Part shown: positions 1 through 64,000 of the stretch, piece after piece
Layout: every line of letters begins with the position of its first letter
Numbering within the stretch: the first letter of the stretch is position 1
The notes under the pieces: generated by a model
Told to the model about the DNA's origin: nothing
Database searches by the model: none
Seen by the model: only the letters and a program-made list of their open reading frames with translations
Translations under genes and position numbers: made by a program
DNA from: Pseudoalteromonas nigrifaciens
Lineage (GTDB): Bacteria; Pseudomonadota; Gammaproteobacteria; Enterobacterales; Alteromonadaceae
Direction: 5' to 3'
Length of the DNA: 64,000 bases
NCBI RefSeq assembly: GCF_002221505.1
Contig: NZ_CP011036.1
Location: forward strand, 3,286,001-3,350,000

Positions 1-276
1 TAGGTCTACCACATCGCCTTCTACTTTAGCGATTTCGTATAGGTTTATTTCTGCAGATACTAATGATTTGCGAGAAGTGAAACCGAACTTAGGTAGACGA
101 CGTTGCATAGGCATTTGACCGCCTTCGAAACCAACGCGTACTTTACCGCCAGAACGTGATTTTTGACCTTTGTGACCACGGCCACCAGTCTTACCAAGAC
201 CAGAACCGATACCACGACCAACACGTTTTGGAGCAGTTTTTGAACCTGCAGCAGGTGAAAGTGTATTCAAATGCAT
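1..276 (-). CDS. rplO: 50S ribosomal protein L15, C-terminus cut by window edge
   Basis: L15 is a late-assembling protein of the large ribosomal subunit. The first 92 codons are present. The N-terminus begins [13 protein letters not shown] and is followed by the Gly/Arg/Lys-rich stretch typical of the family ([19 protein letters not shown] region), which contacts 23S rRNA. The family is about 144 residues, so roughly 50 C-terminal residues lie beyond the left edge. The start codon is 4 bases after the rpmD stop, as expected inside the spc operon. secY should follow outside the window. Confidence 0.97.
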
Positions 277-280
277 GAAA

Positions 281-463
281 TTAACCCTCTACCTTAACCA
301 TGTAAGAAACCTGGTTTATCATACCACGTACACATGCTGTGTCTTCTAACTCAACAGTGTGGTTGATACGACGTAAACCAAGACCGCGTAATGTAGCTTT
401 ATGTTTCGGTAAACGACCGATAGAGCTTTTTACTTGTGTTACTTTTACAGTTTGATTTGCCAT
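281..463 (-). CDS. rpmD: 50S ribosomal protein L30
   Basis: This 60-residue protein has the L30 signature: [20 protein letters not shown], then [15 protein letters not shown] and a C-terminal [13 protein letters not shown] strand. L30 sits on the surface of the large subunit near 5S rRNA. The length is normal for the family. The gene starts 2 bases after the rpsE stop and is followed after 4 bases by rplO, so it is clearly co-transcribed and probably translationally coupled. Confidence 0.97.
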
Positions 464-465
464 GG

Positions 466-972
466 TTACCCCAGTATCTCGTCTATGCGAAGACCACGTT
501 TAGCAGCAATCGACTGAGGAGAATTCATATTCTCAAGAGCAGAGATTGTTGCACGCACTACGTTGATTGGGTTAGTAGAACCGTAACATTTAGAAAGTAC
601 GTTCTGCACACCAGTCACTTCTAGTACCGCACGCATTGCACCACCAGCGATGATACCAGTACCTTCAGAGGCTGGTTTCATAAACACTTGTGAGCCAGCA
701 TGACGTCCTTTAACAGGATGCTGTAATGTGTTGCCATTTAGGTCTACATTGATCATATTGCGACGTGCTTTTTCCATTGCTTTTTGAATAGCAGCTGGAA
801 CTTCACGTGCTTTACCATAACCAAAACCTACTTTACCTGCGCCATCACCAACTACTGTTAGTGCTGTAAAGCTAAAGATACGACCACCTTTAACTACTTT
901 AGACACACGGTTCACCGCGATTAGCTTTTCAGCTAGATCAGGCTGTTGTTGCTTTGCTTCTACGTTAGCCAT
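466..972 (-). CDS. rpsE: 30S ribosomal protein S5
   Basis: S5 (168 residues) is a primary component of the decoding-fidelity region of the small subunit. Visible features are the N-terminal double-stranded-RNA-binding-like domain ([21 protein letters not shown], then [18 protein letters not shown]) and the C-terminal domain with [19 protein letters not shown] and the conserved [11 protein letters not shown] region. The length fits the usual 166-170. It lies between rplR (9 bases upstream) and rpmD (2 bases downstream). Nothing unusual is seen. Confidence 0.98.
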
Positions 973-981
973 TGTCTACTC

Positions 982-1332
982 CTAGAATTGCAAACCGGCT
1001 TCACGCGCAGCATCAGCTAGCGCCTTCACACGGCCGTGATATTTAAAGCCACTACGATCAAAAGCAATCTTTTCGATGCCTTTGTCAGCCGCACGTTCAG
1101 CAACCGCTTTACCAACTGCTTGCGCAGCTGCAACGTTGCCGGTGCCTTTAACTGTTTCGCAAATAGCTTTTTCAACAGTAGAAGCAGCAGCCAGTACAGT
1201 ACCCTCAGCAGTAACTACTTGAGCGTATATGTGACGTGGCGTGCGGTGGATAACAAGACGCGTTGTGCCTTGTTCAATATAATTTCTACGAGTGCGTTTA
1301 GCACGACGTAGACGAGCTGTTTTTTTATCCAT
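982..1332 (-). CDS. rplR: 50S ribosomal protein L18
   Basis: L18 (116 residues) binds 5S rRNA with L5. The N-terminus is basic ([17 protein letters not shown]), followed by [16 protein letters not shown]. The C-terminus has [27 protein letters not shown], the family hallmark. The length matches family members exactly (116-117). It begins 9 bases after the rplF stop, in the canonical spc order L6-L18-S5. Confidence 0.97.
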
Positions 1333-1341
1333 CGTCTTACC

Positions 1342-1875
1342 TTACTTCTTCTTAGCCTCTTTACGGCGCACATTCTCATCTGAATAACGAACACCCTTGC
1401 CTTTATATGGCTCAGGTTTACGGTATGCACGAATGTTAGCAGCTGTTTGACCAACTAACTGCTTATCTACGCCCTTAACTAGAACTTCTGTTTGGCTTGG
1501 AGTTTCAATCGTAATTCCTTCAGGAACTGCGAAATGAACTGGGTGCGAGAAACCAAGAGTTAAATCTAATGTTTTACCCTTAGCTGCTGCACGGTAACCA
1601 ACGCCTACTAACTGAAGTTTCTTCTCGTAACCTTCATGCGTACCAACAATCATATTGTTGATTAGAGCGCGAGCAGTACCTGCTTGAGCCCATGCATCTG
1701 TTACGCCTTCACGAGGTAAAGTTGTAATAACGTTTTCTTCAACTTTTACTTCAACAGCGTTGTTGATAGTACGAGTTAATTCACCGTTTTTGCCTTTAAC
1801 TGTGATTTCCTGGCCTTTTAATGTAACTTCTACACCGGCAGGAACACTAATTGGTGCCTTTGCTATGCGAGACAT
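1342..1875 (-). CDS. rplF: 50S ribosomal protein L6
   Basis: L6 (177 residues) lies at the base of the L7/L12 stalk near the sarcin-ricin loop. It begins [17 protein letters not shown] and shows the two tandem L6 domains. The second ends with the signature [25 protein letters not shown]. Length and ends are standard. It is 13 bases after the rpsH stop. Confidence 0.97.
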
Positions 1876-1888
1876 AGTTCCCCTCCGA

Positions 1889-2281
1889 TTAAGCTACAAA
1901 ACCAATGATTTCACCACCAACGCCTGCACTACGTGCTGCGCGGTCTGTCATTAGGCCTTTAGAAGTTGATACGATAGCGATACCTAGACCACCCATTACC
2001 TTTGGTAATTCGTCACGTCTCTTATAGATACGTAAACCAGGGCGGCTAACACGCTGGATATTTTCAATAACAGCTTTGCCTTCGAAGTACTTCAATTCGA
2101 TAGAAAGCTCAGGTTTTACGTCGCCATTGATTGCGAAATCAGCGATGTAACCTTCATTTTTTAATACTTTAGCTACTGCTACTTTCAGTTTTGAATTAGG
2201 CATCGTTACAGATACTTTCTTCGCTGACTGACCGTTACGGATTCGTGTAAACAAATCCGCGATAGGATCTTGCAAGCTCAT
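1889..2281 (-). CDS. rpsH: 30S ribosomal protein S8
   Basis: S8 (130 residues) binds the central domain of 16S rRNA. The sequence begins [18 protein letters not shown] and ends with [22 protein letters not shown], both typical. In E. coli S8 is also the translational repressor of the spc mRNA, acting at the rplE start. Whether that site exists here was not tested, because it needs RNA folding of the rplX-rplE junction. Confidence 0.97.
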
Positions 2282-2302
2282 AGTCTTACTCCCGTGATTC
2301 TT

Positions 2303-2608
2303 TTACCAGCTAGCTTTTTTAAGGCCAGGAATTTCACCGCGCATAGCTGCTTCGCGAACTTTAATACGGCTCATGCCGAATTTGCGAAGGAAACCATGTG
2401 GGCGGCCCGTAATGTTACAACGATTACGCTGACGTACAGGGCTAGAATCACGTGGTAAAGCTTGTAGCTTAAGTACCGCGTCCCAACGATCATCTTCAGA
2501 TGTATTAACATCACTGATGATAGCTTTTAGTGCTGTGCGCTTTTCAGCGAACTGAGCAACTAGTTTTGTGCGCTTTGCTTCGCGCGCTTTCATAGAATTC
2601 TTTGCCAT
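2303..2608 (-). CDS. rpsN: 30S ribosomal protein S14, zinc-independent (C-minus) form
   Basis: S14 (101 residues) is part of the small-subunit head. It begins [17 protein letters not shown] and ends GLKKASW. The core reads [22 protein letters not shown]. The long length and the absence of the two CxxC pairs show this is the zinc-free paralogue typical of gammaproteobacteria. The order rplE-rpsN-rpsH is canonical. Confidence 0.97.
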
Positions 2609-2618
2609 AACCCTACCC

Positions 2619-3158
2619 TTATTTCTTGAATGGGAAGTTAAACGCTTCTAACAACGCACGGCCTTCCTCATCAGATTTCGCAGAAGTAGTAATAGTAATA
2701 TCCATACCGCGTACACGGTCTACTTTATCGTAATCGATTTCTGGGAAGATGATTTGTTCACGTACGCCCATGCTGTAGTTGCCACGTCCATCAAAAGACT
2801 TAGCACTTACGCCACGGAAGTCGCGAATACGTGGGATAGCGATTGATACCAAACGCTCAAAAAAGTCCCACATACGTTCGCCACGTAGGGTTACTTTACA
2901 ACCTATCGGGTAACCTTCACGCACTTTGAAGCCAGCAACAGATTTGCGTGCTTTAGTGATTAGAGGTTTCTGACCAGAGATTGCAGCTAGATCCGCAACA
3001 GCGTTATCTAGAATTTTCTTGTCAGCTAGGGCTTCGCCCACGCCCATATTCAATGTGATCTTTTCGATCAGAGGGACTTGCATGACAGAGCTGAAACCAA
3101 ACTTCTCTTGAAGTTCAGCTACTACTTTGTCTTTATATACTTCATGCAGTTTCGCCAT
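2619..3158 (-). CDS. rplE: 50S ribosomal protein L5
   Basis: L5 (179 residues) binds 5S rRNA and contacts the P-site tRNA. The true start is taken as the ATG giving [20 protein letters not shown], because this gives the normal family length. The reading frame is open for 23 further codons upstream into rplX, but that extension has no family counterpart. Recognisable segments are [20 protein letters not shown] and [28 protein letters not shown] near the C-terminus. Confidence 0.96.
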
Positions 3159-3174
3159 CATTCTACTCCAACTA

Positions 3175-3489
3175 TTAAATAGTTTTACCAGTAGATTTAA
3201 AGATACGTAATTTCTTACCATCTTCAATCTTGAAACCTACACGATCTGCTTTACTCGTTTCCGAGTTGTAGATCGCAACGTTTGATACGTCGATAGACGC
3301 TTCTTTCTCAACAATACCGCCAGGCTGGTTCAATTGTGGAACCGGCTTTTGGTGCTTTTTGATCAAGTTTATGCCTTCGACAAATAATCTTCCAGATTCA
3401 GTAACAACTGAAAGCACTTTTCCGCGCTTACCTTTGTCTTTACCTGCTAGAACGATTACTTCGTCATCACGACGGATTTTTGCTGCCAT
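3175..3489 (-). CDS. rplX: 50S ribosomal protein L24
   Basis: L24 (104 residues) is an assembly-initiator protein of the large subunit with an N-terminal KOW motif ([20 protein letters not shown]). It continues with [14 protein letters not shown] and a C-terminal [11 protein letters not shown]. Length is standard. It is 10 bases after the rplN stop and 16 bases before the rplE start. Confidence 0.97.
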
Positions 3490-3499
3490 GATAGACTCC

Positions 3500-3868
3500 T
3501 TACAGTACTTCTGGGGCTAGTGAAACGATTTTCATGAACTTATCATTACGAAGTTCACGAGTCACAGGGCCGAAGATACGAGTACCAATAGGCTGCAAGT
3601 TATCATTTAAGATAACAGCTGCATTGCTATCGAAACGGATCAAAGAACCGTCTGGACGACGAACGCCTTTTTTGGTGCGCACAACTACCGCGTTTTTAAC
3701 ATCACCTTTCTTCACTTTACCGCGAGGAATAGCTTCTTTTACAGAAACTTTAATGATGTCGCCAATCGCTGCATAGCGACGGTGAGAACCACCAAGGACT
3801 TTTATACACTGCACTTTGCGAGCGCCGCTGTTATCAGCAACTTCCAGCTGAGTTTGCATTTGGATCAT
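3500..3868 (-). CDS. rplN: 50S ribosomal protein L14, first gene of the spc operon
   Basis: L14 (122 residues) forms an intersubunit bridge with 16S rRNA and binds RsfS. It begins [27 protein letters not shown] and ends [11 protein letters not shown], both diagnostic. A strong ribosome binding site (GGAGG) lies 6 bases before the ATG. The S10 operon genes ending in rpsQ, which often lie just upstream, are absent. Instead there is a leader of about 105 bases and a promoter, so this gene opens an independently transcribed spc operon. Confidence 0.97.
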
Positions 3869-3973
3869 GTTAATGACCTCCGGTGTAGTAATTACAACTT
3901 GTCTTAAATTCGTTTAAAATCAAGACATTTCGATTGAAATCCACTCAAAAAACAAGCTAGTTGTCTCTTAAGG

Positions 3974-4033
3974 GCGGGCAATTGTACCAGCATTACGGGG
4001 GGAGCGGTAGGTTATTTTTTAATTAATTATGAG
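3974..4033 (-). promoter_or_regulatory. Predicted spc operon promoter with extended -10 and AT-rich UP-like element
   Basis: On the minus strand TACAAT (3981-3986) is preceded by TGG, making an extended -10 (TGNTACAAT). It is followed by a GC-rich discriminator, GCCCGCC, typical of stringently controlled ribosomal promoters. No good -35 hexamer lies at the right spacing, but an A/T-only tract (about 4012-4030) sits where an UP element would be. A run of six C lies in the spacer. Transcription would start near 3974. Confidence 0.65.
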
Positions 4034-4090
4034 GGAAAGCTAATTAATATTGAGTAATTACGGCTATCTAGCTACTTTACATATGGTTAC

Positions 4091-4120
4091 AAAACAAACA
4101 AGGCACTATCTTAGTGCCTT
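4091..4120 (-). terminator. Rho-independent terminator of the AsmA-like gene
   Basis: On the minus strand AAGGCACT and AGTGCCTT form an 8-bp stem with a 5-base loop, followed by a T-rich run (TTGTTTGTTTTG). It lies about 20 bases after the stop codon of the AsmA-like gene and before the spc promoter, so it insulates the two units. Confidence 0.75.
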
Positions 4121-4140
4121 GTAGATTATTTATCAGGGTT

Positions 4141-6090
4141 TTAGCCAAACAAACCTTTCAATTTATCTTTAAGTTTGTCTTTTGCTTTTTCTTTGAGCTT
4201 TTCTTTTGCTTCTTCTTTAAGCGCATTACCAAAATCAAGCTTAATGCCTACATCATGGAATGGCCCTTTAATACGCAGTGGTATTTTAAAGCCGGTACTA
4301 TCATCGGTTGTACCCTGCCCCTCAATAGAACCGACTATACCGGTTACTAGTCGGTAATTAATAATAGTATTAGGTAAATCCACATCACCTTCGCCTGAAA
4401 TACGGATCAGTGGGCTGATTAACGACAGGTCGTTATTATGGCCCACCCCATTAGTAAACTTAAAGCTACCCGTTAATGCTGAGAAGTCGGTTTGCTGTGA
4501 CTTATCAAAGCCAGTATCTAGTCCTTCTGATACAGCCCCTACATTACCTTTAAGCAACTCTTTACCTTTGCGAATCATTTCAGCTATATTTGCGCCTTGT
4601 ACTGCGCCATTAGCAAACTCAAACCCTAACTCACCATTAAGTGCGTTAACAAACTCTTTTTGGCTTTGCCCATTTGTGGTTAAGTTCCAATTTAATGAGC
4701 CATTACCCATTAATTTATCAAATCCTGCGGCATCGGTTAATAACGGTTGTGCATCAATACCTGCCAAATCAAAATTAGTGGTTATTTTATAAGGTATTTG
4801 CTGGGCATTAATATTAATTGCCCCTTTCCCTGTTCCCTCATAGGCTGCAAAGTTATCTAAGCTTAATTTAGCGACACTATTTTTTAACGCTACTGTAAAT
4901 TGGTTTGCACCGAGTTTAATATCGTTAGCTTTTAAACCGCTTGAGCGTATTACTACATTAGCATCAAGCGTATTTAAGGCACTTAAGTCTATTTTAGTGT
5001 CGTCCCATACAATAGGCTCTGCTGGTTTAGTTTCGTCTGTAGTTGGCTGCTCTTTTTTAGCTACGGCTTCTGGTAAGTATGGGTTTAAGTCAAGCATACC
5101 TAAGTCAATGTTTGCCATTACAGCAAGTCGTTTACCTAAATTAAGCTCACTTTTACCTTTTATTTGCAGTGCATCTAATGTGGCAATAAGCTCTTCAAGC
5201 TTAAATTGCTCACCCGCTAAATGCATTTTGCCATTTACACTAAAAGCATTAAAGGCGTTATCTTTGGCGTTTAACTCTACACCTTGCCATTTGGCTATAT
5301 TTTTTACCGAGTCTCCACTTAGCGCTAACTGACCTTTTATATCTTGGCCTTGTTTAGCAATAGTTCCCTCAAAGGTTAAATCAACTAAACGTGAATCTAA
5401 ACTCTGCTGAATATTAAAAGTAGTACCTTCGATCGCTTTTGCTGGCGTATCTAGTTTTACATCAAGCTCAAAGCGCTCTTGCATGTAAGTTATTGCGCCT
5501 TTTACTTCTAATGTTTTACGCAGTGATGGAAGTAAAATAGCCAGTTCTAAATCACTTATTTGCTGTTTAACCCCGGTTTTACCATCTAAATAAGTAAAGG
5601 TACCACCATAAATGGCAACTTCCCCTAGCTCAATGTCAAAGTTCTCAGGTAATTTTATAGCTTCCGCAGATCCTGTTTGCTCTTTAGGCTGCTCAGCTAC
5701 CGCATCAAATAGCTGCCAGTTAGCTTTACCGTTTTTATCGGTCTCTAATAAAATATCAGGCTCGTTAATAACAAACTTATCGAGTTTAAATTCACCATCT
5801 AATAGCGATAGCCAAGGGATGTGTACTGCAAGCTGCTGCATACTTGCCATATCGGCGCGAGAGCCCGATTTCATGTTGGCAAAATGTACATCATTAAGTT
5901 CTAATTTTAATGCAGGAAATACACTCAGCGTTTTATCGCCTTTAATAGTTAATGTACGTCCTGTGGTTTGTTCTACCTGCTCAGAGACTTTATTAAAAAT
6001 AGCATCAGTAGGAATTAAAAAGGGTGCTGCAACGATAAGTGCAATACATAACAGCAGTATTACACCTATAATTTTAAATAAGGTTTTCAT
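4141..6090 (-). CDS. AsmA family protein
   Basis: AsmA-family proteins are inner-membrane-anchored periplasmic proteins. Large members bridge the membranes for phospholipid transport, while short ones like this (649 residues) are linked to outer-membrane assembly. The start is the ATG at 6090 with AAGGA 8 bases upstream; it gives a single N-terminal membrane helix (MKTLFKIIGVILLLCIALIV). Then comes the AsmA N-domain (TLTIKGDKTLSVFPALKLELNDVHF), a long beta-rich repetitive middle and the AsmA_2 region (SLNWNLTTNGQS, then GTGKGAININAQQIPYKI upstream). The C-terminus is a Lys/Glu-rich helix ending DKLKDKLKGLFG. The exact substrate is unknown. Confidence 0.88.
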   Translation of the reverse strand: MKTLFKIIGVILLLCIALIVAAPFLIPTDAIFNKVSEQVEQTTGRTLTIKGDKTLSVFPALKLELNDVHFANMKSGSRADMASMQQLAVHIPWLSLLDGEFKLDKFVINEPDILLETDKNGKANWQLFDAVAEQPKEQTGSAEAIKLPENFDIELGEVAIYGGTFTYLDGKTGVKQQISDLELAILLPSLRKTLEVKGAITYMQERFELDVKLDTPAKAIEGTTFNIQQSLDSRLVDLTFEGTIAKQGQDIKGQLALSGDSVKNIAKWQGVELNAKDNAFNAFSVNGKMHLAGEQFKLEELIATLDALQIKGKSELNLGKRLAVMANIDLGMLDLNPYLPEAVAKKEQPTTDETKPAEPIVWDDTKIDLSALNTLDANVVIRSSGLKANDIKLGANQFTVALKNSVAKLSLDNFAAYEGTGKGAININAQQIPYKITTNFDLAGIDAQPLLTDAAGFDKLMGNGSLNWNLTTNGQSQKEFVNALNGELGFEFANGAVQGANIAEMIRKGKELLKGNVGAVSEGLDTGFDKSQQTDFSALTGSFKFTNGVGHNNDLSLISPLIRISGEGDVDLPNTIINYRLVTGIVGSIEGQGTTDDSTGFKIPLRIKGPFHDVGIKLDFGNALKEEAKEKLKEKAKDKLKDKLKGLFG

Positions 6091-6514
6091 GATCGTCCTT
6101 TCAAATGTGCAAATAATACTCATATCATAGCGAGAGTTATCACTAAAATCATTGTCAGTACTAAAAAAAATAACTTTCAACTAATTTATTTTTTAATGAT
6201 GAATCTACGCGCTAATAATATCAACACTATTTAAATATTAACAAACAACACATGAACGCTTTATAAAAAACAACAAATCATTACTTTTCAACAAGTAAGA
6301 CATGAAAAACACACTGTCGTATGATTTTCAAACAATCTAAACTAATTGAGTTTTCGTCACTGAAGTTAACTATTTTATTGTTTTAATAAATTAATAATTA
6401 TGAGCACTTTAACTGTTGTATTCTTAAGGCTTGTATATGCCTCTGTTGTTATTGCAAGATTTGCGCTAAAATAGACCAGCTAAAAAATGCATCTAACTCG
6501 AGGTTCTACAAGGC
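6091..6514. other. 424-base AT-rich spacer between divergent genes
   Basis: This gap separates the AsmA-like gene (minus) from the unknown gene at 6515 (plus). It is strongly A/T-rich and has no convincing open reading frame or strong palindrome. It must hold both promoters. The only plausible core element seen is for the plus gene: TAAAAT at 6467-6472 with CTGTTG at 6443-6448, 18 bases apart. No clear element was found for asmA. Confidence 0.6.
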
Positions 6515-7678
6515 ATGAAAAAACTGCTAATTTCACCGTCACAAATGTCGCTAGGCGAGCAAGAAAACCAAATATACCAAAACATTCTGAAGCAATCCTC
6601 AGAACTCAGCCTAAATCTAATGGCCGTGAAAGTAGAAAACCACCCAGATGATTTTTTACTTTGGTGCTATGAACTGCTTAACGCAAGCAAAGATCGTATG
6701 AATTACGACTTGCTAGAGCCGCAACAGTTACCAGTACTAAAAAAACTGCACGACCAACTTATTTCTGCTATTAGCTTTTTACAAGTTAAAACGTTACGTG
6801 TAGCGCCTTGGCCTGTAGTAACTACATTTATTGAGCAGCACAAAGATCTTATTGCACTTGATGAGCAGCTTCGCTTAACAAGCTACATTGCAAGCATTCG
6901 CCCGCAATCACTTAAAGATATGATCCCAGAAGACTTACTTGCATTTAGTGGTAAGCACATGGCATCGCTTGATCCAAGCACTTACAACTTTGATGTTGAA
7001 TGGTTTGCATCAACTAAAAGCGCTAAAGCGTTTCATCAACTACTGGCTGATATGCCTGATGCGTTTGATGATGCACTTAGCAATATTCCGTTGGAAGGTA
7101 ATATTACTCATTATGAGTACCAGCAATTTGTTGCTGCTTACTTAAAAGCTTTTAGCGATGGTAACGAAAAGCCAACGCTCGCTCCAGCAACTCGCTTATT
7201 AGCGATGCGTCGTCCTGACGTATTTACTCCTATTAGCAATAATAGATTAGATGCTTTATGTGGCGCACTGGGTGTTAGCAAGCTAAAAAACACTGACTTT
7301 GAGCGTTACTGGCAAGACATAGTACAAAAAATTCAAACTCTGTCTTGGTTTAAAATGGCTAAAGCAGACAACGAATTAGAAGAGCAGCTGGTAAGCATTA
7401 AAGCGCTTATTCCGTGCTTTTTTTACTATGCAGACACCACAACAGCCGATAGCTCTAATTACATCAAGCTGCTAAGCAAGCCAAAGCGCAGTACTTCAGG
7501 TACAGGTAAAACTAAGCGTAGAGGTAAAGAATCTGCAGAAATTTTAGTAGACCGCGCACTTGCAGCTGACGATATTCCTGAGCATATTCGTAGCAAACGT
7601 GATTCTATTATTAATGAAGTACAAAAAGGTCGTGGAGTTAACGAAACAATTAGCTTAATGCGTACTATTTTTGGTTAA
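6515..7678 (+). CDS. Conserved hypothetical protein of unknown function
   Basis: I do not recognise this 387-residue protein. It starts MKKLLISPSQMSLGEQENQ. It has no signal peptide and no membrane segment, so it is probably cytosolic and largely alpha-helical. Two Trp-containing stretches (WPVVTTFIEQH and ERYWQDIVQKIQTLSWF) and an MRRPDVFTPISNNRLDALCGALG segment look conserved. A basic, Ser/Gly-rich linker (KPKRSTSGTGKTKRRGKES, about residues 324-342) joins the body to a C-terminal helical tail (DIPEHIRSKRDSIINEVQKGRG). The linker might bind nucleic acid, but that is speculation. It is monocistronic, with a hairpin downstream. Confidence 0.8.
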   Translation: MKKLLISPSQMSLGEQENQIYQNILKQSSELSLNLMAVKVENHPDDFLLWCYELLNASKDRMNYDLLEPQQLPVLKKLHDQLISAISFLQVKTLRVAPWPVVTTFIEQHKDLIALDEQLRLTSYIASIRPQSLKDMIPEDLLAFSGKHMASLDPSTYNFDVEWFASTKSAKAFHQLLADMPDAFDDALSNIPLEGNITHYEYQQFVAAYLKAFSDGNEKPTLAPATRLLAMRRPDVFTPISNNRLDALCGALGVSKLKNTDFERYWQDIVQKIQTLSWFKMAKADNELEEQLVSIKALIPCFFYYADTTTADSSNYIKLLSKPKRSTSGTGKTKRRGKESAEILVDRALAADDIPEHIRSKRDSIINEVQKGRGVNETISLMRTIFG

Positions 7679-7688
7679 TTATTAATAA

Positions 7689-7730
7689 CTAACCTAGCAG
7701 CGCCGATTTGGTGCAGCTAGGTTAATTTAT
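7689..7730 (+). terminator. Hairpin after the hypothetical gene, probable terminator
   Basis: AACCTAGC (7691-7698) pairs with GCTAGGTT (7715-7722). An inner stem, GCGCC with GGTGC, sits inside the loop, giving a long two-part hairpin about 12 bases after the stop. The downstream tract (TTAATTTAT) is only moderately T-rich. Confidence 0.55.
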
Positions 7731-7821
7731 GCACCACAAATGTAAAACCCCTTAAAATCTTATCTCTGCACCTCTCCCTCTACTAATTATAAGCTATTGT
7801 TTTAAAACACCTAAAACCATA

Positions 7822-7858
7822 TTCACTGCAATAAAGTGAAGCTGGCATACCCCGTGCA
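7822..7858 (+). promoter_or_regulatory. Candidate sigma54 (-24/-12) promoter of the putative porin
   Basis: The sequence CTGGCATACCCCGTGCAAT (7842-7860) has GG (7844-7845), exactly 10 bases, then GC (7856-7857). This matches the sigma54 consensus TGGCAC-N5-TTGCW with two substitutions. Transcription would begin near 7869, 75 bases before the ATG. Immediately upstream is an inverted repeat TTCACT-N7-AGTGAA (7822-7840). Such promoters need an enhancer-binding activator such as NtrC. Confidence 0.6.
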
Positions 7859-7887
7859 ATCTTCTTTTCTGTTAAATAATAAAATGC

Positions 7888-7917
7888 TGCCAAGCTATAA
7901 GCCTTAAAGCTTTGGCA
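7888..7917 (+). promoter_or_regulatory. Hairpin in the 5' leader of the putative porin
   Basis: TGCCAAGC (7888-7895) pairs with GCTTTGGCA (7909-7917) with a single bulged A. The loop is 13 bases. The hairpin ends about 14 bases before the ribosome binding site (AGGAA) and 26 bases before the ATG, so it could affect translation or message stability. No role is proven. Confidence 0.35.
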
Positions 7918-7943
7918 TGCAATCATATAACAGGAACTAAAAC

Positions 7944-8621
7944 ATGCTAAAACTACAAAAAGTCATAACAATAACAGCACTCTCTTTAGTTAGTGTCGCA
8001 TCAACAGCAGCCTATGCTGAAGTAACCGCTAATGCGGCAGCAACATCAAACTATTTATGGCGCGGACAAGAACAAACCAGTGGTGATGCTGCCATTTCAG
8101 GCGGCATTGACTACACCAACGAGTCTGGTTTTTATGCCGGTGCTTGGGCATCAAATGCCTCTTGGGCCGATGAGATGACCTATGAATTAGACTTGTATGC
8201 AGGCTTTGGTGGCGCTATTAATGAAAGCGTGAGCTACGATGTTGGTTACATTTATTATGCATACCCAGATGCAGCTTCCACGGCTGATGCTGACTTTTCT
8301 GAGATTTACGGCAGTATAAGTGTAAAAGGCTTCACCTTTGGTGCTGCTGTATTAGCAACCTCTGCAGCAAGTGGTGACGGTACAGACTTTGCTGACTCAC
8401 TTTACCTAACGGCAGATTATGCTTTTGCTGTTGGCAATAACGGCACCGAAATAGCATTTCATTTAGGCCACTACTCTGGTGATTTTATAGGTGATGACAA
8501 TATTATTGATTATGGCATAGCAGTATCTAAAGATGGTTTCACTTTTGGTTTATCTGATACCGATATAGATGGCTCTGACGTAAAAGCCTATGTTGCTTAT
8601 TCAGTAGACTTTACACTTTAA
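7944..8621 (+). CDS. TorF family putative porin (TIGR02001/Gcw_chp type)
   Basis: This 225-residue protein has a clear signal peptide (MLKLQKVITITALSLVSVASTAAYA, cut before EVTAN). The mature part consists of short beta-strands with aromatic belts, starting with the family motif ATSNYLWRGQEQTSGDAAISGGIDY and ending with a terminal strand VKAYVAYSVDFTL. A small outer-membrane barrel is likely. The substrate is unknown. In other proteobacteria, as I recall, relatives lie next to glnK-amtB, which would fit the sigma54-like promoter found upstream. It is a single-gene unit with a strong terminator. Confidence 0.85.
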   Translation: MLKLQKVITITALSLVSVASTAAYAEVTANAAATSNYLWRGQEQTSGDAAISGGIDYTNESGFYAGAWASNASWADEMTYELDLYAGFGGAINESVSYDVGYIYYAYPDAASTADADFSEIYGSISVKGFTFGAAVLATSAASGDGTDFADSLYLTADYAFAVGNNGTEIAFHLGHYSGDFIGDDNIIDYGIAVSKDGFTFGLSDTDIDGSDVKAYVAYSVDFTL

Positions 8622-8648
8622 AAATTACACTGTAATTGCTGCAACCCA

Positions 8649-8670
8649 AGAGCCGAAAGGCTCTTTTTTA
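8649..8670 (+). terminator. Terminator of the putative porin gene
   Basis: AGAGCC-GAAA-GGCTCT followed by TTTTT: a 6-bp stem capped by a stable GAAA tetraloop with a classic T-run, 27 bases after the stop codon. Confidence 0.9.
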
Positions 8671-8807
8671 GTTTTAGCAGCATAAATAACCTGGCCACTA
8701 AACAAACTACGTTAACAAACCGTTACAATAAAATAATCACCTTATCCTCATTTTGCCTTATGCTATAGCCAGTAATTCCCCCCAAATTAGGTTATTAAGG
8801 AATAATA

Positions 8808-9521
8808 ATGAAGTCACCTAACGCGCTAAGCGCACTAATCGATATTTATATCAGCCCAAGTAAAGCGTTTAATGGTATAGAGCAAGCAAAAGGCTGGTCA
8901 TGGTTGGCCCTTATTTGTATAGCAGTTGCCACCGCCGCGAGTATGTTTGTTTTTTATAATAGTGTTGATATACAGTTTTTAATTAATGAGCAAGTAGCCG
9001 TTTCAAGTGTTGATGCCACTATTGGCGAGCAAAAAATGATTCGTCAAGCGATTGAACAAAATGCCCCAAACCAAATGTGGTTTGGCATGATCGGCGGTAT
9101 TATTGGCATAGTAATAATGAATGCTTTAGTTGCACTTTATTATATGCTGATAGCTAAACTCGATCCTAACTCACAACATAGTTACGGTGCTTGGTATGGC
9201 TTTTCATTATGGACAATGATGCCTACGGTTATTTCAAGCCTTGGCACTATCGCCTTAGTATTAATGGCCAACACAGATCAAATTTCGCAACAAGCGGTGT
9301 TTAGTTACGCTTCTATCAATCAGCTCATTGTTGGGCTTGATGCCACACATACTTTTTATACCTTACTAGAATCAATTAACCTGTTCACTATTTGGAGCAT
9401 TGCGCTGGGCATGGTTGGGCTAAAATGCTGGACTAATTTCTCAACTAATAAAGCACTGCTGTTTGCAGCCTTACCAAGTATTATTATTTTTAGTGTTTGG
9501 GCGATTATAGCCGCACTTTAA
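8808..9521 (+). CDS. Yip1-domain integral membrane protein
   Basis: This 237-residue inner-membrane protein has about five hydrophobic segments (near residues 28-50, 93-115, 135-155, 190-208 and 215-235). The N-terminal SALIDIYISPSKAFNGIEQAKGWSW is the usual lead-in of bacterial YIP1-family proteins. The family has no firm biochemical function. A good ribosome binding site (AAGGA) precedes the ATG. It is followed by a hairpin and then the export operon starting at 9576, with which it may be functionally linked only by proximity. Confidence 0.75.
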   Translation: MKSPNALSALIDIYISPSKAFNGIEQAKGWSWLALICIAVATAASMFVFYNSVDIQFLINEQVAVSSVDATIGEQKMIRQAIEQNAPNQMWFGMIGGIIGIVIMNALVALYYMLIAKLDPNSQHSYGAWYGFSLWTMMPTVISSLGTIALVLMANTDQISQQAVFSYASINQLIVGLDATHTFYTLLESINLFTIWSIALGMVGLKCWTNFSTNKALLFAALPSIIIFSVWAIIAAL

Positions 9522-9528
9522 TTATTAT

Positions 9529-9556
9529 GCAGAGGCAAGTTAGCCTCTGCACATTT
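9529..9556 (+). terminator. Terminator of the Yip1-family gene
   Basis: GCAGAGGC-AAGTTA-GCCTCTGC forms a perfect 8-bp stem only 8 bases after the stop. It is followed by ACATTTTC. The T-run is short, so read-through into the export operon is possible. Confidence 0.6.
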
Positions 9557-9575
9557 TCACTCACGGACCGATAAA

Positions 9576-10739
9576 ATGAAAAAAGCCATTATCATCACAC
9601 TCGCTATTGCCGCTTTTATAGCGTTAATTGTATCAAAACAAATTTCTGGTGATAAAAAACAGCCCGAGGTAAATATCGCCCATGTTGAACTAGGCAATAT
9701 TGCCGACTCAATAATGGCGTCTGGTAACTTAGTATTTAATACTCAAGTTCAGCTGCGCTCTGAAGTTACCGGCCGAGTAGATAAAGTATTTGTCGAAGAA
9801 GGCCAAAGTGTAAAACAAGGCGATATTTTAATGCGCCTTGATACCACTGCATTTGAATCTGAAGTAACCCGCAATAAAGCGCTACTACGTGCCACCGAAA
9901 TAGAAATTAAACATAGCCAAATTCGCTTAGTTAACTTTGAGCGCCAACTAAAAAGACAAAAAGAGCTTTACGATGTCGGTTTGGGCAATGAAGAAGCCTA
10001 TGAAAACCTAGCAAGTGCCCGCGACTTAGCTAAAATAGATATTGAATCTCGTAAAGAGTCGTTTAACCAAGCTCATGCGTCGTTGCAAATTGCCCAAGAT
10101 CGGTTAAATAAAAGTGTTTTTAAAGCGCCTATGAGTGGCCTATTGGCTTCGGTTAATATTAAAGAAGGCGAAACGGTTATTGCCGGAACGACCAATATAA
10201 TAGGCTCTGATTTAATGCTGGTTGCTGACCCCAGTGCTATTTTAGCTGAGTTGCGGGTTGATGAAACCGACATAGCCAGTATTAAACTCCACCAAAAAGC
10301 AAATATTTATGCCGCTGCTTATCCTAATAATCCTTTTACTGGCACAGTAATAAACATTGGTACCTCGGCTAAAAATCAGCCTGGCTCACAAGGGTTATCA
10401 TTTAAGGTAAAAGTATTACTCGATGCTACCGATCGTCAACTATATGCCGGAATGAGCTGTAGAGCAGAAATTGCCACCAGCATTGCCGAAAATGGTTTAA
10501 AGTTACCAATAGAAGCAATTCAAAAACAAGACGACAGCACCTTTGTTTGGCGCCTAAATAACGACAACAGCGTTAGTAAAGTAACCGTAGCTGTTGGTAT
10601 ATCATCAGATATTGAACAAGCAATTACCGAGGGGCTCAATGAAGGTGACAAAATAGTTATTGGCCCGGCTCGCCCTATTAGTACTTTAAAAGAAGGCGAC
10701 ACAGTAAAAGTAAAAGCCGCTGCGAAGGAAAACAACTAA
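9576..10739 (+). CDS. MacA-like periplasmic adaptor of an ABC export system
   Basis: Membrane fusion proteins link an inner-membrane transporter to an outer-membrane channel. This one (387 residues) has an N-terminal membrane helix (residues 4-20). A lipoyl-like half-motif (VQLRSEVTGRVDKVFVEEGQSVKQGDILMRLD) is followed by an alpha-helical hairpin (about residues 90-180). The second lipoyl half is FKAPMSGLLASVNIKEGETV, and beta-barrel and membrane-proximal domains follow. The stop overlaps the next start (TAATG), so it is coupled to the ATPase. Together with the next two genes it forms a tripartite MacAB-type pump; the outer-membrane partner is not encoded here. Confidence 0.88.
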   Translation: MKKAIIITLAIAAFIALIVSKQISGDKKQPEVNIAHVELGNIADSIMASGNLVFNTQVQLRSEVTGRVDKVFVEEGQSVKQGDILMRLDTTAFESEVTRNKALLRATEIEIKHSQIRLVNFERQLKRQKELYDVGLGNEEAYENLASARDLAKIDIESRKESFNQAHASLQIAQDRLNKSVFKAPMSGLLASVNIKEGETVIAGTTNIIGSDLMLVADPSAILAELRVDETDIASIKLHQKANIYAAAYPNNPFTGTVINIGTSAKNQPGSQGLSFKVKVLLDATDRQLYAGMSCRAEIATSIAENGLKLPIEAIQKQDDSTFVWRLNNDNSVSKVTVAVGISSDIEQAITEGLNEGDKIVIGPARPISTLKEGDTVKVKAAAKENN

Positions 10740-11446
10740 TGACTGCGGTGATCAAGCTTGAGCATATTAATAAACAATACAAAATGGGCGCTGAGATATT
10801 TAAAGCACTTGATGATGTAAACATTAGCATTATGCCCAATGAATATGTGGCCATTATTGGCCCCTCAGGATCTGGCAAGTCTACCCTAATGAATTTGTTA
10901 GGCTGCTTAGATACCCCCACCAGCGGCGAGTATTATTTAAAAGATAAGTTAGTAAAAAGTATGACCGAAACCGAGCTTGCGCACCAACGCAACGAAAGCG
11001 TCGGATTTATATTTCAAAGCTTTAACTTATTACCACGCGCATCGGCGCTAGAAAATGTAATGCAGCCTTTAGTTTACCGCTTTACCCCTAGCAAACAACG
11101 CAAACAGCAAGCCCTTGAGGCGCTAAAGCGCGTGGGCTTAGCCGACAAAGTAAATCACTTATCAAGCCAGCTGTCGGGCGGGCAACGTCAACGAGTTGCT
11201 ATTGCTCGTGCTTTAGTCACTAAACCGCATATATTATTAGGTGATGAGCCAACCGGTAACTTAGACAGTAAAACCACCCGCGAAATTATGGCCTTATTTG
11301 ATGAGCTGCATAACGAAGGGCATACCATTATTTTGGTTACACATGAGCAAGAAATTGCCGACCACTGTCAGCGGGTAATTCGCTTAGTGGATGGTAAAGT
11401 AGTGAGTGACGTAACTAAAAACCAAGGAGCAAGGCAGCATGTTTAA
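10739..11446 (+). CDS. MacB/LolD-like ABC transporter ATP-binding protein
   Basis: This 235-residue ATPase energises the export system. Walker A is GPSGSGKST (residues 41-49), the Q-loop lies in FIFQSFNLLPRASALENV, and the signature is LSGGQRQRVAIARAL. Walker B is ILLGDEPTGNLDSKT and the switch His is in ILVTHEQ. The GDEPTGNLDS form is typical of the LolD/MacB/FtsE group. The gene overlaps the adaptor by 1 base and the permease by 8 bases. Unlike E. coli MacB, the ATPase and permease are separate polypeptides. Confidence 0.93.
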   Translation: MTAVIKLEHINKQYKMGAEIFKALDDVNISIMPNEYVAIIGPSGSGKSTLMNLLGCLDTPTSGEYYLKDKLVKSMTETELAHQRNESVGFIFQSFNLLPRASALENVMQPLVYRFTPSKQRKQQALEALKRVGLADKVNHLSSQLSGGQRQRVAIARALVTKPHILLGDEPTGNLDSKTTREIMALFDELHNEGHTIILVTHEQEIADHCQRVIRLVDGKVVSDVTKNQGARQHV

Positions 11447-12677
11447 ACTTGCACTGGCCACTATGGAAGGCACTAAAGCCGCATTTTCGGCAATTAAAGC
11501 AAATGCTATGCGCTCTGCCCTCACCTGTTTAGGTATTATTATTGGCGTGGCCGCAGTAGTAACTGTGGTTGCTGTAATGCAAGGCTTTACCAAGCAAATA
11601 AACGATCAGTTCGCTGATATGTCGCCCGATGTAACTACTATTAAGGCGTATACCAGTATTGAGCTAGAAATGGTTGGTAAAAATGCAAAACTTAGCTACG
11701 ACGATTTTTTAACCTTAAAAGCACGAGTAAAAGAAGCAGAAACACTCACCGCACTAATGTTTACTTGGCGTTTTTCAGGCGGAGCTGAGTATGGTAATAA
11801 AAGTCATTCATCGCGGGTTATGGGTACTGAGCAAGACTATCAAAAAGCATACCGTACCTACCCCGATCTAGGCCGTTTTATTCGCGCTGAAGACGACGAA
11901 AAACGCCGCCGCGTAGCTTTTATTGGGCCGTCAATTATCGAAAAATTAAACTTACCCAGCAATCCGGTAGGTGAATACATAAAGCTAGGTGGCGAATGGT
12001 TTAGAATTATTGGTGTAGCCGAAAAACAAGGTAGCTTTTTGGGCTTTGATCAAGACGATTATATTAATATTCCCATTAGCACTATGAGTGCGTTAGAGGG
12101 AGGCAATACGCAAAGTAATGTACAAATTATGTTTAGGCTTGAAGACAACGCTAACGAAGAGCAGGTACTAGCAAAAATTACTCGTATACTGCGCCAGTTA
12201 CATAAACTTAAAGACGGCGACGACAATGACTTTGAATTTGAAACTGCTGAAAAAGCCCGCGCCCAAGTAGATAAATTTACCGGTAGTGCCACTGCCATAA
12301 CCGCAGGTATTGTTGGTATTAGCTTATTAGTTGGTGGCATAGGTGTAATGAATATTATGTTAGTGTCGGTAACTGAGCGCACCCGCGTGATTGGCACCCT
12401 TAAAGCGCTAGGCGCTACACCCGGCTTTATAATGTTGCAGTTTTTAGTTGAGGCTGTGGTGTTATCGCTATTTGGCGGGTTGATTGGGCTTGCCATTGGT
12501 TATGGTGCAGCGGGGCTTATTTCGTTTATGGTTCCTAGCATGCCAGATGCGTATATTCCGGCATGGGCGGTAATGTTGTCGTTTGGTTTTACTTCATTAA
12601 TTGGCATAGTGTTTGGTTTAGCCCCAGCCATTAAAGCCGCCAGGCTCAACCCTATAGATGCACTGCGTTACGAGTAA
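11439..12677 (+). CDS. MacB-like ABC transporter permease (FtsX/MacB_PCD)
   Basis: This 412-residue permease has the MacB fold. The first membrane helix is near residues 22-46 (ALTCLGIIIGVAAVVTVVAVM). A periplasmic core domain of about 230 residues follows (the family motif ADMSPDVTTIKAY lies at its start). Three C-terminal helices form the FtsX domain, including VGGIGVMNIMLVSVTERTRVIGTLKALGA and AIKAARLNPIDALRYE at the end. It is the last gene of the three-gene export operon. The substrate could be a peptide, lipid or drug; nothing in the sequence decides this. Confidence 0.92.
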   Translation: MFKLALATMEGTKAAFSAIKANAMRSALTCLGIIIGVAAVVTVVAVMQGFTKQINDQFADMSPDVTTIKAYTSIELEMVGKNAKLSYDDFLTLKARVKEAETLTALMFTWRFSGGAEYGNKSHSSRVMGTEQDYQKAYRTYPDLGRFIRAEDDEKRRRVAFIGPSIIEKLNLPSNPVGEYIKLGGEWFRIIGVAEKQGSFLGFDQDDYINIPISTMSALEGGNTQSNVQIMFRLEDNANEEQVLAKITRILRQLHKLKDGDDNDFEFETAEKARAQVDKFTGSATAITAGIVGISLLVGGIGVMNIMLVSVTERTRVIGTLKALGATPGFIMLQFLVEAVVLSLFGGLIGLAIGYGAAGLISFMVPSMPDAYIPAWAVMLSFGFTSLIGIVFGLAPAIKAARLNPIDALRYE

Positions 12678-12730
12678 CAATAGCATTGTAGTTGCTTACA
12701 AGGATGTAAGCCTAGTACATAATTAACACA

Positions 12731-12853
12731 GTGATTAAAACTCTCTTTAAACTTCAAGCACAAAGTATTACCCTACTTAAACACCACTTAAAAAATGAAC
12801 TTTTAACGCTTAAACCACCCAAAGTACACACTATTGATATTGCTCACGGCTAA
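12731..12853 (+). CDS. Possible 40-residue small protein (GTG start)
   Basis: Between the permease and the secreted nuclease-like gene there is an open frame from GTG at 12731 to TAA at 12851-12853. It begins VIKTLFKLQAQSITLL and ends VHTIDIAHG. It is Lys/His/Leu-rich and looks amphipathic. No good ribosome binding site is visible and the frame is closed by a stop only 15 bases before the GTG. It may be a real small gene, the tail of a decayed gene, or chance. Confidence 0.25.
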   Translation: MIKTLFKLQAQSITLLKHHLKNELLTLKPPKVHTIDIAHG

Positions 12854-12871
12854 TTTTAAATAAGGTATTAA

Positions 12872-13726
12872 ATGCACAAAAAGCTAATACGTTGCATTAT
12901 TGCTGCATGCTCTTTTTTAACTATAAACTCTAGCTTGGCGCTAGCACAACTAAACCCATCAGATGAAGCGCAAGGTATAACCGAAACCGCATATACTCCT
13001 CTGCGTTGTAATCAGCAACTACAGGCAAGTAGGCAAAAAACATACAGCCGTAAGTTTATTGTTCCTCAACAAGCTAGGTTACTCTCATGGAATATTTATA
13101 AGGCACAAAACCAAGGCCTATATAAAGATTTAACTCACCTTAATGAAACTGCTGATATTGTTTTATTACAAGAGGCTATTGTAGATACACGCCTTACTAG
13201 CCTTAAACCTTTTTGGCGTTTTTCGCCCGGTTATAAAAGTGGCAATGTACAATCTGGTGTAATGACGCTTAGCCGCTGGCCTGCAACTGTACATTGTACT
13301 TTTATTCATAAAGAGCCATGGTTACGAAGCCCAAAAGCAACTAACATTGTTGAATATGCAATGGCTAACCAACAACGCTTATTGAGCGTTAATTTGCACG
13401 GCATTAACTTTACGTTTGGTACTAAAGCCTACGCGCAACAGTTACAAGCCAGTATAAAAATAATGCAACAACACAAAGGGCCAATTCTTTTTGCGGGCGA
13501 TTTAAACGCATGGAGCGATGCACGCCAAAAGCTAGTTAATGACGCGCTGACTAAACTGGGCCTTAAAGAAGCTATATACGTAGATGACAAGCGTACAAAA
13601 GCATTTGGTTTAGCCCTGGATCAAGTGTGGGCTCGTGGTGTTGTTATTTCTGATACTTTAGTAAGCGAATATACCAGTTCTGATCACAACCCTATTTTAG
13701 CCACTTTAAAAATTGATGATGTATAA
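12872..13726 (+). CDS. Secreted endonuclease/exonuclease/phosphatase family protein
   Basis: This 284-residue protein has a signal peptide (cut near residue 26, SLALAQ) and the EEP (DNase I-like) fold. The active-site set is visible: LLSWNIYK (Asn74), LLQEA (Glu101), NLHG (His176), AGDLNAW (Asp210, Asn212), LDQVWARG (Asp250) and SSDHNP (Asp271, His272). These metal-dependent enzymes cut phosphodiester or phosphate-monoester bonds in nucleic acids, lipids or inositols; the exact substrate cannot be called. It probably acts in the periplasm or outside the cell. The DUF5329 gene follows after 1 base. Confidence 0.85.
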   Translation: MHKKLIRCIIAACSFLTINSSLALAQLNPSDEAQGITETAYTPLRCNQQLQASRQKTYSRKFIVPQQARLLSWNIYKAQNQGLYKDLTHLNETADIVLLQEAIVDTRLTSLKPFWRFSPGYKSGNVQSGVMTLSRWPATVHCTFIHKEPWLRSPKATNIVEYAMANQQRLLSVNLHGINFTFGTKAYAQQLQASIKIMQQHKGPILFAGDLNAWSDARQKLVNDALTKLGLKEAIYVDDKRTKAFGLALDQVWARGVVISDTLVSEYTSSDHNPILATLKIDDV

Positions 13727-13727
13727 C

Positions 13728-14123
13728 ATGAAAAAAACTCGTATTTATTCTGCTTGGCTACTGGCCATATTATTCACCTTTTTTAGCCAAATAAGCCTAG
13801 CTGCACCCCCAAAACAATTACCCAATCGAGAACCCGACCAAGAAGTGCAGCATTTAATTACCTTTATTAGCAACAGCAACGCCACTTTTATCCGCAATGG
13901 CGATGAACATACTAGCAAAGAAGCCGCCGAGCATTTAGCCATGAAATACCGTAAAGCTAAACGTTATGCAAAAACAGCCGACGACTTTATTAATAATCTA
14001 GCCAGTAAAAGTTCATGGAGTGGTAAAGCCTACACGGTAATTTTAAGCAGTGGTGCTAAGTTAACCGCAAATAGCTGGCTAACCAATGAGCTAATACGAT
14101 TTAGAAACACAAAAAAGCCGTAG
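13728..14123 (+). CDS. DUF5329 family secreted protein
   Basis: This protein of 131 residues starts at MKKTRIY, chosen because it begins a clean signal peptide (ending QISLA before APPKQ). Upstream in-frame ATG codons overlap the previous gene. The mature domain matches the DUF5329 pattern: EVQHLITFISNSNATFIRNGDEHTSKEAAEHL, then KYRKAKRYAKTADDFINNLASKSSWSGKAY and a WLTNELIRFR end. The function is unknown. It is directly downstream of the secreted EEP protein and presumably co-transcribed. Its stop codon lies inside the stem of the opposing terminator. Confidence 0.75.
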   Translation: MKKTRIYSAWLLAILFTFFSQISLAAPPKQLPNREPDQEVQHLITFISNSNATFIRNGDEHTSKEAAEHLAMKYRKAKRYAKTADDFINNLASKSSWSGKAYTVILSSGAKLTANSWLTNELIRFRNTKKP

Positions 14124-14134
14124 TAAATACGGCT
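14110..14134 (-). terminator. Terminator of the RND operon, overlapping the convergent gene end
   Basis: On the minus strand AGCCGTA-TTTAC-TACGGCT followed by TTTTTT makes a canonical terminator for the RND adaptor gene. It contains the stop codon and last codons of the plus-strand DUF5329 gene, so the two convergent units share this sequence. Confidence 0.8.
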
Positions 14135-14166
14135 CTCTAAAGCTATCAATAATAACAAGCTAAGCG

Positions 14167-15252
14167 TTACCTAGCTGTATGCGCTAAGTTAGGTACGTAA
14201 TCTATCGCTAGAATATCGCCGGGGTTAAGCCCAGTAACTACATGCTGCTTTGCGCCAATTATTTCACCTAAGCGCACAAACCGGCGTTCTATTTGCTCAT
14301 TGTCACTATTAATCACATACAGCATAGTTAATTGGCCAAACTCATGTATCCAGCTACTATCTAGCAATATTCCTTGTTCATCGGGTAATACTAACTCTAA
14401 TTGCGCATACAAGCCGGGCATTACCCCTACAGAAGAGTCAAAGTCTAAGCGAATTAACAAACTACGTGAGGCGCTATCGGCAACCGGAACTATTTCGGCC
14501 ACTGTGGCTGGCGAGGTTAAATTAAGCGCAGGCAGCTTTATGGTTAAACTTTGCCCTAACTGCAATTTAACCGCTTGCATTTCTCGCACACTAAACTCAA
14601 CTTGTAGCTGCTGCGGGTTATATAATCCCAATAAAGCCTGCCCAGGCGTAGCTGTATCACCAGGTTCGACTAACCGCTCTACTACAACCCCCGAAATAGG
14701 CGCTGTAATACGAGTGTAACTCAGCGCAACTTTGGCTTGTGTTTGCTGCTGCTTAGCGGCAATTAAATTGGCCGATAAACTATCAAAATTTGCCTTCGCA
14801 TTATCTAACTCACTTAACGATACTAAGCCTTGCGCATACACACTTTCAATTCGCTTAAGTTGCTTTGTAGCTTGGGTTAATGCGGCTTGAATAGCATTAA
14901 TTTGCGCCTCACTTTGTGCTAATTGCGCTTTAAAGTCATCTTGTTGTAAGGTAATGAGTAAATCACCTTTGGTTACTTTATCGCCCGCGCGTACACTTAA
15001 ACGCTCAACTTGCGCCATAACTCGCGATGAAATTTGGGTATTTTGTTTCGCAATAATACTGCCTGGCACCCATTCACTACGGGATATTTTTTGTAGTAAA
15101 ACCGTTTCCCGCTTACCGTGGTAATTGTTAGCGTTGGTCGTTTTCAAACCAGCAACTTGCTTATTTGAAAAGCTGCCCGCCATATACAATACGGCGCCTA
15201 CTACCACTAATAAAGCGAGTAACGAGCCAACTAGTTTTGATTTACCTTGCAT
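14167..15252 (-). CDS. RND efflux periplasmic adaptor subunit
   Basis: This 361-residue membrane fusion protein starts at ATG 15252 (MQGKSKLVGSLLALLVVVGAVLYMAG), which has GGGAG 8 bases upstream; an in-frame upstream ATG gives a non-homologous 11-residue extension. It has an N-terminal membrane anchor and the lipoyl half-motifs RVMAQVERLSVRAGDKVTKGDLL and APISGVVVERLVEPGDTATPGQAL. A helical hairpin lies between them, and barrel domains follow. It overlaps the end of the permease gene by 11 bases, so translation is coupled. No outer-membrane factor gene is present; a TolC encoded elsewhere is likely used. Confidence 0.9.
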   Translation of the reverse strand: MQGKSKLVGSLLALLVVVGAVLYMAGSFSNKQVAGLKTTNANNYHGKRETVLLQKISRSEWVPGSIIAKQNTQISSRVMAQVERLSVRAGDKVTKGDLLITLQQDDFKAQLAQSEAQINAIQAALTQATKQLKRIESVYAQGLVSLSELDNAKANFDSLSANLIAAKQQQTQAKVALSYTRITAPISGVVVERLVEPGDTATPGQALLGLYNPQQLQVEFSVREMQAVKLQLGQSLTIKLPALNLTSPATVAEIVPVADSASRSLLIRLDFDSSVGVMPGLYAQLELVLPDEQGILLDSSWIHEFGQLTMLYVINSDNEQIERRFVRLGEIIGAKQHVVTGLNPGDILAIDYVPNLAHTAR

Positions 15253-18200
15253 GCGTTTCTCCCGCAGTGGTTTCTGTGTTTGCAAATACTAAGTAATAAA
15301 CAAGCGGCACTACAAATAACGAAAACAACGTTGATGCCACAATGCCAAAAATAATCGCAATTGCTAAGCCACTAAATACCGGATCTAGTGTAATCACTAA
15401 GTTACCTAATAATGTAGTGCCTGCGGTTAGTAGTACGGGGCGCATGCGCACTGTTCCTGCTGCAATTAACGCTGCTTTTATTGCCATACCTTGGGCGCGT
15501 GCTTGATTAATAAACTCAACTAAAATAAGTGAATTACGCACCACAATACCCGCCAAGGCAATCATGCCTATCATCGCAGTAGCGGTAAATAAAACCGGCT
15601 CGGGAGCTGATGCAATACTGCGCTCACCAAACTGATTAAGTAACCAAAAACCAGGCATAATACCAATAACAGTGAGTGGTATTGCCGACATAATAATAAG
15701 CGACAAGCTTACTGAGCGTGTTTGTAGCCGTAAAATAATAAAAATGGCGCTAAGTGCAAATGCAAAGGCAATCCCCATATCTCTAAATACATCTATGGTA
15801 ATACGCCACTCTCCTTCACCGCTAAATGTTACTTGCGTACCTGGCGGTAATTGCCAAGGTGCGGTGCCACCATTATTAAAAAAGTGCCGCGCTAACCAAG
15901 GCGTTTTTACAAAATCGTCTGTTGATATATTTAAATCAGCAGTTACATCGGCAATTATTGCTGCGGGAGTTCTACCATTTAGCTCTGCCATAACATAAAT
16001 AACTTCGCGCTGATCTTTGCGCATAATAGTTTGCGCTACATTTAATTGAGTAAACTCTCCAAGCTCAGAAAGCGCAACTAAAGGCCGCGGCGCACTGCTT
16101 AAGCCAAATTTACTCGCATTTTTAGCTATGTCTCTGTCGCCCCTTAGTTGTAATGCTAGCAATTGTGCAAATTGATTGCGTTCGCTATAAGATAGCTGCA
16201 GTTTTATTGGCACAGGCTGAGTTTCGTTGCTGACATAAAGCTGCCCAACCGTTTGCCCTTGTGACGCTATGCTAAGTGTTTGCGTGATATTTTCGGTAGA
16301 TATAGCACTATGCGCCGCTTTCGTTTTATCAGTAATAAAACGCTGCAAAGGGGCTGCTGCAACCATTGAAGTATCAACCTCTACCACATGAGGTTCTTGT
16401 TTTAAGCGCGTTGCAACTTGCTCTGCGGCTAAATAATGCGTTTGCCTATCAATAAATGTATCTCGATAAACCTCTGCCACTAAAGTACTTAACACCGGCG
16501 GCCCTGGCGGCACTTCAACTACTTTAATCACTATGCCGTTATTTACTAATGGTGCTAACTGTTTACGCAAACGCATTGCCACCGCATGAGATTGATGCTC
16601 GCGCGCTGTTTTATCTAGTAGTAGCACTCTTAGTTCAGCTAAGTTCGGTGCTTCTCGTCGGTAATAACCGCGTACCATACCATTAAAGTCCATACTTGAA
16701 GGCTGGCCTACATAAGTGGCTATTTCACTTACTTCGTTTAATTGCCATGTGAGTGTTTGGATTTGTTTAGTAAATGCAGCTGTGCGCTCCAGATTAGTCC
16801 CCTCTGGCATATCTATCAGTACTTGCAGCTCATTTTTATTATCAAAAGGGAGTAGCTTTAAAGGCACCAAACGCATCACGGGTAACATGGCGCTGATAAT
16901 AAATAATGCTAGGGTTAGCCACAAAACAAGTTTTGCTCGCCCCTTAGAAACCAATAATGGGCTTAATATTCTTTGATATGCACCAACTTTAGGAGCAAGC
17001 TCGGAGGGTTGTTCGTTATCAGGCTTGAGTAACTTCATCGCAAGCCAAGGGGTTACAAAAAATGCAACAATGGTAGAAACCATCACGCTAACCGGCACAT
17101 TAAATGCCATAGGTGCCATATATGGCCCCATCATGCCGGTAATAAACGCCAGTGGAATAAACGCCACCATTATAGTGAGTGTCGACATAAGCAAGGCATT
17201 TCGAATTTCGCTCATTGCGCCAACAACATGTTGTTTTTTATCGCCTTTATTATTTATAAAGCGACTAATATTATCAATACCCGTGATAGGGTCGTCTACC
17301 AGTAAGCCTAATGATAAAATAAGCGCAAATAAGGTCACCCGATTAATGGTGTAACCAAATGCAAAATCTAATGAGAGTGTAATGCCATAACAAATAGGAA
17401 CCGCCAGCCCAACTACCACAGCAGGGCGCCAACCTAAAAACACGCCAACAAATATCACCACAGTAAACACTGCAAACACTAAACTTGATGTGAGGTTATT
17501 TACTTTTTCATTCGCAGTTTGGCCATAATCTCTAAGTACTGTATAGCTAACTTCTGGTGGCAATAAGGTATTTGCAAGTTCATTAATCATAGTATGAACA
17601 TCATTAGCAACAGCAACTGCATTAGTCCCTGTTTGCTTAGCTACGCTTAAAGTAACCATAGGCAACTGCTGCTGATCAGTTGATTGCGCTAACCATTGGT
17701 AATGCTCAGTTTCACTAGGGCCATCGCTGACTGTTGCAATGTCCATCAAGTAAACACTTTTACCATTAACCACATTAACAACTAATTGCTCTACCGCTGA
17801 TTGTGTTCTTAGTACATCACCTGCCTGAATAGCAATTTGCTGCTGATTATCAACCACATTCCCTACTTGAGTGAGTTGGTTTGATACATTTAATGCGTAA
17901 AAAACATCGTTTACCGTGGTTTGATGGGCAGCCAGTGCGCTGGCATTTAAATTAATGGTAAGAGTGCGTGTACGCCCCGAAATTACTTTAACTTCACTGG
18001 TATGCTCAATGCGTTGTAAATTATTAGCAATTTCGTTAGCAAAACGGGTTAGTTCGTAATCACCATAGAGTTGCGGGGCTTTACTGTATAGCCCCAGCAT
18101 AACAATAGGTACATCATCCACTTCAACGGGCCGTATTTGCCAACTTTTGATAACAGAAGCCATTGTATGCTGATAACTATTTAATTTTGCATAGGTATCT

Positions 18201-18526
18201 AAAATAGCTTGTTCGCGGTTGTGCCCTACTTCAAAACGCAGCGTAACCACTGTACTGTTAGTTTGTGTGGTTGAGTAAATATGCTCAACCCCCACCAGCT
18301 GAGCCAGTAACTTCTCGAGCGGTTGTGTTACTAACCTAGCGACTTCAGGCGCCTCAACGTTAGGTGCTGATACATAAATATCGAGCATGGGCACAGTAAT
18401 TTGCGGCTCTTCTTCTCGAGGTGTTTGATTTAGTGCAAATACCCCAAGTAACAAAGACATCACAAAAATAATAATCGGAATGCGACCACTTAAACTACTT
18501 TTTACCGCATTGTCTATTAAGCTCAT
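15242..18526 (-). CDS. RND family efflux transporter permease
   Basis: This 1094-residue AcrB-type proton-driven transporter has twelve membrane helices in two halves and two large periplasmic loops. It opens MSLIDNAVKSSLSGRIPIII and has the PREEEPQI motif of many marine RND pumps. The helix-4 proton-relay motif is GLLVDDPITGIDN (near residue 410), where DDPI replaces the usual DDAI. It starts 5 bases after the ArsR-type repressor gene and is followed by its adaptor, so repressor, permease and adaptor form one operon. This order suggests that the pump answers the regulator's signal, probably reactive sulfur. The substrate is unknown. Confidence 0.92.
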   Translation of the reverse strand: MSLIDNAVKSSLSGRIPIIIFVMSLLLGVFALNQTPREEEPQITVPMLDIYVSAPNVEAPEVARLVTQPLEKLLAQLVGVEHIYSTTQTNSTVVTLRFEVGHNREQAILDTYAKLNSYQHTMASVIKSWQIRPVEVDDVPIVMLGLYSKAPQLYGDYELTRFANEIANNLQRIEHTSEVKVISGRTRTLTINLNASALAAHQTTVNDVFYALNVSNQLTQVGNVVDNQQQIAIQAGDVLRTQSAVEQLVVNVVNGKSVYLMDIATVSDGPSETEHYQWLAQSTDQQQLPMVTLSVAKQTGTNAVAVANDVHTMINELANTLLPPEVSYTVLRDYGQTANEKVNNLTSSLVFAVFTVVIFVGVFLGWRPAVVVGLAVPICYGITLSLDFAFGYTINRVTLFALILSLGLLVDDPITGIDNISRFINNKGDKKQHVVGAMSEIRNALLMSTLTIMVAFIPLAFITGMMGPYMAPMAFNVPVSVMVSTIVAFFVTPWLAMKLLKPDNEQPSELAPKVGAYQRILSPLLVSKGRAKLVLWLTLALFIISAMLPVMRLVPLKLLPFDNKNELQVLIDMPEGTNLERTAAFTKQIQTLTWQLNEVSEIATYVGQPSSMDFNGMVRGYYRREAPNLAELRVLLLDKTAREHQSHAVAMRLRKQLAPLVNNGIVIKVVEVPPGPPVLSTLVAEVYRDTFIDRQTHYLAAEQVATRLKQEPHVVEVDTSMVAAAPLQRFITDKTKAAHSAISTENITQTLSIASQGQTVGQLYVSNETQPVPIKLQLSYSERNQFAQLLALQLRGDRDIAKNASKFGLSSAPRPLVALSELGEFTQLNVAQTIMRKDQREVIYVMAELNGRTPAAIIADVTADLNISTDDFVKTPWLARHFFNNGGTAPWQLPPGTQVTFSGEGEWRITIDVFRDMGIAFAFALSAIFIILRLQTRSVSLSLIIMSAIPLTVIGIMPGFWLLNQFGERSIASAPEPVLFTATAMIGMIALAGIVVRNSLILVEFINQARAQGMAIKAALIAAGTVRMRPVLLTAGTTLLGNLVITLDPVFSGLAIAIIFGIVASTLFSLFVVPLVYYLVFANTETTAGETHAR

Positions 18527-18531
18527 CGCAC

Positions 18532-18834
18532 TTAGCCCTTACAGAATAACCCATACAAGGTACCAAGCAGAACGACTGCATTTTCATCAATGACACGATA
18601 ATAAATTGTTTGGCTCTCGCGGCGCGTAGCCACAATGTTTGCTTTACGCAACGCTGCTAAGTGCTGAGATAACGCAGACTGCGCTAATGGCACGGCTTCA
18701 TTGAGCTGAGATACGCTCATTTCTGAATCTTGCAAAGAACATAAAATCATCAAGCGATTTTTATTGGCTAAAATTTTTAATAGCTGCTCGGCTTGTTCTA
18801 CATTGCCGGCCATGGCAGTAAAGTCAATATTCAT
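18532..18834 (-). CDS. ArsR family repressor, BigR/SqrR-like persulfide sensor
   Basis: This 100-residue winged-helix repressor carries the two cysteines that define the BigR/SqrR group: Cys32 (in NRLMILCSL) and Cys98 (in TLYGLFCKG). In studied members these form a di- or tetrasulfide bridge on contact with persulfides and release DNA. The recognition helix region is VPLAQSALSQHLAALRKANIVATRRESQTIYY, very close to BigR. No metal-binding CxC motif of ArsR/SmtB metal sensors is present. It is divergent from a DUF2892 protein and a rhodanese, the usual BigR-controlled partners, and heads an RND pump operon. It probably represses both directions. Confidence 0.85.
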   Translation of the reverse strand: MNIDFTAMAGNVEQAEQLLKILANKNRLMILCSLQDSEMSVSQLNEAVPLAQSALSQHLAALRKANIVATRRESQTIYYRVIDENAVVLLGTLYGLFCKG

Positions 18835-18854
18835 ACTATGCTCTTATTCTAAAA

Positions 18855-18930
18855 TAGAGTCTAAGTATAAGACGTTAGATTAGAAAAGTCTAATATTAGA
18901 TTTTACTAATATAGATAAACCTAATATAGT
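18855..18930. promoter_or_regulatory. Palindrome-rich operator region between divergent BigR-like and DUF2892 units
   Basis: The 129-base gap contains ATTAGA (18879-18884), a 4-base spacer and TCTAAT (18889-18894). The last half-site is part of a perfect 12-base palindrome TCTAATATTAGA (18889-18900). TAGA-G-TCTA lies at 18855-18863 and CTAATATAG occurs twice (18906-18914 and 18921-18929), 15 bases apart. TTTACT (18902-18907) and TATAGT (18925-18930), 17 bases apart, make a likely promoter for the rightward genes. The palindromes fit binding by an ArsR-type dimer. Confidence 0.6.
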
Positions 18931-18963
18931 GACTGTACTGAACTAAATAACTGGCCTACTATA

Positions 18964-19152
18964 ATGAAGCTAAATAACGCACTCAGACTAATCGCTGGCA
19001 TAATGATTATTGTGTCGCTTTTATTGCAAACTTATCACGATCCTAAGTGGATTTACTTTACAGCTTTTATCGCAGTAAATTTAATTCAATCAGCTTTTAC
19101 TAGCTGGTGCCCAATGATCACTCTATTACGCAAACTTGGCTTTAAGGAATAA
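18964..19152 (+). CDS. DUF2892 (YgaP-type) small membrane protein
   Basis: This 62-residue protein has two membrane helices (about residues 8-22 and 30-46) and matches the DUF2892/YgaP transmembrane module. The start NNALRLIAGIMIIVS and a Cys in the second half (SWCPMITLLRKLGF) are characteristic. In YgaP a rhodanese domain and this module are fused; here they are two genes 5 bases apart. It probably anchors the rhodanese or moves a sulfur compound. It is divergent from the BigR-like repressor, which likely controls it. Confidence 0.85.
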   Translation: MKLNNALRLIAGIMIIVSLLLQTYHDPKWIYFTAFIAVNLIQSAFTSWCPMITLLRKLGFKE

Positions 19153-19157
19153 ACACC

Positions 19158-19502
19158 ATGCTTACCCCTATTCCCGATTTACTAAAAATAATTACTCCTA
19201 ATCAGCGCCGTATTGATGCCGAACAAGCAAAGAAAGAGCTTGAGCAAAATAAAGGATTGTTGATTGATGTACGAGAACCCGCTGAACATGCCACCAAAGC
19301 AGCTATAGGCGCTATAAACATTCCTCGCGGGCTACTTGAAATGAAGCTCATGGAAATAGAAAAAGACGCAGCCCGTCCTATTTATTTACATTGCGCTAGT
19401 GGTGCGCGTGCAACATTAAGTGCTGAAGCGCTGACCCGAGTAGGCTACGAAAACGTGACAGTTATTACTTGTAAAGCAGAAGCTGTTTGTCAGGCATTTT
19501 AA
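19158..19502 (+). CDS. Rhodanese-like sulfurtransferase
   Basis: This 114-residue single-domain rhodanese transfers sulfane sulfur. The catalytic loop is CASGAR, with Cys79 as the persulfide-carrying residue. Family blocks LLIDVREPAEH (residues 34-44) and GAINIPRGLL (51-60) are intact. Two extra cysteines (Cys105, Cys111) near the C-terminus are a feature of YgaP-like proteins. AAGGA lies 9 bases before the ATG. With the upstream DUF2892 protein it forms a two-gene unit likely to handle persulfides at the membrane. Confidence 0.9.
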   Translation: MLTPIPDLLKIITPNQRRIDAEQAKKELEQNKGLLIDVREPAEHATKAAIGAINIPRGLLEMKLMEIEKDAARPIYLHCASGARATLSAEALTRVGYENVTVITCKAEAVCQAF

Positions 19503-19520
19503 AGGCCAAAAATTAAATCA

Positions 19521-19551
19521 CTCGGCGATCAACCGATCGCCGAGCTTAAAT
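19521..19551 (+). terminator. Hairpin after the rhodanese gene
   Basis: CTCGGCGATC-AACC-GATCGCCGAG is a perfect 10-bp stem with a 4-base loop, 18 bases after the stop. The tail (CTTAAATAA) lacks a real T-run, so termination may be weak or Rho-assisted. Confidence 0.55.
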
Positions 19552-19661
19552 AACATAATCCAAATTTAAAGGAACACTATGTTCAATTAAAATCAAAGAT
19601 TGAAATTAATAAACTTCAACGCTAATGTATGAAAAAGGAACACCCGTCTAAGGAAGACTTT

Positions 19662-20561
19662 ATGAAAAAAGCTGCCGCTTTATTACTATTTTTACTCGGT
19701 ATTGCTCACTCTGTAAATGCTGATGACAGCATTACCTTAATGGTATGTGAAGATTGTAATTATGGCAGAGCCTCTGAACTAGCAAAAAGCAATGTACCAT
19801 TAGCTCAATGCCACACTACACCCTCTGATCAAAAAGCTGCTATTGCTGATCAAACATGTGATTCAAATCCGCATAAAGTTATTATGATGGATGTCTCTGG
19901 TAACAACCACTTTGCATTTTTTGTGGGAAATCATAGTAGAAATGAGTCAGATAAATATATAGAAGCTACGATATTAAATAAAAATGATCTTATTGCTATA
20001 TCTAAACAAAAAGCAATTGATGAGCATTTCTCAACATTTAAACACACACTTCAAACTGAACTAAGCCTAATGCCACTTTATCAAATAAGTCAGTCTTCTC
20101 ATCTAGATAGACAAAACAACTGCCCCTCCCATGTAAATAATGCAGTAAAGGCTGTATTTGAAGAATATACATCATCTCGAATTCAAAACTGGGTAAATCA
20201 TAAAGTTGAAAATAATATTAAAAATCCTGATAGCTTTTTTACATCAAAACCGATCATAGTTGGTGAGACCTTGTATCAGAGTCTGTGGAGTGAGGTGAGT
20301 AAGAATTTAAATTTAGAAGTTAATCTTAACAATGGAAGCGACGGGCAATACCGTGTTATTTTTTTAGCGAAGTGGATAAAAGAGTTAGGTGCGTTCAGTT
20401 TATCGGTAAACCCTTATTTAACTTATTTAGACGGTATTGCATTAAATCACTATAAAATATCAGCGCCATCAGTCTCCCAATGCTTAAAAAATGCTTTAGA
20501 TAGAAATCTGTCATCATCAATGTCCTCGTATATTTCGAGCACTAATAATGGAGATACTTAG
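19662..20561 (+). CDS. Cysteine-rich secreted protein of unknown function
   Basis: I do not recognise this 299-residue protein. The start at 19662 is chosen because AAGGA precedes it by 8 bases and it opens a signal peptide (MKKAAALLLFLLGIAHSVNA). The frame is open 11 codons further upstream. The mature part has six cysteines: a CEDC pair (29, 32), Cys50 and Cys66, and two single ones later (in QNNCPSH and SQCLKNAL), suggesting disulfides in the periplasm or outside. The N-terminal block resembles no family I can name. Codon use is more A/T-rich than neighbouring genes, so recent acquisition is possible. It stands alone. Confidence 0.7.
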   Translation: MKKAAALLLFLLGIAHSVNADDSITLMVCEDCNYGRASELAKSNVPLAQCHTTPSDQKAAIADQTCDSNPHKVIMMDVSGNNHFAFFVGNHSRNESDKYIEATILNKNDLIAISKQKAIDEHFSTFKHTLQTELSLMPLYQISQSSHLDRQNNCPSHVNNAVKAVFEEYTSSRIQNWVNHKVENNIKNPDSFFTSKPIIVGETLYQSLWSEVSKNLNLEVNLNNGSDGQYRVIFLAKWIKELGAFSLSVNPYLTYLDGIALNHYKISAPSVSQCLKNALDRNLSSSMSSYISSTNNGDT

Positions 20562-20571
20562 GGTTAGCATG

Positions 20572-20600
20572 TTGTAGGCGTCATCGGATGGCGCCTACAA
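20572..20600. terminator. Hairpin between two convergent genes
   Basis: TTGTAGGCG (20572-20580) and CGCCTACAA (20592-20600) form a perfect 9-bp stem with an 11-base loop. It lies 10 bases after the secreted protein gene and 62 bases beyond the end of the convergent PH-domain gene. Neither side has a strong T-run, so it may serve both directions weakly. Confidence 0.5.
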
Positions 20601-20662
20601 ATAAACAAGCCAAAAGCAATCCTTACTTAACCATATTCCCTTTAGCTCCCTATATGACCTAA

Positions 20663-21205
20663 TCATTTTTTCTCTTCCAGAAGTGTAACTAGCATTTGCT
20701 CGATGTTTTTTACGCTGTAGGTGAGAGCTCGGAGTAATTCGACTTGGCTTTGTGGCTCATCAGCTTTAGCCTTGCTTGGCTTTGTTTCGGCTAGATTGTC
20801 TTTTTGCGTTAAGATGGCCTCGCGAAACTCACTGGCATCAACTACCCCTAGTAACGATACTAATGCGCCATGACCAGACTGACCTGCGGTTTCAAAGCTT
20901 AGTCGATATAAACCAAATAAACGCATCAACGGGCCTTGGCTTAACCCGACGTCAGTTATTTTTTCAAGTGGGATGGACTTTTCTTCTTTAAAAAACACAC
21001 CGCGTTTTACTACTAGCTTACGCTCTAATAAGTTAGCTGACATAGCCGCAAGCATACGCCCAGCCACGATCCAAATTATTAACGCTACAATTGGGATTAA
21101 TGGGATCCCAACCAAACACACTAAGCAGGTAATAACTCCTAGCGTGATCCAGTAAGATTTTACTTTAGGGTTAAAACTCGCAGTTTTAAGGGCTAACTCA
21201 GACAT
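20663..21205 (-). CDS. Bacterial PH-domain membrane protein
   Basis: This 180-residue protein has two adjacent membrane helices (about residues 18-52: YWITLGVITCLVCLVGIPLIPIVALIIWIV). A YdbS/bPH_2-type pleckstrin-homology-like domain follows (LERKLVVKRGVFFKEEKSIPLEKITDVGLSQGPLMRLFGLYRL). The Lys/Ala-rich linker and a C-terminal helix (LLRALTYSVKNIEQMLVTLLEEKK) are less conserved. The function is unknown; such proteins usually sit in the inner membrane with the domain in the cytosol. It is a single-gene unit. Confidence 0.82.
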   Translation of the reverse strand: MSELALKTASFNPKVKSYWITLGVITCLVCLVGIPLIPIVALIIWIVAGRMLAAMSANLLERKLVVKRGVFFKEEKSIPLEKITDVGLSQGPLMRLFGLYRLSFETAGQSGHGALVSLLGVVDASEFREAILTQKDNLAETKPSKAKADEPQSQVELLRALTYSVKNIEQMLVTLLEEKK

Positions 21206-21267
21206 TCATTACCTCCTTGATATTTATTCTATTAACCTAGGGAATATTGTGGCTGAATGCAACTATA

Positions 21268-21298
21268 ATAAAAAAGCCGAGTATAAAACTCGGCTTCG
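21268..21298 (-). terminator. Terminator of the pullulanase operon
   Basis: On the minus strand AAGCCGAGT-TTTAT-ACTCGGCTT followed by TTTTATT: a 9-bp stem and a T-run, about 20 bases after the pullulanase stop codon. Confidence 0.9.
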
Positions 21299-21315
21299 GC
21301 TATCTTAGTGAAAGC

Positions 21316-24300
21316 TTATTGTAAGTTAACAATAATAAAAGGCGCTTCGAGATCATTTGCATTAACCACAAAGCGATACTCTCCTTCGGTTTCAATTAAC
21401 AAGCTCAAGTTATTATTAGAAGCCGCTAAAGGTGTTTCACTCCCTAATATTACTTCTGAGCTATCTCCACCAGCTCCTAAATTGACAGTGCTCCAATCAC
21501 TGGTAGCAACTTTAAACTCATATGCATCACTTTGTGCACTTAGCTGTTTAGAAAAAGTATATAAACCATCACCTGTGTATGTGAATTGATCGCCTGTCCC
21601 CCACAAACTATCTGCCTCATTTAAACTGCCACGTAAATACAACGACACATTTCCAAATGGCCCTATTTTTACCACTGTTAATGTTGGGTTTTCTTTATCT
21701 GAAGCATTAAACGAGAACAAATAGTTATCTGCGGTGTCTGCCGTAAAGCTAATATTAGCTCCATTAAAACTAAGTTGTTTTTCTACTCCCAATTGAACAA
21801 CAGCCTCTTGCTCTGAATTAGCACCAAAATTCACGAGTTCCCAACTCTCTGAAGCAACTTTGAAACCAAAGCTTTCCCCAGCTGTCAGCGCCTTCATAAT
21901 TTGATACTCGCCACTGCCAACATATTCAAATTGATCAGAGAGCCCCCACTCATTTAAATCACCACGAAGATACACCTCAGTGCTGCCATAAGGGACGATA
22001 TCTGGCGCACCAACAGTTGCATCAGCACTCAAGCCAGCGCCTTGGCTCTCGCCTTGTGGTTTAACAAACACAGCCATAGTGTAAGCAGGCACAGTGAACG
22101 TGCCGTCGGTTTCACTGGCCGTAAAACTCACTTCCGTCATGCTACTATCTACACTGTTTTTAAGAGTTGGGTGTAATTCAAACCCAGTAGCCGTGAGTAC
22201 CGTGTGTGAAAGTGCTTGCTGCGTCGCATTAATAACAACAACAACAGCATCTACTGCGGTATCTAAATCAACGAGACCTTCACCATCGTCAATGCTCATT
22301 ACAATCAAACCATGTTGCTGGTTTTTACCAACATTGTGAAAACCTACACGGTCAATAACATCTTGCTCTGTGGTGAGTCTAAATAACGGGCTTGCGCTAC
22401 GGATAGCTAAGAACTCTTGGAATACATCACCTGCATAGGCAATGTCTTGTGGCATCGCCTGTGCATCTGCATTAGCTGAAATAGGCATTATTTCAGACCA
22501 TTTTTCTTGGTTCTTCTCTGCGTTAGGTAGACCAATGTTCCAGTTATTATTCTCTTTGGTTAAATCAACAGCATTAAACCAATCACCGGCATTATAACTA
22601 TCACGATCCATTGACTTAGAACGCAGTAAATCAGCACCCAGTTGCATAAACGGAATGCCTTGGCTCATAAGTGGAATAGACAACGCCATGTTGTGCGCAC
22701 GCACACGTTGCTCAATACTCATGCTTGATGCATGCTTATATTGCAACTGATCCCACAGTGTTTCGTTATCATGCTTTGATACGTAGTTAATGGTGTCTGC
22801 TGGGTCTAAAGCATAAGCCGTCGGCTGCGTATTCCAGCTAAAGCTATTACCTTTTGCCGAATTACCTTTAAAGTCTTTCAGGATATAGTTTTGTAAATTA
22901 CCCGCCAGTGATAAACGCAGAGTATCTTGGTCTGCTAAATTAGCATCTGTAGGTTCATTTGCAAATAACGCCCCACCGCGCACAGCTTCACGGATGCGGT
23001 CATTGAAAGTCCCCACTTCGGAGCCTGCCATATCAGCTTGCTTAGCTTGAATAAACAAGCGGTTATTAGCCACTTCCTCAAAGTTCCAGCCTTCGCCATA
23101 AAAGTAGTTATCTGAGTCAACCGCTTGCACCGCTTCGCGCGCTGCTAAAATTGATGATTTAGGCATGTGCCCCATAACATCAAAGCGAAAGCTGTCGTAA
23201 CCAAAATCACGGGCAAGAATGACCAATGAATCGCTAACAAACTTGTCCATCATCACATGTTCAGTCGCGGTGTTTTCACAACATGTTGAGCGCTCTATCG
23301 TGCCTGATACTTCATTGTATCTGTGGTAATAACCAGGCACGAGTTTATCAAACACTGACTTTTCCCAAATGCCTGATGAGGTTGTGTGGTTGTATACCAC
23401 ATCAAGAACCACACGAAGACCGACTTCTTGCAGTGATTGCACCATGGCGCGTGTCTCTTTAACCCGAGCAATGCCCTCGCTGCTTGATGCATACGAGCCT
23501 TCAGGAGCAATAAAGTGATGCGGGTCGTAACCCCAGTTAAAGCCGTCTAAATCACGCATCGCGCTGGCAAGTGCTTGAGCATCATCAGAACCCGGGAAGT
23601 AGCTTTGCATTAAATCAGCAATGATGCTGTTTTTATCTTCGATTTTACAAGCATCGGCGGTATCGTCTATTCGCTCACATAACTTACCTAGGGTGTCAGT
23701 GATTTCAACGCGCTTATCCGCATCTTCCTCAATGGTGCCAATGTCTGTTACAGGGAGTAAATGAAAGTGCGTTAAGCCTTTGTCAGCTAGTTGCTTAAGG
23801 TGCTGCATAGGGATGCTTTCAAGCTCAGTAAATGCTAAATATTTACCTCTGTTTGCTTCACTCACTGACTCATCACGTATACTAAAATCACGCACATGAC
23901 CTTCGTAAATTATTGCATCCTCAGGGTTAGTAATTGTTGGCACAATGCGCTCGTCCCAGCCCTCTGGTTTAGTGTCGTCATCATTTAAATTGATCAACTG
24001 CGAATACAGGCCATTACTAGATACATTCAGTGAGTAAGGGTCAGTGCTCCATAAACTTTCAATCGCTTGAGTAGTAGGGTGGTAAACATCTAACGCAAAG
24101 CGGTAATAATGACGGTCGTATTTACTATCTAAGCTCACCGACCAAATACCGGTATTGTTGTCTAACATCATGGCGGTGCTATGCACTTGTGCTTTATCGG
24201 CGTCAAATACATTAAGCATCATATTGCTAGCGGTTGGTGCCCATACTGAAACATCAATTACATTGTTATTATAATGCACGCCTAACATGGCTTCGTTCGC

Positions 24301-25320
24301 GTCACTTTCACCTTGCGTGTACAGCGCATCCAACGCTTTGGCGGTTTGCACAAAACTTGCTTCAAGTAGCTTGCCTTCTGCATCGTAGCCCGCTAAAACG
24401 AGCTGTTGTTTTATAAGTTGTTTTGCAGTAGCGGCATCCCAATTACCTTGATAGGCAGTCCAATCTGTTAAGTGCGGTACTTTCGCTGCTTGTGCATCGG
24501 TTAAACTCGTTGCCATTAATTCAACTGTTTCACCATTTAAGCCAGTATCAACATCAACAACCAAATCGGCAGCAGCTGATGAATGCAGCTTAATAATCTG
24601 CGTAAGCTCATTACTTGGCTTATACAGTACAGTATTTAAATCAATCCAGTGAGCTGATGCACCGTCAATTGCAACTGGGCGCTCACCAAGGCTTGCAACT
24701 GGGTATTCAAATACAGATGGCTCACCGTCAAAGGTGAAATTCATACGCACAAAACGCTCGTCGTCTTGCATCAGTGGCATGGTTAAATCCGCATCACCAT
24801 GTGCTTTGCCTGAGCCTTCTGTGCCAATATGAATAATAAAATTAGCACACTCGGTGTAACCGTCTTTTAGTGTCACAATCCAGTAAGCACCATAGTTAGG
24901 ATCAATACCGTCGTATTCGTGACCATCGGACCACTCTGTAGCATCAAACGGTGGCGCGTAAGCATCACAGCCGTCGGTATTCCATGAGTGTAATCGATAA
25001 CCTTCGTACCCTTCATTTTCAGGGCGCTTATAAAATAAAATAGCCTCGCCTTCGCCTGCAAATACCACAGGGTCTGGTAAGTCGGGGTTATAGCCACTGG
25101 TACAGCTTTCATTATTTGCATCTGGAAATAACGGTACGTCGCAAGAGATAGGCTCTGGGTCAACGCATTGAGTGCCTGCTGAGTTAGGCACTTGTGGTAC
25201 ATCGCAAGTCAACAAGGCTTGACCTGCTTTGACATCGCTACTGCCTGAGCCACCACAGCCAAACAGTAGTGTTAAGCTCACCGCTAATAGCAAATGAGTC
25301 AATTTAGTTATTTTATTCAT
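21316..25320 (-). CDS. Pullulanase-type alpha-1,6-glucosidase, surface lipoprotein (GH13)
   Basis: This 1334-residue enzyme cleaves alpha-1,6 branches of pullulan, starch or glycogen. The N-terminus is a lipoprotein signal (lipobox LLFGC, Cys22). A Cys-rich linker is followed by a PUD/CBM41-like region (AILFYKRPENEGYEGYRLHSW) and a CBM48 region before the GH13 barrel. Catalytic residues seen are Asp714 (FRFDVMGHM, nucleophile), Glu743 (YGEGWNF, acid/base) and Asp851 (SKHDNETLW). LRVVLDVVYNHT is the first GH13 motif. The C-terminus has two similar modules, about residues 1110-1215 and 1220-1334 (VYLRGDLNEWG and LYLRGSLNEAD), likely starch-binding. It lies 21 bases after the TonB-dependent receptor stop, in one operon. 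Confidence 0.93.
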   Translation of the reverse strand: MNKITKLTHLLLAVSLTLLFGCGGSGSSDVKAGQALLTCDVPQVPNSAGTQCVDPEPISCDVPLFPDANNESCTSGYNPDLPDPVVFAGEGEAILFYKRPENEGYEGYRLHSWNTDGCDAYAPPFDATEWSDGHEYDGIDPNYGAYWIVTLKDGYTECANFIIHIGTEGSGKAHGDADLTMPLMQDDERFVRMNFTFDGEPSVFEYPVASLGERPVAIDGASAHWIDLNTVLYKPSNELTQIIKLHSSAAADLVVDVDTGLNGETVELMATSLTDAQAAKVPHLTDWTAYQGNWDAATAKQLIKQQLVLAGYDAEGKLLEASFVQTAKALDALYTQGESDANEAMLGVHYNNNVIDVSVWAPTASNMMLNVFDADKAQVHSTAMMLDNNTGIWSVSLDSKYDRHYYRFALDVYHPTTQAIESLWSTDPYSLNVSSNGLYSQLINLNDDDTKPEGWDERIVPTITNPEDAIIYEGHVRDFSIRDESVSEANRGKYLAFTELESIPMQHLKQLADKGLTHFHLLPVTDIGTIEEDADKRVEITDTLGKLCERIDDTADACKIEDKNSIIADLMQSYFPGSDDAQALASAMRDLDGFNWGYDPHHFIAPEGSYASSSEGIARVKETRAMVQSLQEVGLRVVLDVVYNHTTSSGIWEKSVFDKLVPGYYHRYNEVSGTIERSTCCENTATEHVMMDKFVSDSLVILARDFGYDSFRFDVMGHMPKSSILAAREAVQAVDSDNYFYGEGWNFEEVANNRLFIQAKQADMAGSEVGTFNDRIREAVRGGALFANEPTDANLADQDTLRLSLAGNLQNYILKDFKGNSAKGNSFSWNTQPTAYALDPADTINYVSKHDNETLWDQLQYKHASSMSIEQRVRAHNMALSIPLMSQGIPFMQLGADLLRSKSMDRDSYNAGDWFNAVDLTKENNNWNIGLPNAEKNQEKWSEIMPISANADAQAMPQDIAYAGDVFQEFLAIRSASPLFRLTTEQDVIDRVGFHNVGKNQQHGLIVMSIDDGEGLVDLDTAVDAVVVVINATQQALSHTVLTATGFELHPTLKNSVDSSMTEVSFTASETDGTFTVPAYTMAVFVKPQGESQGAGLSADATVGAPDIVPYGSTEVYLRGDLNEWGLSDQFEYVGSGEYQIMKALTAGESFGFKVASESWELVNFGANSEQEAVVQLGVEKQLSFNGANISFTADTADNYLFSFNASDKENPTLTVVKIGPFGNVSLYLRGSLNEADSLWGTGDQFTYTGDGLYTFSKQLSAQSDAYEFKVATSDWSTVNLGAGGDSSEVILGSETPLAASNNNLSLLIETEGEYRFVVNANDLEAPFIIVNLQ

Positions 25321-25341
25321 TATTTATGCTCCAATTTGCTA

Positions 25342-28224
25342 TTAGTGGCTATAGGTAAAACCTAAATAAACCTGACGACCAAAGTACTGGGTAGTACCGG
25401 TGATATTTTCATTGCCAAAGTAACTTTGGGTTGGTTCATCGGTAAGGTTATTAACCTGCAGCAACATGCCAAATGAGTCAGTAAATTGATAAGAGGTTTG
25501 AAAGTCGACCACGGTCTCAGCATCAAAATTGACCACCTGCTCATTGATCGCCACTTGCTCTGAGACAAAGTCTGAGCGGTAACGCACATTAAGGCGGGTT
25601 TCAAAATTATCTAAGCTGTAAAATATAGTGCCGTTTAACACGTTTTTAGACAAACCAGGTAAGCCTTGTGTAACCGTTTCACCACCTAAGCTAGTGATCG
25701 ATTCAACTTCGCTTTCGGTGTATGAGTAGCTCCCGTTAAAACCGAGGCCATCAAACGGCGCGGGCAAAAACGAAAGTACTTGCGTGTAGGCAAGTTCAAT
25801 ACCGCGAATATAACCACCATTGGCGTTATTTACCGCCGTTGTGTAAGTGCCGTTAGTTGTGGCAACTTGCTCGCCGCTGACGGGGTTTTCTATATAGTCT
25901 GGAACGTTAAAACCGTTACCTTTAAAGTCAAACCCTTCAATGGCGATGGTATCGATAAACGAATCAATGTTTTTATAAAAACCTGCGATCACTAGCGCAC
26001 CATCTGACTCATCAAAATAATGCTCATAAGAGATATCGTATTGGTCGGCATAAAATGGTTTTAAGAATGGGTTATTGGTACTTGATCCGTTAATTTTTCC
26101 AGTAGTTTCATCAGCTTGTGCACTGGCATCTCCTGCTAGGCGATTAATCGGTGGACGCGACATCACTTTAGCCGCCGCAAAGCGTAATTGCGTGTTATCC
26201 GTTAGCTGAAAGTTTAAATTAAGGGATGGCAGATAATCGGTATACGTTGTGCCAAGTACATTAGGTAAATAATTTTGATTTATGATGCCGATGCTGTCGG
26301 TAATGTTTTGCGCACCCAGTGCCAAATCACCATTAACGTTTTCTAAAATAGTGGCCGATTGGTCTGTATCTACACGGCGAATACCAATATTACCCAGCAC
26401 TGGCATAGTGCCAATTTCAGTATTAATATTGAGCATGGCGTAAGCTGAAAGCACTTCCTCGTATACCGAACCACTTTGTAACATAGTCCACGAGTAGTTA
26501 GTGGTGTAACCTTGTGGATCTACTACACCATCTGCGTTACCCCAGGTGGTCACCGGTGTAGGCGCACCTTCTGGGAACCACGCATTGAGCGCTTTATCTA
26601 CATCAATCGCTAAATAGGATGGAAAGTAGCTAAACTTGCCTTCCCAATCAACAACATTTACCATGTCATTGGTTAAACGCAGTGGCGGCTCAGTTGCTGA
26701 GAAATCACCGTCATTGCCGTATTCAAACACCGAACGATTGTTGCTGTATTCGCGATCTGAATAACGCGCACCAAATTCCACAGAGCTAAACCAGCTGTTA
26801 TCCAACTCGTATTTAAAATCAAGGCGATAAGCTTTTACTTCATCTTCATTTTGATAAGGGTAAATACCGTACTTACTGACCATTACCCGGTCGATATCAC
26901 TAAATGCAGCGGCTTGATTAAAGCCTACATCTGGTAAATTAAGCCCATTAAGTTGGTAGTTTATAGATACGTTTTTATCTAACACCGGCTCTTGCGCTGT
27001 AGCATCTTCGGCAACTAGCGCCCACAATAAGCCATTGCGGAAATTACTTTTAGCCCGTGACAACGACACATCAACATTAACGTTTAAGCGCTCTGTCACT
27101 TGCCAATCGGCGTTAACACCGTAGCTGTCTACTTCATCAAAATCTTGATTATCATCATTCAGAATTTCAACGCGAGTGTAGCCTTTTGAAGTACGATTAA
27201 CAGAGGCGCCAACCACTGAATTACCCTCTAGCTGAGCGTTTGTATAAGTGGCCGTTGGGCCGCCTAACTTTACTCGTAAACCACGGGCAAATGACTCAGT
27301 ATCAAAGCGTGATAAAAACACGTCTCCTTTTAATTTAAAATTATCCACCGGCACCCACTCAATCGCCGCCATATAACCGTTACGGGTTTCTTCACCCCCT
27401 AAATGCTGGAGCTCAAAGCCTTCGCTGATATATTCGTTTTCTGGTTTTACTTCAGGGCCATTAGTATCATTAGCAACACCGTCGACATCTTTATGATCGT
27501 TATAGGCCTGGCCAATAAATTGTGTTGCTACGCTTGGTTGAAATAACCGTGCATAGCCAAGGGCGACACCTAAAGTATCGTCAAGATACTTACCTTGATA
27601 GGAAAAGCTGATGCGATCGCCAAACTCAGTGGCATCGTTCACCTCTGACGCTCGGTCGTTGTACATACCTCTGGCGTTAACCACAAACTTGTGTTGCTGA
27701 TCATTATTAAGCGGGCTGGCTGTTTGCAGCTCTACCGTACCTGCCACGCCGCCTTCAATTAATGACGCCTTTGGTGATTTATACACCGCAGCTGAGCTGA
27801 TCAACTCAGACGGGTATTGATCAAACTCAATACTGCGACTGCCGCTAGTTGATACTTGCTCGCGACCATTCAAAGTTGAAAATACAAAGCCACCGGACAT
27901 ACCGCGAATATTGATTTCTGCCGCTTGGCCGCCGGTTCGTACCGCAGAGATCCCCGGCAGTCGTGTCAGCGCATCAGCCATAGATACATCAGGCAAAGCG
28001 CCTAAATCATCCGCCGACAACTGCTCTGATACCGTATCGGTAAAGCGCTTTTGATTAAGTGATTGGATTAAACTACGACTAAAGCCACGCACTTCAATGA
28101 CTTCAAGGTCTTCTTCTAGTTGTGGTTTTTTTACGGTGTTTGGTGCGTCACTTTCAGCCGCAGCCAATGCATTGCAGGTTGCAAACATCGCGAGCATTAA
28201 CGCACTCAGTTTGAATTTCCCCAT
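25342..28224 (-). CDS. TonB-dependent outer-membrane receptor, likely for maltodextrins
   Basis: This 960-residue protein has a signal peptide ending near residue 22 (CNALAAAE) and a TonB box region (EVIEVRGF). The plug is about residues 45-160 (LPDVSMADALTRLPGISAVRTGGQAAEINIRGM). A 22-strand barrel follows, closing with GRQVYLGFTYSH. It resembles the TonB-Xanth-Caul subfamily of carbohydrate receptors. It takes oligosaccharides across the outer membrane using TonB energy. Its place directly before pullulanase and the operator shared with the GH97 gene point to branched alpha-glucans as substrate. Confidence 0.92.
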   Translation of the reverse strand: MGKFKLSALMLAMFATCNALAAAESDAPNTVKKPQLEEDLEVIEVRGFSRSLIQSLNQKRFTDTVSEQLSADDLGALPDVSMADALTRLPGISAVRTGGQAAEINIRGMSGGFVFSTLNGREQVSTSGSRSIEFDQYPSELISSAAVYKSPKASLIEGGVAGTVELQTASPLNNDQQHKFVVNARGMYNDRASEVNDATEFGDRISFSYQGKYLDDTLGVALGYARLFQPSVATQFIGQAYNDHKDVDGVANDTNGPEVKPENEYISEGFELQHLGGEETRNGYMAAIEWVPVDNFKLKGDVFLSRFDTESFARGLRVKLGGPTATYTNAQLEGNSVVGASVNRTSKGYTRVEILNDDNQDFDEVDSYGVNADWQVTERLNVNVDVSLSRAKSNFRNGLLWALVAEDATAQEPVLDKNVSINYQLNGLNLPDVGFNQAAAFSDIDRVMVSKYGIYPYQNEDEVKAYRLDFKYELDNSWFSSVEFGARYSDREYSNNRSVFEYGNDGDFSATEPPLRLTNDMVNVVDWEGKFSYFPSYLAIDVDKALNAWFPEGAPTPVTTWGNADGVVDPQGYTTNYSWTMLQSGSVYEEVLSAYAMLNINTEIGTMPVLGNIGIRRVDTDQSATILENVNGDLALGAQNITDSIGIINQNYLPNVLGTTYTDYLPSLNLNFQLTDNTQLRFAAAKVMSRPPINRLAGDASAQADETTGKINGSSTNNPFLKPFYADQYDISYEHYFDESDGALVIAGFYKNIDSFIDTIAIEGFDFKGNGFNVPDYIENPVSGEQVATTNGTYTTAVNNANGGYIRGIELAYTQVLSFLPAPFDGLGFNGSYSYTESEVESITSLGGETVTQGLPGLSKNVLNGTIFYSLDNFETRLNVRYRSDFVSEQVAINEQVVNFDAETVVDFQTSYQFTDSFGMLLQVNNLTDEPTQSYFGNENITGTTQYFGRQVYLGFTYSH

Positions 28225-28526
28225 GAGTTTCCTACCCTATTGATTTTATAATTGTGTGCTGTTTATTTTTAATTTGTGGATAAAATAAAACCAATAAAGT
28301 GTAACCAAAAAGTAAATTAAGTGTGATGAATACGTATGCACCAGCAAGGGCAATAGCTAGCAAGGAAAGGAACTTAGTCATGAAGTGCTGCGATCATGTG
28401 GATAACGTAAAATATATCGACCAACTAAAAGGAAAAGTCAGCCACACGTCGTTATTTCACAGGAGCATTAAAAATTACTAAAACAGTTTTTAAGGTAAGC
28501 GGTAAGGATTGCTAAAATTGAATAAA
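28225..28526. other. 302-base spacer upstream of the alpha-glucan operon
   Basis: This gap lies between the receptor gene start and the end of the LysE-type gene; both genes are on the minus strand. It has no open reading frame of note. It must contain the receptor promoter and the end of the lysE transcript. The main feature is the operator at 28327-28340. The stretch between operator and ATG is A/T-rich; several TATAAT-like hexamers occur and none stands out with a good -35. Confidence 0.6.
28327..28340. promoter_or_regulatory. LacI-type palindromic operator upstream of receptor-pullulanase operon
   Basis: TGAATACGTATGCA is a near-perfect palindrome (TGNATACGTATNCA) with the central CG typical of LacI-family operators. 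It lies about 103 bases upstream of the receptor ATG. The same 14 bases occur at 39027-39040 before the GH97 gene. A MalR-type maltose regulator is the likely ligand; no such gene is in the window. Confidence 0.65.
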
Positions 28527-29144
28527 CTACACCATAAGCACCACTCTTATTGCCAACCCTATAAAAACCACCGCTAATATTTTATCAAGCCAAGGGGATG
28601 ATTTAGTAAAAGCAAAACGCTTTTTTGAAAGCTCTGTCAAGGCTGCAACAAGCAAATACCAGCCGGTATCAATCAACAACACGGTTAAACACATGATCAT
28701 ACCAACCTGAAAAGTTAAGTTTACAGGGTCAATAAACTGTGAGAACAAGGCTAAAAAGAATACAGCGAGTTTAGGGTTCAAAAATGCGATAGCAAAGCCA
28801 TCTTGCAAAGCCTGTTGAGCGCTACCACTTTGCTGAGCCACTTGGAGCTCTTCAGCGCTTGGCTTTGCAAGTAGTATTTTAATCCCTAAATAAGCTAAAT
28901 ACGCGGCGCCTAAATACACCAGTACTTGATACACAGTGGGAAATTGCATCATTAATGCGCCGAGGCCAAGTAACGACGCCGCGGCATAAAAACCGACCCC
29001 CACACCATGACTCAGCGCCGCCAACATGCCGTTCTTCATACTGCCATGAATACTGTGTTTTAACACCACAGCCAAACTAGGCCCAGGTGACATTGCGCCC
29101 ATCATACAAATGGCGACTAAACTAAACCACAGTGAGAGGGTCAT
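28527..29144 (-). CDS. LysE/RhtB family amino-acid exporter
   Basis: This 205-residue inner-membrane protein has six hydrophobic segments. The family motif GAMSPGPSLAVVLKHSIHGSMKNGMLAALSHGVGVG (about residues 17-52) is intact, and AFLNPKLAVFFLALFSQF follows in the middle. Such proteins export amino acids or related metabolites with proton antiport. The substrate is unknown. It is the last of three minus-strand genes (DUF3224, DUF4177, LysE) packed with 0-12-base gaps, probably one operon. Confidence 0.9.
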   Translation of the reverse strand: MTLSLWFSLVAICMMGAMSPGPSLAVVLKHSIHGSMKNGMLAALSHGVGVGFYAAASLLGLGALMMQFPTVYQVLVYLGAAYLAYLGIKILLAKPSAEELQVAQQSGSAQQALQDGFAIAFLNPKLAVFFLALFSQFIDPVNLTFQVGMIMCLTVLLIDTGWYLLVAALTELSKKRFAFTKSSPWLDKILAVVFIGLAIRVVLMV

Positions 29145-29333
29145 CTAAATCTCAAATTCATTATTTTCGATCAGTAATACATAACCATAAACTTGGCCGA
29201 AAAAACCAGTAATAGTACTCACATTAACTAGTTTCCAACCATCTTGGTTTAACTGATAAATTTTTTCATTAAGGGCCTCAAGGTTAATTCCACCAAAAAA
29301 GCGCGCCTTTTTAAATTCTATTATTTTTTGCAC
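29145..29333 (-). CDS. DUF4177-like small protein
   Basis: This 62-residue protein fits the DUF4177 pattern: an N-terminal strand (IIEFKKARFFGGINLEALNEKI), then the hallmark LNQDGWKLVNVSTITGF and a C-terminal strand (YGYVLLIEN). The function of the family is unknown. The stop codon abuts the start of the LysE-type gene and it follows the DUF3224 gene by 12 bases. Confidence 0.75.
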   Translation of the reverse strand: MQKIIEFKKARFFGGINLEALNEKIYQLNQDGWKLVNVSTITGFFGQVYGYVLLIENNEFEI

Positions 29334-29345
29334 TGCAATAACCTT

Positions 29346-29744
29346 TTAAAGTTGATACTCAAAATCATAAAAGTGCACCCCATCTTCAATGCGAATCGCC
29401 ATTTTTCCGCTAAGCCCTGTAAGTTCATTATTACCAGAATCTGGCACGACTTCTAAAATTAGACGATCTTGGCCTTTGTCCATAGTGCCAAAATGCTGCA
29501 GTACAAAACTGCCCTGTTTGCCTGCAAGTGTACCAACCACTTGTTCAATTGCTACATAACCGGCACTACCTTGAGTTGCGGTCATGGCACTGAGCATTTC
29601 GCCGGTGCTGGTCGCCTCAAGCTCCCCAGTAAAGGTTTTATCAATCGACATACGACCTAAATTTACGCCATCAATGCCTTTTGCATAGCCTTCAATGGGG
29701 TTGAGTTTAACGTTAAATTCACCGGTTACTTTATGAGTTGCCAT
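29346..29744 (-). CDS. DUF3224 family protein
   Basis: This 132-residue protein matches DUF3224, a small beta-barrel of the allene-oxide-cyclase-like type. Visible family features are VTGEFNVKLNP, then MSIDKTFTGELEATSTGEMLSA, GSAGYVAIEQVVGTLAGKQGSFVLQHFG and the C-terminal HFYDFEYQL. No enzyme activity is established for the family. It heads the short operon with DUF4177 and LysE genes and is divergent from the MsbA-like ABC exporter. Confidence 0.85.
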   Translation of the reverse strand: MATHKVTGEFNVKLNPIEGYAKGIDGVNLGRMSIDKTFTGELEATSTGEMLSAMTATQGSAGYVAIEQVVGTLAGKQGSFVLQHFGTMDKGQDRLILEVVPDSGNNELTGLSGKMAIRIEDGVHFYDFEYQL

Positions 29745-29832
29745 GTTAGTCCCTTAGTTGTTATGAAGTTAGTTATTGAAATTATGATTTAAGTAACCAT
29801 ATCTATACCCTATTGCACAAAAAGAATCCAGC

Positions 29833-31614
29833 ATGAGCACCAATAAAGCCGAGCCAAAAGACAAAGCAGCTTTTAGTAGTTTAATTCCGATTTTTCAGTT
29901 TATTAAGCCTTATAAATGGGTGGTATTTTCGGCGCTTGTAGCGCTACTTGTAACCGCTGGGGTTAATTTATCACTGGGCCAAGGGGTTAAATTTGTAATC
30001 GATCATGGCTTTATTGCAGGCTCCCAAGAACAGTTAAAACAAGCCATCATAGTGCTGATTGGCTTAATTAGCTTACTCGCAGTGGGAACATTCAGTCGCT
30101 TTTATTTAATGTCGTGGATTGGTGAACGCGTGAGTAACGATATTCGTAAAGCGGTATTTGATCGCATAGTTACTTTGCATCCAAGCTATTTTGAAGAGAA
30201 CCGCAGCGGCGAATTAATGTCGCGCTTAACAACCGACACCACTTTATTGCAGTCAATCATTGGCTCGTCATTTTCCATGGCACTGCGCAGCGCACTGATG
30301 TTGGTAGGTGGTTTAGCCATGTTGCTATTTACTAATTTAAAGCTCACTTTAGTGGTAGTTGCCTGTGTGCCGCTGGTGTTAGTGCCAATGATGGTATTTG
30401 GCCGTAAAGTGCGCAAACTTGCCAGCTCTAGCCAAGATGCCATTGCCGATATCAGCACCTATGCAGGTGAGATCATTCAAAATATTAAAGTAGTGCAAAG
30501 TTATAGTCATGAACAACGTGAGCAAGCCGCATTTGCCGCTGAAACCGAAAAAGCCTTTAAGGTTGCGAAAAGCCGTATTAAACAACGTTCATTTTTAATT
30601 GCAGCGGTGATATTTTTAACCTTTAGCGCCATTAGTGTGATGCTGTGGGTCGGTGGTAGTGATGTACTGGCAGGGACTATGAGTGGTGGTGAGCTAGGTG
30701 CATTTGTGTTTTATGCCATTATGGTAGCAATGTCGGTAGCAACGGTGGCCGAGGTCTATGGCGAGCTGCAACGCGCGGCGGGTGCCGCAGCAAGACTACT
30801 TGAATTACTCGCGGTAAAAAGCGAAATAGTTAACCCAGTACAACATCTTGATGACCAGTTACACAACAATACTGATTTAGCCGCCATAGAGCTCAGTAAT
30901 ATTACCTTTAACTACCCGTCCCGCCCTGATGTTAGTGCACTTAAAAATGTATCACTCAGTATTGAGCAAGGGCAAACGGTGGCGATTGTAGGCCCTTCTG
31001 GTGCTGGTAAAACCACGTTATTTGAATTACTACAACGTTTTTACGACCCTGCCACTGGCGCTATAAAATTCCATGGCATTGATATAAAAGATCTCTCACT
31101 GAATACGCTACGAAACAGCATGGGCATGGTGGCACAAAACCCGATATTGTTTAGCTCTGATGTAATGCATAACATTCGTTATGGCAACCCAGATGCAACC
31201 GACGAACAAGTATATTCCGCAGCCAAACACGCCCATGCCGATGAGTTTATTGCGCAACTACCTAATGGTTACGAAAGCTTTTTAGGCGAGCAAGGGGTGC
31301 GTTTATCTGGCGGGCAAAAGCAACGTATTGTGCTTGCGCGAGCAATCTTAAAGGATCCTGAAATATTACTGCTTGATGAAGCAACCAGCGCCCTTGATGC
31401 ACAAAGTGAGCATCATGTGCAAGCCGCGCTGGAACACTTAATGCAAAACAGAACCACCTTGATCATTGCGCATCGTCTGGCAACGGTAAAACATGCAGAT
31501 ATGATTGTGGTAATGGAACACGGAGAAATAATAGCAACAGGGAGCCATCAGCAATTACTGCAAAGCTCCCCGTTGTACCAGCGCTTATGTGAACTACAGT
31601 TCAATAAAGACTAG
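29833..31614 (+). CDS. MsbA-like ABC exporter (fused membrane and ATPase domains)
   Basis: This 593-residue half-transporter has an N-terminal ABC membrane domain with six helices (residues 20-315) and a C-terminal ATPase. Walker A is GPSGAGKTTL (near residue 387), the signature is LSGGQKQRIVLARAIL, Walker B is ILLLDEATSALD and the switch is IIAHRLATV. It belongs to the MsbA-related exporter group that works as a homodimer and moves lipids or drugs. It is monocistronic. It is probably not the essential MsbA itself, because lpxK does not follow. Confidence 0.9.
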   Translation: MSTNKAEPKDKAAFSSLIPIFQFIKPYKWVVFSALVALLVTAGVNLSLGQGVKFVIDHGFIAGSQEQLKQAIIVLIGLISLLAVGTFSRFYLMSWIGERVSNDIRKAVFDRIVTLHPSYFEENRSGELMSRLTTDTTLLQSIIGSSFSMALRSALMLVGGLAMLLFTNLKLTLVVVACVPLVLVPMMVFGRKVRKLASSSQDAIADISTYAGEIIQNIKVVQSYSHEQREQAAFAAETEKAFKVAKSRIKQRSFLIAAVIFLTFSAISVMLWVGGSDVLAGTMSGGELGAFVFYAIMVAMSVATVAEVYGELQRAAGAAARLLELLAVKSEIVNPVQHLDDQLHNNTDLAAIELSNITFNYPSRPDVSALKNVSLSIEQGQTVAIVGPSGAGKTTLFELLQRFYDPATGAIKFHGIDIKDLSLNTLRNSMGMVAQNPILFSSDVMHNIRYGNPDATDEQVYSAAKHAHADEFIAQLPNGYESFLGEQGVRLSGGQKQRIVLARAILKDPEILLLDEATSALDAQSEHHVQAALEHLMQNRTTLIIAHRLATVKHADMIVVMEHGEIIATGSHQQLLQSSPLYQRLCELQFNKD

Positions 31615-31626
31615 ATTTTTATGTGC

Positions 31627-32256
31627 TTATTGCGTGTTAGGCACTATTTGAATTTCTACACGACGATTTTGTGCACGGCCATTTGCGCTATCGTTTGATG
31701 AAATTGGACGTGTTTCACCATAACCTGTAGTGCTAATTCGTTCAGCCATAATTTGCTGATTAACTAAATAGTTTTTAACACTTTGAGCGCGTTGCTGTGA
31801 AAGGCTCATATTATAGCTATCTTTACCTGTGCTATCGGTATGACCTTCTACGCTTAAATAAGTTTTTTCGTATTTGTTCATCACTTTAGCAATCGCACTT
31901 AGCGTATTGTGAAAGCCCGACGAAATATACGACTGATCGGTTGCAAAGGTAATATTTGACGGCATAACTAAACGTAAGTTATCGCCTTCACGTACCACTT
32001 CAACACCAGAACCCGCTAACTCGTCACGAAAAGCGGTTTCTTGTTTGTCCATGTAATCGCCTACTGCAGCACCAGCTAATGCACCAATTGCAGCACCAAT
32101 AAAGATACGCTTATCTTTATGATTACCAGTAGCCTTACCTAATACACCACCAGCTGCAGCACCAATTGCCGCTCCTTTACCTGTGTTATTCATTTCACAA
32201 CCGCTAAGTAATACAGCCACTACCGTTACGCTTAAAAGTGATTTAGTTAAAGTCAT
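31627..32256 (-). CDS. OmpA-domain lipoprotein (YiaD-like)
   Basis: This 209-residue lipoprotein has a lipobox LLSGC (Cys20). A glycine-zipper region follows (KGAAIGAAAGGVLGKATG, then IFIGAAIGALAGAAVGDYMD). The C-terminal OmpA domain has EGHTDSTGKDSYNMSLSQQRAQSVKNYL and GYGETRPISSNDSANGRAQNRRVEI. That domain binds peptidoglycan, so the protein links the outer membrane to the wall. It matches E. coli YiaD in layout and length. It converges on the ABC exporter with a 12-base gap. Confidence 0.92.
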   Translation of the reverse strand: MTLTKSLLSVTVVAVLLSGCEMNNTGKGAAIGAAAGGVLGKATGNHKDKRIFIGAAIGALAGAAVGDYMDKQETAFRDELAGSGVEVVREGDNLRLVMPSNITFATDQSYISSGFHNTLSAIAKVMNKYEKTYLSVEGHTDSTGKDSYNMSLSQQRAQSVKNYLVNQQIMAERISTTGYGETRPISSNDSANGRAQNRRVEIQIVPNTQ

Positions 32257-32414
32257 GCTATGTCCTATCTATTTAGTATTTTGCGCTATTATGCAAACAT
32301 ATGAATGAACAAGCCATGAAGAATCAATTAAAATTAGCATTTTATGCTGTATAACAACAAAAATACTATCGATAGCTGAGTTCATAAATATGTCATACTA
32401 CTGGATGATAATTT

Positions 32415-32420
32415 TATAAT
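32415..32420 (+). promoter_or_regulatory. Likely -10 element of the chromate transporter gene
   Basis: A perfect TATAAT lies 23 bases before the chrA start. The best -35 partner is GTCATA (32392-32397), 17 bases upstream, which matches only partly. This is the only clear core promoter sequence in the gap between the OmpA lipoprotein and chrA. Confidence 0.5.
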
Positions 32421-32442
32421 TTATAACGAGGATTGGGGCGTA

Positions 32443-33594
32443 ATGTTAATTGCTATTTTTAGACAGTTTTTTTTACTTGGCTGCATGAGTTTTGGTGGCC
32501 CTGCTGCTCACTTAGGCTATTTTAAGCGCCATTTTGTCGATACCCTAAATTGGCTCACTAACACCCGTTATGCACAGCTTATAAGCTTAAGCCAAGCCTT
32601 GCCTGGGCCTGGCTCTAGTCAAGTTAGTTTTGCCATTGGGGTAGAGCGCGCGGGTGTACTTGGTGGCATTGCTGCCTTTATTGGTTTTACCCTACCATCA
32701 TTTTTAATTATGTTGCTATTGGCTATAAGTGCGCATCAGTTTGATACTGTTTATTTTGCCATTATTGCTGGGTTAAAACTGTTTGCTGTGGTTATTGTCG
32801 CCGATGCCACATTAAGTATGGCAAAGAGCTTTTGCACTAGCGCAGCCCTAAAGCTATTAGCCGTACTAAGCACGTTAGCCTTAATACTTTTTCCTCTGCT
32901 GGGCACACAAATAGCTATTTTAATTACCGCGGCTGCTGTGGGTGCAATATGGCCATTATTAAAATTAAATCCGGAACCCGCACAGCAAAGTAAGTCAAAA
33001 AGTAATATAAATTGGCTCGCTTTAGGGTTATTTACACTGCTGCTAGTGCTCAGTTTCATTCCTTTGACTACTGAATTAGCTTTGTTTGCCCCCTTTTATC
33101 AAGCAGGTGCCATGGTGTTTGGTGGTGGCCATGTAGTATTACCTGTATTGCAAGCAAGCGTACCTACACTAAGCAGCGATCAGTTTTTGAGCGCCTATGC
33201 AAGCGCGCAAGCTGTGCCTGGACCCATGTTTACCATTGCTACTTACTTAGGTGCACAACTAAGTACCGAACAACCTTTATTTGGCGCTATCGTAGCCACT
33301 GTACTTATATTTATGCCCGGGTTTTTACTCATACTTGCGTTTCAAAAAAGTTGGTTAAACTTAGCCAACAAGCCTCGCTTTGCCAGTGTTATTGCCGCAC
33401 TTAATGCCTCTGTAGTGGGTTTTTTAGCTGCGGCGCTGTATTCACCTATTTGGACATCGGCGGTGCACAATTTTTGGCACATTGCGCTAGTTATTGCAGC
33501 ATTCGCTTGGCTAAGATTAAAAAAGCCACCTATTTGGTGGCTGTTAATACTCTTTATTACTACGGGGTTGGCTCAGTATTATTGGGCACTTTAA
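32443..33594 (+). CDS. chrA: Chromate transporter (CHR family, two-domain form)
   Basis: ChrA proteins export chromate. This 383-residue protein has two related CHR domains. The first begins FLLGCMSFGGPAAHLGYFKRHFV with QLISLSQALPGPGSSQVSFAIG. The second has GAMVFGGGHVVLPVLQ and AYASAQAVPGPMFTIATYLG. About ten to twelve membrane helices are expected. Full conservation of the two PGP motifs argues for activity. Its last 35 bases overlap the end of the convergent MscS gene. Physiological role beyond chromate is unproven. Confidence 0.9.
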   Translation: MLIAIFRQFFLLGCMSFGGPAAHLGYFKRHFVDTLNWLTNTRYAQLISLSQALPGPGSSQVSFAIGVERAGVLGGIAAFIGFTLPSFLIMLLLAISAHQFDTVYFAIIAGLKLFAVVIVADATLSMAKSFCTSAALKLLAVLSTLALILFPLLGTQIAILITAAAVGAIWPLLKLNPEPAQQSKSKSNINWLALGLFTLLLVLSFIPLTTELALFAPFYQAGAMVFGGGHVVLPVLQASVPTLSSDQFLSAYASAQAVPGPMFTIATYLGAQLSTEQPLFGAIVATVLIFMPGFLLILAFQKSWLNLANKPRFASVIAALNASVVGFLAAALYSPIWTSAVHNFWHIALVIAAFAWLRLKKPPIWWLLILFITTGLAQYYWAL

Positions 33595-34813
33595 TTTTAG
33601 GTTTTTCGCTTGTAGGCACGGCTGTGGGTGGGCTAAATTGGCCACTCACACTTTGATACGGACGCAGGCCAAAAATAGGTAACACAGCCAATAAATGATC
33701 CATTATTTCGGCTTGTAAATGCTCATACGATATCCAACGTTTATCGCTACTAAAGCAATAAAACTCAATCGGTAAGCCGTGGTTTGTCGGCTGTAACTCA
33801 CGTACTAGCAAGGTCAGTGAAGTATTGATTTTTTTATGTTGCTTTAGGTAACCTTCGGCATAACGGCGAAACAAACCTAAATTAGACACAGGATCAGGCA
33901 GTGAAGACGTACGAATGTAGTCGGCCAAAGGTATAGCCGCTTCTATTTGCTGGCGAAAATCATCTTCAACTAAAAAAATACTATTCATATCAATATTAAG
34001 CGAGCGCTTCATGCGCCTCCCGGCAGACTCTTGCATACTACGCCAGTTTTTAAATGAACCTGCTACTAACATGTAAGTAGGAATAGTCGTTACAGTATTA
34101 TCCCAGTTACGCACTCTTACTGTGTTTAACCCTAAATCAATTACTTCTCCGTCGGCCCCATAATTATCTACCTGGATCCAGTCGCCATACGTAACGAGTC
34201 TATTGGCTGCAATTTGAATGCTTGCGACAAACCCCAATATGGTGTCTTTAAATACTAATAAAGTGACGGCGGCAATAGCACCAAAACCCGAGAGAATATA
34301 AGTAGGTGATTTTTCTAGCACTATACTAACAATTAAAATAACACTGACAATAAAGGTAATTAATTTAACAACCTGAATTAATCCCTGAATGGGTACTTCG
34401 CGGGCAAAATCTAATTGATTATAAATAGCGCCCGCAATACTCACTATGCTACTAAAAATAAAGCCCGCATAAATAATGAGCAGCGCTTGGCCTAAGGTTT
34501 TTAAAATTTCCTCTGCAATCTCATTCACCGGGTACACACTATCAAATGTGGCTAGAAACAATGCACAGCAAAGTAAGCAAGCTATGCGCTTATTGAGCTT
34601 GTTTAGCATAGGTGCAAGTAAGCCAATGCGTTCAGGTGAGATTTTAGTAACAATTTTTTGGATCGCAGGAAACATTAAGCGACGAGTAAATAAGTACACA
34701 AATAATAATGAAAATATACCAATGGCGACGGCAGTAATAGTGCTTAGAAAAAAAGCGTCGGGCACTTTTTCAAACCAAGGCGCTATTAACTTCTGTAAGT
34801 GGGTATCGGTCAT
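33560..34813 (-). CDS. MscS-type mechanosensitive channel (YbdG-like)
   Basis: This 417-residue channel opens under membrane tension to release solutes. It has four or five membrane helices. The pore helix region is SGFGAIAAVTLLVFKDTILGFVASIQIAANRL, followed by the MscS beta-domain (YGDWIQVDNYGADGEVIDLGLNTVRVRNWDNTVTTIP). A large C-terminal domain then carries FYCFSSDKRWISYEHLQAEIMDHLLAVLP. This layout fits the YbdG branch of the superfamily, whose members respond mildly to osmotic stress. Its 3' end overlaps chrA by 35 bases. Confidence 0.88.
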   Translation of the reverse strand: MTDTHLQKLIAPWFEKVPDAFFLSTITAVAIGIFSLLFVYLFTRRLMFPAIQKIVTKISPERIGLLAPMLNKLNKRIACLLCCALFLATFDSVYPVNEIAEEILKTLGQALLIIYAGFIFSSIVSIAGAIYNQLDFAREVPIQGLIQVVKLITFIVSVILIVSIVLEKSPTYILSGFGAIAAVTLLVFKDTILGFVASIQIAANRLVTYGDWIQVDNYGADGEVIDLGLNTVRVRNWDNTVTTIPTYMLVAGSFKNWRSMQESAGRRMKRSLNIDMNSIFLVEDDFRQQIEAAIPLADYIRTSSLPDPVSNLGLFRRYAEGYLKQHKKINTSLTLLVRELQPTNHGLPIEFYCFSSDKRWISYEHLQAEIMDHLLAVLPIFGLRPYQSVSGQFSPPTAVPTSEKPKIKVPNNTEPTP

Positions 34814-34904
34814 GGTATTTTTATTTCCTTGCGGGAGTTAGGTTTAAAATTACAGTGCTAGCTAGAGTAAAAAGCGCCATTGCAGCATAACCAATTATAG
34901 TAAC

Positions 34905-34927
34905 TACAGCGGGTAATACCCGCTGTA
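34905..34927 (-). terminator. Inverted repeat downstream of the acyltransferase gene
   Basis: TACAGCGGGT-AAT-ACCCGCTGTA is a perfect 10-bp stem with a 3-base loop, about 114 bases beyond the stop of the acyltransferase gene and 92 bases upstream of the MscS start. No T-run follows on either strand, so it may be a weak terminator or a protein-binding site. Confidence 0.4.
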
Positions 34928-35040
34928 AAATTAACAGAGCCAAGCAAAGTGACATTAAAAAACACTACCTAAGTTAATCTGTATTGACCGTGAATAGCTA
35001 AGTGTTTTTAGCGTAACTGTAGGCTCATATTTTTATGCAT

Positions 35041-35913
35041 TTATTTTTGTTCAAGGTTTATTAATGTTTGGTTTTTTTCTTTCCATAACCGATTAAGCTC
35101 ACTTTGAAAGCGCACTCTAAAGTCGGGATCGTTAGTGTAGTCACCAATTAGCTCGTCACTGACCGGTCTTACTTCAACATGTACGTTTATATTTTTTACT
35201 TTACCGCTGGCAAAATCCATAAAGGTCGGAATGCCCTCAGGATAATGAATAGTCACATTAACTACTTTAGTAATTTGCTCTCCCATAGCTTGCATTACAA
35301 AGGCAACGCCTCCTGCTTTGGGTTTTAACAAATGTGGAAAAGGGCTGTTTTGGCGAGCGTGCTTTTGCTTCGTATAGCGCGTACCTTCTACAAAATTAAC
35401 CACACTTACTGGCATTTCTTTAAATTTTTCGCAGGCCTTACGCGTGGTTTCTAAATCTTTACCGCGTAATTTAGGGTTCTTTTTAAGCTGACTTTTACTC
35501 GTACGAGTCATGAACGGAAAATCAAGCGCCCACCAGCACAAACCTAATATAGGCACGTAAATAAGCTCTTTTTTCAAAAAGAAATTTAAAAAGGGTATTT
35601 TGCGATTTAATACGCGTTGCAATACTAAAATATCAACCCAGCTTTGATGATTAGCTATAACTAAATACCAATCTTTTAGCTTTATATCTTCAAGCCCAGT
35701 AACGTTAATTTTAGTTGGCGTAAATAATTTTTGATTTAAGCTGTTAAAGGTAACCCAAATAGTGGCAAATTGTTTGGCGGCCCAACTCATTAACTTTTGT
35801 AGCGGCTTAATTGGTATAAGCTTAATAACACCACAAATAAAAATTGGCACAAACCAAATAAGAGTATTTATAAAGTACAACAAAATACTAAATACACTGC
35901 GGATAACTGACAT
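35041..35913 (-). CDS. Lysophospholipid acyltransferase family protein (YihG-like)
   Basis: This 290-residue membrane protein has an N-terminal hydrophobic anchor (residues 5-33). The PlsC-type motifs are ANHQSWVD (HX4D: His89, Asp94), FPFMTR, and VNFVEGTRYT. It transfers acyl chains to lysophosphatidate-like acceptors. The family member YihG sets acyl composition of phospholipids in E. coli, and this protein's length and motif spacing match. It is a lone gene, with speA just upstream on the same strand. Confidence 0.85.
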   Translation of the reverse strand: MSVIRSVFSILLYFINTLIWFVPIFICGVIKLIPIKPLQKLMSWAAKQFATIWVTFNSLNQKLFTPTKINVTGLEDIKLKDWYLVIANHQSWVDILVLQRVLNRKIPFLNFFLKKELIYVPILGLCWWALDFPFMTRTSKSQLKKNPKLRGKDLETTRKACEKFKEMPVSVVNFVEGTRYTKQKHARQNSPFPHLLKPKAGGVAFVMQAMGEQITKVVNVTIHYPEGIPTFMDFASGKVKNINVHVEVRPVSDELIGDYTNDPDFRVRFQSELNRLWKEKNQTLINLEQK

Positions 35914-35986
35914 TGTTTCTATTCCTTTAAATAGCGCGCAGCAGCTAATTACTGCGCTTTTTATACTTAATTAATAATGGCTGAGG

Positions 35987-37867
35987 TTAGTCCTCAAAAT
36001 AGGTATAGCCTTCTAGTCCCGCATTAAGCTCTGCTAAATAGCCTGCTTTACATGGCTCAGACACATCGAGCTTATTAATTTGCTCTGCAAAGTTGTCTGC
36101 TAAAATGGCGCTATCATAGTCAACACACTTTAATACATCCTTAACGCTGTCACCTTTAATGGCGTTAGTAAGTACATAACCATCATCGTTTAACTCCACA
36201 TGCACTGAGTCGGTGTCGCCAAATAGGTTGTGTAAGTCACCTAAAATTTCTTGATAAGCGCCAACCATAAACATTGCAATATGATACTGCTGCCCTTGTG
36301 TATATTCAGGTATAGGTAAGCTTGTTTCTATACCTGCACCTTCTACATATTCGCGAATTTGCCCATCAGAATCACACGTTATATCTTGAATAATAGCGCG
36401 CTGGGTAAGCGGTTGAGTGAGGTTTTCAATAGGCATTACTGGGAACAATTGGCCAATTCCCCATATATCTGGCAACGATTGAAATAGTGAAAAATTAACA
36501 AATAATTTATCAGCTAATTTTTCGTTTAAATCATCGAGTACTTCGCGATGCGCACGCACATTATTGCTCAAAGATGAGCGCACCCGATGTAAAATAGTAA
36601 AGTAAAGTTGCTCTATTTTCGCCCACTCTAGCATGCTCACTAAACCGTGTACGTACTGATCGTGTGCTTCGCTAAATAAGTGCATTGCGTCGTGATAAAT
36701 TTCCAGCGCCATACGCGGGCTTAAACGCTGTAAACATTGCCACATTTCATCTAATACCAGTGTACTGTTTTGCGCAGGCGCCTCTGGGTTTAAGTGATTA
36801 GGCGCTTTTTCAACGTCAATTACATCGGTAATTAATACCGCGTGGTGCGCGGTTAACGCACGCCCTGATTCAGTAATAATGGCCGGATGAGTTAATTGAT
36901 GTTGGTCACACACCTCAGAAAACGCATTTACTACGTTACGGGCATATTCTGCAACGGTATAGTTCATTGAACACGCACTACGTGAACCCGAACCTTCGTA
37001 ATCAACCCCTAACCCACCGCCTACATCAACGGTATTAAGTGGTACACCTAACTGAGTAAGTTCAGCAAAATGGCGTGCACATTCACGCAAAGCGCGGTGA
37101 ATATCGCGAATATTGGCTATTTGAGAGCCAATATGAAAATGCACCATTTGCATTAAGTGCAATTTATTATGTTTTTTTAACACTTCAACAGCGCTAAGCA
37201 CTTGCCCTGCCGTTAAACCAAATTTACCTTTTTCGCCACCGGTGTTTTGCCATTTACCTTTGCCCACTGAGTTTAGGCGAATACGAATACCAATAGCCGG
37301 TTCAATGCCTAAATTATCAATTTCTTCCAGTAAGGTGGTTAACTCCGAGAGCTTCTCTACCACTATTTTAACTTTGTGACCCATAGCCTGACCAATACAG
37401 GCTAAGCGTAAAAACTCACTGTCTTTATAGCCATTACACACAATAGTAATGGGCTCTTTTGCCACCCCTAAAATAGCCATTAGCTCTGGTTTAGAGCCAG
37501 CTTCAAGGCCAACCAGCCCGCTAGGGTGAGCTAAAAGTTTACTCACTACAGAGCGCTGCTGATTTACTTTGATTGGATAAACGCAGGTATATTCGCCTTG
37601 ATACTCACGATTTGCTCGTGCTTGAGTAAAGGCATTGGTAAGCGTATCTACCCGGTTTTGTAATATATCGGTAAAGCGCACCAATACTGGTAAGGTTAAA
37701 CCCTGTTGTTTAAATTGTTCGGTTAATTGCGTTAAAGAAATTGCGGCCTTTGCTTGGTCGCCATCTGGGTAGGCCACCAACTCGCCTTGTGCGTTAATAT
37801 CAAAATAGCCTTCACTCCAATGTGCAACATTATAAGTGGCACGTGCTGTTTCTAAACCCCAAGTCAT
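35987..37867 (-). CDS. speA: Biosynthetic arginine decarboxylase
   Basis: SpeA converts arginine to agmatine, the first step of the agmatine route to putrescine. The 626-residue protein is a fold-III PLP enzyme. The PLP-binding lysine is Lys100 in CVYPIKVNQQ. The substrate and PLP phosphate motifs include HFHIGSQI and VDVGGGLGVDYEGSGS, and ESGRALTAHHAVLI follows. C-terminal parts (HNLFGDTDSVHVELNDDGY) fit SpeA, not DAP decarboxylase. It is divergent from speE with a 200-base gap. Agmatinase (speB), needed to link the two, is not in the window. Confidence 0.96.
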   Translation of the reverse strand: MTWGLETARATYNVAHWSEGYFDINAQGELVAYPDGDQAKAAISLTQLTEQFKQQGLTLPVLVRFTDILQNRVDTLTNAFTQARANREYQGEYTCVYPIKVNQQRSVVSKLLAHPSGLVGLEAGSKPELMAILGVAKEPITIVCNGYKDSEFLRLACIGQAMGHKVKIVVEKLSELTTLLEEIDNLGIEPAIGIRIRLNSVGKGKWQNTGGEKGKFGLTAGQVLSAVEVLKKHNKLHLMQMVHFHIGSQIANIRDIHRALRECARHFAELTQLGVPLNTVDVGGGLGVDYEGSGSRSACSMNYTVAEYARNVVNAFSEVCDQHQLTHPAIITESGRALTAHHAVLITDVIDVEKAPNHLNPEAPAQNSTLVLDEMWQCLQRLSPRMALEIYHDAMHLFSEAHDQYVHGLVSMLEWAKIEQLYFTILHRVRSSLSNNVRAHREVLDDLNEKLADKLFVNFSLFQSLPDIWGIGQLFPVMPIENLTQPLTQRAIIQDITCDSDGQIREYVEGAGIETSLPIPEYTQGQQYHIAMFMVGAYQEILGDLHNLFGDTDSVHVELNDDGYVLTNAIKGDSVKDVLKCVDYDSAILADNFAEQINKLDVSEPCKAGYLAELNAGLEGYTYFED

Positions 37868-37994
37868 GGCAACTCTTCTTTAATCAATTAAATACAATGA
37901 CGCATTTTAATACGTCGCTATCCTCTAGGCTAACAAAAATTGAACTTTCCCTCATTCCTAACTAACTTTATTGGTTAAATCAGTTAAAATGTCA

Positions 37995-38023
37995 TTGAGC
38001 AAAACGTCAAGCACTGGCAAAAT
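37995..38023 (+). promoter_or_regulatory. Candidate sigma70 promoter of speE
   Basis: TTGAGC (37995-38000) and CAAAAT (38018-38023) are exactly 17 bases apart, 45 bases upstream of the speE start. The -10 overlaps GGCAA-AA-TTGCC (38016-38027), a short palindrome that might bind a regulator. Confidence 0.45.
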
Positions 38024-38067
38024 TGCCCCCTTTTTCATCCTCAACTTAAAAAAGTGTAATAGTAACT

Positions 38068-38931
38068 ATGGCAAATTTAGATCAAAGTAAGTGGTTTACT
38101 GAAATTAGCGACCGCGATGGCAGCGCATTTTCATTACGTATTAACAAAAAGTTAGATGAAAAACAGTCTCCTTTTCAAAAAGTAGACATGTTCGAAACCA
38201 CCGACTTTGGTAATTTAATGATCATCGACGGTTGCACTATGGTAAGTAGCCGCGAAAACTTTTTTTATCATGAGATGATCAGCCACCCTGCACTTTTAGC
38301 GCACCCAGCACCTAAAAATGTAGTTATTATTGGCGGCGGCGACTGCGGTACCTTACGCGAAGTGTTAAAGCACCCTGGTGTAGAGAGCGTTACGCAAATA
38401 GATATAGACGAAGTAGTAACGCAAATGTCGTTAAAATACTTCCCAGAGCTGTGTGAATCTAACAACGATCCTCGTGCAACAGTTATGTTTGACGACGGCA
38501 TTAAATACATGCGCGAAGCCGCAAGCGAATCAATCGATGTTGTTATTGTTGATGGCACCGACCCAGTAGGCCCAGGTGAAGGTTTATTTAATCATGCATT
38601 TTACACTAGCTGCTTAAACGCCCTTCGCCCAGGTGGCATTTTAGTACAACAAAGCGAATCACCGCTTATGCATATGCCGTTATTAGTTGAAATGCGCGAA
38701 GCTATGCTAACGGTAGGTTTTAACGACTTACAAACACTGCCATTCCCGCAACCTATATACCCAAGTGGTTTATGGTCAGTAACTTTAGCGCGTAAATCTG
38801 CAGCCTTTAATGGCTTTAGAGAAGATGCAGCAGCCGATATTGCAAAGAACAGCGAATACTACAACAACGGCATTCATCACGGTGCATTAGCTACGCCAAA
38901 CTTTATGCAACGCGCTTTTGATAAAAAATAA
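38068..38931 (+). CDS. speE: Spermidine synthase
   Basis: SpeE joins the aminopropyl group of decarboxylated S-adenosylmethionine to putrescine. The 287-residue protein has the Rossmann-like motifs GGGDCGTLREVLKH and TQIDIDEVV. The catalytic loop is VIVDGTDPVGPGEGLF, where GTDPVGP is typical of bacterial spermidine synthases. It ends with PIYPSGLWSVTLARK. It faces away from speA, so the two polyamine genes may share regulation. A strong terminator follows. Confidence 0.96.
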   Translation: MANLDQSKWFTEISDRDGSAFSLRINKKLDEKQSPFQKVDMFETTDFGNLMIIDGCTMVSSRENFFYHEMISHPALLAHPAPKNVVIIGGGDCGTLREVLKHPGVESVTQIDIDEVVTQMSLKYFPELCESNNDPRATVMFDDGIKYMREAASESIDVVIVDGTDPVGPGEGLFNHAFYTSCLNALRPGGILVQQSESPLMHMPLLVEMREAMLTVGFNDLQTLPFPQPIYPSGLWSVTLARKSAAFNGFREDAAADIAKNSEYYNNGIHHGALATPNFMQRAFDKK

Positions 38932-38957
38932 TCTCGCAATCTAAGCAATACTAAATT

Positions 38958-38982
38958 AAGGGCTCAACAGAGCCCTTTTTTA
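38958..38982 (+). terminator. Terminator of speE
   Basis: AAGGGCTC-AACA-GAGCCCTT followed by TTTT: an 8-bp stem with a 4-base loop and T-run, 26 bases after the stop codon. Confidence 0.92.
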
Positions 38983-39026
38983 TTGCTTAGCGTACAAGCA
39001 ACCTCACTGCTCACTTTTTATCACCC

Positions 39027-39040
39027 TGAATACGTATGCA
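39027..39040. promoter_or_regulatory. LacI-type palindromic operator upstream of the GH97 gene
   Basis: TGAATACGTATGCA is identical to the site at 28327-28340. It lies 71 bases upstream of the GH97 start codon. A related half-site (CGTATTCA) follows at 39047-39054, possibly extending the binding region. It suggests common control of this gene and the receptor-pullulanase operon by a maltose-type repressor. Confidence 0.65.
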
Positions 39041-39110
39041 ACCTGTCGTATTCACCACCCTCTCGCTTTATGCTTGATAGCCAAACACGTCGCTAACCCA
39101 AGGAACTATT

Positions 39111-41153
39111 ATGCGCACATTGGCACTGCTACTCATGGCTTTTTCAAGTATCACGGTTGCTCAAACAGCTACCGTACAATCGCCTGACGGTAATATAAAA
39201 ATAATCATCTCAGACGAGCAGAGTACACCTAGTTATTCTATTAGTTTTAAAAATAAAACAGTCATTAATAATTCTGCTCTCGGGTTTGAATTTAAACAAC
39301 ATGCACCGTTTAGTAACAGCTTTAAAATAACCAAAGTTCAACAACAAAGTACCAACACTCAGTGGCAACAACCTTGGGGCGAGCGACAAACGGTTGTAGA
39401 TCAGCATAACGAGGTAACTGTAACCTTTGCTAAGCCACAACCTCAAGGCGGTACTTATAGCGTGCGCTTTAAAGCGTTTGATAGTGGCGTGGGTTTTAGA
39501 TACGAAGTACCAAAACAAGCAGGCCTTAACAATATTGAAATAACCAAAGAGCTTACCGAGTTTGCTGTTAATAACAGCCACACAGCTACAGCTTGGTGGA
39601 TCCCTGCCCGCGGCTGGAATCGCTACGAATATGTATATAATACCACCCCATTAAACGATGCCGCATTGGTACATACGCCATTTACCTTTAAAAACCAAGA
39701 TGGTGTGCATATTAGTATTCATGAAGCCGCCCTTGTTGATTACGCCGCCATGGTACTTAATCAACGCCGCCCTGGGGTTTTTCAAGCCGATTTAACGCCA
39801 TGGTCGAGCGGTGTTGCCGTTAAAAAACAGGGCGCGTTTAATACCCCATGGCGCACTATTCAAATTGGCGAAAAAGCCGTTGATTTAGTTAACTCAGATA
39901 TCATTTTAAATCTAAATGAGCCAAATAAACTCGGTGACGTGTCGTGGGTAAAACCTGGTAAATACATAGGTATTTGGTGGGGTATGCATATAAATACACA
40001 CACTTGGGGCAGCGGCGACAAACACGGCGCTACTACAAAAAATACCAAATACTACATGGACTTTGCCGCCAAATATGGTTTTGATGGCGTATTAGTTGAA
40101 GGCTGGAACACAGGCTGGGATGGCGACTGGTTTTTTAATGGTGATGTGTTTAGCTTTACTCAGCCCTACGATGATTTTGATATAGCAGCGCTAACAAAAT
40201 ATTCTAAGCAAACAGGCGTGCAACTCATTGGCCATCACGAAACATCCGGCAACGTCAGTAACTATCGCAAGCAAATGGCAGATGCCTTTGCATTGTATGA
40301 AAAATCTAACGTTAGCCAAGTTAAAACCGGTTACGTAGCCGATGGCGGAAACATTAAGCGCATTGACAAAAACGGTATAGCTCGCCATGAGTGGCACGAC
40401 GGCCAATTTATGGTTAACGAGTACTTACATAACGTTAAGCTAGCTGCTAAACATAAAATAAGTATTAACACCCACGAGCCGATTAAAGATACCGGACTGC
40501 GCCGTACTTATCCAAACTGGATCACTCGAGAAGGCGCACGCGGACAAGAGTTTAACGCATGGGGTACTCCTCCTAATCCACCCGAGCACATTGCTATGCT
40601 GGCATTTACCCGCATGCTTGCTGGGCCTATGGATTTTACTCCTGGTATTTTCGATTTAAGTTTTAACGGTTTAGGCGCTAATACTAATCGCCCGCAAACT
40701 ACGCTGGCTAAACAACTAGCATTGTATGTTGTATTGTATAGTCCGATTCAAATGGCGGCCGACCTACCTAAAAATTATTTAGCTAAACCCGATGCATTTC
40801 AATTTATTCAAGACGTACCGACCGACTGGCAACAAAGCATTGCCCTTGATGGTGCAGTAGGTGACTTTATTGTATTTGCGCGAAAAGAGCGAAAGCGCGA
40901 CAAATATACCGGCAACGACTGGTATTTAGGCGCAGTGACTGACGAGCAAGCGCGTACTATTGAGATTAGTTTAGACTTTTTAGATAACGGCAAACAGTTT
41001 GAGGCACATATTTATAAAGATGGTAAGAATGCCGAGTGGGAAAATAATCCGTACGATTTAACTATTGAAAAACGCCTTGTTACTGCAAGCGATAAATTAA
41101 CGCTTAAGCTGGCCACCAGTGGCGGTACGGCTATTCGTTTTAAAGCACTTTAA
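39111..41153 (+). CDS. GH97 family alpha-glucosidase (SusB-like), secreted
   Basis: This 680-residue enzyme has a signal peptide (cut after TVAQ) and the GH97 layout: an N-terminal beta-sandwich, a central barrel and a small C-terminal domain. The barrel contains FDGVLVEGWNTGWDGDW, INTHEPIKDTGLRRTYPN, REGARGQEFNAW and DFTPGIFDL. Glu377, Glu456 and Glu480 appear to match Glu439, Glu508 and Glu532 of Bacteroides SusB as I recall them; the last two keep the same 24-residue spacing. That marks the inverting, calcium-dependent type releasing glucose from alpha-glucans. It probably works in the periplasm on oligosaccharides brought in by the TonB receptor. Confidence 0.92.
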   Translation: MRTLALLLMAFSSITVAQTATVQSPDGNIKIIISDEQSTPSYSISFKNKTVINNSALGFEFKQHAPFSNSFKITKVQQQSTNTQWQQPWGERQTVVDQHNEVTVTFAKPQPQGGTYSVRFKAFDSGVGFRYEVPKQAGLNNIEITKELTEFAVNNSHTATAWWIPARGWNRYEYVYNTTPLNDAALVHTPFTFKNQDGVHISIHEAALVDYAAMVLNQRRPGVFQADLTPWSSGVAVKKQGAFNTPWRTIQIGEKAVDLVNSDIILNLNEPNKLGDVSWVKPGKYIGIWWGMHINTHTWGSGDKHGATTKNTKYYMDFAAKYGFDGVLVEGWNTGWDGDWFFNGDVFSFTQPYDDFDIAALTKYSKQTGVQLIGHHETSGNVSNYRKQMADAFALYEKSNVSQVKTGYVADGGNIKRIDKNGIARHEWHDGQFMVNEYLHNVKLAAKHKISINTHEPIKDTGLRRTYPNWITREGARGQEFNAWGTPPNPPEHIAMLAFTRMLAGPMDFTPGIFDLSFNGLGANTNRPQTTLAKQLALYVVLYSPIQMAADLPKNYLAKPDAFQFIQDVPTDWQQSIALDGAVGDFIVFARKERKRDKYTGNDWYLGAVTDEQARTIEISLDFLDNGKQFEAHIYKDGKNAEWENNPYDLTIEKRLVTASDKLTLKLATSGGTAIRFKAL

Positions 41154-41198
41154 TCGCTTACTGCGTGTTTATAATTTTGGCCAGCACAACTTAATAGC

Positions 41199-41221
41199 AA
41201 CCCGCTGCAGTAAAGTGGGTT
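41199..41221. terminator. Possible terminator between GH97 and envZ
   Basis: AACCCGCT and AGTGGGTT form an 8-bp stem with one G-T pair and a 7-base loop, between the convergent GH97 and envZ genes. The following sequence (GGTATTATACTTT) is only partly T-rich, so confidence is modest. Confidence 0.4.
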
Positions 41222-41225
41222 GGTA

Positions 41226-42527
41226 TTATACTTTAATTGGTAAGTAAATTTGTGCACTTAACCCGCCCTCAGGCCGGTTAGATAATTTAACTTTACCGTT
41301 ATGTATATCTATAATGCGTTTAATAATAGCCAGCCCTAAACCGCTGCCCTCGCTACCACGTGCTGTATCGCCTTGCTTAAACGGCTCAAATACCGACTCC
41401 AGTTCGCCCTCTGGTATACCCGGGCCACTATCGTTTACCGCAATAACAACATACTTTTTATTGCTATTAAAATAGCAGAGCACTTCAATATCACCTTCTG
41501 AGTAACGCAGCGCATTTTCAATCATATTGGTTATTACACGCTTAATTGCCACTGCACTAATAGGTATATTGCCAATACTAGGATTACCTTTAAAGGTAAT
41601 TACTCGCTGGTGTTTAAGCTCAGTGTGCACTACCTCTGCCACTAACGCGTTAATGTCCTCACAGCTTAGCTCTTCACGTTTGTGATGGCGTAAATATTCA
41701 ATGAACTGGTCGATAATGCCGTTCATGTCTTCAATATCGTAAATAATGCCTTCACGCAAATAGTCATCTTCATCTGCCATCATTTCGGTGGCTAAACGAA
41801 TGCGGGTTAGTGGAGTGCGTAAATCATGAGACACCCCTGCCATTAACAGCCGACGATCATTTTCAAGCGCAGCAATACCCCGCGACATTTGATTAAATGC
41901 CCGTGTTACAGCAATAACTTCACTCGATCCTTGTTCGGCTAACTTAGTACTAAAATCGCCTTTACCTACCTTAACCGCCGCTTGTTGCAATGCTTTTAGC
42001 GGCCTATTTAAGTGCCTAGCAAATAACCAGCCACCTAATACACTTAAAAAACCAATACTTGATAAGTAAAAGGTTAAAAACTCGAGGTTATTTTCTTTAA
42101 ACCCACTAAGCGGCACTTTTACCCAATAACCTAATGCTTGCGGGGCTTCTACCCAGTATATGAGTGGATCGGTTTGGCTAATACGCACCCGCGCAGAACC
42201 ATTTAGCTGCTCAGACATACTACGCGATAATACCGAATATTCGCGACTTTGCCCCAAACCACTGCGCATTGCTTCATGCTGAGTCATGACTTCAATACCG
42301 GTAATTTCAAAAAACTTATCCGATACTTCATTAGTTACTTCAACACCATCTTCCCAGTCAATAAATACGGTTTTAATTTGCTTAGCCAGCATTAAATTAA
42401 CTTGCTCAATGGTAGGTTTTACTACGTATAAGCTCACCGTTACGTAAGATACTATTTGATTTATTAACAGCAAAGCCGCCACTAAAAAAACGGTTTGCCC
42501 AAATGCACTACGCGGAAATAGTCCCAT
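41226..42527 (-). CDS. envZ: Osmolarity sensor histidine kinase EnvZ
   Basis: EnvZ phosphorylates and dephosphorylates OmpR. The 433-residue protein has two membrane helices (about residues 12-35 and 151-170) flanking a periplasmic domain, then a HAMP linker. The dimerisation domain carries the H-box [18 protein letters not shown] with phospho-His234. The ATPase domain has the N-box ([11 protein letters not shown]), [10 protein letters not shown] and [15 protein letters not shown]. The HDLRTP motif is typical of EnvZ. It starts 5 bases after the ompR stop, so the pair is co-transcribed. Confidence 0.95.
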
Positions 42528-42532
42528 ATAAA

Positions 42533-43252
42533 TTACTTTTCACCATCGGGAACAAATACATATCCTAAGCCCCAAACAGTTTGAATATAACGTGGGCTGG
42601 CGGCATCTAACTCAATCATGCGGCGAAGTCGCGACACTTGCACATCAATACTGCGCTCCAGTGCGCTGTAATCTCGCCCGCGCGCTAGGTTCATCAATTT
42701 ATCACGGCTCAGCGGCTCACGTGGATGCAAGACCAGCGCTTTAAGCACTGCAAATTCGCCACTGGTTAAGGAAATTGTTTTTTCGCCTTCGCTCATTTCG
42801 CGAGTGGCTAAATTAAGCGAAAATCGCCCAAATTCAATCAAATTTTCTTCTGCAGCAGGTGCGCCCGGCACTTCTTTGGCACGGCGTCGTAAAATAGCTT
42901 TTATTCGCGCTAACAGCTCTCGTGGATTAAATGGTTTTGGAATGTAGTCGTCTGCTCCCAATTCAAGGCCAATAATACGGTCAACCTCATCACCTTTAGC
43001 GGTAAGCATAACAATTGGAATGTCGTTTTCTTTTTGGCGTAAACGACGACAAATAGACAAACCATCTTCACCCGGCAGCATTAAATCGAGCACCATTAAA
43101 TGAAAGTTTTCACGTTCGATAAGCCGATCCATTTGCTCTGAATTACCCGCTGTTCTTACAATAAAGCCTTGCTCTACTAAATAGCGCTCCAGTAAGCTGC
43201 GTAAACGCATGTCATCATCTACAACCAATACTTTTGTCGTTTCGTGTCCCAT
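42533..43252 (-). CDS. ompR: Osmolarity response regulator OmpR
   Basis: OmpR (239 residues) is the transcription factor partner of EnvZ. The receiver domain has the acidic pair (Asp12, Asp13), phospho-acceptor Asp56 (MVLDLMLPG) and the conserved Lys in VMLTAKGDE. The C-terminal winged helix has [49 protein letters not shown], almost the same as E. coli OmpR. It is the first gene of the operon and faces away from greB. In other species OmpR controls porins, osmotic and motility genes. Confidence 0.96.
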
Positions 43253-43445
43253 TGTGTTTCTTATTTTTATAATCTATTACCCATTAATATAAATGAAAAA
43301 ACCTGTAAGCAACAATTTATTAGCCGCTTAGATTGTTACTGAACATTTCAAACTCATTTGTGCGCGTGTTTTATTAATAATACACTCGACAAGTTTGGGT
43401 TATTTTAATACCTTGCTCTGTATGAGTATTAAAAAAGAACATGGC

Positions 43446-43925
43446 GTGAAAACAAACTTAATTACCCGCGAAGGCTACTTACAATTACAACAAGAACATA
43501 CCCATTTATGGAATGTAAAACGCCCTGAAATCACCAAAATAGTAAGCTGGGCGGCCAGCCTAGGAGATAGATCTGAAAATGCAGATTATCAATATAATAA
43601 ACGGCTTCTACGGCAAATAGACCGCCGTGTGCGCTACTTACGTAAGCGCATACCCGACTTAAAAATTATTGATTATTCGCCTGTGCAAGATGGCAAAGTG
43701 TTTTTTGGTGCTTGGGTTGAAATTGAAAATGAGCAAGGCGAGACTAAAAAGTTTAAAATTGTCGGTCCCGATGAAATTTACGAGCGTAAAGACTATATTT
43801 CGATTGATTCACCAATGGCGCGAGCGTTGTTAAAAAAACAAGTAGATGACGAGTTTGACGTTATCACCCCTCAAGGCAAAAAACAGTGGTACGTAAATAG
43901 CATTAGCTATCAAAAAAATAGTTAA
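43446..43925 (+). CDS. greB: Transcript cleavage factor GreB
   Basis: GreB enters the secondary channel of stalled RNA polymerase and stimulates cleavage of backtracked RNA. The GTG at 43446 (VKTNLITREGYLQL) is chosen because it gives 159 residues and aligns with the E. coli start. An upstream frame from 43395 or 43422 adds residues with no homology. The coiled-coil tip has WAASLGDRSENADYQYNK with the catalytic acidic residues, and the FKBP-like domain has VFFGAWVEIEN and DEIYERKDYISIDSPMARALLKK. GreB-ompR-envZ linkage is common in gammaproteobacteria. Confidence 0.94.
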   Translation: MKTNLITREGYLQLQQEHTHLWNVKRPEITKIVSWAASLGDRSENADYQYNKRLLRQIDRRVRYLRKRIPDLKIIDYSPVQDGKVFFGAWVEIENEQGETKKFKIVGPDEIYERKDYISIDSPMARALLKKQVDDEFDVITPQGKKQWYVNSISYQKNS

Positions 43926-43957
43926 GCTGCTTTGATTCAGATCATATTAACTTTTTA

Positions 43958-44008
43958 TTGTGTAACTTAATGCAATGAGCTATAACTGATTTAACTCAAG
44001 TTACACAA
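43958..44008 (+). repeat. Perfect 11-bp inverted repeat after greB
   Basis: TTGTGTAACTT (43958-43968) and AAGTTACACAA (43998-44008) are exact reverse complements separated by 29 bases. They lie between greB and the small secreted protein gene at 44044. On the plus strand the right arm is followed by TTTTAATTTG, so a long-loop terminator is possible. A two-site operator is the other option. Confidence 0.5.
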
Positions 44009-44043
44009 TTTTAATTTGAGACTCGTTAATTAAGGTCGTATTT

Positions 44044-44355
44044 ATGTCAAACATAGTATCGCGCATATTAAGTAATGCCGTATTGTTTGCACTCTTCATG
44101 AGTGTAAGTTTGACTTTGCATGCTAGCCCTAAAAACACCCAACTAGACTCAAGTATAGTTACTCCCCACTTTATTGCTTGTGACACTCCTGATCAAACAA
44201 ATCCCGACATAGACTTTGATTCTCATGCCTATGTTATTAGCCTTAGGGTACTGCAACCACTCCCTAAAGCACCCTACTCTTATTACCAGAGTACTATTTT
44301 AGACAAACCTTTTAGCTGCGCGCATCAGCGAGGCCCACCTAGCTATTTAATTTAA
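44044..44355 (+). CDS. Small secreted protein of unknown function
   Basis: I do not recognise this 103-residue protein. It has a signal peptide (MSNIVSRILSNAVLFALFMSVSLTLHA, cut before SPKNT) and a mature part of about 76 residues with two cysteines (in HFIACDTPD and PFSCAHQ), which could form a disulfide. It ends GPPSYLI. No good ribosome binding site is visible except AAGG 12 bases before the ATG. It lies 50 bases upstream of the CBS-domain gene and may be co-transcribed with it. Confidence 0.55.
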   Translation: MSNIVSRILSNAVLFALFMSVSLTLHASPKNTQLDSSIVTPHFIACDTPDQTNPDIDFDSHAYVISLRVLQPLPKAPYSYYQSTILDKPFSCAHQRGPPSYLI

Positions 44356-44405
44356 TAACTTACTTTTCAAACTATTAAATTTTATAACTAAATAAGGTGA
44401 CTAAT

Positions 44406-44987
44406 ATGTCTAACTTTAAAGAACTTCGTATTCAAGATATTTCTCATGGCGTTATTGCTAACACGTTTGCTGTTGAACAACCGCTTATTGATTTAACCTC
44501 TCCTGCTATTAAAATGATTAATAACTTTACGAATAAAATACCAGTGCGTGCATCATTCGATACAACCATTGAGCAAGCGCTAAAACAACTTAGTGTGCAA
44601 CCTTCAAACTTTATTTTAGTCACCGACGAGCAGCATAAGCTAATAGGCATTGTTTCGAGTGCAGACTTACAAAGCTCAAAAACAATGATAATAGCCCAGC
44701 GTATAGGCTTGCCGCGCAGCGAAGTTAACTTACACCACTTAATGACCCCGTTAACTAATTTACTCGGTGTAAGCATGCAAAGCTTAAGCTACGCATGTAT
44801 TGGCGATGCACTACAAACAATGGAGCACCGTGGCGCTATGTTTTTATTAGTGACTACTGCTAATAATGAAATATGTGGCTTAATTTCAGCTCGCGAAATT
44901 GCCAAAACACTGCAAATACCTGTGCACATAACCCCTATTGCTAACTCATTTAGTGAAGTACTAGAGAGCGTAGATCACCCCCATTAA
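44406..44987 (+). CDS. CBS-domain protein
   Basis: This 193-residue protein consists of a short N-terminal extension and two tandem CBS motifs (about residues 35-95 and 105-180). Seen are VRASFDTTIEQALKQLSVQPSNFILVTDEQHKLIGIVSSADLQ in the first and LSYACIGDALQTMEHRGAMFLLVTTANNEICGLISAREIA in the second. CBS pairs bind adenine nucleotides and act as energy sensors. The start at ATG 44406 has AAGGTGA 6 bases upstream. No catalytic domain is attached, so the partner protein is unknown. A strong terminator follows. Confidence 0.82.
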   Translation: MSNFKELRIQDISHGVIANTFAVEQPLIDLTSPAIKMINNFTNKIPVRASFDTTIEQALKQLSVQPSNFILVTDEQHKLIGIVSSADLQSSKTMIIAQRIGLPRSEVNLHHLMTPLTNLLGVSMQSLSYACIGDALQTMEHRGAMFLLVTTANNEICGLISAREIAKTLQIPVHITPIANSFSEVLESVDHPH

Positions 44988-45028
44988 AGCGCTTTACAAC
45001 AATTAAAGTTATCGCTTTGATTGTTACA

Positions 45029-45070
45029 TCTTAAAGCAAGCAAAATAGCTTGCTTTAAGACCTTTTTATT
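45029..45070 (+). terminator. Terminator of the CBS-domain gene
   Basis: TCTTAAAGCAAGC (45029-45041) and GCTTGCTTTAAGA (45048-45060) form a perfect 13-bp stem with a 6-base loop. It is followed by CCTTTTTATT, giving a strong terminator 41 bases after the stop. Confidence 0.85.
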
Positions 45071-45090
45071 ACCCCCCCCTGTGATATTAT
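45063..45090 (+). promoter_or_regulatory. Predicted tex promoter with extended -10 and C8 spacer tract
   Basis: TGATATTAT (45082-45090) contains an extended -10 (TGN plus TATTAT). TTTTTA (45063-45068) is a weak -35 with 16-base spacing. The spacer holds a run of eight C (45072-45079). Transcription would begin near 45097, giving a leader of about 60 bases before tex. Confidence 0.5.
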
Positions 45091-45106
45091 TCAAGCAATT
45101 GACCCG

Positions 45107-45141
45107 CCAGTTAAGTTAATTTAACTGGTCTTATTTTTGTT
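45107..45141 (+). terminator. Terminator-like hairpin in the tex leader
   Basis: CCAGTTAA (45107-45114) and TTAACTGG (45121-45128) form an 8-bp stem with a 6-base loop, followed by TCTTATTTTTGTTTT. The structure lies only 16 bases before the tex ATG and downstream of the predicted promoter. It resembles an intrinsic terminator or attenuator. Confidence 0.6.
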
Positions 45142-45156
45142 TTATAAGGTTTTTGC

Positions 45157-47481
45157 ATGAGCGATATCTCTGCACGTTTAGCCAGTGAGTTAAACGCACA
45201 ACAGCAACAAGTTGTTGCAGCAACAAAGTTACTTGATGAAGGCGCAACGGTTCCTTTTATTGCCCGTTACAGAAAAGAAGTAACCGGCGGACTAGACGAC
45301 ACGCAACTGCGGTTGTTAGAGCAAAGGTTGTCGTATTTACGAGAGCTTGAAGAGCGCCGTAGCTTTATTTTATCAACTATAGAGTCACAAAAAAAACTAA
45401 CTGCAGCGCTAAGCGCCGATATTAATGCTGCACAAAGTAAAACTGAGCTTGAAGATTTATACCTGCCTTATAAAGCAAAGCGTCGTACCAAAGGGCAAAT
45501 AGCAATAGAGGCGGGATTAGAGCCGCTTGCCAATGCACTATTTAATGATGCCAACCTAGATCCAGAGCAGCAAGCTGAGCAGTTTGTAAGTGCCGATAAA
45601 GGCATAGCAGATACAAAATCAGCCCTTGAAGGTGCTAAGTTTATTTTAATGGAGCGTTTTGCCGAAGACGCCAAGTTACTCGCGAAGTTCAGAAGCTACA
45701 TTAGTCAAAATGGGGTTATTGAAAGCAGCTTAATTAAAGGCCAAGAACAAGCTGGCGCTAAATATCGTGACTACTTTGAGCATCAAGAGGCTCTTAAAAA
45801 AGTACCTTCGCACCGTGCGCTTGCTATGCTTAGAGCCCGTAATGAAGGCATTTTACAGCTTAATATTAATCCTGAACCAAGCTCAGAAAATTCAGCGCAA
45901 CTTTGTGCTCAAATGATAGCTGATCATTATCGCTTAGATATTAAAAACCAAGCAGCTAGCAGCTGGCTATTAACTGTGGTGCAGTGGACGTGGAAAATTA
46001 AACTAGGCTTACACTTAGAAAATGAATTTTTAGCGGCTATGCGCGAAAAAGCCGAAACCGGTGCAATTGATGTATTTGCTAAAAACTTAAAAGACCTACT
46101 CATGGCCGCACCAGCTGGCCCGCGTACTACTCTAGGGCTCGATCCTGGTCTACGTACCGGTTGTAAAATTGCGATTGTAGATAGCACTGGCAAACTTTTA
46201 ACCACACAAACTATTTTCCCACATGCGCCACAAAATCACTGGGAAAAATCTGTACGCACCTTAGAACTACTTTGTCGTCAACATAAGGTTGAGCTTATTG
46301 CGATTGGTAATGGCACCGCGTCTCGCGAGTCTGATAAGTTAATTGCTGAACTAATGAAAGCTAATGCCGAGCTTAAACTTAATAAAATTATGGTTAGCGA
46401 AGCGGGTGCATCGGTCTATTCTGCCTCAGAACTTGCTGCTAATGAATTTCCTAATTTAGACGTTTCTCTAAGAGGCGCGGTTTCTATTGCCCGTCGTTTA
46501 CAAGACCCTCTAGCTGAGCTGGTTAAAATTGAGCCTAAAGCCATAGGTGTAGGTCAATATCAGCACGATGTATCGCAAAGCCAATTAGGGCAAAGCCTGA
46601 TCTCAGTAGTAGAAGACTGTGTAAACTCTGTAGGCGTAGATTTAAATATGGCCTCGGTGCCATTACTAACCCGCGTTTCTGGTTTAAACAAAACCTTAGC
46701 GCAAAATATTGTTAACTACCGCGATGCTAATGGTTCGTTTGCAAAACGCAGTGAGCTTAAAAAAGTAGAGCGTTTAGGGCCAAAAGCGTTTGAACAAGCC
46801 GCAGGGTTTTTACGTATTAACAACGGCAGCGATCCGCTAGATAACTCATCTGTTCACCCTGAGGCTTACCCTGTTGTTAAGCGTATTTGTGAGCACAATA
46901 GCATTGATGTAAATAGCTTAATGGGTAACAGCGACTTTTTAAATAAGTTAGCCGCTAACGACTACATTGACGATAAATTTGGTTTACCTACCGTTACCGA
47001 TATTATTAGCGAGCTTGATAAGCCAGGGCGCGATCCTCGCCCTGAGTTTAAAACTGCTGAATTTAAAGCCGGCGTAGAAAAAATAAGCGATCTAAAACCA
47101 GGAATGATTTTAGAAGGTGTTGTATCTAACGTTGCTAATTTTGGTGCTTTTGTTGATGTAGGTGTACATCAAGATGGTTTAGTACATATTTCATCAATTA
47201 CTAATAAGTTTATCTCTGATCCGCGTGAAGTTGTTAAAGCCGGTGACATTGTAAAAGTTAAAGTAGTTGAAGTTGATGCCGCACGTAAACGCATTAGCTT
47301 TACCATGCGCCTAGATGACGACATTGATACCAGTAATAAGCCAGCAGCTCCTGCTGCGCAAAAGCCACGCACTAACAACAACTCACAGCCAAGAGCTGCT
47401 AAGCCAAAGCGTGATAATGGTAATGCGCTAATGGGCAATGCGTTTGCTGATGCATTTGCTAACGCTAAACTGAAAAAGTAA
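45157..47481 (+). CDS. tex: Tex-family RNA-binding transcription accessory protein
   Basis: Tex (774 residues) is a nucleic-acid-binding protein that influences transcription and RNA processing. The N-terminal helical region has [25 protein letters not shown] YqgF/RNase H-like domain follows ([19 protein letters not shown], then [16 protein letters not shown]). Helix-hairpin-helix motifs are seen in [19 protein letters not shown] and [16 protein letters not shown]. An S1 domain lies near residues 648-720 ([34 protein letters not shown]), followed by a basic tail. Domain order and length are fully standard. It ends with a clear terminator. Confidence 0.96.
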
Positions 47482-47518
47482 TACTTATATAGCTCCGAAT
47501 AAATCTAGCTAAAAATAA

Positions 47519-47541
47519 AAAACCGCGTTAGCGGTTTTTTT
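47519..47541 (+). terminator. Terminator of tex
   Basis: AAACCGC-GTTA-GCGGTTT followed by TTTT: a 7-bp stem with a GTTA loop and a T-run, 37 bases after the stop codon. Confidence 0.9.
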
Positions 47542-47633
47542 ATTTGGGTATTTTGATAAAAGCTTTAAGCTCAGTATTGCTTAAGCTACATAACTAACCT
47601 GATCTCCGGATAATAAACCTATCTCAAGCAGTT

Positions 47634-47714
47634 ATTTTCAGCGCTAACTGCGTTGAATTTACTTGCAATAGGCCAGCTATTGACGCGTAAACTCGCCTTA
47701 TTTTCACTGAAAAT
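47634..47714. repeat. 81-base nested palindromic element (REP/MITE-like)
   Basis: The ends are an exact inverted repeat: ATTTTCAG (47634-47641) and CTGAAAAT (47707-47714). Inside are TTTAC (47658-47662) with GTAAA (47687-47691) and CAATAG (47666-47671) with CTATTG (47677-47682), giving a hairpin around GCCAG. Such layouts are typical of dispersed intergenic repeats in Alteromonadales. No second copy is in the window. Confidence 0.55.
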
Positions 47715-47793
47715 CTCTGGCTAGAGAAAATAAAGTTAAATATAATTATAAATTCAATACGTTAGTAAATCTCTTAACCAGAGTTCAGGTTAA

Positions 47794-48666
47794 CTATATT
47801 TGCGCTGAAAAACCGCTGTTGCTTGCGGGCGATGTCGCCATTTGATAAAAATTAGCAATGCGCCCAGCGCGTGCTTCAACTTGTGTATCGCGCGTTTGCT
47901 CTGCACTTTTTGCTGTTTTTTCTTCACTGCTATCATTACTTGAAAGTGAAGCGGCTGCTTTACTTGTTGTTTTTTCGTCTTCATTACTTTTTGGGCTTGC
48001 AAGTTCAGCCTGTGCGGTGGCTATTTTTTGCGTGGCATCGGCAGCAATTGCTCTATCTGCACCCGATGGTTGAGCTGGGGCAAGTGCTGCTGCACGTACT
48101 GTTTGCATTTTTTCTATGGTTGCTTGTGGATCGCCACTTATAGCCCCCACATCTATTTGCACTTCGCCACCCACAGCGTAAGCGTAATTAGTGCCATCTG
48201 GGCCACGCTGATACTCATAACTAGGCGAGCCCGCATGTTGCCCACCCACTGCTGCATGCGCTTGTTCGTGCACACGCACTTCGGTATCACGCGCTTTAAG
48301 CTCTTTAATTTGTAGTTCTTGTTGCGCTAACTGCTGCTCTTCTTTTGCTGCTTCTTGTTCTGTTGTTTGGTTTTTTTCTTGCTCGTTTTCTTGCTCAGCA
48401 TTATCTGAATTGCCTGAACTTTCGTCACGTGCCTCAACAGACTTTTCACCGGCCAGTTTTCCTTTCGCGTCGTAAGTAGCTGGGTCACTGTTACCCGGTA
48501 ATTTAGCTTTTTCGGCATCACTTTGGGCTTTATTTTCGGTGCTACTAGCCGTACTTGATGCTGGCGGGGGAATAACTTCTCGCAACTGATTATCACGCCG
48601 TGCAGTTTCGGTATAAACATTTGCGGTGTTTATATTAATAGACGGGAATGGCGTGACAATATTCAT
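47794..48666 (-). CDS. SprA-related putative metalloprotease
   Basis: This 290-residue protein belongs to the SprA-related (CJM1_0395-like) family of putative metalloproteases. The long N-terminal half is low complexity: Ser/Ala/Glu/Gln-rich, with coiled-coil potential at residues 90-125. The conserved core has RVHEQAHAAVGGQHAGSPSYEYQRGPDG with an HExxH-type motif (His133, Glu134, His137). YAVGGEVQIDVGAISGDPQATI follows. The C-terminal tail is again Ala/Ser/Lys-rich. Enzymatic activity has not been shown as far as I know. It starts 5 bases after the small rod/hook-like gene and forms an operon with it. Confidence 0.8.
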   Translation of the reverse strand: MNIVTPFPSININTANVYTETARRDNQLREVIPPPASSTASSTENKAQSDAEKAKLPGNSDPATYDAKGKLAGEKSVEARDESSGNSDNAEQENEQEKNQTTEQEAAKEEQQLAQQELQIKELKARDTEVRVHEQAHAAVGGQHAGSPSYEYQRGPDGTNYAYAVGGEVQIDVGAISGDPQATIEKMQTVRAAALAPAQPSGADRAIAADATQKIATAQAELASPKSNEDEKTTSKAAASLSSNDSSEEKTAKSAEQTRDTQVEARAGRIANFYQMATSPASNSGFSAQI

Positions 48667-48671
48667 AATAT

Positions 48672-48980
48672 TTAAACGTTTATATCAATTAATGTGCCGA
48701 GCACATCATCGGCAGTTTGAATCGATTGCGTATTCGCTTTAGCGTTAAACTCTTCAACTTTTAAGTTTACCAAAGCTTCATCAATACGGGCAGGTTTTGC
48801 TACTGGCGCAGTAACCGCTTCTTCTGAGCGAGCAGCCGTAAGTTGGCGCTGCTGTGCTAGTTGCGCATCGTCTTGTTGTTCAATACTGGCACGGTTAATT
48901 TCTGCGCTGGCTCTTTCAATTCCTTGGCTAGCTCGGTTAAACCCTTCTAGGCCACTATTAAATGCAGATCCTATTGGCAT
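48672..48980 (-). CDS. Small protein with ends resembling flagellar rod/hook proteins
   Basis: This 102-residue protein has no family I can name with certainty. The N-terminus (GSAFNSGLEGFNRASQGIERASAEINRAS) resembles the N-terminal helix of flagellar rod/hook proteins. The C-terminus (FNAKANTQSIQTADDVLGTLIDINV) resembles their C-terminal helix, the part that packs in the axial core. A Gln/Ala-rich middle joins the two, without the usual globular domains. It precedes the SprA-related gene by 5 bases. The similarity is read by eye and needs a profile search. The start is supported by GGAG 6 bases upstream. Confidence 0.6.
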   Translation of the reverse strand: MPIGSAFNSGLEGFNRASQGIERASAEINRASIEQQDDAQLAQQRQLTAARSEEAVTAPVAKPARIDEALVNLKVEEFNAKANTQSIQTADDVLGTLIDINV

Positions 48981-49070
48981 ATTAAATCTCCATTAAAATA
49001 AATATTGTTTAATTATCGCTCAACTAATGCGCAAAATAAAGCTTTAACCAGCGCTATTCGTCGCTCTATT

Positions 49071-49808
49071 TTAAAGCATTGATTTAACGGCAGATATAAA
49101 TTCATTTTTATGAGAAATAAAAGGAGCATGTGACGCTTTATCTAATACTTCATACTCAAACTCAGTATTAAGTGCTGCCATTTGGGCAATTGCTCTATAA
49201 GGAACAAGTGCATCTAAACGACCAAATATAGCGCTTATAGGCACAGGGCAATGAGTAAATAGCGCTCGTAAATCTTCATTTTGTAAAATATCTAAACCCG
49301 CAGTCAAAGCCTCATTTTCAGGGGCTTTATATTGATTTAGCAATTGTTTAAGTTGTTTTACGTCATCACGAGCCGATTCGCTGCCCATTGCCTGAATAGC
49401 TAAAAATCGCTCTATGGTTTTTTCACCATGATTAACAAGCTGCTCTTTAAATTGCGTTAAAACCTGTGCTTTTATACCCGGCCACGGCGCTTGCTCTGCA
49501 AAAAAGGGGCTAGCAGCAACAAGTATCACTTTAGCTACTTTTTCGGGCCAATGTTTAGCAATATATAGTGCAAATAACCCACCTAAAGACCAACCCATTA
49601 AAATAGAGTGTGGTTTTAACTGCTCACTTAAAAGTGCTGCAGCGCTGTGTAAGGTATAAGGGTTTGGGCATGTTTTACTACTACCGTAGCCAGGTAAATC
49701 AATACTGCGTACGTTGTTATTATGAATAAATGCTAGCTCTGGCTGCACTAATTGCCATACACCTTTGTTCATACCCCAACCATGTAGTAACACTAATTCA
49801 TTTTGCAT
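49071..49808 (-). CDS. bioH: Pimeloyl-ACP methyl ester esterase BioH
   Basis: BioH removes the methyl group from pimeloyl-ACP methyl ester to end pimelate synthesis for biotin. This 245-residue alpha/beta hydrolase has the oxyanion region VLLHGWGMN and the nucleophile elbow GWSLGG with Ser74. The acid lies in FGRLDALVP and the His in KASHAPFISH. The ATG at 49808 is preferred over an in-frame TTG 3 codons upstream. It is divergent from comF, an arrangement frequent in gammaproteobacteria (bioH-comF-nfuA). Confidence 0.93.
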   Translation of the reverse strand: MQNELVLLHGWGMNKGVWQLVQPELAFIHNNNVRSIDLPGYGSSKTCPNPYTLHSAAALLSEQLKPHSILMGWSLGGLFALYIAKHWPEKVAKVILVAASPFFAEQAPWPGIKAQVLTQFKEQLVNHGEKTIERFLAIQAMGSESARDDVKQLKQLLNQYKAPENEALTAGLDILQNEDLRALFTHCPVPISAIFGRLDALVPYRAIAQMAALNTEFEYEVLDKASHAPFISHKNEFISAVKSML

Positions 49809-49882
49809 ATTTGCCAAACCTTAACCAAACTGAAGTTTATAATAGCGTTTAACTAGGCGATTGTAATGAGTATATTTATCCG

Positions 49883-50560
49883 ATGAAGCACGCATTTATA
49901 AATTGGCTGTTTGAGTCGCATTGCGTACTTTGCCAAGGCCCAGTCCCAGCCGCGCTGGGCTTGTGTGAGTATTGCTTAGAAGATTTACCATTATTTGATT
50001 TAAGCGAGCAAAAAAACTTGCTATATCGCCCTGATATTATTGAAATGTTTCCTAACTGCGAATTTGATAAGTTATTTTCCTGTGCGTTTTACCAGCCCCC
50101 TTTTGAGCAATGGCTGAAGCAACTTAAGTTTAATAATCAAATACATTATAAAAATGCATTACAACAAGTTATTACTAAACAATTGAGTACTTTTTTTACT
50201 CCTGATTACCCGCTGCCCGATACCTTTATTATATTACCACTGCATAAAAGTCGATTTTTTCAGCGCGGTTTTAATCAAGTAACACAAGTATGGCAACCGT
50301 GTTTATCATCTTTTAATTTACTTAGTGATTCGCTGTTACGTAATAAAAAAACGCACGCACAATCTAAGCTAACTAAAGCTAAGCGGGTTAAAAATTTAAA
50401 AGACGCATTTATATGTACTGCAGATATGAGTGGTAAAACGGTGGCAATTGTTGATGATATTATGACCACAGGCGCTACACTTAATGCAGCCACCCAGGCT
50501 TTAAAACAGGCAGGCGCTAAACAAGTGTGGGCTTTTACCACTTGCTTAACGCCTATTTAA
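49883..50560 (+). CDS. comF: ComF family protein (GntX/phosphoribosyltransferase-like)
   Basis: This 225-residue protein has an N-terminal zinc-binding motif (Cys14, Cys17, Cys28, Cys31: CVLC and CEYC) and a C-terminal phosphoribosyltransferase fold with the PRPP loop VAIVDDIMTTGATL. ComF is needed for single-strand DNA uptake in naturally competent bacteria. In E. coli the homologue GntX is named for gluconate use. The ATG at 49883 lies 74 bases from the bioH start on the other strand. Its end is 11 bases from the convergent M14 peptidase gene. Confidence 0.9.
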   Translation: MKHAFINWLFESHCVLCQGPVPAALGLCEYCLEDLPLFDLSEQKNLLYRPDIIEMFPNCEFDKLFSCAFYQPPFEQWLKQLKFNNQIHYKNALQQVITKQLSTFFTPDYPLPDTFIILPLHKSRFFQRGFNQVTQVWQPCLSSFNLLSDSLLRNKKTHAQSKLTKAKRVKNLKDAFICTADMSGKTVAIVDDIMTTGATLNAATQALKQAGAKQVWAFTTCLTPI

Positions 50561-50571
50561 AATTTTAATAG

Positions 50572-53136
50572 TTAGTCGCCACTTACCCGAAACGTGTGGC
50601 CAAAAAACAATGCGTTACTAAGTAACCTACTCGTACCGTACCAATAACCTCTAAACACCGGATCGTCGGTCATACCAATTACTGCTCCACGCCCGTAAGA
50701 GTGCGCAATTAAGCCTGCTGCGCCGGCAACTTGAGTAACATTTACAGCATCGGTAAAGCCCGCAAGTAATGGCTGCTCAGTATAGGTAAGCACATTAACA
50801 AACGGTGCCTCTGAGGTCTCCAGCAACCAAGTGCTATTTTTAAATACAGGTAGCGTATTACGTGGTAATGAAAAGGTAAGTGGGTGAGTTAAATCTACAT
50901 GGGCATTAAAAATAGCGCCTGCAATACGCTGACGCCCAGCTAAATGCTCTTTATCAGCATAGTTTAAACCGTCGGTTTTAAACGCACTGGCTACTTCTTT
51001 GCGAGACAAGTAGCTGGCTTTTAATAGTTGCTGATCCGCTAAAAATTTAGCACCGCCTTTGTGACCCCAAATAACACCGCCTTTTCTAACCCAACCTTTT
51101 ATGGCCACTTTATCAGCGTCAGATAAACCACTGTAGTTACCATGAGCCAGCACAATATGGCTGTAATTACTTAGCTCAATTGAGCCCAAACGCTCTAGCT
51201 CAACAATGGTTGGAGCAACACCCACAAAACGGTCTAGGTAGTACCACACTTCTCCAGCTTCATATTGGCTTACCCCTTTACCGCCTAACAGCAGCACTTT
51301 GGGAGCGCTAAGCACCGCCATTGAGCGTGACCCTAAATCGGCACCTTTACTGGTTAATCCTGACGTTATTGGCTTAATAGCAATGCCAAACTCATTTTGC
51401 GCCTGATTAAGTTGTGCTATCCAATCACTATTTGTTTGTAACCCTGCAGGAATAATAATACTCCCCGCTGCAAAATTTACTTCTTCGCTGTTTACTGACT
51501 TAGCCGTTAATGAATTTAATGCAACACGGGCTTTTACCCCTTGCTGCAGTAAACTATTGAGCATTTTTGGCGCCAAGGTATCATCCCACGAAAAGCCAAA
51601 TGCATACCCTTCATTAAGTTGTGCAAAGCGCGGTGTAGCGGCTTGTTGCCATGCGTTATCAGCAACTTTTAATCCCCAGCTACTGGTTACTTTAGCAAAG
51701 GGTAAATTAAATGCATGCGCTAGTGTCCAGCCAGATACATCGTAAAAAGTGTTATCGGCAAAGTTTTTTTGTTCGCTAAAAATAGCTTTAACTAAACGGT
51801 ATTGTGGCTGTGCTAAAGGCACAAAATAGCTATTGCTAGAATAAGTTTCACCACCTGCTTTTAGCTCTTTTGTTAAAGGGTAAGCGTTAATTTGGTGCTG
51901 TTGCAGTATGCTTAAAAAGTCGTTAACTCGGGTGTTATCGGCTGCACCTGCAACTACATAACCTTGAAAGCTTTCATCGGCTGCTAAATCTATCGCCTGG
52001 TTATAAAACTTAGCTTGGTAATCGAGTAAGGCTTGGCGGTTGTCTATCGCGGCTTTAAATGTTGATAAACTAGTAAGCAGCTGGTTTTTAATAGTAAAAG
52101 CAAAGCTGAGAGGCCCATTTACGGTTTCTTGAATATGCCCGCGCGAACTGGCTTGTTCAAATAAAATACCTACGCCACCATTTACGTCTGGGTAAGTTGA
52201 GCCTTTACCGTAATAAAAGTCATCAAAGCTTTCTTCGGTGAAGTATAGCGCATTATTTTCGTCTAATGTTTTAGCATGATAATTTGCAATTGCTTTAGTT
52301 AAGCTGACATTTTCATCAGGCGTAATCGGGTGTTTACGCGATGGAATACCGGGCTGAAAAAAGTAACTGCTGTTTGGCCCCATTTCATGAAAGTCGGTTA
52401 AAATATTTGGTTTCCACTGATGAAACTTTGCAATACGCGCACGCGATTCTGGGTGTTGTAGTAATAACCAGTCGCGGTTTAAGTCAAACCAGTAATGATT
52501 AGTACGGCTACTTGGCCAGCTTTCCACGTGTTCTCGGGTAACGGGGTCTGACGATAAGTTCATACCACGATTACTATTAGCCCAATTAGCAAAACGAGCT
52601 AAACCATCGGGATTAAGTGAAGGGTCGAGTAAAATAACGGTATTATTTAATAACTCATTTATTTCATTACCTTGCGCTGCGGCTAAGTAATACGCCACCA
52701 GCAATGCAGAATTACTGCCCGACGACTCATTACCATGTACGCTGTAACCCATCCATACAACACCAGGCTGCTCTGGTGATTGCGTGTTGCTAGGCGTTAA
52801 ACGCGCTAAATGGGCTTGGCGAATTTGCTCTATATTTTTTAATTTATTGGCGGCGGTAATAGTCAGCATCACTAATGGTCGCTGTTCGTGCGTGCGCCCT
52901 ATTACTTCAAAATTAATTCGATCACTTTTTTGTGCTAGTATTTCCATATAACGCACCAACTGATCGTGCCTTACATGCCACTCACCTACTTGATAACCAA
53001 GCACTTGCTCTGGAGTGGGTATACTTGGATCAAACTCAACATCCTCTGCAAAGTAGTAAGACAATGGTTTAGCTTGAGTTGAAAAACTCAGTATTGCCAC
53101 CATTATCATTAATGTTATTTTTATTATTATACGCAT
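50572..53136 (-). CDS. M14 family zinc carboxypeptidase, secreted
   Basis: This 854-residue protein has a signal peptide (cut near residue 22, STQAK) and an M14 carboxypeptidase domain. Zinc ligands are His134 and Glu137 (SVHGNES) and His250 (TDFHEMG); the catalytic Glu is Glu327 (ILFEQAS). The substrate-binding Asn/Arg region is SNRGMNLSSD. After about residue 400 comes a long C-terminal part with a glutamine-amidotransferase-like fold suggested by VLLGGKGVSQYEAGEVWYYLD and IVLAHGNYSG. The length is typical for this marine group. It probably degrades peptides in the periplasm or outside. It lies between comF and nfuA. Confidence 0.88.
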   Translation of the reverse strand: MRIIIKITLMIMVAILSFSTQAKPLSYYFAEDVEFDPSIPTPEQVLGYQVGEWHVRHDQLVRYMEILAQKSDRINFEVIGRTHEQRPLVMLTITAANKLKNIEQIRQAHLARLTPSNTQSPEQPGVVWMGYSVHGNESSGSNSALLVAYYLAAAQGNEINELLNNTVILLDPSLNPDGLARFANWANSNRGMNLSSDPVTREHVESWPSSRTNHYWFDLNRDWLLLQHPESRARIAKFHQWKPNILTDFHEMGPNSSYFFQPGIPSRKHPITPDENVSLTKAIANYHAKTLDENNALYFTEESFDDFYYGKGSTYPDVNGGVGILFEQASSRGHIQETVNGPLSFAFTIKNQLLTSLSTFKAAIDNRQALLDYQAKFYNQAIDLAADESFQGYVVAGAADNTRVNDFLSILQQHQINAYPLTKELKAGGETYSSNSYFVPLAQPQYRLVKAIFSEQKNFADNTFYDVSGWTLAHAFNLPFAKVTSSWGLKVADNAWQQAATPRFAQLNEGYAFGFSWDDTLAPKMLNSLLQQGVKARVALNSLTAKSVNSEEVNFAAGSIIIPAGLQTNSDWIAQLNQAQNEFGIAIKPITSGLTSKGADLGSRSMAVLSAPKVLLLGGKGVSQYEAGEVWYYLDRFVGVAPTIVELERLGSIELSNYSHIVLAHGNYSGLSDADKVAIKGWVRKGGVIWGHKGGAKFLADQQLLKASYLSRKEVASAFKTDGLNYADKEHLAGRQRIAGAIFNAHVDLTHPLTFSLPRNTLPVFKNSTWLLETSEAPFVNVLTYTEQPLLAGFTDAVNVTQVAGAAGLIAHSYGRGAVIGMTDDPVFRGYWYGTSRLLSNALFFGHTFRVSGD

Positions 53137-53236
53137 ATAATTTACTCATAAAATGTTTGTTGTTTGCACGCTAGCATTGCTTAAAATAGATGCCAACTTT
53201 TTACGCTCAACACTAGCCGCAACACGATGAGCGGGG

Positions 53237-53272
53237 TATGATATGCAGTATCCGAGTAATTTAGTCAAGTAT
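53237..53272 (+). promoter_or_regulatory. nfuA promoter with IscR type 1-like site
   Basis: A -10-like TATGAT is at 53237-53242. Just downstream, 53248-53272 matches the E. coli IscR type 1 consensus at about 20 of 25 positions. Key parts are TATCCGAG, an A/T core and TAGTCAAGTAT. Its place over the predicted transcription start suggests repression by holo-IscR when Fe-S clusters are plentiful. The nfuA ATG follows at 53283. Confidence 0.6.
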
Positions 53273-53282
53273 AGACGGTCTT

Positions 53283-53858
53283 ATGATTTCAATTTCCGAA
53301 ACAGCACAAGCGCATTTTGCTAAACTATTAGCAGATCAAGCACAACAAACCAACATTCGTGTTTTTGTTGTAAACCCTGGTACATCACAAGCGGAATGTG
53401 GTGTTTCTTATTGTCCAGAAGACGCTGTAGAAGACAGCGATATTCGCCTAAACTTTAATGGTTTTGACGGCGTTGTAGATGCAGAAAGTGCACCCTTTTT
53501 AGAAGACGCTGAAATTGATTTTGTTACCGACAAAATGGGTACTCAGTTAACACTAAAAGCACCTAATGCTAAAGCGCGTAAAATTAGCGGTGATGCATCG
53601 TTAAACGAACGCGTACAACACATGCTAGAAACCGAAGTAAATCCACAACTTGCTAACCACGGTGGCCAAGTAAGCTTAGTGGAAATTACCGCTGCAGGTA
53701 TTGCTGTATTACAGTTTGGCGGTGGTTGTAATGGTTGTTCTATGATCGATGTCACGTTAAAAGAAGGCATTGAAAAAGAGATGATCGAAAAGTTTGAAGA
53801 GATCACTGGTGTTGCCGATATTACTGAGCACCAAGCGGGCGATCATTCTTACTATTAA
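53283..53858 (+). CDS. nfuA: Fe-S biogenesis protein NfuA
   Basis: NfuA carries and transfers 4Fe-4S clusters to target enzymes, especially under stress. The 191-residue protein has an N-terminal degenerate A-type domain ([21 protein letters not shown]) and a C-terminal Nfu domain with the cluster-binding CxxC at Cys149 and Cys152 ([19 protein letters not shown]). Residue numbers are the same as in E. coli. Neighbouring bioH and comF are usual partners in this order, here separated by the M14 peptidase gene. An IscR-like site lies just upstream. Confidence 0.96.
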
Positions 53859-53870
53859 TAAGCATTTTTA

Positions 53871-54140
53871 ATGCTAAAGTCGCTTATATATAGCTTAGGG
53901 AGCAACCCTAAGCTTAGCTTAAAGCGTTTTTTTCGCGGCGTAGCACTGTTTGTGCTAGCCGTGATATTTATTTTTTTAGGCTATTACAGTCACTACAGCT
54001 TGCAAATTATTGGCGTTGTTATTTTAGTGCCAGCTTTGTTTTTTGCTGCTTGGGGCTACAGCGGTATTTTTGCTAATCGCTTTTCACAAGTACTTAAAAA
54101 TATTGAGCCTAAAAACCACGACCCCGACCTATGGAAATAA
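53871..54140 (+). CDS. Small membrane protein of unknown function
   Basis: This 89-residue protein has two hydrophobic segments (about residues 24-42 and 45-68: VALFVLAVIFIFLGYYSHYSLQIIGVVILVPALFFAAWGY), so it probably has two membrane helices with short ends. It lies 12 bases after nfuA on the same strand and is likely co-transcribed. Its end is 14 bases from the convergent MATE gene. I do not recognise a family; a role in Fe-S metabolism is only suggested by position. Confidence 0.65.
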   Translation: MLKSLIYSLGSNPKLSLKRFFRGVALFVLAVIFIFLGYYSHYSLQIIGVVILVPALFFAAWGYSGIFANRFSQVLKNIEPKNHDPDLWK

Positions 54141-54154
54141 GCCACCAAATTACC

Positions 54155-55489
54155 TTAATCTAATAACTGATTATTTGCCTTTAACTTTTGGTATTTCACT
54201 ATTAATGTTACTCCTCGCATTAGCATAAAGCAGCTCATTGCTAACCATAAACCATTATTCTCCCACTGATGAAACACTGCAAATACACCAAAAAAACCAA
54301 CACTTGCTGAGAGCAACATACTATTTCGCATTGCCTTTGCCCGGGTAAGTCCAACAAATACACCATCAAATAAAAAGCAACTCATTGCCAATAATGGCAA
54401 GGCTATAATCCAAGGCAAGTACAGCGTAGCCGTGGTGATCACTTCCGGCACATTAGTTAATAGCGTAATAATATAGCGGCCAAATATAGCAAAAAACAAA
54501 CTGTATGCTAAGGCAAATAGCGCGCCCCAAAACACACTTATTCTTACCCAAAGCTCAATATTTTTTACACTTTGTTGACCTTTAGCATGCCCTACTTTTG
54601 CCTCACTGGCATAAGCAATACCGTCGAGTGCAAAGCTTACCAACATTAAAAAGTTAAGTAATACTGCATTTGCTGCTAGCGTGGTTTCGCCAATTCGTGC
54701 GCCGTAAAAGGTCATAAAGCTAAAGCAGAGCTGTAAAATAAATGAGCGAATAAAAATATCACGGTTTAAGCTTAGTAGGTTTGTCATTTTTGTAATGCTA
54801 AACCAACCTGGTACGCTTAGTTTTATGCCGCGTTTTTTAGCTAATTTAATAACTAACACCACGGCAAAAACTAACGCGGTGTAATCGGCAATAAGTGACG
54901 CCCATGCAGCGCCTGCTACTGCCCAATCTAGGTATACAACAAAATATATGTCGAGCACTATATTGGTAATATTAGTCACTAATAATAAATAAAACGGCCC
55001 ACGGCCATAATGCATACCTAGCATCCAACCTAATAGTACTAAATTACATAAGGCCGCAGGCGCACTAAAAATACGAATACTAAAATACTGATACGCTTGC
55101 GTAAGCACGTCGCTATTGGCCGCCGATAAAAATGCAATGGCGTGTTTTATTAAAGGCGATAAGGCGATAAGCAATACGGCAACAAAGCAAGAAAGCACTA
55201 AGCTGCGTTTTAATAACGCCGCCAATTGGGTTAAATCGTTTTGCCCATAAGCTTGTGCCACTAACCCTGTGGTGCTCATTCTTAAAAAGCCTGCGAGCCA
55301 AAATAATATTGATATAACCGCAGATCCCAGCGCAATACCGGCTAAATAATGAGCGCTCCCTAAGTGGCCAATTACTGCAGTATCAACAATTCCTAACAGT
55401 GGGACGGTAATATTTGATAATATCATCGGACCCGCTAACAACAACAAGCTTTTATGGTGTGCTTTATTATGTATAAGAAATTGTTTCAT
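54155..55489 (-). CDS. MATE family efflux transporter, DinF subgroup
   Basis: This 444-residue protein has twelve membrane helices. The first conserved block LAGPMILSNITVPLLGIVDTAVIGHLGSAHYLAGIALG and the motif LRMSTTGLVAQAYGQNDLTQ mark the DinF branch of MATE transporters. The second half has ARIGETTLAANAVLLNFLMLVSFALDGIAYASEAKVGHAKG. MATE pumps expel drugs or organic cations using sodium or protons. The ATG at 55489 lies inside the plus-strand deacetylase gene, so the two 5' ends overlap by 21 bases. A later start is possible. Confidence 0.9.
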   Translation of the reverse strand: MKQFLIHNKAHHKSLLLLAGPMILSNITVPLLGIVDTAVIGHLGSAHYLAGIALGSAVISILFWLAGFLRMSTTGLVAQAYGQNDLTQLAALLKRSLVLSCFVAVLLIALSPLIKHAIAFLSAANSDVLTQAYQYFSIRIFSAPAALCNLVLLGWMLGMHYGRGPFYLLLVTNITNIVLDIYFVVYLDWAVAGAAWASLIADYTALVFAVVLVIKLAKKRGIKLSVPGWFSITKMTNLLSLNRDIFIRSFILQLCFSFMTFYGARIGETTLAANAVLLNFLMLVSFALDGIAYASEAKVGHAKGQQSVKNIELWVRISVFWGALFALAYSLFFAIFGRYIITLLTNVPEVITTATLYLPWIIALPLLAMSCFLFDGVFVGLTRAKAMRNSMLLSASVGFFGVFAVFHQWENNGLWLAMSCFMLMRGVTLIVKYQKLKANNQLLD

Positions 55490-56494
55490 TTAGTATTATT
55501 TATCCTTATTAGTATTTCACTGCGCGCTCAAGCAGCCGTTATTTTACAGTATCATCACGTTAGTGAAACCCTTCCGGCGGTAACCAGTGTTAGCGCGAGC
55601 ACTTTTACTGAGCACTTAAGTTATTTAAAAGAGCATAACTTTAATGTTATTCCTTTAGATGAGCTGATAACTGCGTTGCAGCAAAAACACACTTTACCAG
55701 ATAAAACCGTCGCTATTACTTTCGATGATGGTTACAACAATAATTACGAGCAAGCAGCGCCAATTTTAGAAAAGTTTGGCTATCCGTACACAATTTTTGT
55801 CAATCCTAAGCTAATAGACGAAGGTAAAGGCTATGTAATGGGCTGGGATAAACTCCAAGAGCTAGCAAAAAAAGGCGCACTTATTGCCAATCATAGTGGC
55901 CAACACGATTACTTACACCATATGCTTGCAAACGAAAGCGATGCACAATGGCAAGCCCGCATTAAACAAGACATCCTACATTCACAGCAGCGTATAAAAA
56001 CAGAAATTGGCCATGATTATAAATATTTAGCTTATCCGTATGGCGAGTTTAACAATAAGTTACAAGCCCTAGTAACCGAGCTTGGTTTTATTGGTATAGG
56101 TCAGCATTCTGGCGCTGTAAATAAAGATTCTAACTTTAGTCGCTTACCGCGTTTTCCGGCTTCGGGCTTTTATAGTAAATTAGATACGCTGATCACTAAA
56201 TTGAATTCTCGCGCATTTAATATAACCGCGCTCACTTATGAAGACAGTGTAACGGCGCAAAACCCACCCAAACTCACTATTGAGTTTACTATGGGGGATT
56301 TTCATAAAAGTCAGTTTGCTTGTTATGTATCGAGTGTTGGCCAGGCTAATTTAACCTGGATAAATAAAAACACAGTAGAAGTCACCTCACCTAAAGCGCT
56401 CAATAAAGGTCGTTCGCGCTTTAATTGTACCGCCCCTGCAATTAACAATGCTGGTAGCTATTTTTGGTTTTCGCAGCCTTGGGTTATTGAATAG
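55469..56494 (+). CDS. Polysaccharide deacetylase family protein (CE4, NodB homology)
   Basis: This 341-residue protein has a signal peptide (MYKKLFHLVLFILISISLRAQA) and a NodB-type CE4 domain. Motif 1 is TFDDG (Asp86, Asp87) and motif 2 is NHSGQH (His142, His146). The fold start is ILQYHHVSE and LAYPYGEF follows. It removes acetyl groups from an N-acetylglucosamine polymer such as exopolysaccharide or peptidoglycan. The C-terminal 100 residues have an extra beta domain with a Cys pair. ATG 55469 is preferred over one at 55454. Its start overlaps the divergent MATE gene. Confidence 0.87.
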   Translation: MYKKLFHLVLFILISISLRAQAAVILQYHHVSETLPAVTSVSASTFTEHLSYLKEHNFNVIPLDELITALQQKHTLPDKTVAITFDDGYNNNYEQAAPILEKFGYPYTIFVNPKLIDEGKGYVMGWDKLQELAKKGALIANHSGQHDYLHHMLANESDAQWQARIKQDILHSQQRIKTEIGHDYKYLAYPYGEFNNKLQALVTELGFIGIGQHSGAVNKDSNFSRLPRFPASGFYSKLDTLITKLNSRAFNITALTYEDSVTAQNPPKLTIEFTMGDFHKSQFACYVSSVGQANLTWINKNTVEVTSPKALNKGRSRFNCTAPAINNAGSYFWFSQPWVIE

Positions 56495-56510
56495 TTTTAA
56501 TTACAGTAGT

Positions 56511-56540
56511 AAAAAAGGAGCCTAGGGCTCCTTTTTAATT
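56511..56540. terminator. Bidirectional terminator between deacetylase and SCO1 genes
   Basis: AAAAAAGGAGCC-TAG-GGCTCCTTTTT is a symmetric hairpin with A-run and T-run on the two sides. It serves the plus-strand deacetylase gene (17 bases after its stop) and the minus-strand SCO1 gene, closing the oxidase operon. Confidence 0.88.
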
Positions 56541-56554
56541 TACTGTTTAAATAA

Positions 56555-57172
56555 CTAGTTTTTATAATAATCAGCTATTTTTTTAAATTCTTGAGTTAAC
56601 TCTTTGGAGTTTATTAACGGCACGCTACCTTGTTTAAATTCAGGTTTAAATATTGCTCTTACCGCCCCATTGCCATCGACCATAGCCACTGAAGCACTAT
56701 GATCAACTGCATACTCTGACTCGCTACTATCACTAATAGCGTAAATTAAGCCTAACCCTCTCACCATAGGAAAAAGGTGTTTGTGCTCCCCCGAAACCGC
56801 TAAAAAATCGGGATTAAAGTAATCAATATAGTCTTTGCGTTTTGCTGGGGTATCTCGTTTGGGATCTACCGATACAAACCAAATTTGCACTGGGTAATCA
56901 CTACGTAAATTTTTATACACCGCATTTAGTTTAGCCAGTGTTAACGGGCAAATATCGGGGCAGCTGGTGTAGCCTAAAAACACTAAATTCCATTGCCCTA
57001 AAAATTGCTGCTTAGTAACCAATTCGCCATGTTGATCATCTAAACTAAAGTCGGCTAAAGGTTTAGCATTCTCGTACACTAAAGCATTAACGTCTGGCGG
57101 TGCATTATCATCTGAGCACGCCGATAAAAACAGTGTTAAAACAATAACTAACCCTAGCCATAATTGCTTCAT
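56555..57172 (-). CDS. SCO1/SenC-type copper chaperone lipoprotein
   Basis: SCO proteins deliver copper to the CuA site of oxidase subunit II. This 205-residue protein has a lipobox LSAC (Cys19) and a thioredoxin fold with the copper-binding CX3C motif (Cys71, Cys75 in GYTSCPDICP) and distal His158 (YAVDHSAS). FVSVDPKRDTP is also typical. The ATG at 57172 overlaps the cyoE stop (ATGA), which supports this start over an ATG four codons upstream. It is the last gene of the oxidase assembly operon. Confidence 0.93.
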   Translation of the reverse strand: MKQLWLGLVIVLTLFLSACSDDNAPPDVNALVYENAKPLADFSLDDQHGELVTKQQFLGQWNLVFLGYTSCPDICPLTLAKLNAVYKNLRSDYPVQIWFVSVDPKRDTPAKRKDYIDYFNPDFLAVSGEHKHLFPMVRGLGLIYAISDSSESEYAVDHSASVAMVDGNGAVRAIFKPEFKQGSVPLINSKELTQEFKKIADYYKN

Positions 57173-58098
57173 AATAGTAGCCATTTATCTATAAATAATA
57201 TGATAAAGAGTACCATTAAATGAATAATTGAAAAGCGAAATAAATCCATAGCAGTGTCGTCGTTAGCGGCTAGTTTTAATTTAATCGCTTTATAAATAAA
57301 GACTGCATTTAATCCAGATGCGCCGATTAAATAAATTAACCCCGACATTCCTATCAAATAAGGAAATATACACACAATTGCCAGTAACACAGAGTAAGCA
57401 ACCACACAGGTTTTAGAAAAATCGATACCATGCGTAACCGGTAACATAGGAATTTTAGCCCGTGCGTAATCGCTCTTACGAGCTATAGCTAAGGCCCAAA
57501 AGTGTGGAGGGGTCCACGTAAAAATAATCATCACTAGTAGCCAAGGTGCAGCTGCCATTTGCCCTGTTTCAGACACCCAACCCAATAAGGGTGGCATAGC
57601 GCCAGCAAGGCCACCAATAACAATATTTTGTGGTGTAGCGCGCTTTAAAAAAGAGGTGTATACAAAGGCATAACCCACCAGCGCAAATAAGGTTAATATG
57701 GCGGTAAGGGTATTTGCCCATAGCATTAGCATAATAAAACCTGCCACACCTATTATTGCTGCAAAACTCAGTGCATGTGCCTTACTTAAGCGGCCTTTAG
57801 CTACAGGGCGATGACGAGTACGCGCCATTTTGCTGTCTATTTCGCTATCAACAACATGGTTAATTACCGCTGCTGCTGCTGAAAGCAATCCTATGCCAAG
57901 TAAGCTTATAAACTGTACACCCATGCCTCTGCCTACATCGGGTGCTAGCGCCAAACCAACCCACGCGGTCAGTACCAACATAGCGACTACTTTAAATTTA
58001 CTAATGGCTAAATAATCCTGTAGTAAATTATAACTACGTGTAATTAGCGGTAGTGTATTTATAGGTTGTATTGCTTTTTTATCTATTGTAAGTGCCAT
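57169..58098 (-). CDS. cyoE: Protoheme IX farnesyltransferase (heme O synthase)
   Basis: CyoE/CtaB attaches a farnesyl chain to heme B to make heme O, the precursor of heme A for the oxidase. The 309-residue integral membrane protein has nine helices. The first allylic-diphosphate motif is VINHVVDSEIDSKMARTRHRPVAKGRLS and the second loop has SDYARAKIPMLPVTHG. WTPPHFWALAI is another family mark. It follows ctaA by 40 bases and overlaps SCO1 by 4 bases. Confidence 0.95.
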   Translation of the reverse strand: MALTIDKKAIQPINTLPLITRSYNLLQDYLAISKFKVVAMLVLTAWVGLALAPDVGRGMGVQFISLLGIGLLSAAAAVINHVVDSEIDSKMARTRHRPVAKGRLSKAHALSFAAIIGVAGFIMLMLWANTLTAILTLFALVGYAFVYTSFLKRATPQNIVIGGLAGAMPPLLGWVSETGQMAAAPWLLVMIIFTWTPPHFWALAIARKSDYARAKIPMLPVTHGIDFSKTCVVAYSVLLAIVCIFPYLIGMSGLIYLIGASGLNAVFIYKAIKLKLAANDDTAMDLFRFSIIHLMVLFIILFIDKWLLL

Positions 58099-58138
58099 AA
58101 CAACGCTCCTTTCTATTTGTAATTTTAGGTTCGTGCTT

Positions 58139-59128
58139 TTAAGTTCGTGCTTTGAGGTAATAGCATAATCTAATTAAAGTTAATAACAGTATGGCAGCCA
58201 TTAAGTTATGTGCCAGTGCCATACTTAACGGAATATGCCAATGCACCACTGCGAGGCCTAAAGCAATTTGGCAAAATAAGACAACTAACACGCTAACGGC
58301 GCAGCTTTTTATTTTTTGCGAGTAGGCACGGCTGTATATTCGCCACATAATTAATGCCAATACTATGCAAGTAACTAATGCCCAAATACGGTGTAATAAA
58401 TGAATCGACATACGTGCTTGCTGCGACAGGACGCCAAACTCGTAGTTACCATGCTCAAGCGGGAGCTGAAACACACTACTAAGCGAAAATGGCTGGGCAT
58501 TACTACATAAAGGCAAGCCATTACAATGCGGAGCAGCGTAATTTGCAGCCAACCAACCTCCTAATGCTATTTGTATAATTAGTACGCTAAGCGCCACTAG
58601 GCTTAAACCAAAGTAGCGTCTTGCACCTGCATCTCCCCCCATTATTGGCTTGGCGTTTAATCGTAAATATAATAAAGTGAGCAGCGCTAAAATACTAAAG
58701 CCACCAAGTAAGTGGCCCATCACTATTAACGGCTGTAAATTCATCGTAACCGTCCACATACCTAATGCAGCCTGAAATATCACTAACAATAACAGTAGTA
58801 ATGGTAATTTAACTGGCGTTGTTGGCGATTGACGTTTTAAAAAAGCATATACAAATAAGGCTAATATGAGCAAGCCTAGCGTACCGGCAAAGTAGCGATG
58901 AATCATTTCTTTCCATGCTTTAGCGGTTTCAAACATCATATCGGGATAACTTTGTGCTGCTTGCGCTATATCGGCTTCATGTTTGGGTACAGTTAAAAAA
59001 CCATAACATCCTGGCCAATCTGGGCAACCCAACCCGGCATCACTTAAGCGAGTATAAGCACCCAACGCCACTACTATCAAAGCCAATAAGCCCGTTATTA
59101 ATACCCAGTTTTTATAATTTTTATACAT
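58139..59128 (-). CDS. ctaA: Heme A synthase (COX15/CtaA family)
   Basis: CtaA oxidises heme O to heme A in the membrane. The 329-residue protein has eight helices. Motifs seen are GAYTRLSDAGLGCPDWPGCYG, the heme-ligating EMIHRYFAGTLGLL, PLIVMGHLLGGF and HLLHRIWALVT near the C-terminus. A cysteine pair in the second loop (HCNGLPLCSNA) also fits CtaA. It follows the small CX3C protein gene by 13 bases. Confidence 0.95.
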   Translation of the reverse strand: MYKNYKNWVLITGLLALIVVALGAYTRLSDAGLGCPDWPGCYGFLTVPKHEADIAQAAQSYPDMMFETAKAWKEMIHRYFAGTLGLLILALFVYAFLKRQSPTTPVKLPLLLLLLVIFQAALGMWTVTMNLQPLIVMGHLLGGFSILALLTLLYLRLNAKPIMGGDAGARRYFGLSLVALSVLIIQIALGGWLAANYAAPHCNGLPLCSNAQPFSLSSVFQLPLEHGNYEFGVLSQQARMSIHLLHRIWALVTCIVLALIMWRIYSRAYSQKIKSCAVSVLVVLFCQIALGLAVVHWHIPLSMALAHNLMAAILLLTLIRLCYYLKART

Positions 59129-59141
59129 GGCATCTTCCTAC

Positions 59142-59636
59142 TTAGCTCGAACGAGAATAACTCAGTAATTTTTTTAGATCTTTTAATAGTCCTTTTTGTA
59201 CTAATCTATTTTCCTGTGGCTGTGTTTTAAATGGATACTCAAGCACTACAAGCCCCATATGGTCGATTAAATACAAACTAGCCGGTTGTAAGTTTGGTTG
59301 CGCATCTATACTTTTCCACGGGGAGTTGGCAGCTTTTACTTCGCCTATCACGGCGACATCTACTTTATTCTGGTTTTTGCCTAGCGCTATGTATAAATTA
59401 TTTAGTGCGGCTAATTGCTCACTACAAGGCGTAGTACATCCATTGGAGTAATTTAGGGCAATAGTCCATTGCTTATGATTGTTTTGCGGCCAATTTTCAT
59501 ATTTAACCTGTTGCTGTAAAAACTCACCATTGTTAGTAATGGCGGTAGGTAACCAATCTAATTTAAGCGCGCTGTACGCTAAAATTAGCGGAATAGCGCA
59601 GCAAATGACAAACAGTAAAAGGGGGTTATTTTTCAT
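59142..59636 (-). CDS. Membrane-anchored CX3C protein of the oxidase assembly operon
   Basis: This 164-residue protein has an N-terminal membrane anchor (residues 6-22) and an otherwise soluble part. A CX3C motif (Cys67, Cys71: SNGCTTPCSEQL) has the same cysteine spacing as SCO proteins. IDHMGLVVLEYPF (near residue 126) resembles a late strand of that fold. The SCO copper-ligand His does not align clearly. I suggest a thioredoxin-fold assembly factor. The ATG at 59636 is chosen because it begins the anchor; it overlaps the SURF1 gene by 11 bases. Genes of this type are a regular part of such operons. Confidence 0.7.
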   Translation of the reverse strand: MKNNPLLLFVICCAIPLILAYSALKLDWLPTAITNNGEFLQQQVKYENWPQNNHKQWTIALNYSNGCTTPCSEQLAALNNLYIALGKNQNKVDVAVIGEVKAANSPWKSIDAQPNLQPASLYLIDHMGLVVLEYPFKTQPQENRLVQKGLLKDLKKLLSYSRSS

Positions 59637-60366
59637 TATGTGTCCTTTTTTTACTTGCAAAAATAGCCACTAAAACGCACGCCAGCGCAATTAAAAACCA
59701 TTGCACCGCATAAGCGTGGTGTTTTTGTGGGCTCATAACAACCGCGGTATAGTGAGGTATACCTATTGCATCGCCGCTACCTTGGCGATACGCCATAAAA
59801 TTAACTAATAATTGCTGGCTTTGTTCGCTCAACTTATTTAATTCAATTGTTTGCACTCGCTTTGGTAAATCAATGTTATTGGTTTTACTCTCGAGGCTAA
59901 AAGCAGTGAGGTTATTTTCTTTTATTTGAGCAGTAAGCGTAAAAGCGTGTTTAGGTAGGGTTACTTTAGGTAATGTATCGCGCGATAGGGGAGCTTTTAT
60001 CCAGCCTAAATTAACCAAAATGGCATGTGTTTCGTTATTTGGCTTTAACAGTGCCAGTAAGTCATAACCCACCTGCCCGTTATAAACTTGGTTGTCTAAA
60101 AGCCAATATTCATCGTTAATAAAATGCCCTGTTAACTCAACTAACAATCCTGTTTTATTCCAGTTACTAGGTAGTTTAAGCATTTGCTGCCAGCTCATTA
60201 CACCGCGCGTTTGCAGCGTTGCAATAGAAGCTAACTGCTGTTGTTTGTGTGTCGCACGTTCTAACTGCCAAAAACCTAAACGCACACACACCAAAACTAC
60301 AATCACCACCATACAAATGGTGATTATTGAGCTAAACTTTTGTTCACGCCATCTAATTAACTGCAT
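59626..60366 (-). CDS. SURF1 family oxidase assembly protein
   Basis: SURF1 proteins help insert heme A into oxidase subunit I. The 246-residue protein has an N-terminal helix (residues 14-32, with FWQLERATHKQ after it) and a C-terminal helix (AVQWFLIALACVLVAIF). The periplasmic part has TGHFINDEYWLLDNQVYNGQVGYDLLALL and ILVNLGWI, all typical. The start lies 17 bases from the start of the DUF2909 gene on the other strand. Confidence 0.9.
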   Translation of the reverse strand: MQLIRWREQKFSSIITICMVVIVVLVCVRLGFWQLERATHKQQQLASIATLQTRGVMSWQQMLKLPSNWNKTGLLVELTGHFINDEYWLLDNQVYNGQVGYDLLALLKPNNETHAILVNLGWIKAPLSRDTLPKVTLPKHAFTLTAQIKENNLTAFSLESKTNNIDLPKRVQTIELNKLSEQSQQLLVNFMAYRQGSGDAIGIPHYTAVVMSPQKHHAYAVQWFLIALACVLVAIFASKKRTHNEK

Positions 60367-60383
60367 AAAGGGTCAACCTAGTG

Positions 60384-60614
60384 ATGATTAAAATTTTTAT
60401 TGTATTGTTGTTATTATTTATACTTTTTAACTTGTTTCGCGCTTTATTTATTATGGTCTCTGGAAAAACCCAAGGACGACCTATGTCTCACTTTTTAGGT
60501 CGTCGCGTATTATTTTCTGTGGTGGTATTAATAGTTGTTATTGCCGCACTAAAACTTGGCTTTATTAGCGGCAATAACGCCCCTTTAATAACTACAGCAC
60601 ATACACAAATATAA
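60384..60614 (+). CDS. DUF2909 twin transmembrane helix protein, antisense within the oxidase locus
   Basis: This 76-residue protein has two membrane helices (about residues 3-24 and 43-61) with the conserved GKTQGRPMSHFLGRRVL loop between. The family is found with cytochrome c oxidase genes, but its function is not known. It lies on the plus strand while every other gene of the locus is on the minus strand. It overlaps the end of coxC by 23 bases. ATG 60384 is used; a GTG one codon earlier is equally possible. AAAGGG lies 11 bases upstream. Confidence 0.82.
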   Translation: MIKIFIVLLLLFILFNLFRALFIMVSGKTQGRPMSHFLGRRVLFSVVVLIVVIAALKLGFISGNNAPLITTAHTQI

Positions 60615-61467
60615 ATAAGCATAACCAAACTACATCAACAAAATGCCAGTACCAAGCCGCCGCTTGAAAAGCAAAGTGCTTATCTTTAGTAAAGTGTCCT
60701 TTTAAAATTCGTAAAAATACTACCAATAAAATAATAGTTCCTAAGGTCACATGCATGCCATGAAAACCCGTAAGTAAAAAGAACGTGCTGCCATAAATAC
60801 CGGCATCTAATGTTAAGTTTAAATCGTTATACGCATGAATATATTCTTCTACTTGTAGGCCTAAAAAAACTGCACCCAATAAAATAGTCAGTCCTAAAAA
60901 CACTTTTAACTGGCCGCGTTTATCACTTTCTATTGCCACATGGGCAAAATGCAAAGTAACTGATGAGGTCAATAAAATTAAGGTGTTAATCAGCGGTAGA
61001 CCTTGCCATCCCATAGCTTGGGTAGTGTCGCCCCCTGGCGTGGTAATTAATGGCCACACAGCTTCAAATGTAGGCCAAAGCACTTCGTTAGTCATGGCAT
61101 TGTTATCGGCACCACCAAGCCAAGGCACAGAAAGCATACGGGCGTAAAAAAGTGCGCCAAAAAATGCCATAAAAAACATTACTTCAGAAAAAATAAACCA
61201 ACTCATTCCTTGTCGAAAAGAGCGGTCCATTTGCGCTGAATATAAGCCTTTCCCGGCCTCATCAATCACGTTTTTAAACCAGCTAAACAACATATACAGC
61301 AGTACTGCTATACCTGCGTACAAAATATAAATGCCACTGTCACCTTCTTTACCGGCACTCATTACGGTTAGAGCTGCACCTACTGCAATAAAAAATAATG
61401 CTACTGCGCCAACAATCGGCCATGGGCTTTGATCTGGTACATAATAATGCTCATATTCTTGCTTCAT
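60592..61467 (-). CDS. coxC: Cytochrome c oxidase subunit III
   Basis: Subunit III (291 residues) stabilises the oxidase and has seven membrane helices. Typical motifs are YYVPDQSPWPIVGAVALF at the N-terminus, RQGMSWFIFSEVMFFMAFFGALFYAR, TLHFAHVAIE, EYIHAYNDLNLTLDAGIYGSTFFLLTGFHGMHVTLGTI and AAWYWHFVDVVWLCLFIFVYV at the end. Its end overlaps the antisense DUF2909 gene by 23 bases. It follows cox11 by 30 bases. Confidence 0.95.
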   Translation of the reverse strand: MKQEYEHYYVPDQSPWPIVGAVALFFIAVGAALTVMSAGKEGDSGIYILYAGIAVLLYMLFSWFKNVIDEAGKGLYSAQMDRSFRQGMSWFIFSEVMFFMAFFGALFYARMLSVPWLGGADNNAMTNEVLWPTFEAVWPLITTPGGDTTQAMGWQGLPLINTLILLTSSVTLHFAHVAIESDKRGQLKVFLGLTILLGAVFLGLQVEEYIHAYNDLNLTLDAGIYGSTFFLLTGFHGMHVTLGTIILLVVFLRILKGHFTKDKHFAFQAAAWYWHFVDVVWLCLFIFVYVL

Positions 61468-61497
61468 TTTATTTGCTCCTGGTTGTCACTAGTTAGG

Positions 61498-62028
61498 CTA
61501 GTTGTTATTGGCTGCTAGCCGCTCACTAATATCAAATACCGTATAAGATAAAGTTAACTCTTCAATGTCACTTGGTAGTGCGGTATCAACATAAAAAAGC
61601 AACGTAAACTCTAGTTCTTCACCTGCTTTTAATGGCTGTTGATCAAAACAAAAACACGCTATTTTATGTAAGTATTTTGCTGCTCTACCGGGTGATACCG
61701 AAGGCACTGCCTGCATTACTTTATCTTGGTCACTATTATTTTTGGCGCTAAACATTACCTCACGCATAGCACCGGGCTTTACCGCAACACTGTACTCTTT
61801 AGACTTCACAGCAAAGGGTGCACCGCTTTGTGCATGCGTGGTAAAGCTCACACTTATTTCGCGATTTTGTATTACTTGCGTGCTTTGCTTTGCTTGCTCT
61901 AATGATGGCTTACCGTTAATGCCGGTAATATCACAAAACACGTCATACAAAGGCACTAACGCAAATGCAAATGCGAACATGGCTAAGCAAATAACAACTA
62001 AGCGCTTAAGTAGCGGTGCGTGTATCAT
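61498..62028 (-). CDS. ctaG: Cytochrome c oxidase assembly protein CtaG/Cox11
   Basis: CtaG delivers copper to the CuB site of subunit I. The 176-residue protein has one N-terminal membrane helix (LLKRLVVICLAMFAFAFALVPLYDVFCDITGING) and a periplasmic domain with the copper-binding motif IACFCFDQQPLKAGEELEFTLLFYVD. A further conserved Cys lies in VFCDI. Its start overlaps the ctaD stop (TAATG), which couples translation. Confidence 0.95.
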   Translation of the reverse strand: MIHAPLLKRLVVICLAMFAFAFALVPLYDVFCDITGINGKPSLEQAKQSTQVIQNREISVSFTTHAQSGAPFAVKSKEYSVAVKPGAMREVMFSAKNNSDQDKVMQAVPSVSPGRAAKYLHKIACFCFDQQPLKAGEELEFTLLFYVDTALPSDIEELTLSYTVFDISERLAANNN

Positions 62029-63620
62029 TATTTAATTTCCGGTGGTGTTGAAAATGTATGGTACGGAGCAGGTGAATCTACCTCCCACTCCAGTCCTTCT
62101 GCGCCTTCCCACACTTTTGCAGGAACCTTGTCGCCGCCGCGTGCGCATTTAATCACTACAGCTACAAACAACAACTGCGATAATCCAAAGGCAAAGCCGC
62201 CAATACTAATAATGGCGTTAAAGTCAGCAAACTGTAGCGCATAGTCGGGTATACGGCGTGGCATGCCTGCAAGCCCTACAAAGTGCATAGGAAAAAACAA
62301 TACATTTACGCTTACCAGCGATAACCAAAAATGCCATTTAGCCAGCGCTATGTTATACATATTGCCAGTCCATTTAGGCAGCCAATAATACGCGCCTGCC
62401 ATAATAGAAAACACCGCTCCCGTTACCAGTACATAATGAAAATGTGCCACTACAAAGTAGGTATCATGGTACTGAAAATCAGCCGGTGTAATGGCCAGCA
62501 TCAATCCCGAAAAACCACCTAAGGTAAACAACACAATAAAAGCAATACTAAACAGCATGGGGACTTCAAACGTAATTGAACCGCGCCACATAGTGGCTAC
62601 CCAATTAAATATTTTTACTCCAGTGGGCACCGATATCAGCATAGTCGCGTACATAAAAAATAGCTCGCCAGCCACCGGCATACCGGTAGTAAACATATGA
62701 TGCGCCCACACTGTAAAACTCAACAACGCAATTGACGCCGTGGCATATACCATGGAGGAATAACCAAAAAGTTTTTTACGCGAAAAGGTAGGAACTATAG
62801 TAGAAATAATGCCAAAAGCCGGCAAAATCATTATGTATACTTCGGGGTGGCCAAAAAACCAAAATATGTGCTGAAACATCACCGGATCACCGCCACCAGC
62901 TGCATCAAAAAAGCTGGTTGCAAAGTATTTATCGGTGAGCACCATGGTCACTGCACCTGCGAGTACCGGCATAACCGCAATTAATAAAAATGCCGTTATC
63001 AGCCAAGTCCATACAAACATAGGGACCTTCATCCAAGTCATGCCTGGGGCACGCAAGTTAACTATGGTTACAATTACATTAATTGCCCCCATAATGGAGC
63101 TAATACCCATAATATGCACAGCAAATACAAACATGGCGGTATTGTCATTACTGTAGGTTGTGGACAGCGGCGCATAAAAAGTCCAACCAAACGCAGGACC
63201 GCCACCGGGCATTAATAGCGATGATAATAAAATTAAAAACGCGAATGGTAAAATCCAAAAACTCCAGTTATTCATTCGGGGTAAGGCCATATCAGGCGCG
63301 CCAATCATTAATGGCACCATCCAGTTAGCTAAGCCAGTAAAGGCCGGCATAACGGCACCAAATACCATAATCAACCCATGAACCGTGGTCATTTGATTAA
63401 AAAAGTGAGGATCGACTAATTGCAATCCTGGCTGAAATAACTCAGCGCGGATCACCATAGCCATAGCACCACCAATAAAAAACATAGTTAGCGAAAAAAT
63501 TAAGTACAAGCTACCTATATCTTTATGATTTGTGGTATATAACCAGCGCTTAAAGCCTTTAGCAGGATGATGAGCGTGGTGAGCTTCATTAATGTCAGGT
63601 TGTTCTACTATGCTACTCAT
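62028..63620 (-). CDS. ctaD: Cytochrome c oxidase subunit I
   Basis: Subunit I (530 residues) is the catalytic core with low-spin heme a and the heme a3-CuB centre. Helix motifs include TTVHGLIMVFGAVMPAF (a-heme His), WFFGHPEVYIMILPAFG (CuB His and the proton-channel Glu), WAHHMFTTG (two CuB His) and DTYFVVAHFHYVL (heme ligands). It starts with TTNHKDIGSLYLIFS, typical of aa3-type enzymes. It overlaps the coxB stop and the cox11 start by TAATG junctions. Confidence 0.97.
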   Translation of the reverse strand: MSSIVEQPDINEAHHAHHPAKGFKRWLYTTNHKDIGSLYLIFSLTMFFIGGAMAMVIRAELFQPGLQLVDPHFFNQMTTVHGLIMVFGAVMPAFTGLANWMVPLMIGAPDMALPRMNNWSFWILPFAFLILLSSLLMPGGGPAFGWTFYAPLSTTYSNDNTAMFVFAVHIMGISSIMGAINVIVTIVNLRAPGMTWMKVPMFVWTWLITAFLLIAVMPVLAGAVTMVLTDKYFATSFFDAAGGGDPVMFQHIFWFFGHPEVYIMILPAFGIISTIVPTFSRKKLFGYSSMVYATASIALLSFTVWAHHMFTTGMPVAGELFFMYATMLISVPTGVKIFNWVATMWRGSITFEVPMLFSIAFIVLFTLGGFSGLMLAITPADFQYHDTYFVVAHFHYVLVTGAVFSIMAGAYYWLPKWTGNMYNIALAKWHFWLSLVSVNVLFFPMHFVGLAGMPRRIPDYALQFADFNAIISIGGFAFGLSQLLFVAVVIKCARGGDKVPAKVWEGAEGLEWEVDSPAPYHTFSTPPEIK

Positions 63621-64000
63621 TAGTTCGCCTCCCCATCGGCATCAAGTGCTGCCTGTATTTCACTTGGTTGAATTACATCACCGGTATCATTACCCCATGC
63701 ATTACGCTTATAAGTAATTACCGCTGCTAATTGCTTTATAGAGAGCTGTTTAGCAAAGGCTTGCATGGCTGTGCCGGGGCTTCCGTGAATAACAATATCA
63801 ATGTGGTCTTTTATATCGCCAAGCACTATCGGGCTGCCTTTAAGTGCAGGAAAAACGCCTGGCAAACCTAACCCTGTGGGCTGATGACATGCAGCACAAT
63901 TGGCCATATACACTTGCTCACCCAAAGTCATTAATTCTTCTTTAGGGAGTGTTTGGTCAAGTAATGCAGCATCTGCTGCTGCTGCTTTTTGCTTTGCTTG
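63620..64000 (-). CDS. coxB: Cytochrome c oxidase subunit II, C-terminal cytochrome c domain (cut by window edge)
   Basis: Only the last 126 residues are present. They form a class I cytochrome c domain with the heme motif CAACH (in MANCAACHQPTGLGLPGVFPALKGS) and a distal Met in GTAMQAF. This follows a Lys/Ala-rich linker (QAKQKAAAADAALLDQTLPKEEL). Fusion of cytochrome c to subunit II marks a caa3-type oxidase. The membrane anchor and CuA domain lie beyond the right edge. The stop overlaps the ctaD start (TAATG). Confidence 0.94.
   Translation of the reverse strand, partial: QAKQKAAAADAALLDQTLPKEELMTLGEQVYMANCAACHQPTGLGLPGVFPALKGSPIVLGDIKDHIDIVIHGSPGTAMQAFAKQLSIKQLAAVITYKRNAWGNDTGDVIQPSEIQAALDADGEAN

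Follow-up and report, generated by a model that had tools for sequence, protein, structure and literature searches.

A putative reactive-sulfur-stress module in Pseudoalteromonas nigrifaciens linking a two-cysteine ArsR-family repressor to an RND pump

INTRODUCTION

What is the role of an RND efflux pump that is encoded behind a repressor of the persulfide-sensing type? The movement of sulfane and elemental sulfur across the cell envelope is poorly understood, and a locus of five genes in Pseudoalteromonas nigrifaciens raises the question of whether such a pump takes part in it. The locus lies in a window of 64,000 nucleotides, the whole stretch of DNA that was analysed. That RND efflux pumps are presumed targets beside sulfane-sulfur-responsive ArsR regulators is already in print (PMC12423496, section 2.1), and the repressor described here resembles the regulators surveyed in that section by standing next to an RND pump. 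What is new relative to the original prediction for this locus is a putative tandem operator between its two divergent units. We consider it rather probable that repressor and both units form a reactive-sulfur-stress module in which the RND pump would serve sulfur removal.

RESULTS

Organization of the locus

The original prediction had described a two-cysteine ArsR gene that heads an RND permease and adaptor operon and is divergent from a DUF2892-rhodanese pair. Open reading frames and Pfam searches place these genes as follows, and both cysteines named in the prediction are present in the ArsR protein and align with cysteines of HlyU, BigR, SqrR and YgaV.

14112..14138, minus strand: putative terminator after the adaptor gene (terminator scan)
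14167..15252, minus strand: RND periplasmic adaptor, 361 aa, HlyD_D23 80.6 bits; NCBIfam RND_mfp 189.5 bits (cut-off 94.9)
15242..18526, minus strand: RND permease, 1094 aa, ACR_tran 462 bits
18532..18834, minus strand: ArsR-family repressor of BigR/SqrR/HlyU type, 100 aa, HTH_5 54.1 bits (cut-off 22), with Cys32 and Cys98
18541..18543, minus strand: codon of Cys98 (gene sequence; Cys in 60/60 family loci)
18739..18741, minus strand: codon of Cys32 (gene sequence; Cys in 60/60 family loci)
18964..19152, plus strand: DUF2892 / YgaP-like_TM protein (PF11127), 62 aa, 46.8 bits (cut-off 25.3)
19158..19502, plus strand: single-domain rhodanese, 114 aa, 51.1 bits (cut-off 22.2), loop CASGAR
19520..19545, no strand assigned: inverted repeat immediately downstream of the rhodanese gene, a possible terminator (terminator scan, listed on the minus strand)

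By open reading frames, Pfam and NCBIfam, the two units contain these five genes and nothing more; a Blh-type sulfur transferase/dioxygenase is absent from both. In this compact form of the locus, neither the pump nor the rhodanese has an SQR or dioxygenase gene beside it. Permease and adaptor of a tripartite RND system are adjacent (Pfam, NCBIfam), and their frames share 11 bases where the ATG start of the adaptor meets the permease stop. As the original prediction had noted, an outer-membrane factor is missing nearby: a genome-wide OEP profile search found none in the window, and its 15 matches comprise 14 that are pairs in seven open frames elsewhere and one weak match inside the adaptor. 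The DUF2892 gene is the single PF11127 match of the genome in a profile search. With one query each against the genome, a persulfide-reductase-type protein gave five matches of 27-29% and an MBL-fold protein two partial matches of 31-35%, none of them in the window, and SQR gave no match, a single-query absence that is uninformative by itself.

The repressor belongs with sulfur sensors

Cys32 and Cys98 are separated by 66 residues. Both are kept in all 60 family homologues, and the alignment matches them with cysteines in five reference proteins. The placement of the sensor pair in helix 2 and helix 5 follows numbering from a passage of PMC10509353. A repressor-family profile of 17 rows (the window repressor and 16 homologues) scores HlyU with 128, BigR with 113, SqrR with 110, NolR with 106 and YgaV with 90 bits. 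The same profile gives lower scores for SmtB (66), NmtR (62), CzrA (about 55) and 7txm (23 bits), the last of which we take to be RexT. SqrR/BigR/HlyU/YgaV-type entries are also the closest solved structures. In a tree of 107 columns with long branches and with E. coli ArsR as the sole characterised metal-type reference, a 94/87 branch separates all 84 two-cysteine rows, the five references among them, from E. coli ArsR together with 11 further ArsR rows. The comparison with known sensors that had been suggested as a check thus groups the repressor with the two-cysteine references, and together with the cysteine pair and the profile scores above those of SmtB, NmtR and CzrA it upholds the assignment to the BigR/SqrR type.

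Could the repressor nevertheless be a metal or arsenic sensor, with the sulfur genes as bystanders? Annotators name its relatives in this way, and the generic metalloregulator model of NCBIfam fits with 85.5 bits against a cut-off of 55. Against this, known metal sensors score well under the sulfur sensors, and E. coli ArsR and the second ArsR of the genome lack the first cysteine and lie across the tree from the two-cysteine rows; E. coli ArsR has a cysteine aligned at the second position. The repressor sequence itself contains no CXC motif and no histidine within its last 42 residues. We reject a metal-sensor identity on profile scores, cysteine alignment and tree, and regard it as highly improbable. 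Judged from its sequence, the repressor probably senses reactive sulfur. A point against this reading is that the BigR equivalog NF040642, best among the models listed, gives 95.8 bits and stays under its cut-off of 155.

HlyU does not group with the pump-linked rows of the tree, and for this reason we do not claim a link between hlyU and an RND pump in Vibrio cholerae, where an RND operon presumably lies near hlyU. Excerpts of published work on this organism give HlyU as VC_A0642 and describe vexLM as located on the small chromosome, with adaptor genes upstream of the pumps and with no known substrate.

A putative tandem operator between the divergent units

The intergenic region contains two adjoining copies of one inverted repeat, each of which covers the -35 box of a putative promoter.

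18864..18892, minus strand: putative sigma-70 promoter of arsR-RND-adaptor, TAGACT-17-TATACT (consensus match)
18879..18894, no strand assigned: putative operator copy 1, ATTAG-N6-CTAAT, over the -35 box of the putative arsR promoter
18895..18910, no strand assigned: putative operator copy 2, ATTAG-N6-CTAAT, over the -35 box of the putative DUF2892 promoter
18902..18930, plus strand: putative sigma-70 promoter of DUF2892-rhodanese, TTTACT-17-TATAGT (consensus match)

Upstream of arsR, the repeat is exact in 10 of 12 five-gene loci (window included) and present with at most one mismatch in all 12. Controls for these loci, which were first-order Markov resamples and not exact shuffles, gave a mean of 0.01 loci for exact matches and 0.31 with one mismatch allowed. 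For the operator comparison, 18 loci were classed as YeeE-type by hand from their gene neighbourhoods. The SqrR site is ATTC-N8-GAAT, as given in a passage of PMC9774250. The putative operator has the same length and the same outer bases and differs by one base per arm. A scan of 61 upstream regions (60 loci and the window) found the exact SqrR site nowhere. Genome-wide, the operator pattern occurs at 17 places and a reversed control at 9, and we claim no broad regulon. Promoter-like matches show no excess over positions 14000-19700 (10 against a shuffle mean of 13.7), so that the two promoters rest on their position and on the two matches found in 18780-19000 against a mean of 0.6.

Conservation of the five-gene layout

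Family loci were fetched for 60 of the 67 best non-own repressor match rows and come from 59 genomes; the rows from G099, G128, G057, G130, G029, G141 and G136 were left out and lower rows were unfetched. Pfam names of neighbour clusters were taken from one representative per cluster. The five-gene layout is found in 11 of these 60 loci, with pumps 56-80% identical to that of the window, which answers in the positive the proposal to look for it in relatives. Pseudoalteromonas lipolytica CGMCC 1.8499 (L092) also carries the five genes. At least seven of the 60 (L035, L039, L047, L049, L050, L060, L080) have a divergent rhodanese-arsR pair without such a pump, and the label "pump-linked" requires five changes on the repressor tree, which suggests that links between arsR and pump were made or lost repeatedly. 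Both findings would agree with a sulfur unit that consists of DUF2892-rhodanese and arsR only, with the pump as a passenger captured downstream of arsR.

What speaks against a passenger is the company of the pump where this repressor is missing. Pump relatives were sought with an alignment (A1) of 15 rows, all of them repressor-linked pumps, so that the nearest relatives lean towards such pumps, and its patterns GMMGPYM and TPREE[ED]PQ set what the scan could find; of 593 confirmed relatives, the best 80 were kept. Among these best 80, a two-cysteine ArsR lies by the pump in 17 and DUF2892 in 27. DUF2892 without two-cysteine ArsR is seen in 17 of the 80 (10 with DUF2892 alone, six with SQR in addition and one with rhodanese), and in two pump loci (L117, L165) the DUF2892 frame overlaps the RND stop. 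Such recurrence suggests that pump and DUF2892 are functionally connected, and we give the passenger reading little credence. Even among the 20 of these 80 that are at least 52% identical, six have no two-cysteine ArsR within 7.5 kb. One of the six (L100) is a contig of 4.8 kb.

The pump and its sulfur neighbours

The original prediction regarded an RND pump under sulfide regulation as an uncommon pairing. This view does not hold, as one or more of the four markers DUF2892, rhodanese, two-cysteine ArsR and SQR lie near the pump in 38 of the best 80 of 593 pump relatives (the other 42 have none of them), and such pumps are named in PMC12423496. In methanotrophs, the homologues are accompanied by SQR, DUF2892 and an outer-membrane factor, those of Vibrio and Salinivibrio adjoin a flavoprotein-rhodanese and DUF2892, and one stretch of Paracoccus denitrificans combines a Blh-type dioxygenase, DUF2892, YeeE, two-cysteine ArsR, DUF2892, adaptor, RND and SQR. 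Plasmid records give a mixed picture. There are 54 records from 22 genera, of which 13 were hand-chosen, one per genus. Eight of the 13 have DUF2892 annotated near the pump, one (Pseudanabaena) has a rhodanese but lacks DUF2892, and four (Polaromonas, Shinella, Alloyangia, Sulfurovum) show none of the sulfur markers; the ArsR near the pump of the Sphingomonas plasmid lacks the second cysteine. The predicted tie of the RND pump to reactive sulfur is nonetheless favoured by relatives that adjoin SQR, dioxygenase-type and persulfide-reductase-type genes. Because its relatives often stand beside sulfide-handling genes, the pump is probably a sulfur-stress exporter with a putative sulfur substrate.

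As a class, RND pumps accept a broad range of substrates, and the repressor might sense reactive sulfur while the pump exports something else, for example a redox-active metabolite, an electrophile, or a toxic lipid aggravated by sulfide stress. Sulfur genes and pump would then be separate branches of a single stress response. Such a role would suit the plasmid neighbourhoods in Paracoccus and elsewhere, where several functions are mixed, and sister repressors of like type that adjoin an MMPL exporter and a LolA-like protein instead. The neighbours that recur next to relatives of the pump are those of sulfur chemistry (SQR, dioxygenase-type, persulfide-reductase-type, rhodanese, DUF2892), and we therefore consider non-sulfur export rather unlikely.

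The permease carries the motifs TPREEEPQI, VDDPI in TM4 and VRN in TM10. It is 47% identical to the Vibrio atypicus homologue and 42% to a methanotroph homologue. Against the 13 further PF00873 loci that exceed the cut-off in the same genome, identity is 20-27% (34% for one piece of 157 residues). A class-wide pump search at 1e-200 matched 181 of 369 genomes. Most of the matches listed reach roughly half the self score, which indicates that this search mixes related subfamilies, and we do not take its total as the frequency of the pump system. For a DUF2892-linked RND pump, no function was found among the open-access papers searched.

Export of metal-sulfide complexes, or of metals released under sulfide stress, has been proposed for RND pumps of Azospira suillum, and its authors favour metal-sulfide export in the part of PMC5358917 that treats them. 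The RND-SQR operon of that organism (Dsui_3440-3443) is described there as highly expressed under H2S-oxidising conditions, and deletion of the whole operon as leaving the sulfide-oxidation rate unchanged. The high expression favours a sulfur-stress module in the present locus, and the deletion result speaks against it. It is likened to the Paracoccus locus by its RND-SQR pairing and is unlike the present locus in having SQR. The permease of the window has partial similarity to the CusA/CzcA model TIGR00914, yet its 211.6 bits miss the cut-off of 701. With the multidrug model RND_permease_2 it reaches 393 bits, more than with CusA/CzcA and far under the cut-off of 1250. In its TM4 VDDPI and TM10 VRN motifs the permease also differs from each of the 13 further pumps of the genome that were compared. 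Export of metals or metal sulfides by this pump appears improbable to us.

DISCUSSION

The preferred reading remains a module that responds to reactive sulfur. From the placement of the sites, reduced repressor dimers would occupy both tandem operators and block both -35 boxes, which would shut off arsR-RND-adaptor and DUF2892-rhodanese alike. By homology with SqrR, HlyU and YgaV, rising persulfides or polysulfides would lead to a polysulfide bridge between Cys32 and Cys98, and the bridged repressor would leave the DNA. After derepression, the rhodanese would handle cytosolic sulfane sulfur, with the DUF2892 protein as its presumed membrane partner and second half of a split YgaP. RND pump and adaptor, together with a TolC-type channel encoded elsewhere, may remove sulfur species from the periplasm. 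The pump is thus most likely a tripartite exporter that is derepressed by sulfane sulfur and borrows a distant outer-membrane factor, with a sulfur species as its putative substrate.

A bolder and more doubtful possibility is that the whole RND subfamily is a dedicated sulfane-sulfur exporter, which would receive its substrate from SQR or rhodanese through DUF2892 and expel it across the outer membrane. The subfamily is marked by TPREE[E/D]PQI, by VRN in TM10, by VDDP in TM4 of the closer members and by DUF2892 as a recurrent partner; the proposed cargo would be persulfide, polysulfide or elemental sulfur. If this were true, bacteria without SQR or dioxygenase would have a pump-based means of lowering intracellular sulfane sulfur, and sulfide oxidisers would gain a route for extracellular sulfur. 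The subfamily often occurs with SQR, dioxygenase, persulfide reductase, rhodanese and DUF2892 in Alteromonadales, methanotrophs and Alphaproteobacteria. This recurrent pairing makes a question of sulfur transport testable through deletion of one operon, and it provides a recurrent partner for the small membrane domain DUF2892, whose role is unclear.

The locus shares parts with several known systems. As in SqrR, BigR, HlyU and YgaV, the aligned cysteine pair keeps its spacing, and the putative operator keeps the length and outer bases of the SqrR site; it differs from these systems in its half-site (ATTAG instead of ATTC) and in having neither SQR nor dioxygenase in the two units. The Blh-type enzyme of the Xylella/Agrobacterium-type bigR operon is likewise missing. 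With E. coli ygaVP it has in common a YgaV-type repressor, a rhodanese and a PF11127-type membrane part, the domain that YgaP carries. In E. coli, both parts are joined in YgaP, whose gene neighbours ygaV in the same orientation, whereas here rhodanese and membrane part are two genes divergent from the repressor. By BLASTP, the rhodanese matches YgaP weakly (E 0.027), and the membrane part gives no alignment. The Paracoccus denitrificans plasmid (L254) also joins an RND pump, 36% identical, with DUF2892 and a two-cysteine ArsR, and has in addition the SQR and Blh-type dioxygenase that are missing here.

Closer in layout are the loci of Salinivibrio (L253) and Vibrio (L111), where DUF2892 is divergent from a two-cysteine ArsR that is followed by RND permease and adaptor, with pumps 47-50% identical to that of the window. 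The Salinivibrio locus has an extra YeeE pair, and V. atypicus has two frames between arsR and pump, neither of which is found here. In place of the lone rhodanese, both encode a flavoprotein with a rhodanese domain, which matches solved CoA-disulfide and CoA-persulfide reductases and does not reach NCBIfam cut-offs.

Locus architecture and repressor class

The locus, in a window genome of 4.27 Mb on three contigs, consists of two divergent units separated by a 129-base gap, and the gap contains a tandem candidate operator:

14167–15252, minus strand, RND adaptor, overlapping the permease stop
15242–18526, minus strand, RND permease (ORF and Pfam)
18532–18834, minus strand, arsR (ORF and Pfam)
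18879–18894, predicted operator copy 1, exact ATTAG-N6-CTAAT
18895–18910, predicted operator copy 2, exact ATTAG-N6-CTAAT
18964–19152, plus strand, DUF2892 protein of 62 aa (ORF and Pfam)
19158–19502, plus strand, single-domain rhodanese (ORF and Pfam)

The genes, their strands and the repressor residues Cys32 and Cys98 are as originally predicted. Terminator-like hairpins are found 3' of both units (11 such matches in 14000–19700, shuffle mean 5.9). Adjoining the rhodanese gene, 19662–20561 encodes a protein of 299 aa with a signal-like N-terminus and no match in Pfam or NCBIfam.

The two cysteines are spaced by 66 residues and conserved in 60/60 homologue loci of the family. A single-sequence PDB search ranks HlyU, SqrR, NolR, BigR and YgaV at the top, with SmtB after them. 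A profile of 17 rows (window plus 16 homologues) gives HlyU 128, BigR 113, SqrR 110, NolR 106 and YgaV 90 bits, and lower down SmtB 66, NmtR 62 and CzrA about 55 bits. In a 96-row tree, a branch with 94/87 support holds on one side all 84 two-cysteine rows, five references among them, and on the other E. coli ArsR, the second ArsR of the window genome and ten further ArsR rows; this tree rests on just 107 columns, its branches are long, and of its rows E. coli ArsR alone is a characterised metal-type reference. The alternative of a metal sensor is thus disfavoured, by the score ranking more than by the tree, in line with the persulfide-type repressor first proposed. The NCBIfam BigR equivalog is the best model for the repressor, yet its score of 95.8 lies below the cut-off of 155, so on sequence grounds the protein belongs to the broader sulfur-sensing ArsR group and is not specifically assigned to BigR. 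In PMC10509353, the sulfur-sensing ArsR cluster is described with its cysteine pair, and persulfide-treated HlyU loses DNA binding. The second ArsR (G000:C2:254132–254329; L002:1480–1824) carries a CVC motif, lies beside OsmC-like and glyceraldehyde-3-phosphate dehydrogenase-like genes, named by reading translations, and is probably an arsenic sensor unrelated to the five-gene locus.

Layout conservation and predicted operator

A repressor homologue at E 1e-12 is present in 124/147 family genomes, and, of the 67 best rows from genomes other than the window's, 60 were fetched as loci. Conservation of the layout among relatives is borne out: the complete five-gene arrangement occurs in 11 of these 60 (L032, L033, L034, L036, L037, L040, L041, L059, L068, L071, L084), with pumps 56–80% identical to the window pump, and these loci plus the window span six genera by genus labels. 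Three further loci (L085, L087, L088) carry arsR-DUF2892-RND-adaptor in one direction. The remaining 46 have other neighbours beside the repressor, including, in at least seven (L035, L039, L047, L049, L050, L060, L080), a rhodanese divergent from arsR with no such pump. Sulf_transp (YeeE-type), DUF6691, MBL-fold and TauE proteins, the usual company of sulfide detoxification, recur as neighbours, and a second recurrent set contains an MMPL exporter and a LolA-like protein. From these differing sets we conclude that one repressor type has several targets, the pump among them. The MMPL set, found with a ~450-aa protein of unassigned family in 16–17 family loci (one representative of each protein scanned; example L055:5435–7972), gives this repressor type a second exporter neighbourhood; DUF2892 lies within 6 kb in at least seven (L053, L055, L066, L067, L070, L075, L081).

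The two end-to-end operator copies are the only exact ATTAG-N6-CTAAT in the window. With up to one mismatch there are 10 matches (shuffle mean 4.6; 10 reached by 2/100 shuffles). Putative consensus promoters point apart, each with its -35 inside one operator copy (two, where shuffles average 0.6); the longer stretch 14000–19700 shows no enrichment of promoter-like matches (10, shuffle mean 13.7). Upstream of arsR, the pattern with up to one mismatch is distributed as follows, with means from first-order Markov resamples of the same sequences.

Operator pattern by repressor context
Five-gene loci (window plus 11): 12/12, Markov mean 0.31
arsR-DUF2892-RND loci: 3/3, Markov mean 0.06
Loci with YeeE-type neighbours: 2/18, Markov mean 0.30
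Other loci: 22/28, Markov mean 0.82

The repressor would be expected to bind the tandem copies. They equal in length the SqrR site, ATTC-N8-GAAT as given in PMC9774250, and share its three outer bases in each arm; the exact SqrR site is found in 0/61 arsR upstream regions. Genome-wide, 17 places carry the pattern, compared with 9 for the reversed control, so a wider regulon is not claimed.

Pump subfamily and sulfide-handling genes

The closest named relative of the pump, among the matches listed, is from Pseudoalteromonas lipolytica (81% identical), which makes Pseudoalteromonas the probable genus of the window genome; identity falls to 47% in Vibrio atypicus, 42% in a methanotroph homologue and 20–27% (one short piece 34%) against the other 13 RND loci above cut-off in the window genome. 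In AcrB, the lysine of the TM10 KN motif is a proton-relay residue. The window pump and the relatives compared have VRN there, and KN is present in 6/13 of the other own-genome pumps.

A pump-centred scan covered 84,980 species with one genome each. Within 7.5 kb of the best 80 of 593 confirmed relatives we find DUF2892 in 27, two-cysteine ArsR in 17, rhodanese in 16 and an SQR-like gene in 7; at least one of these accompanies 38 of the 80, and none accompanies 42. The first three occur together in seven, two of which (L094, L099) have the rhodanese beyond the adaptor. Among the 20 relatives at ≥52% identity, 14 have a two-cysteine ArsR within 7.5 kb, and L100 (short contig), L101, L106, L107, L108 and L163 have none. 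DUF2892 occurs in 102/145 genomes of the window genome's family, a base rate for that family and not for other phyla (1–3 copies each in the rows shown; one in the window genome). In L117 and L165, the DUF2892 and RND frames overlap at the RND stop. In gammaproteobacterial L105 a rhodanese-RND-adaptor run lies between two ArsR genes of the two-cysteine type (features 2310–2705, 5484–5849, 10334–10669). In planctomycete L126 (5731–15535) the pump reading frame is in two parts, and after it come a protein that fuses rhodanese to DUF2892 and an MBL-fold protein carrying rhodanese domains.

Five methanotroph loci (L118, L120, L140, L147, L149) carry full-length SQR, DUF2892 and an outer-membrane-factor-type (OMF) gene upstream of adaptor/RND; L118, L120 and L140 show the gene order SQR, DUF2892, OMF, adaptor, RND. 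In a sixth, L129, the SQR frame is partial. Among solved structures, sulfide:quinone reductases match the L140 SQR at E 1e-151, and Rhizobium, Sphingomonas and Methylocella also have, close to the pump, SQR relatives that share 58–61% identity with the methanotroph SQR. Vibrio atypicus has DUF2892 and a CoA-disulfide-reductase-type flavoprotein with a rhodanese domain (501.6 bits, below the cut-off of 578.8) divergent from arsR. Salinivibrio kushneri has YeeE, YeeE, a PAS-domain protein, an FAD oxidoreductase (3nta, E 1e-282; coenzyme A-persulfide reductase 8a56, E 1e-148) and DUF2892 divergent from ArsR-RND-adaptor. Plasmid 1 of Paracoccus denitrificans PD1222 carries a Blh-type dioxygenase (570.6 bits, below the cut-off of 625), DUF2892, YeeE, DUF6691, a sulfur transferase and two-cysteine ArsR, and further along cytochromes, DUF2892, adaptor, RND and an SQR matching mitochondrial sulfide:quinone oxidoreductase. 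Annotated records, covering 13 of 22 genera, place DUF2892 near the pump in 8/13, rhodanese only in one more and no sulfur marker in 4/13.

PMC12423496 describes, from gene neighbourhoods, sulfane-sulfur-responsive ArsR regulators that appear to act on RND pumps and other membrane proteins. For Azospira suillum, PMC5358917 reports an operon of unknown protein, RND pump, SQR and RND adaptor, highly expressed under H2S-oxidising conditions and also flagged by fitness data, with a DUF2892 gene up about tenfold; operon deletion left the oxidation rate unchanged. The open-access literature searched gave no function for the DUF2892-linked RND pump.

The reactive-sulfur reading is well supported by gene context. 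The pairing, originally thought uncommon, proves recurrent given the sulfur markers beside 38 of the best 80 relatives, and the locus is therefore a further case of an already known pairing. We regard regulation by reactive sulfur as highly probable. Export of a sulfur species by the pump is plausible, if unproven, so the whole mechanism, regulation plus sulfur export, is favoured only moderately. Of interest is which substrate is carried by a pump subfamily often found beside sulfide genes across phyla. On a cyanobacterial plasmid (L256:4243–14034), rhodanese, adaptor, RND, DsbA, cytochrome bd subunits and a SelD-linked-type flavoprotein form one run. Around the pump, Sphingomonas (L263) likewise has cytochrome bd genes, and Methylocella (L264) encodes a cytochrome ubiquinol oxidase subunit.
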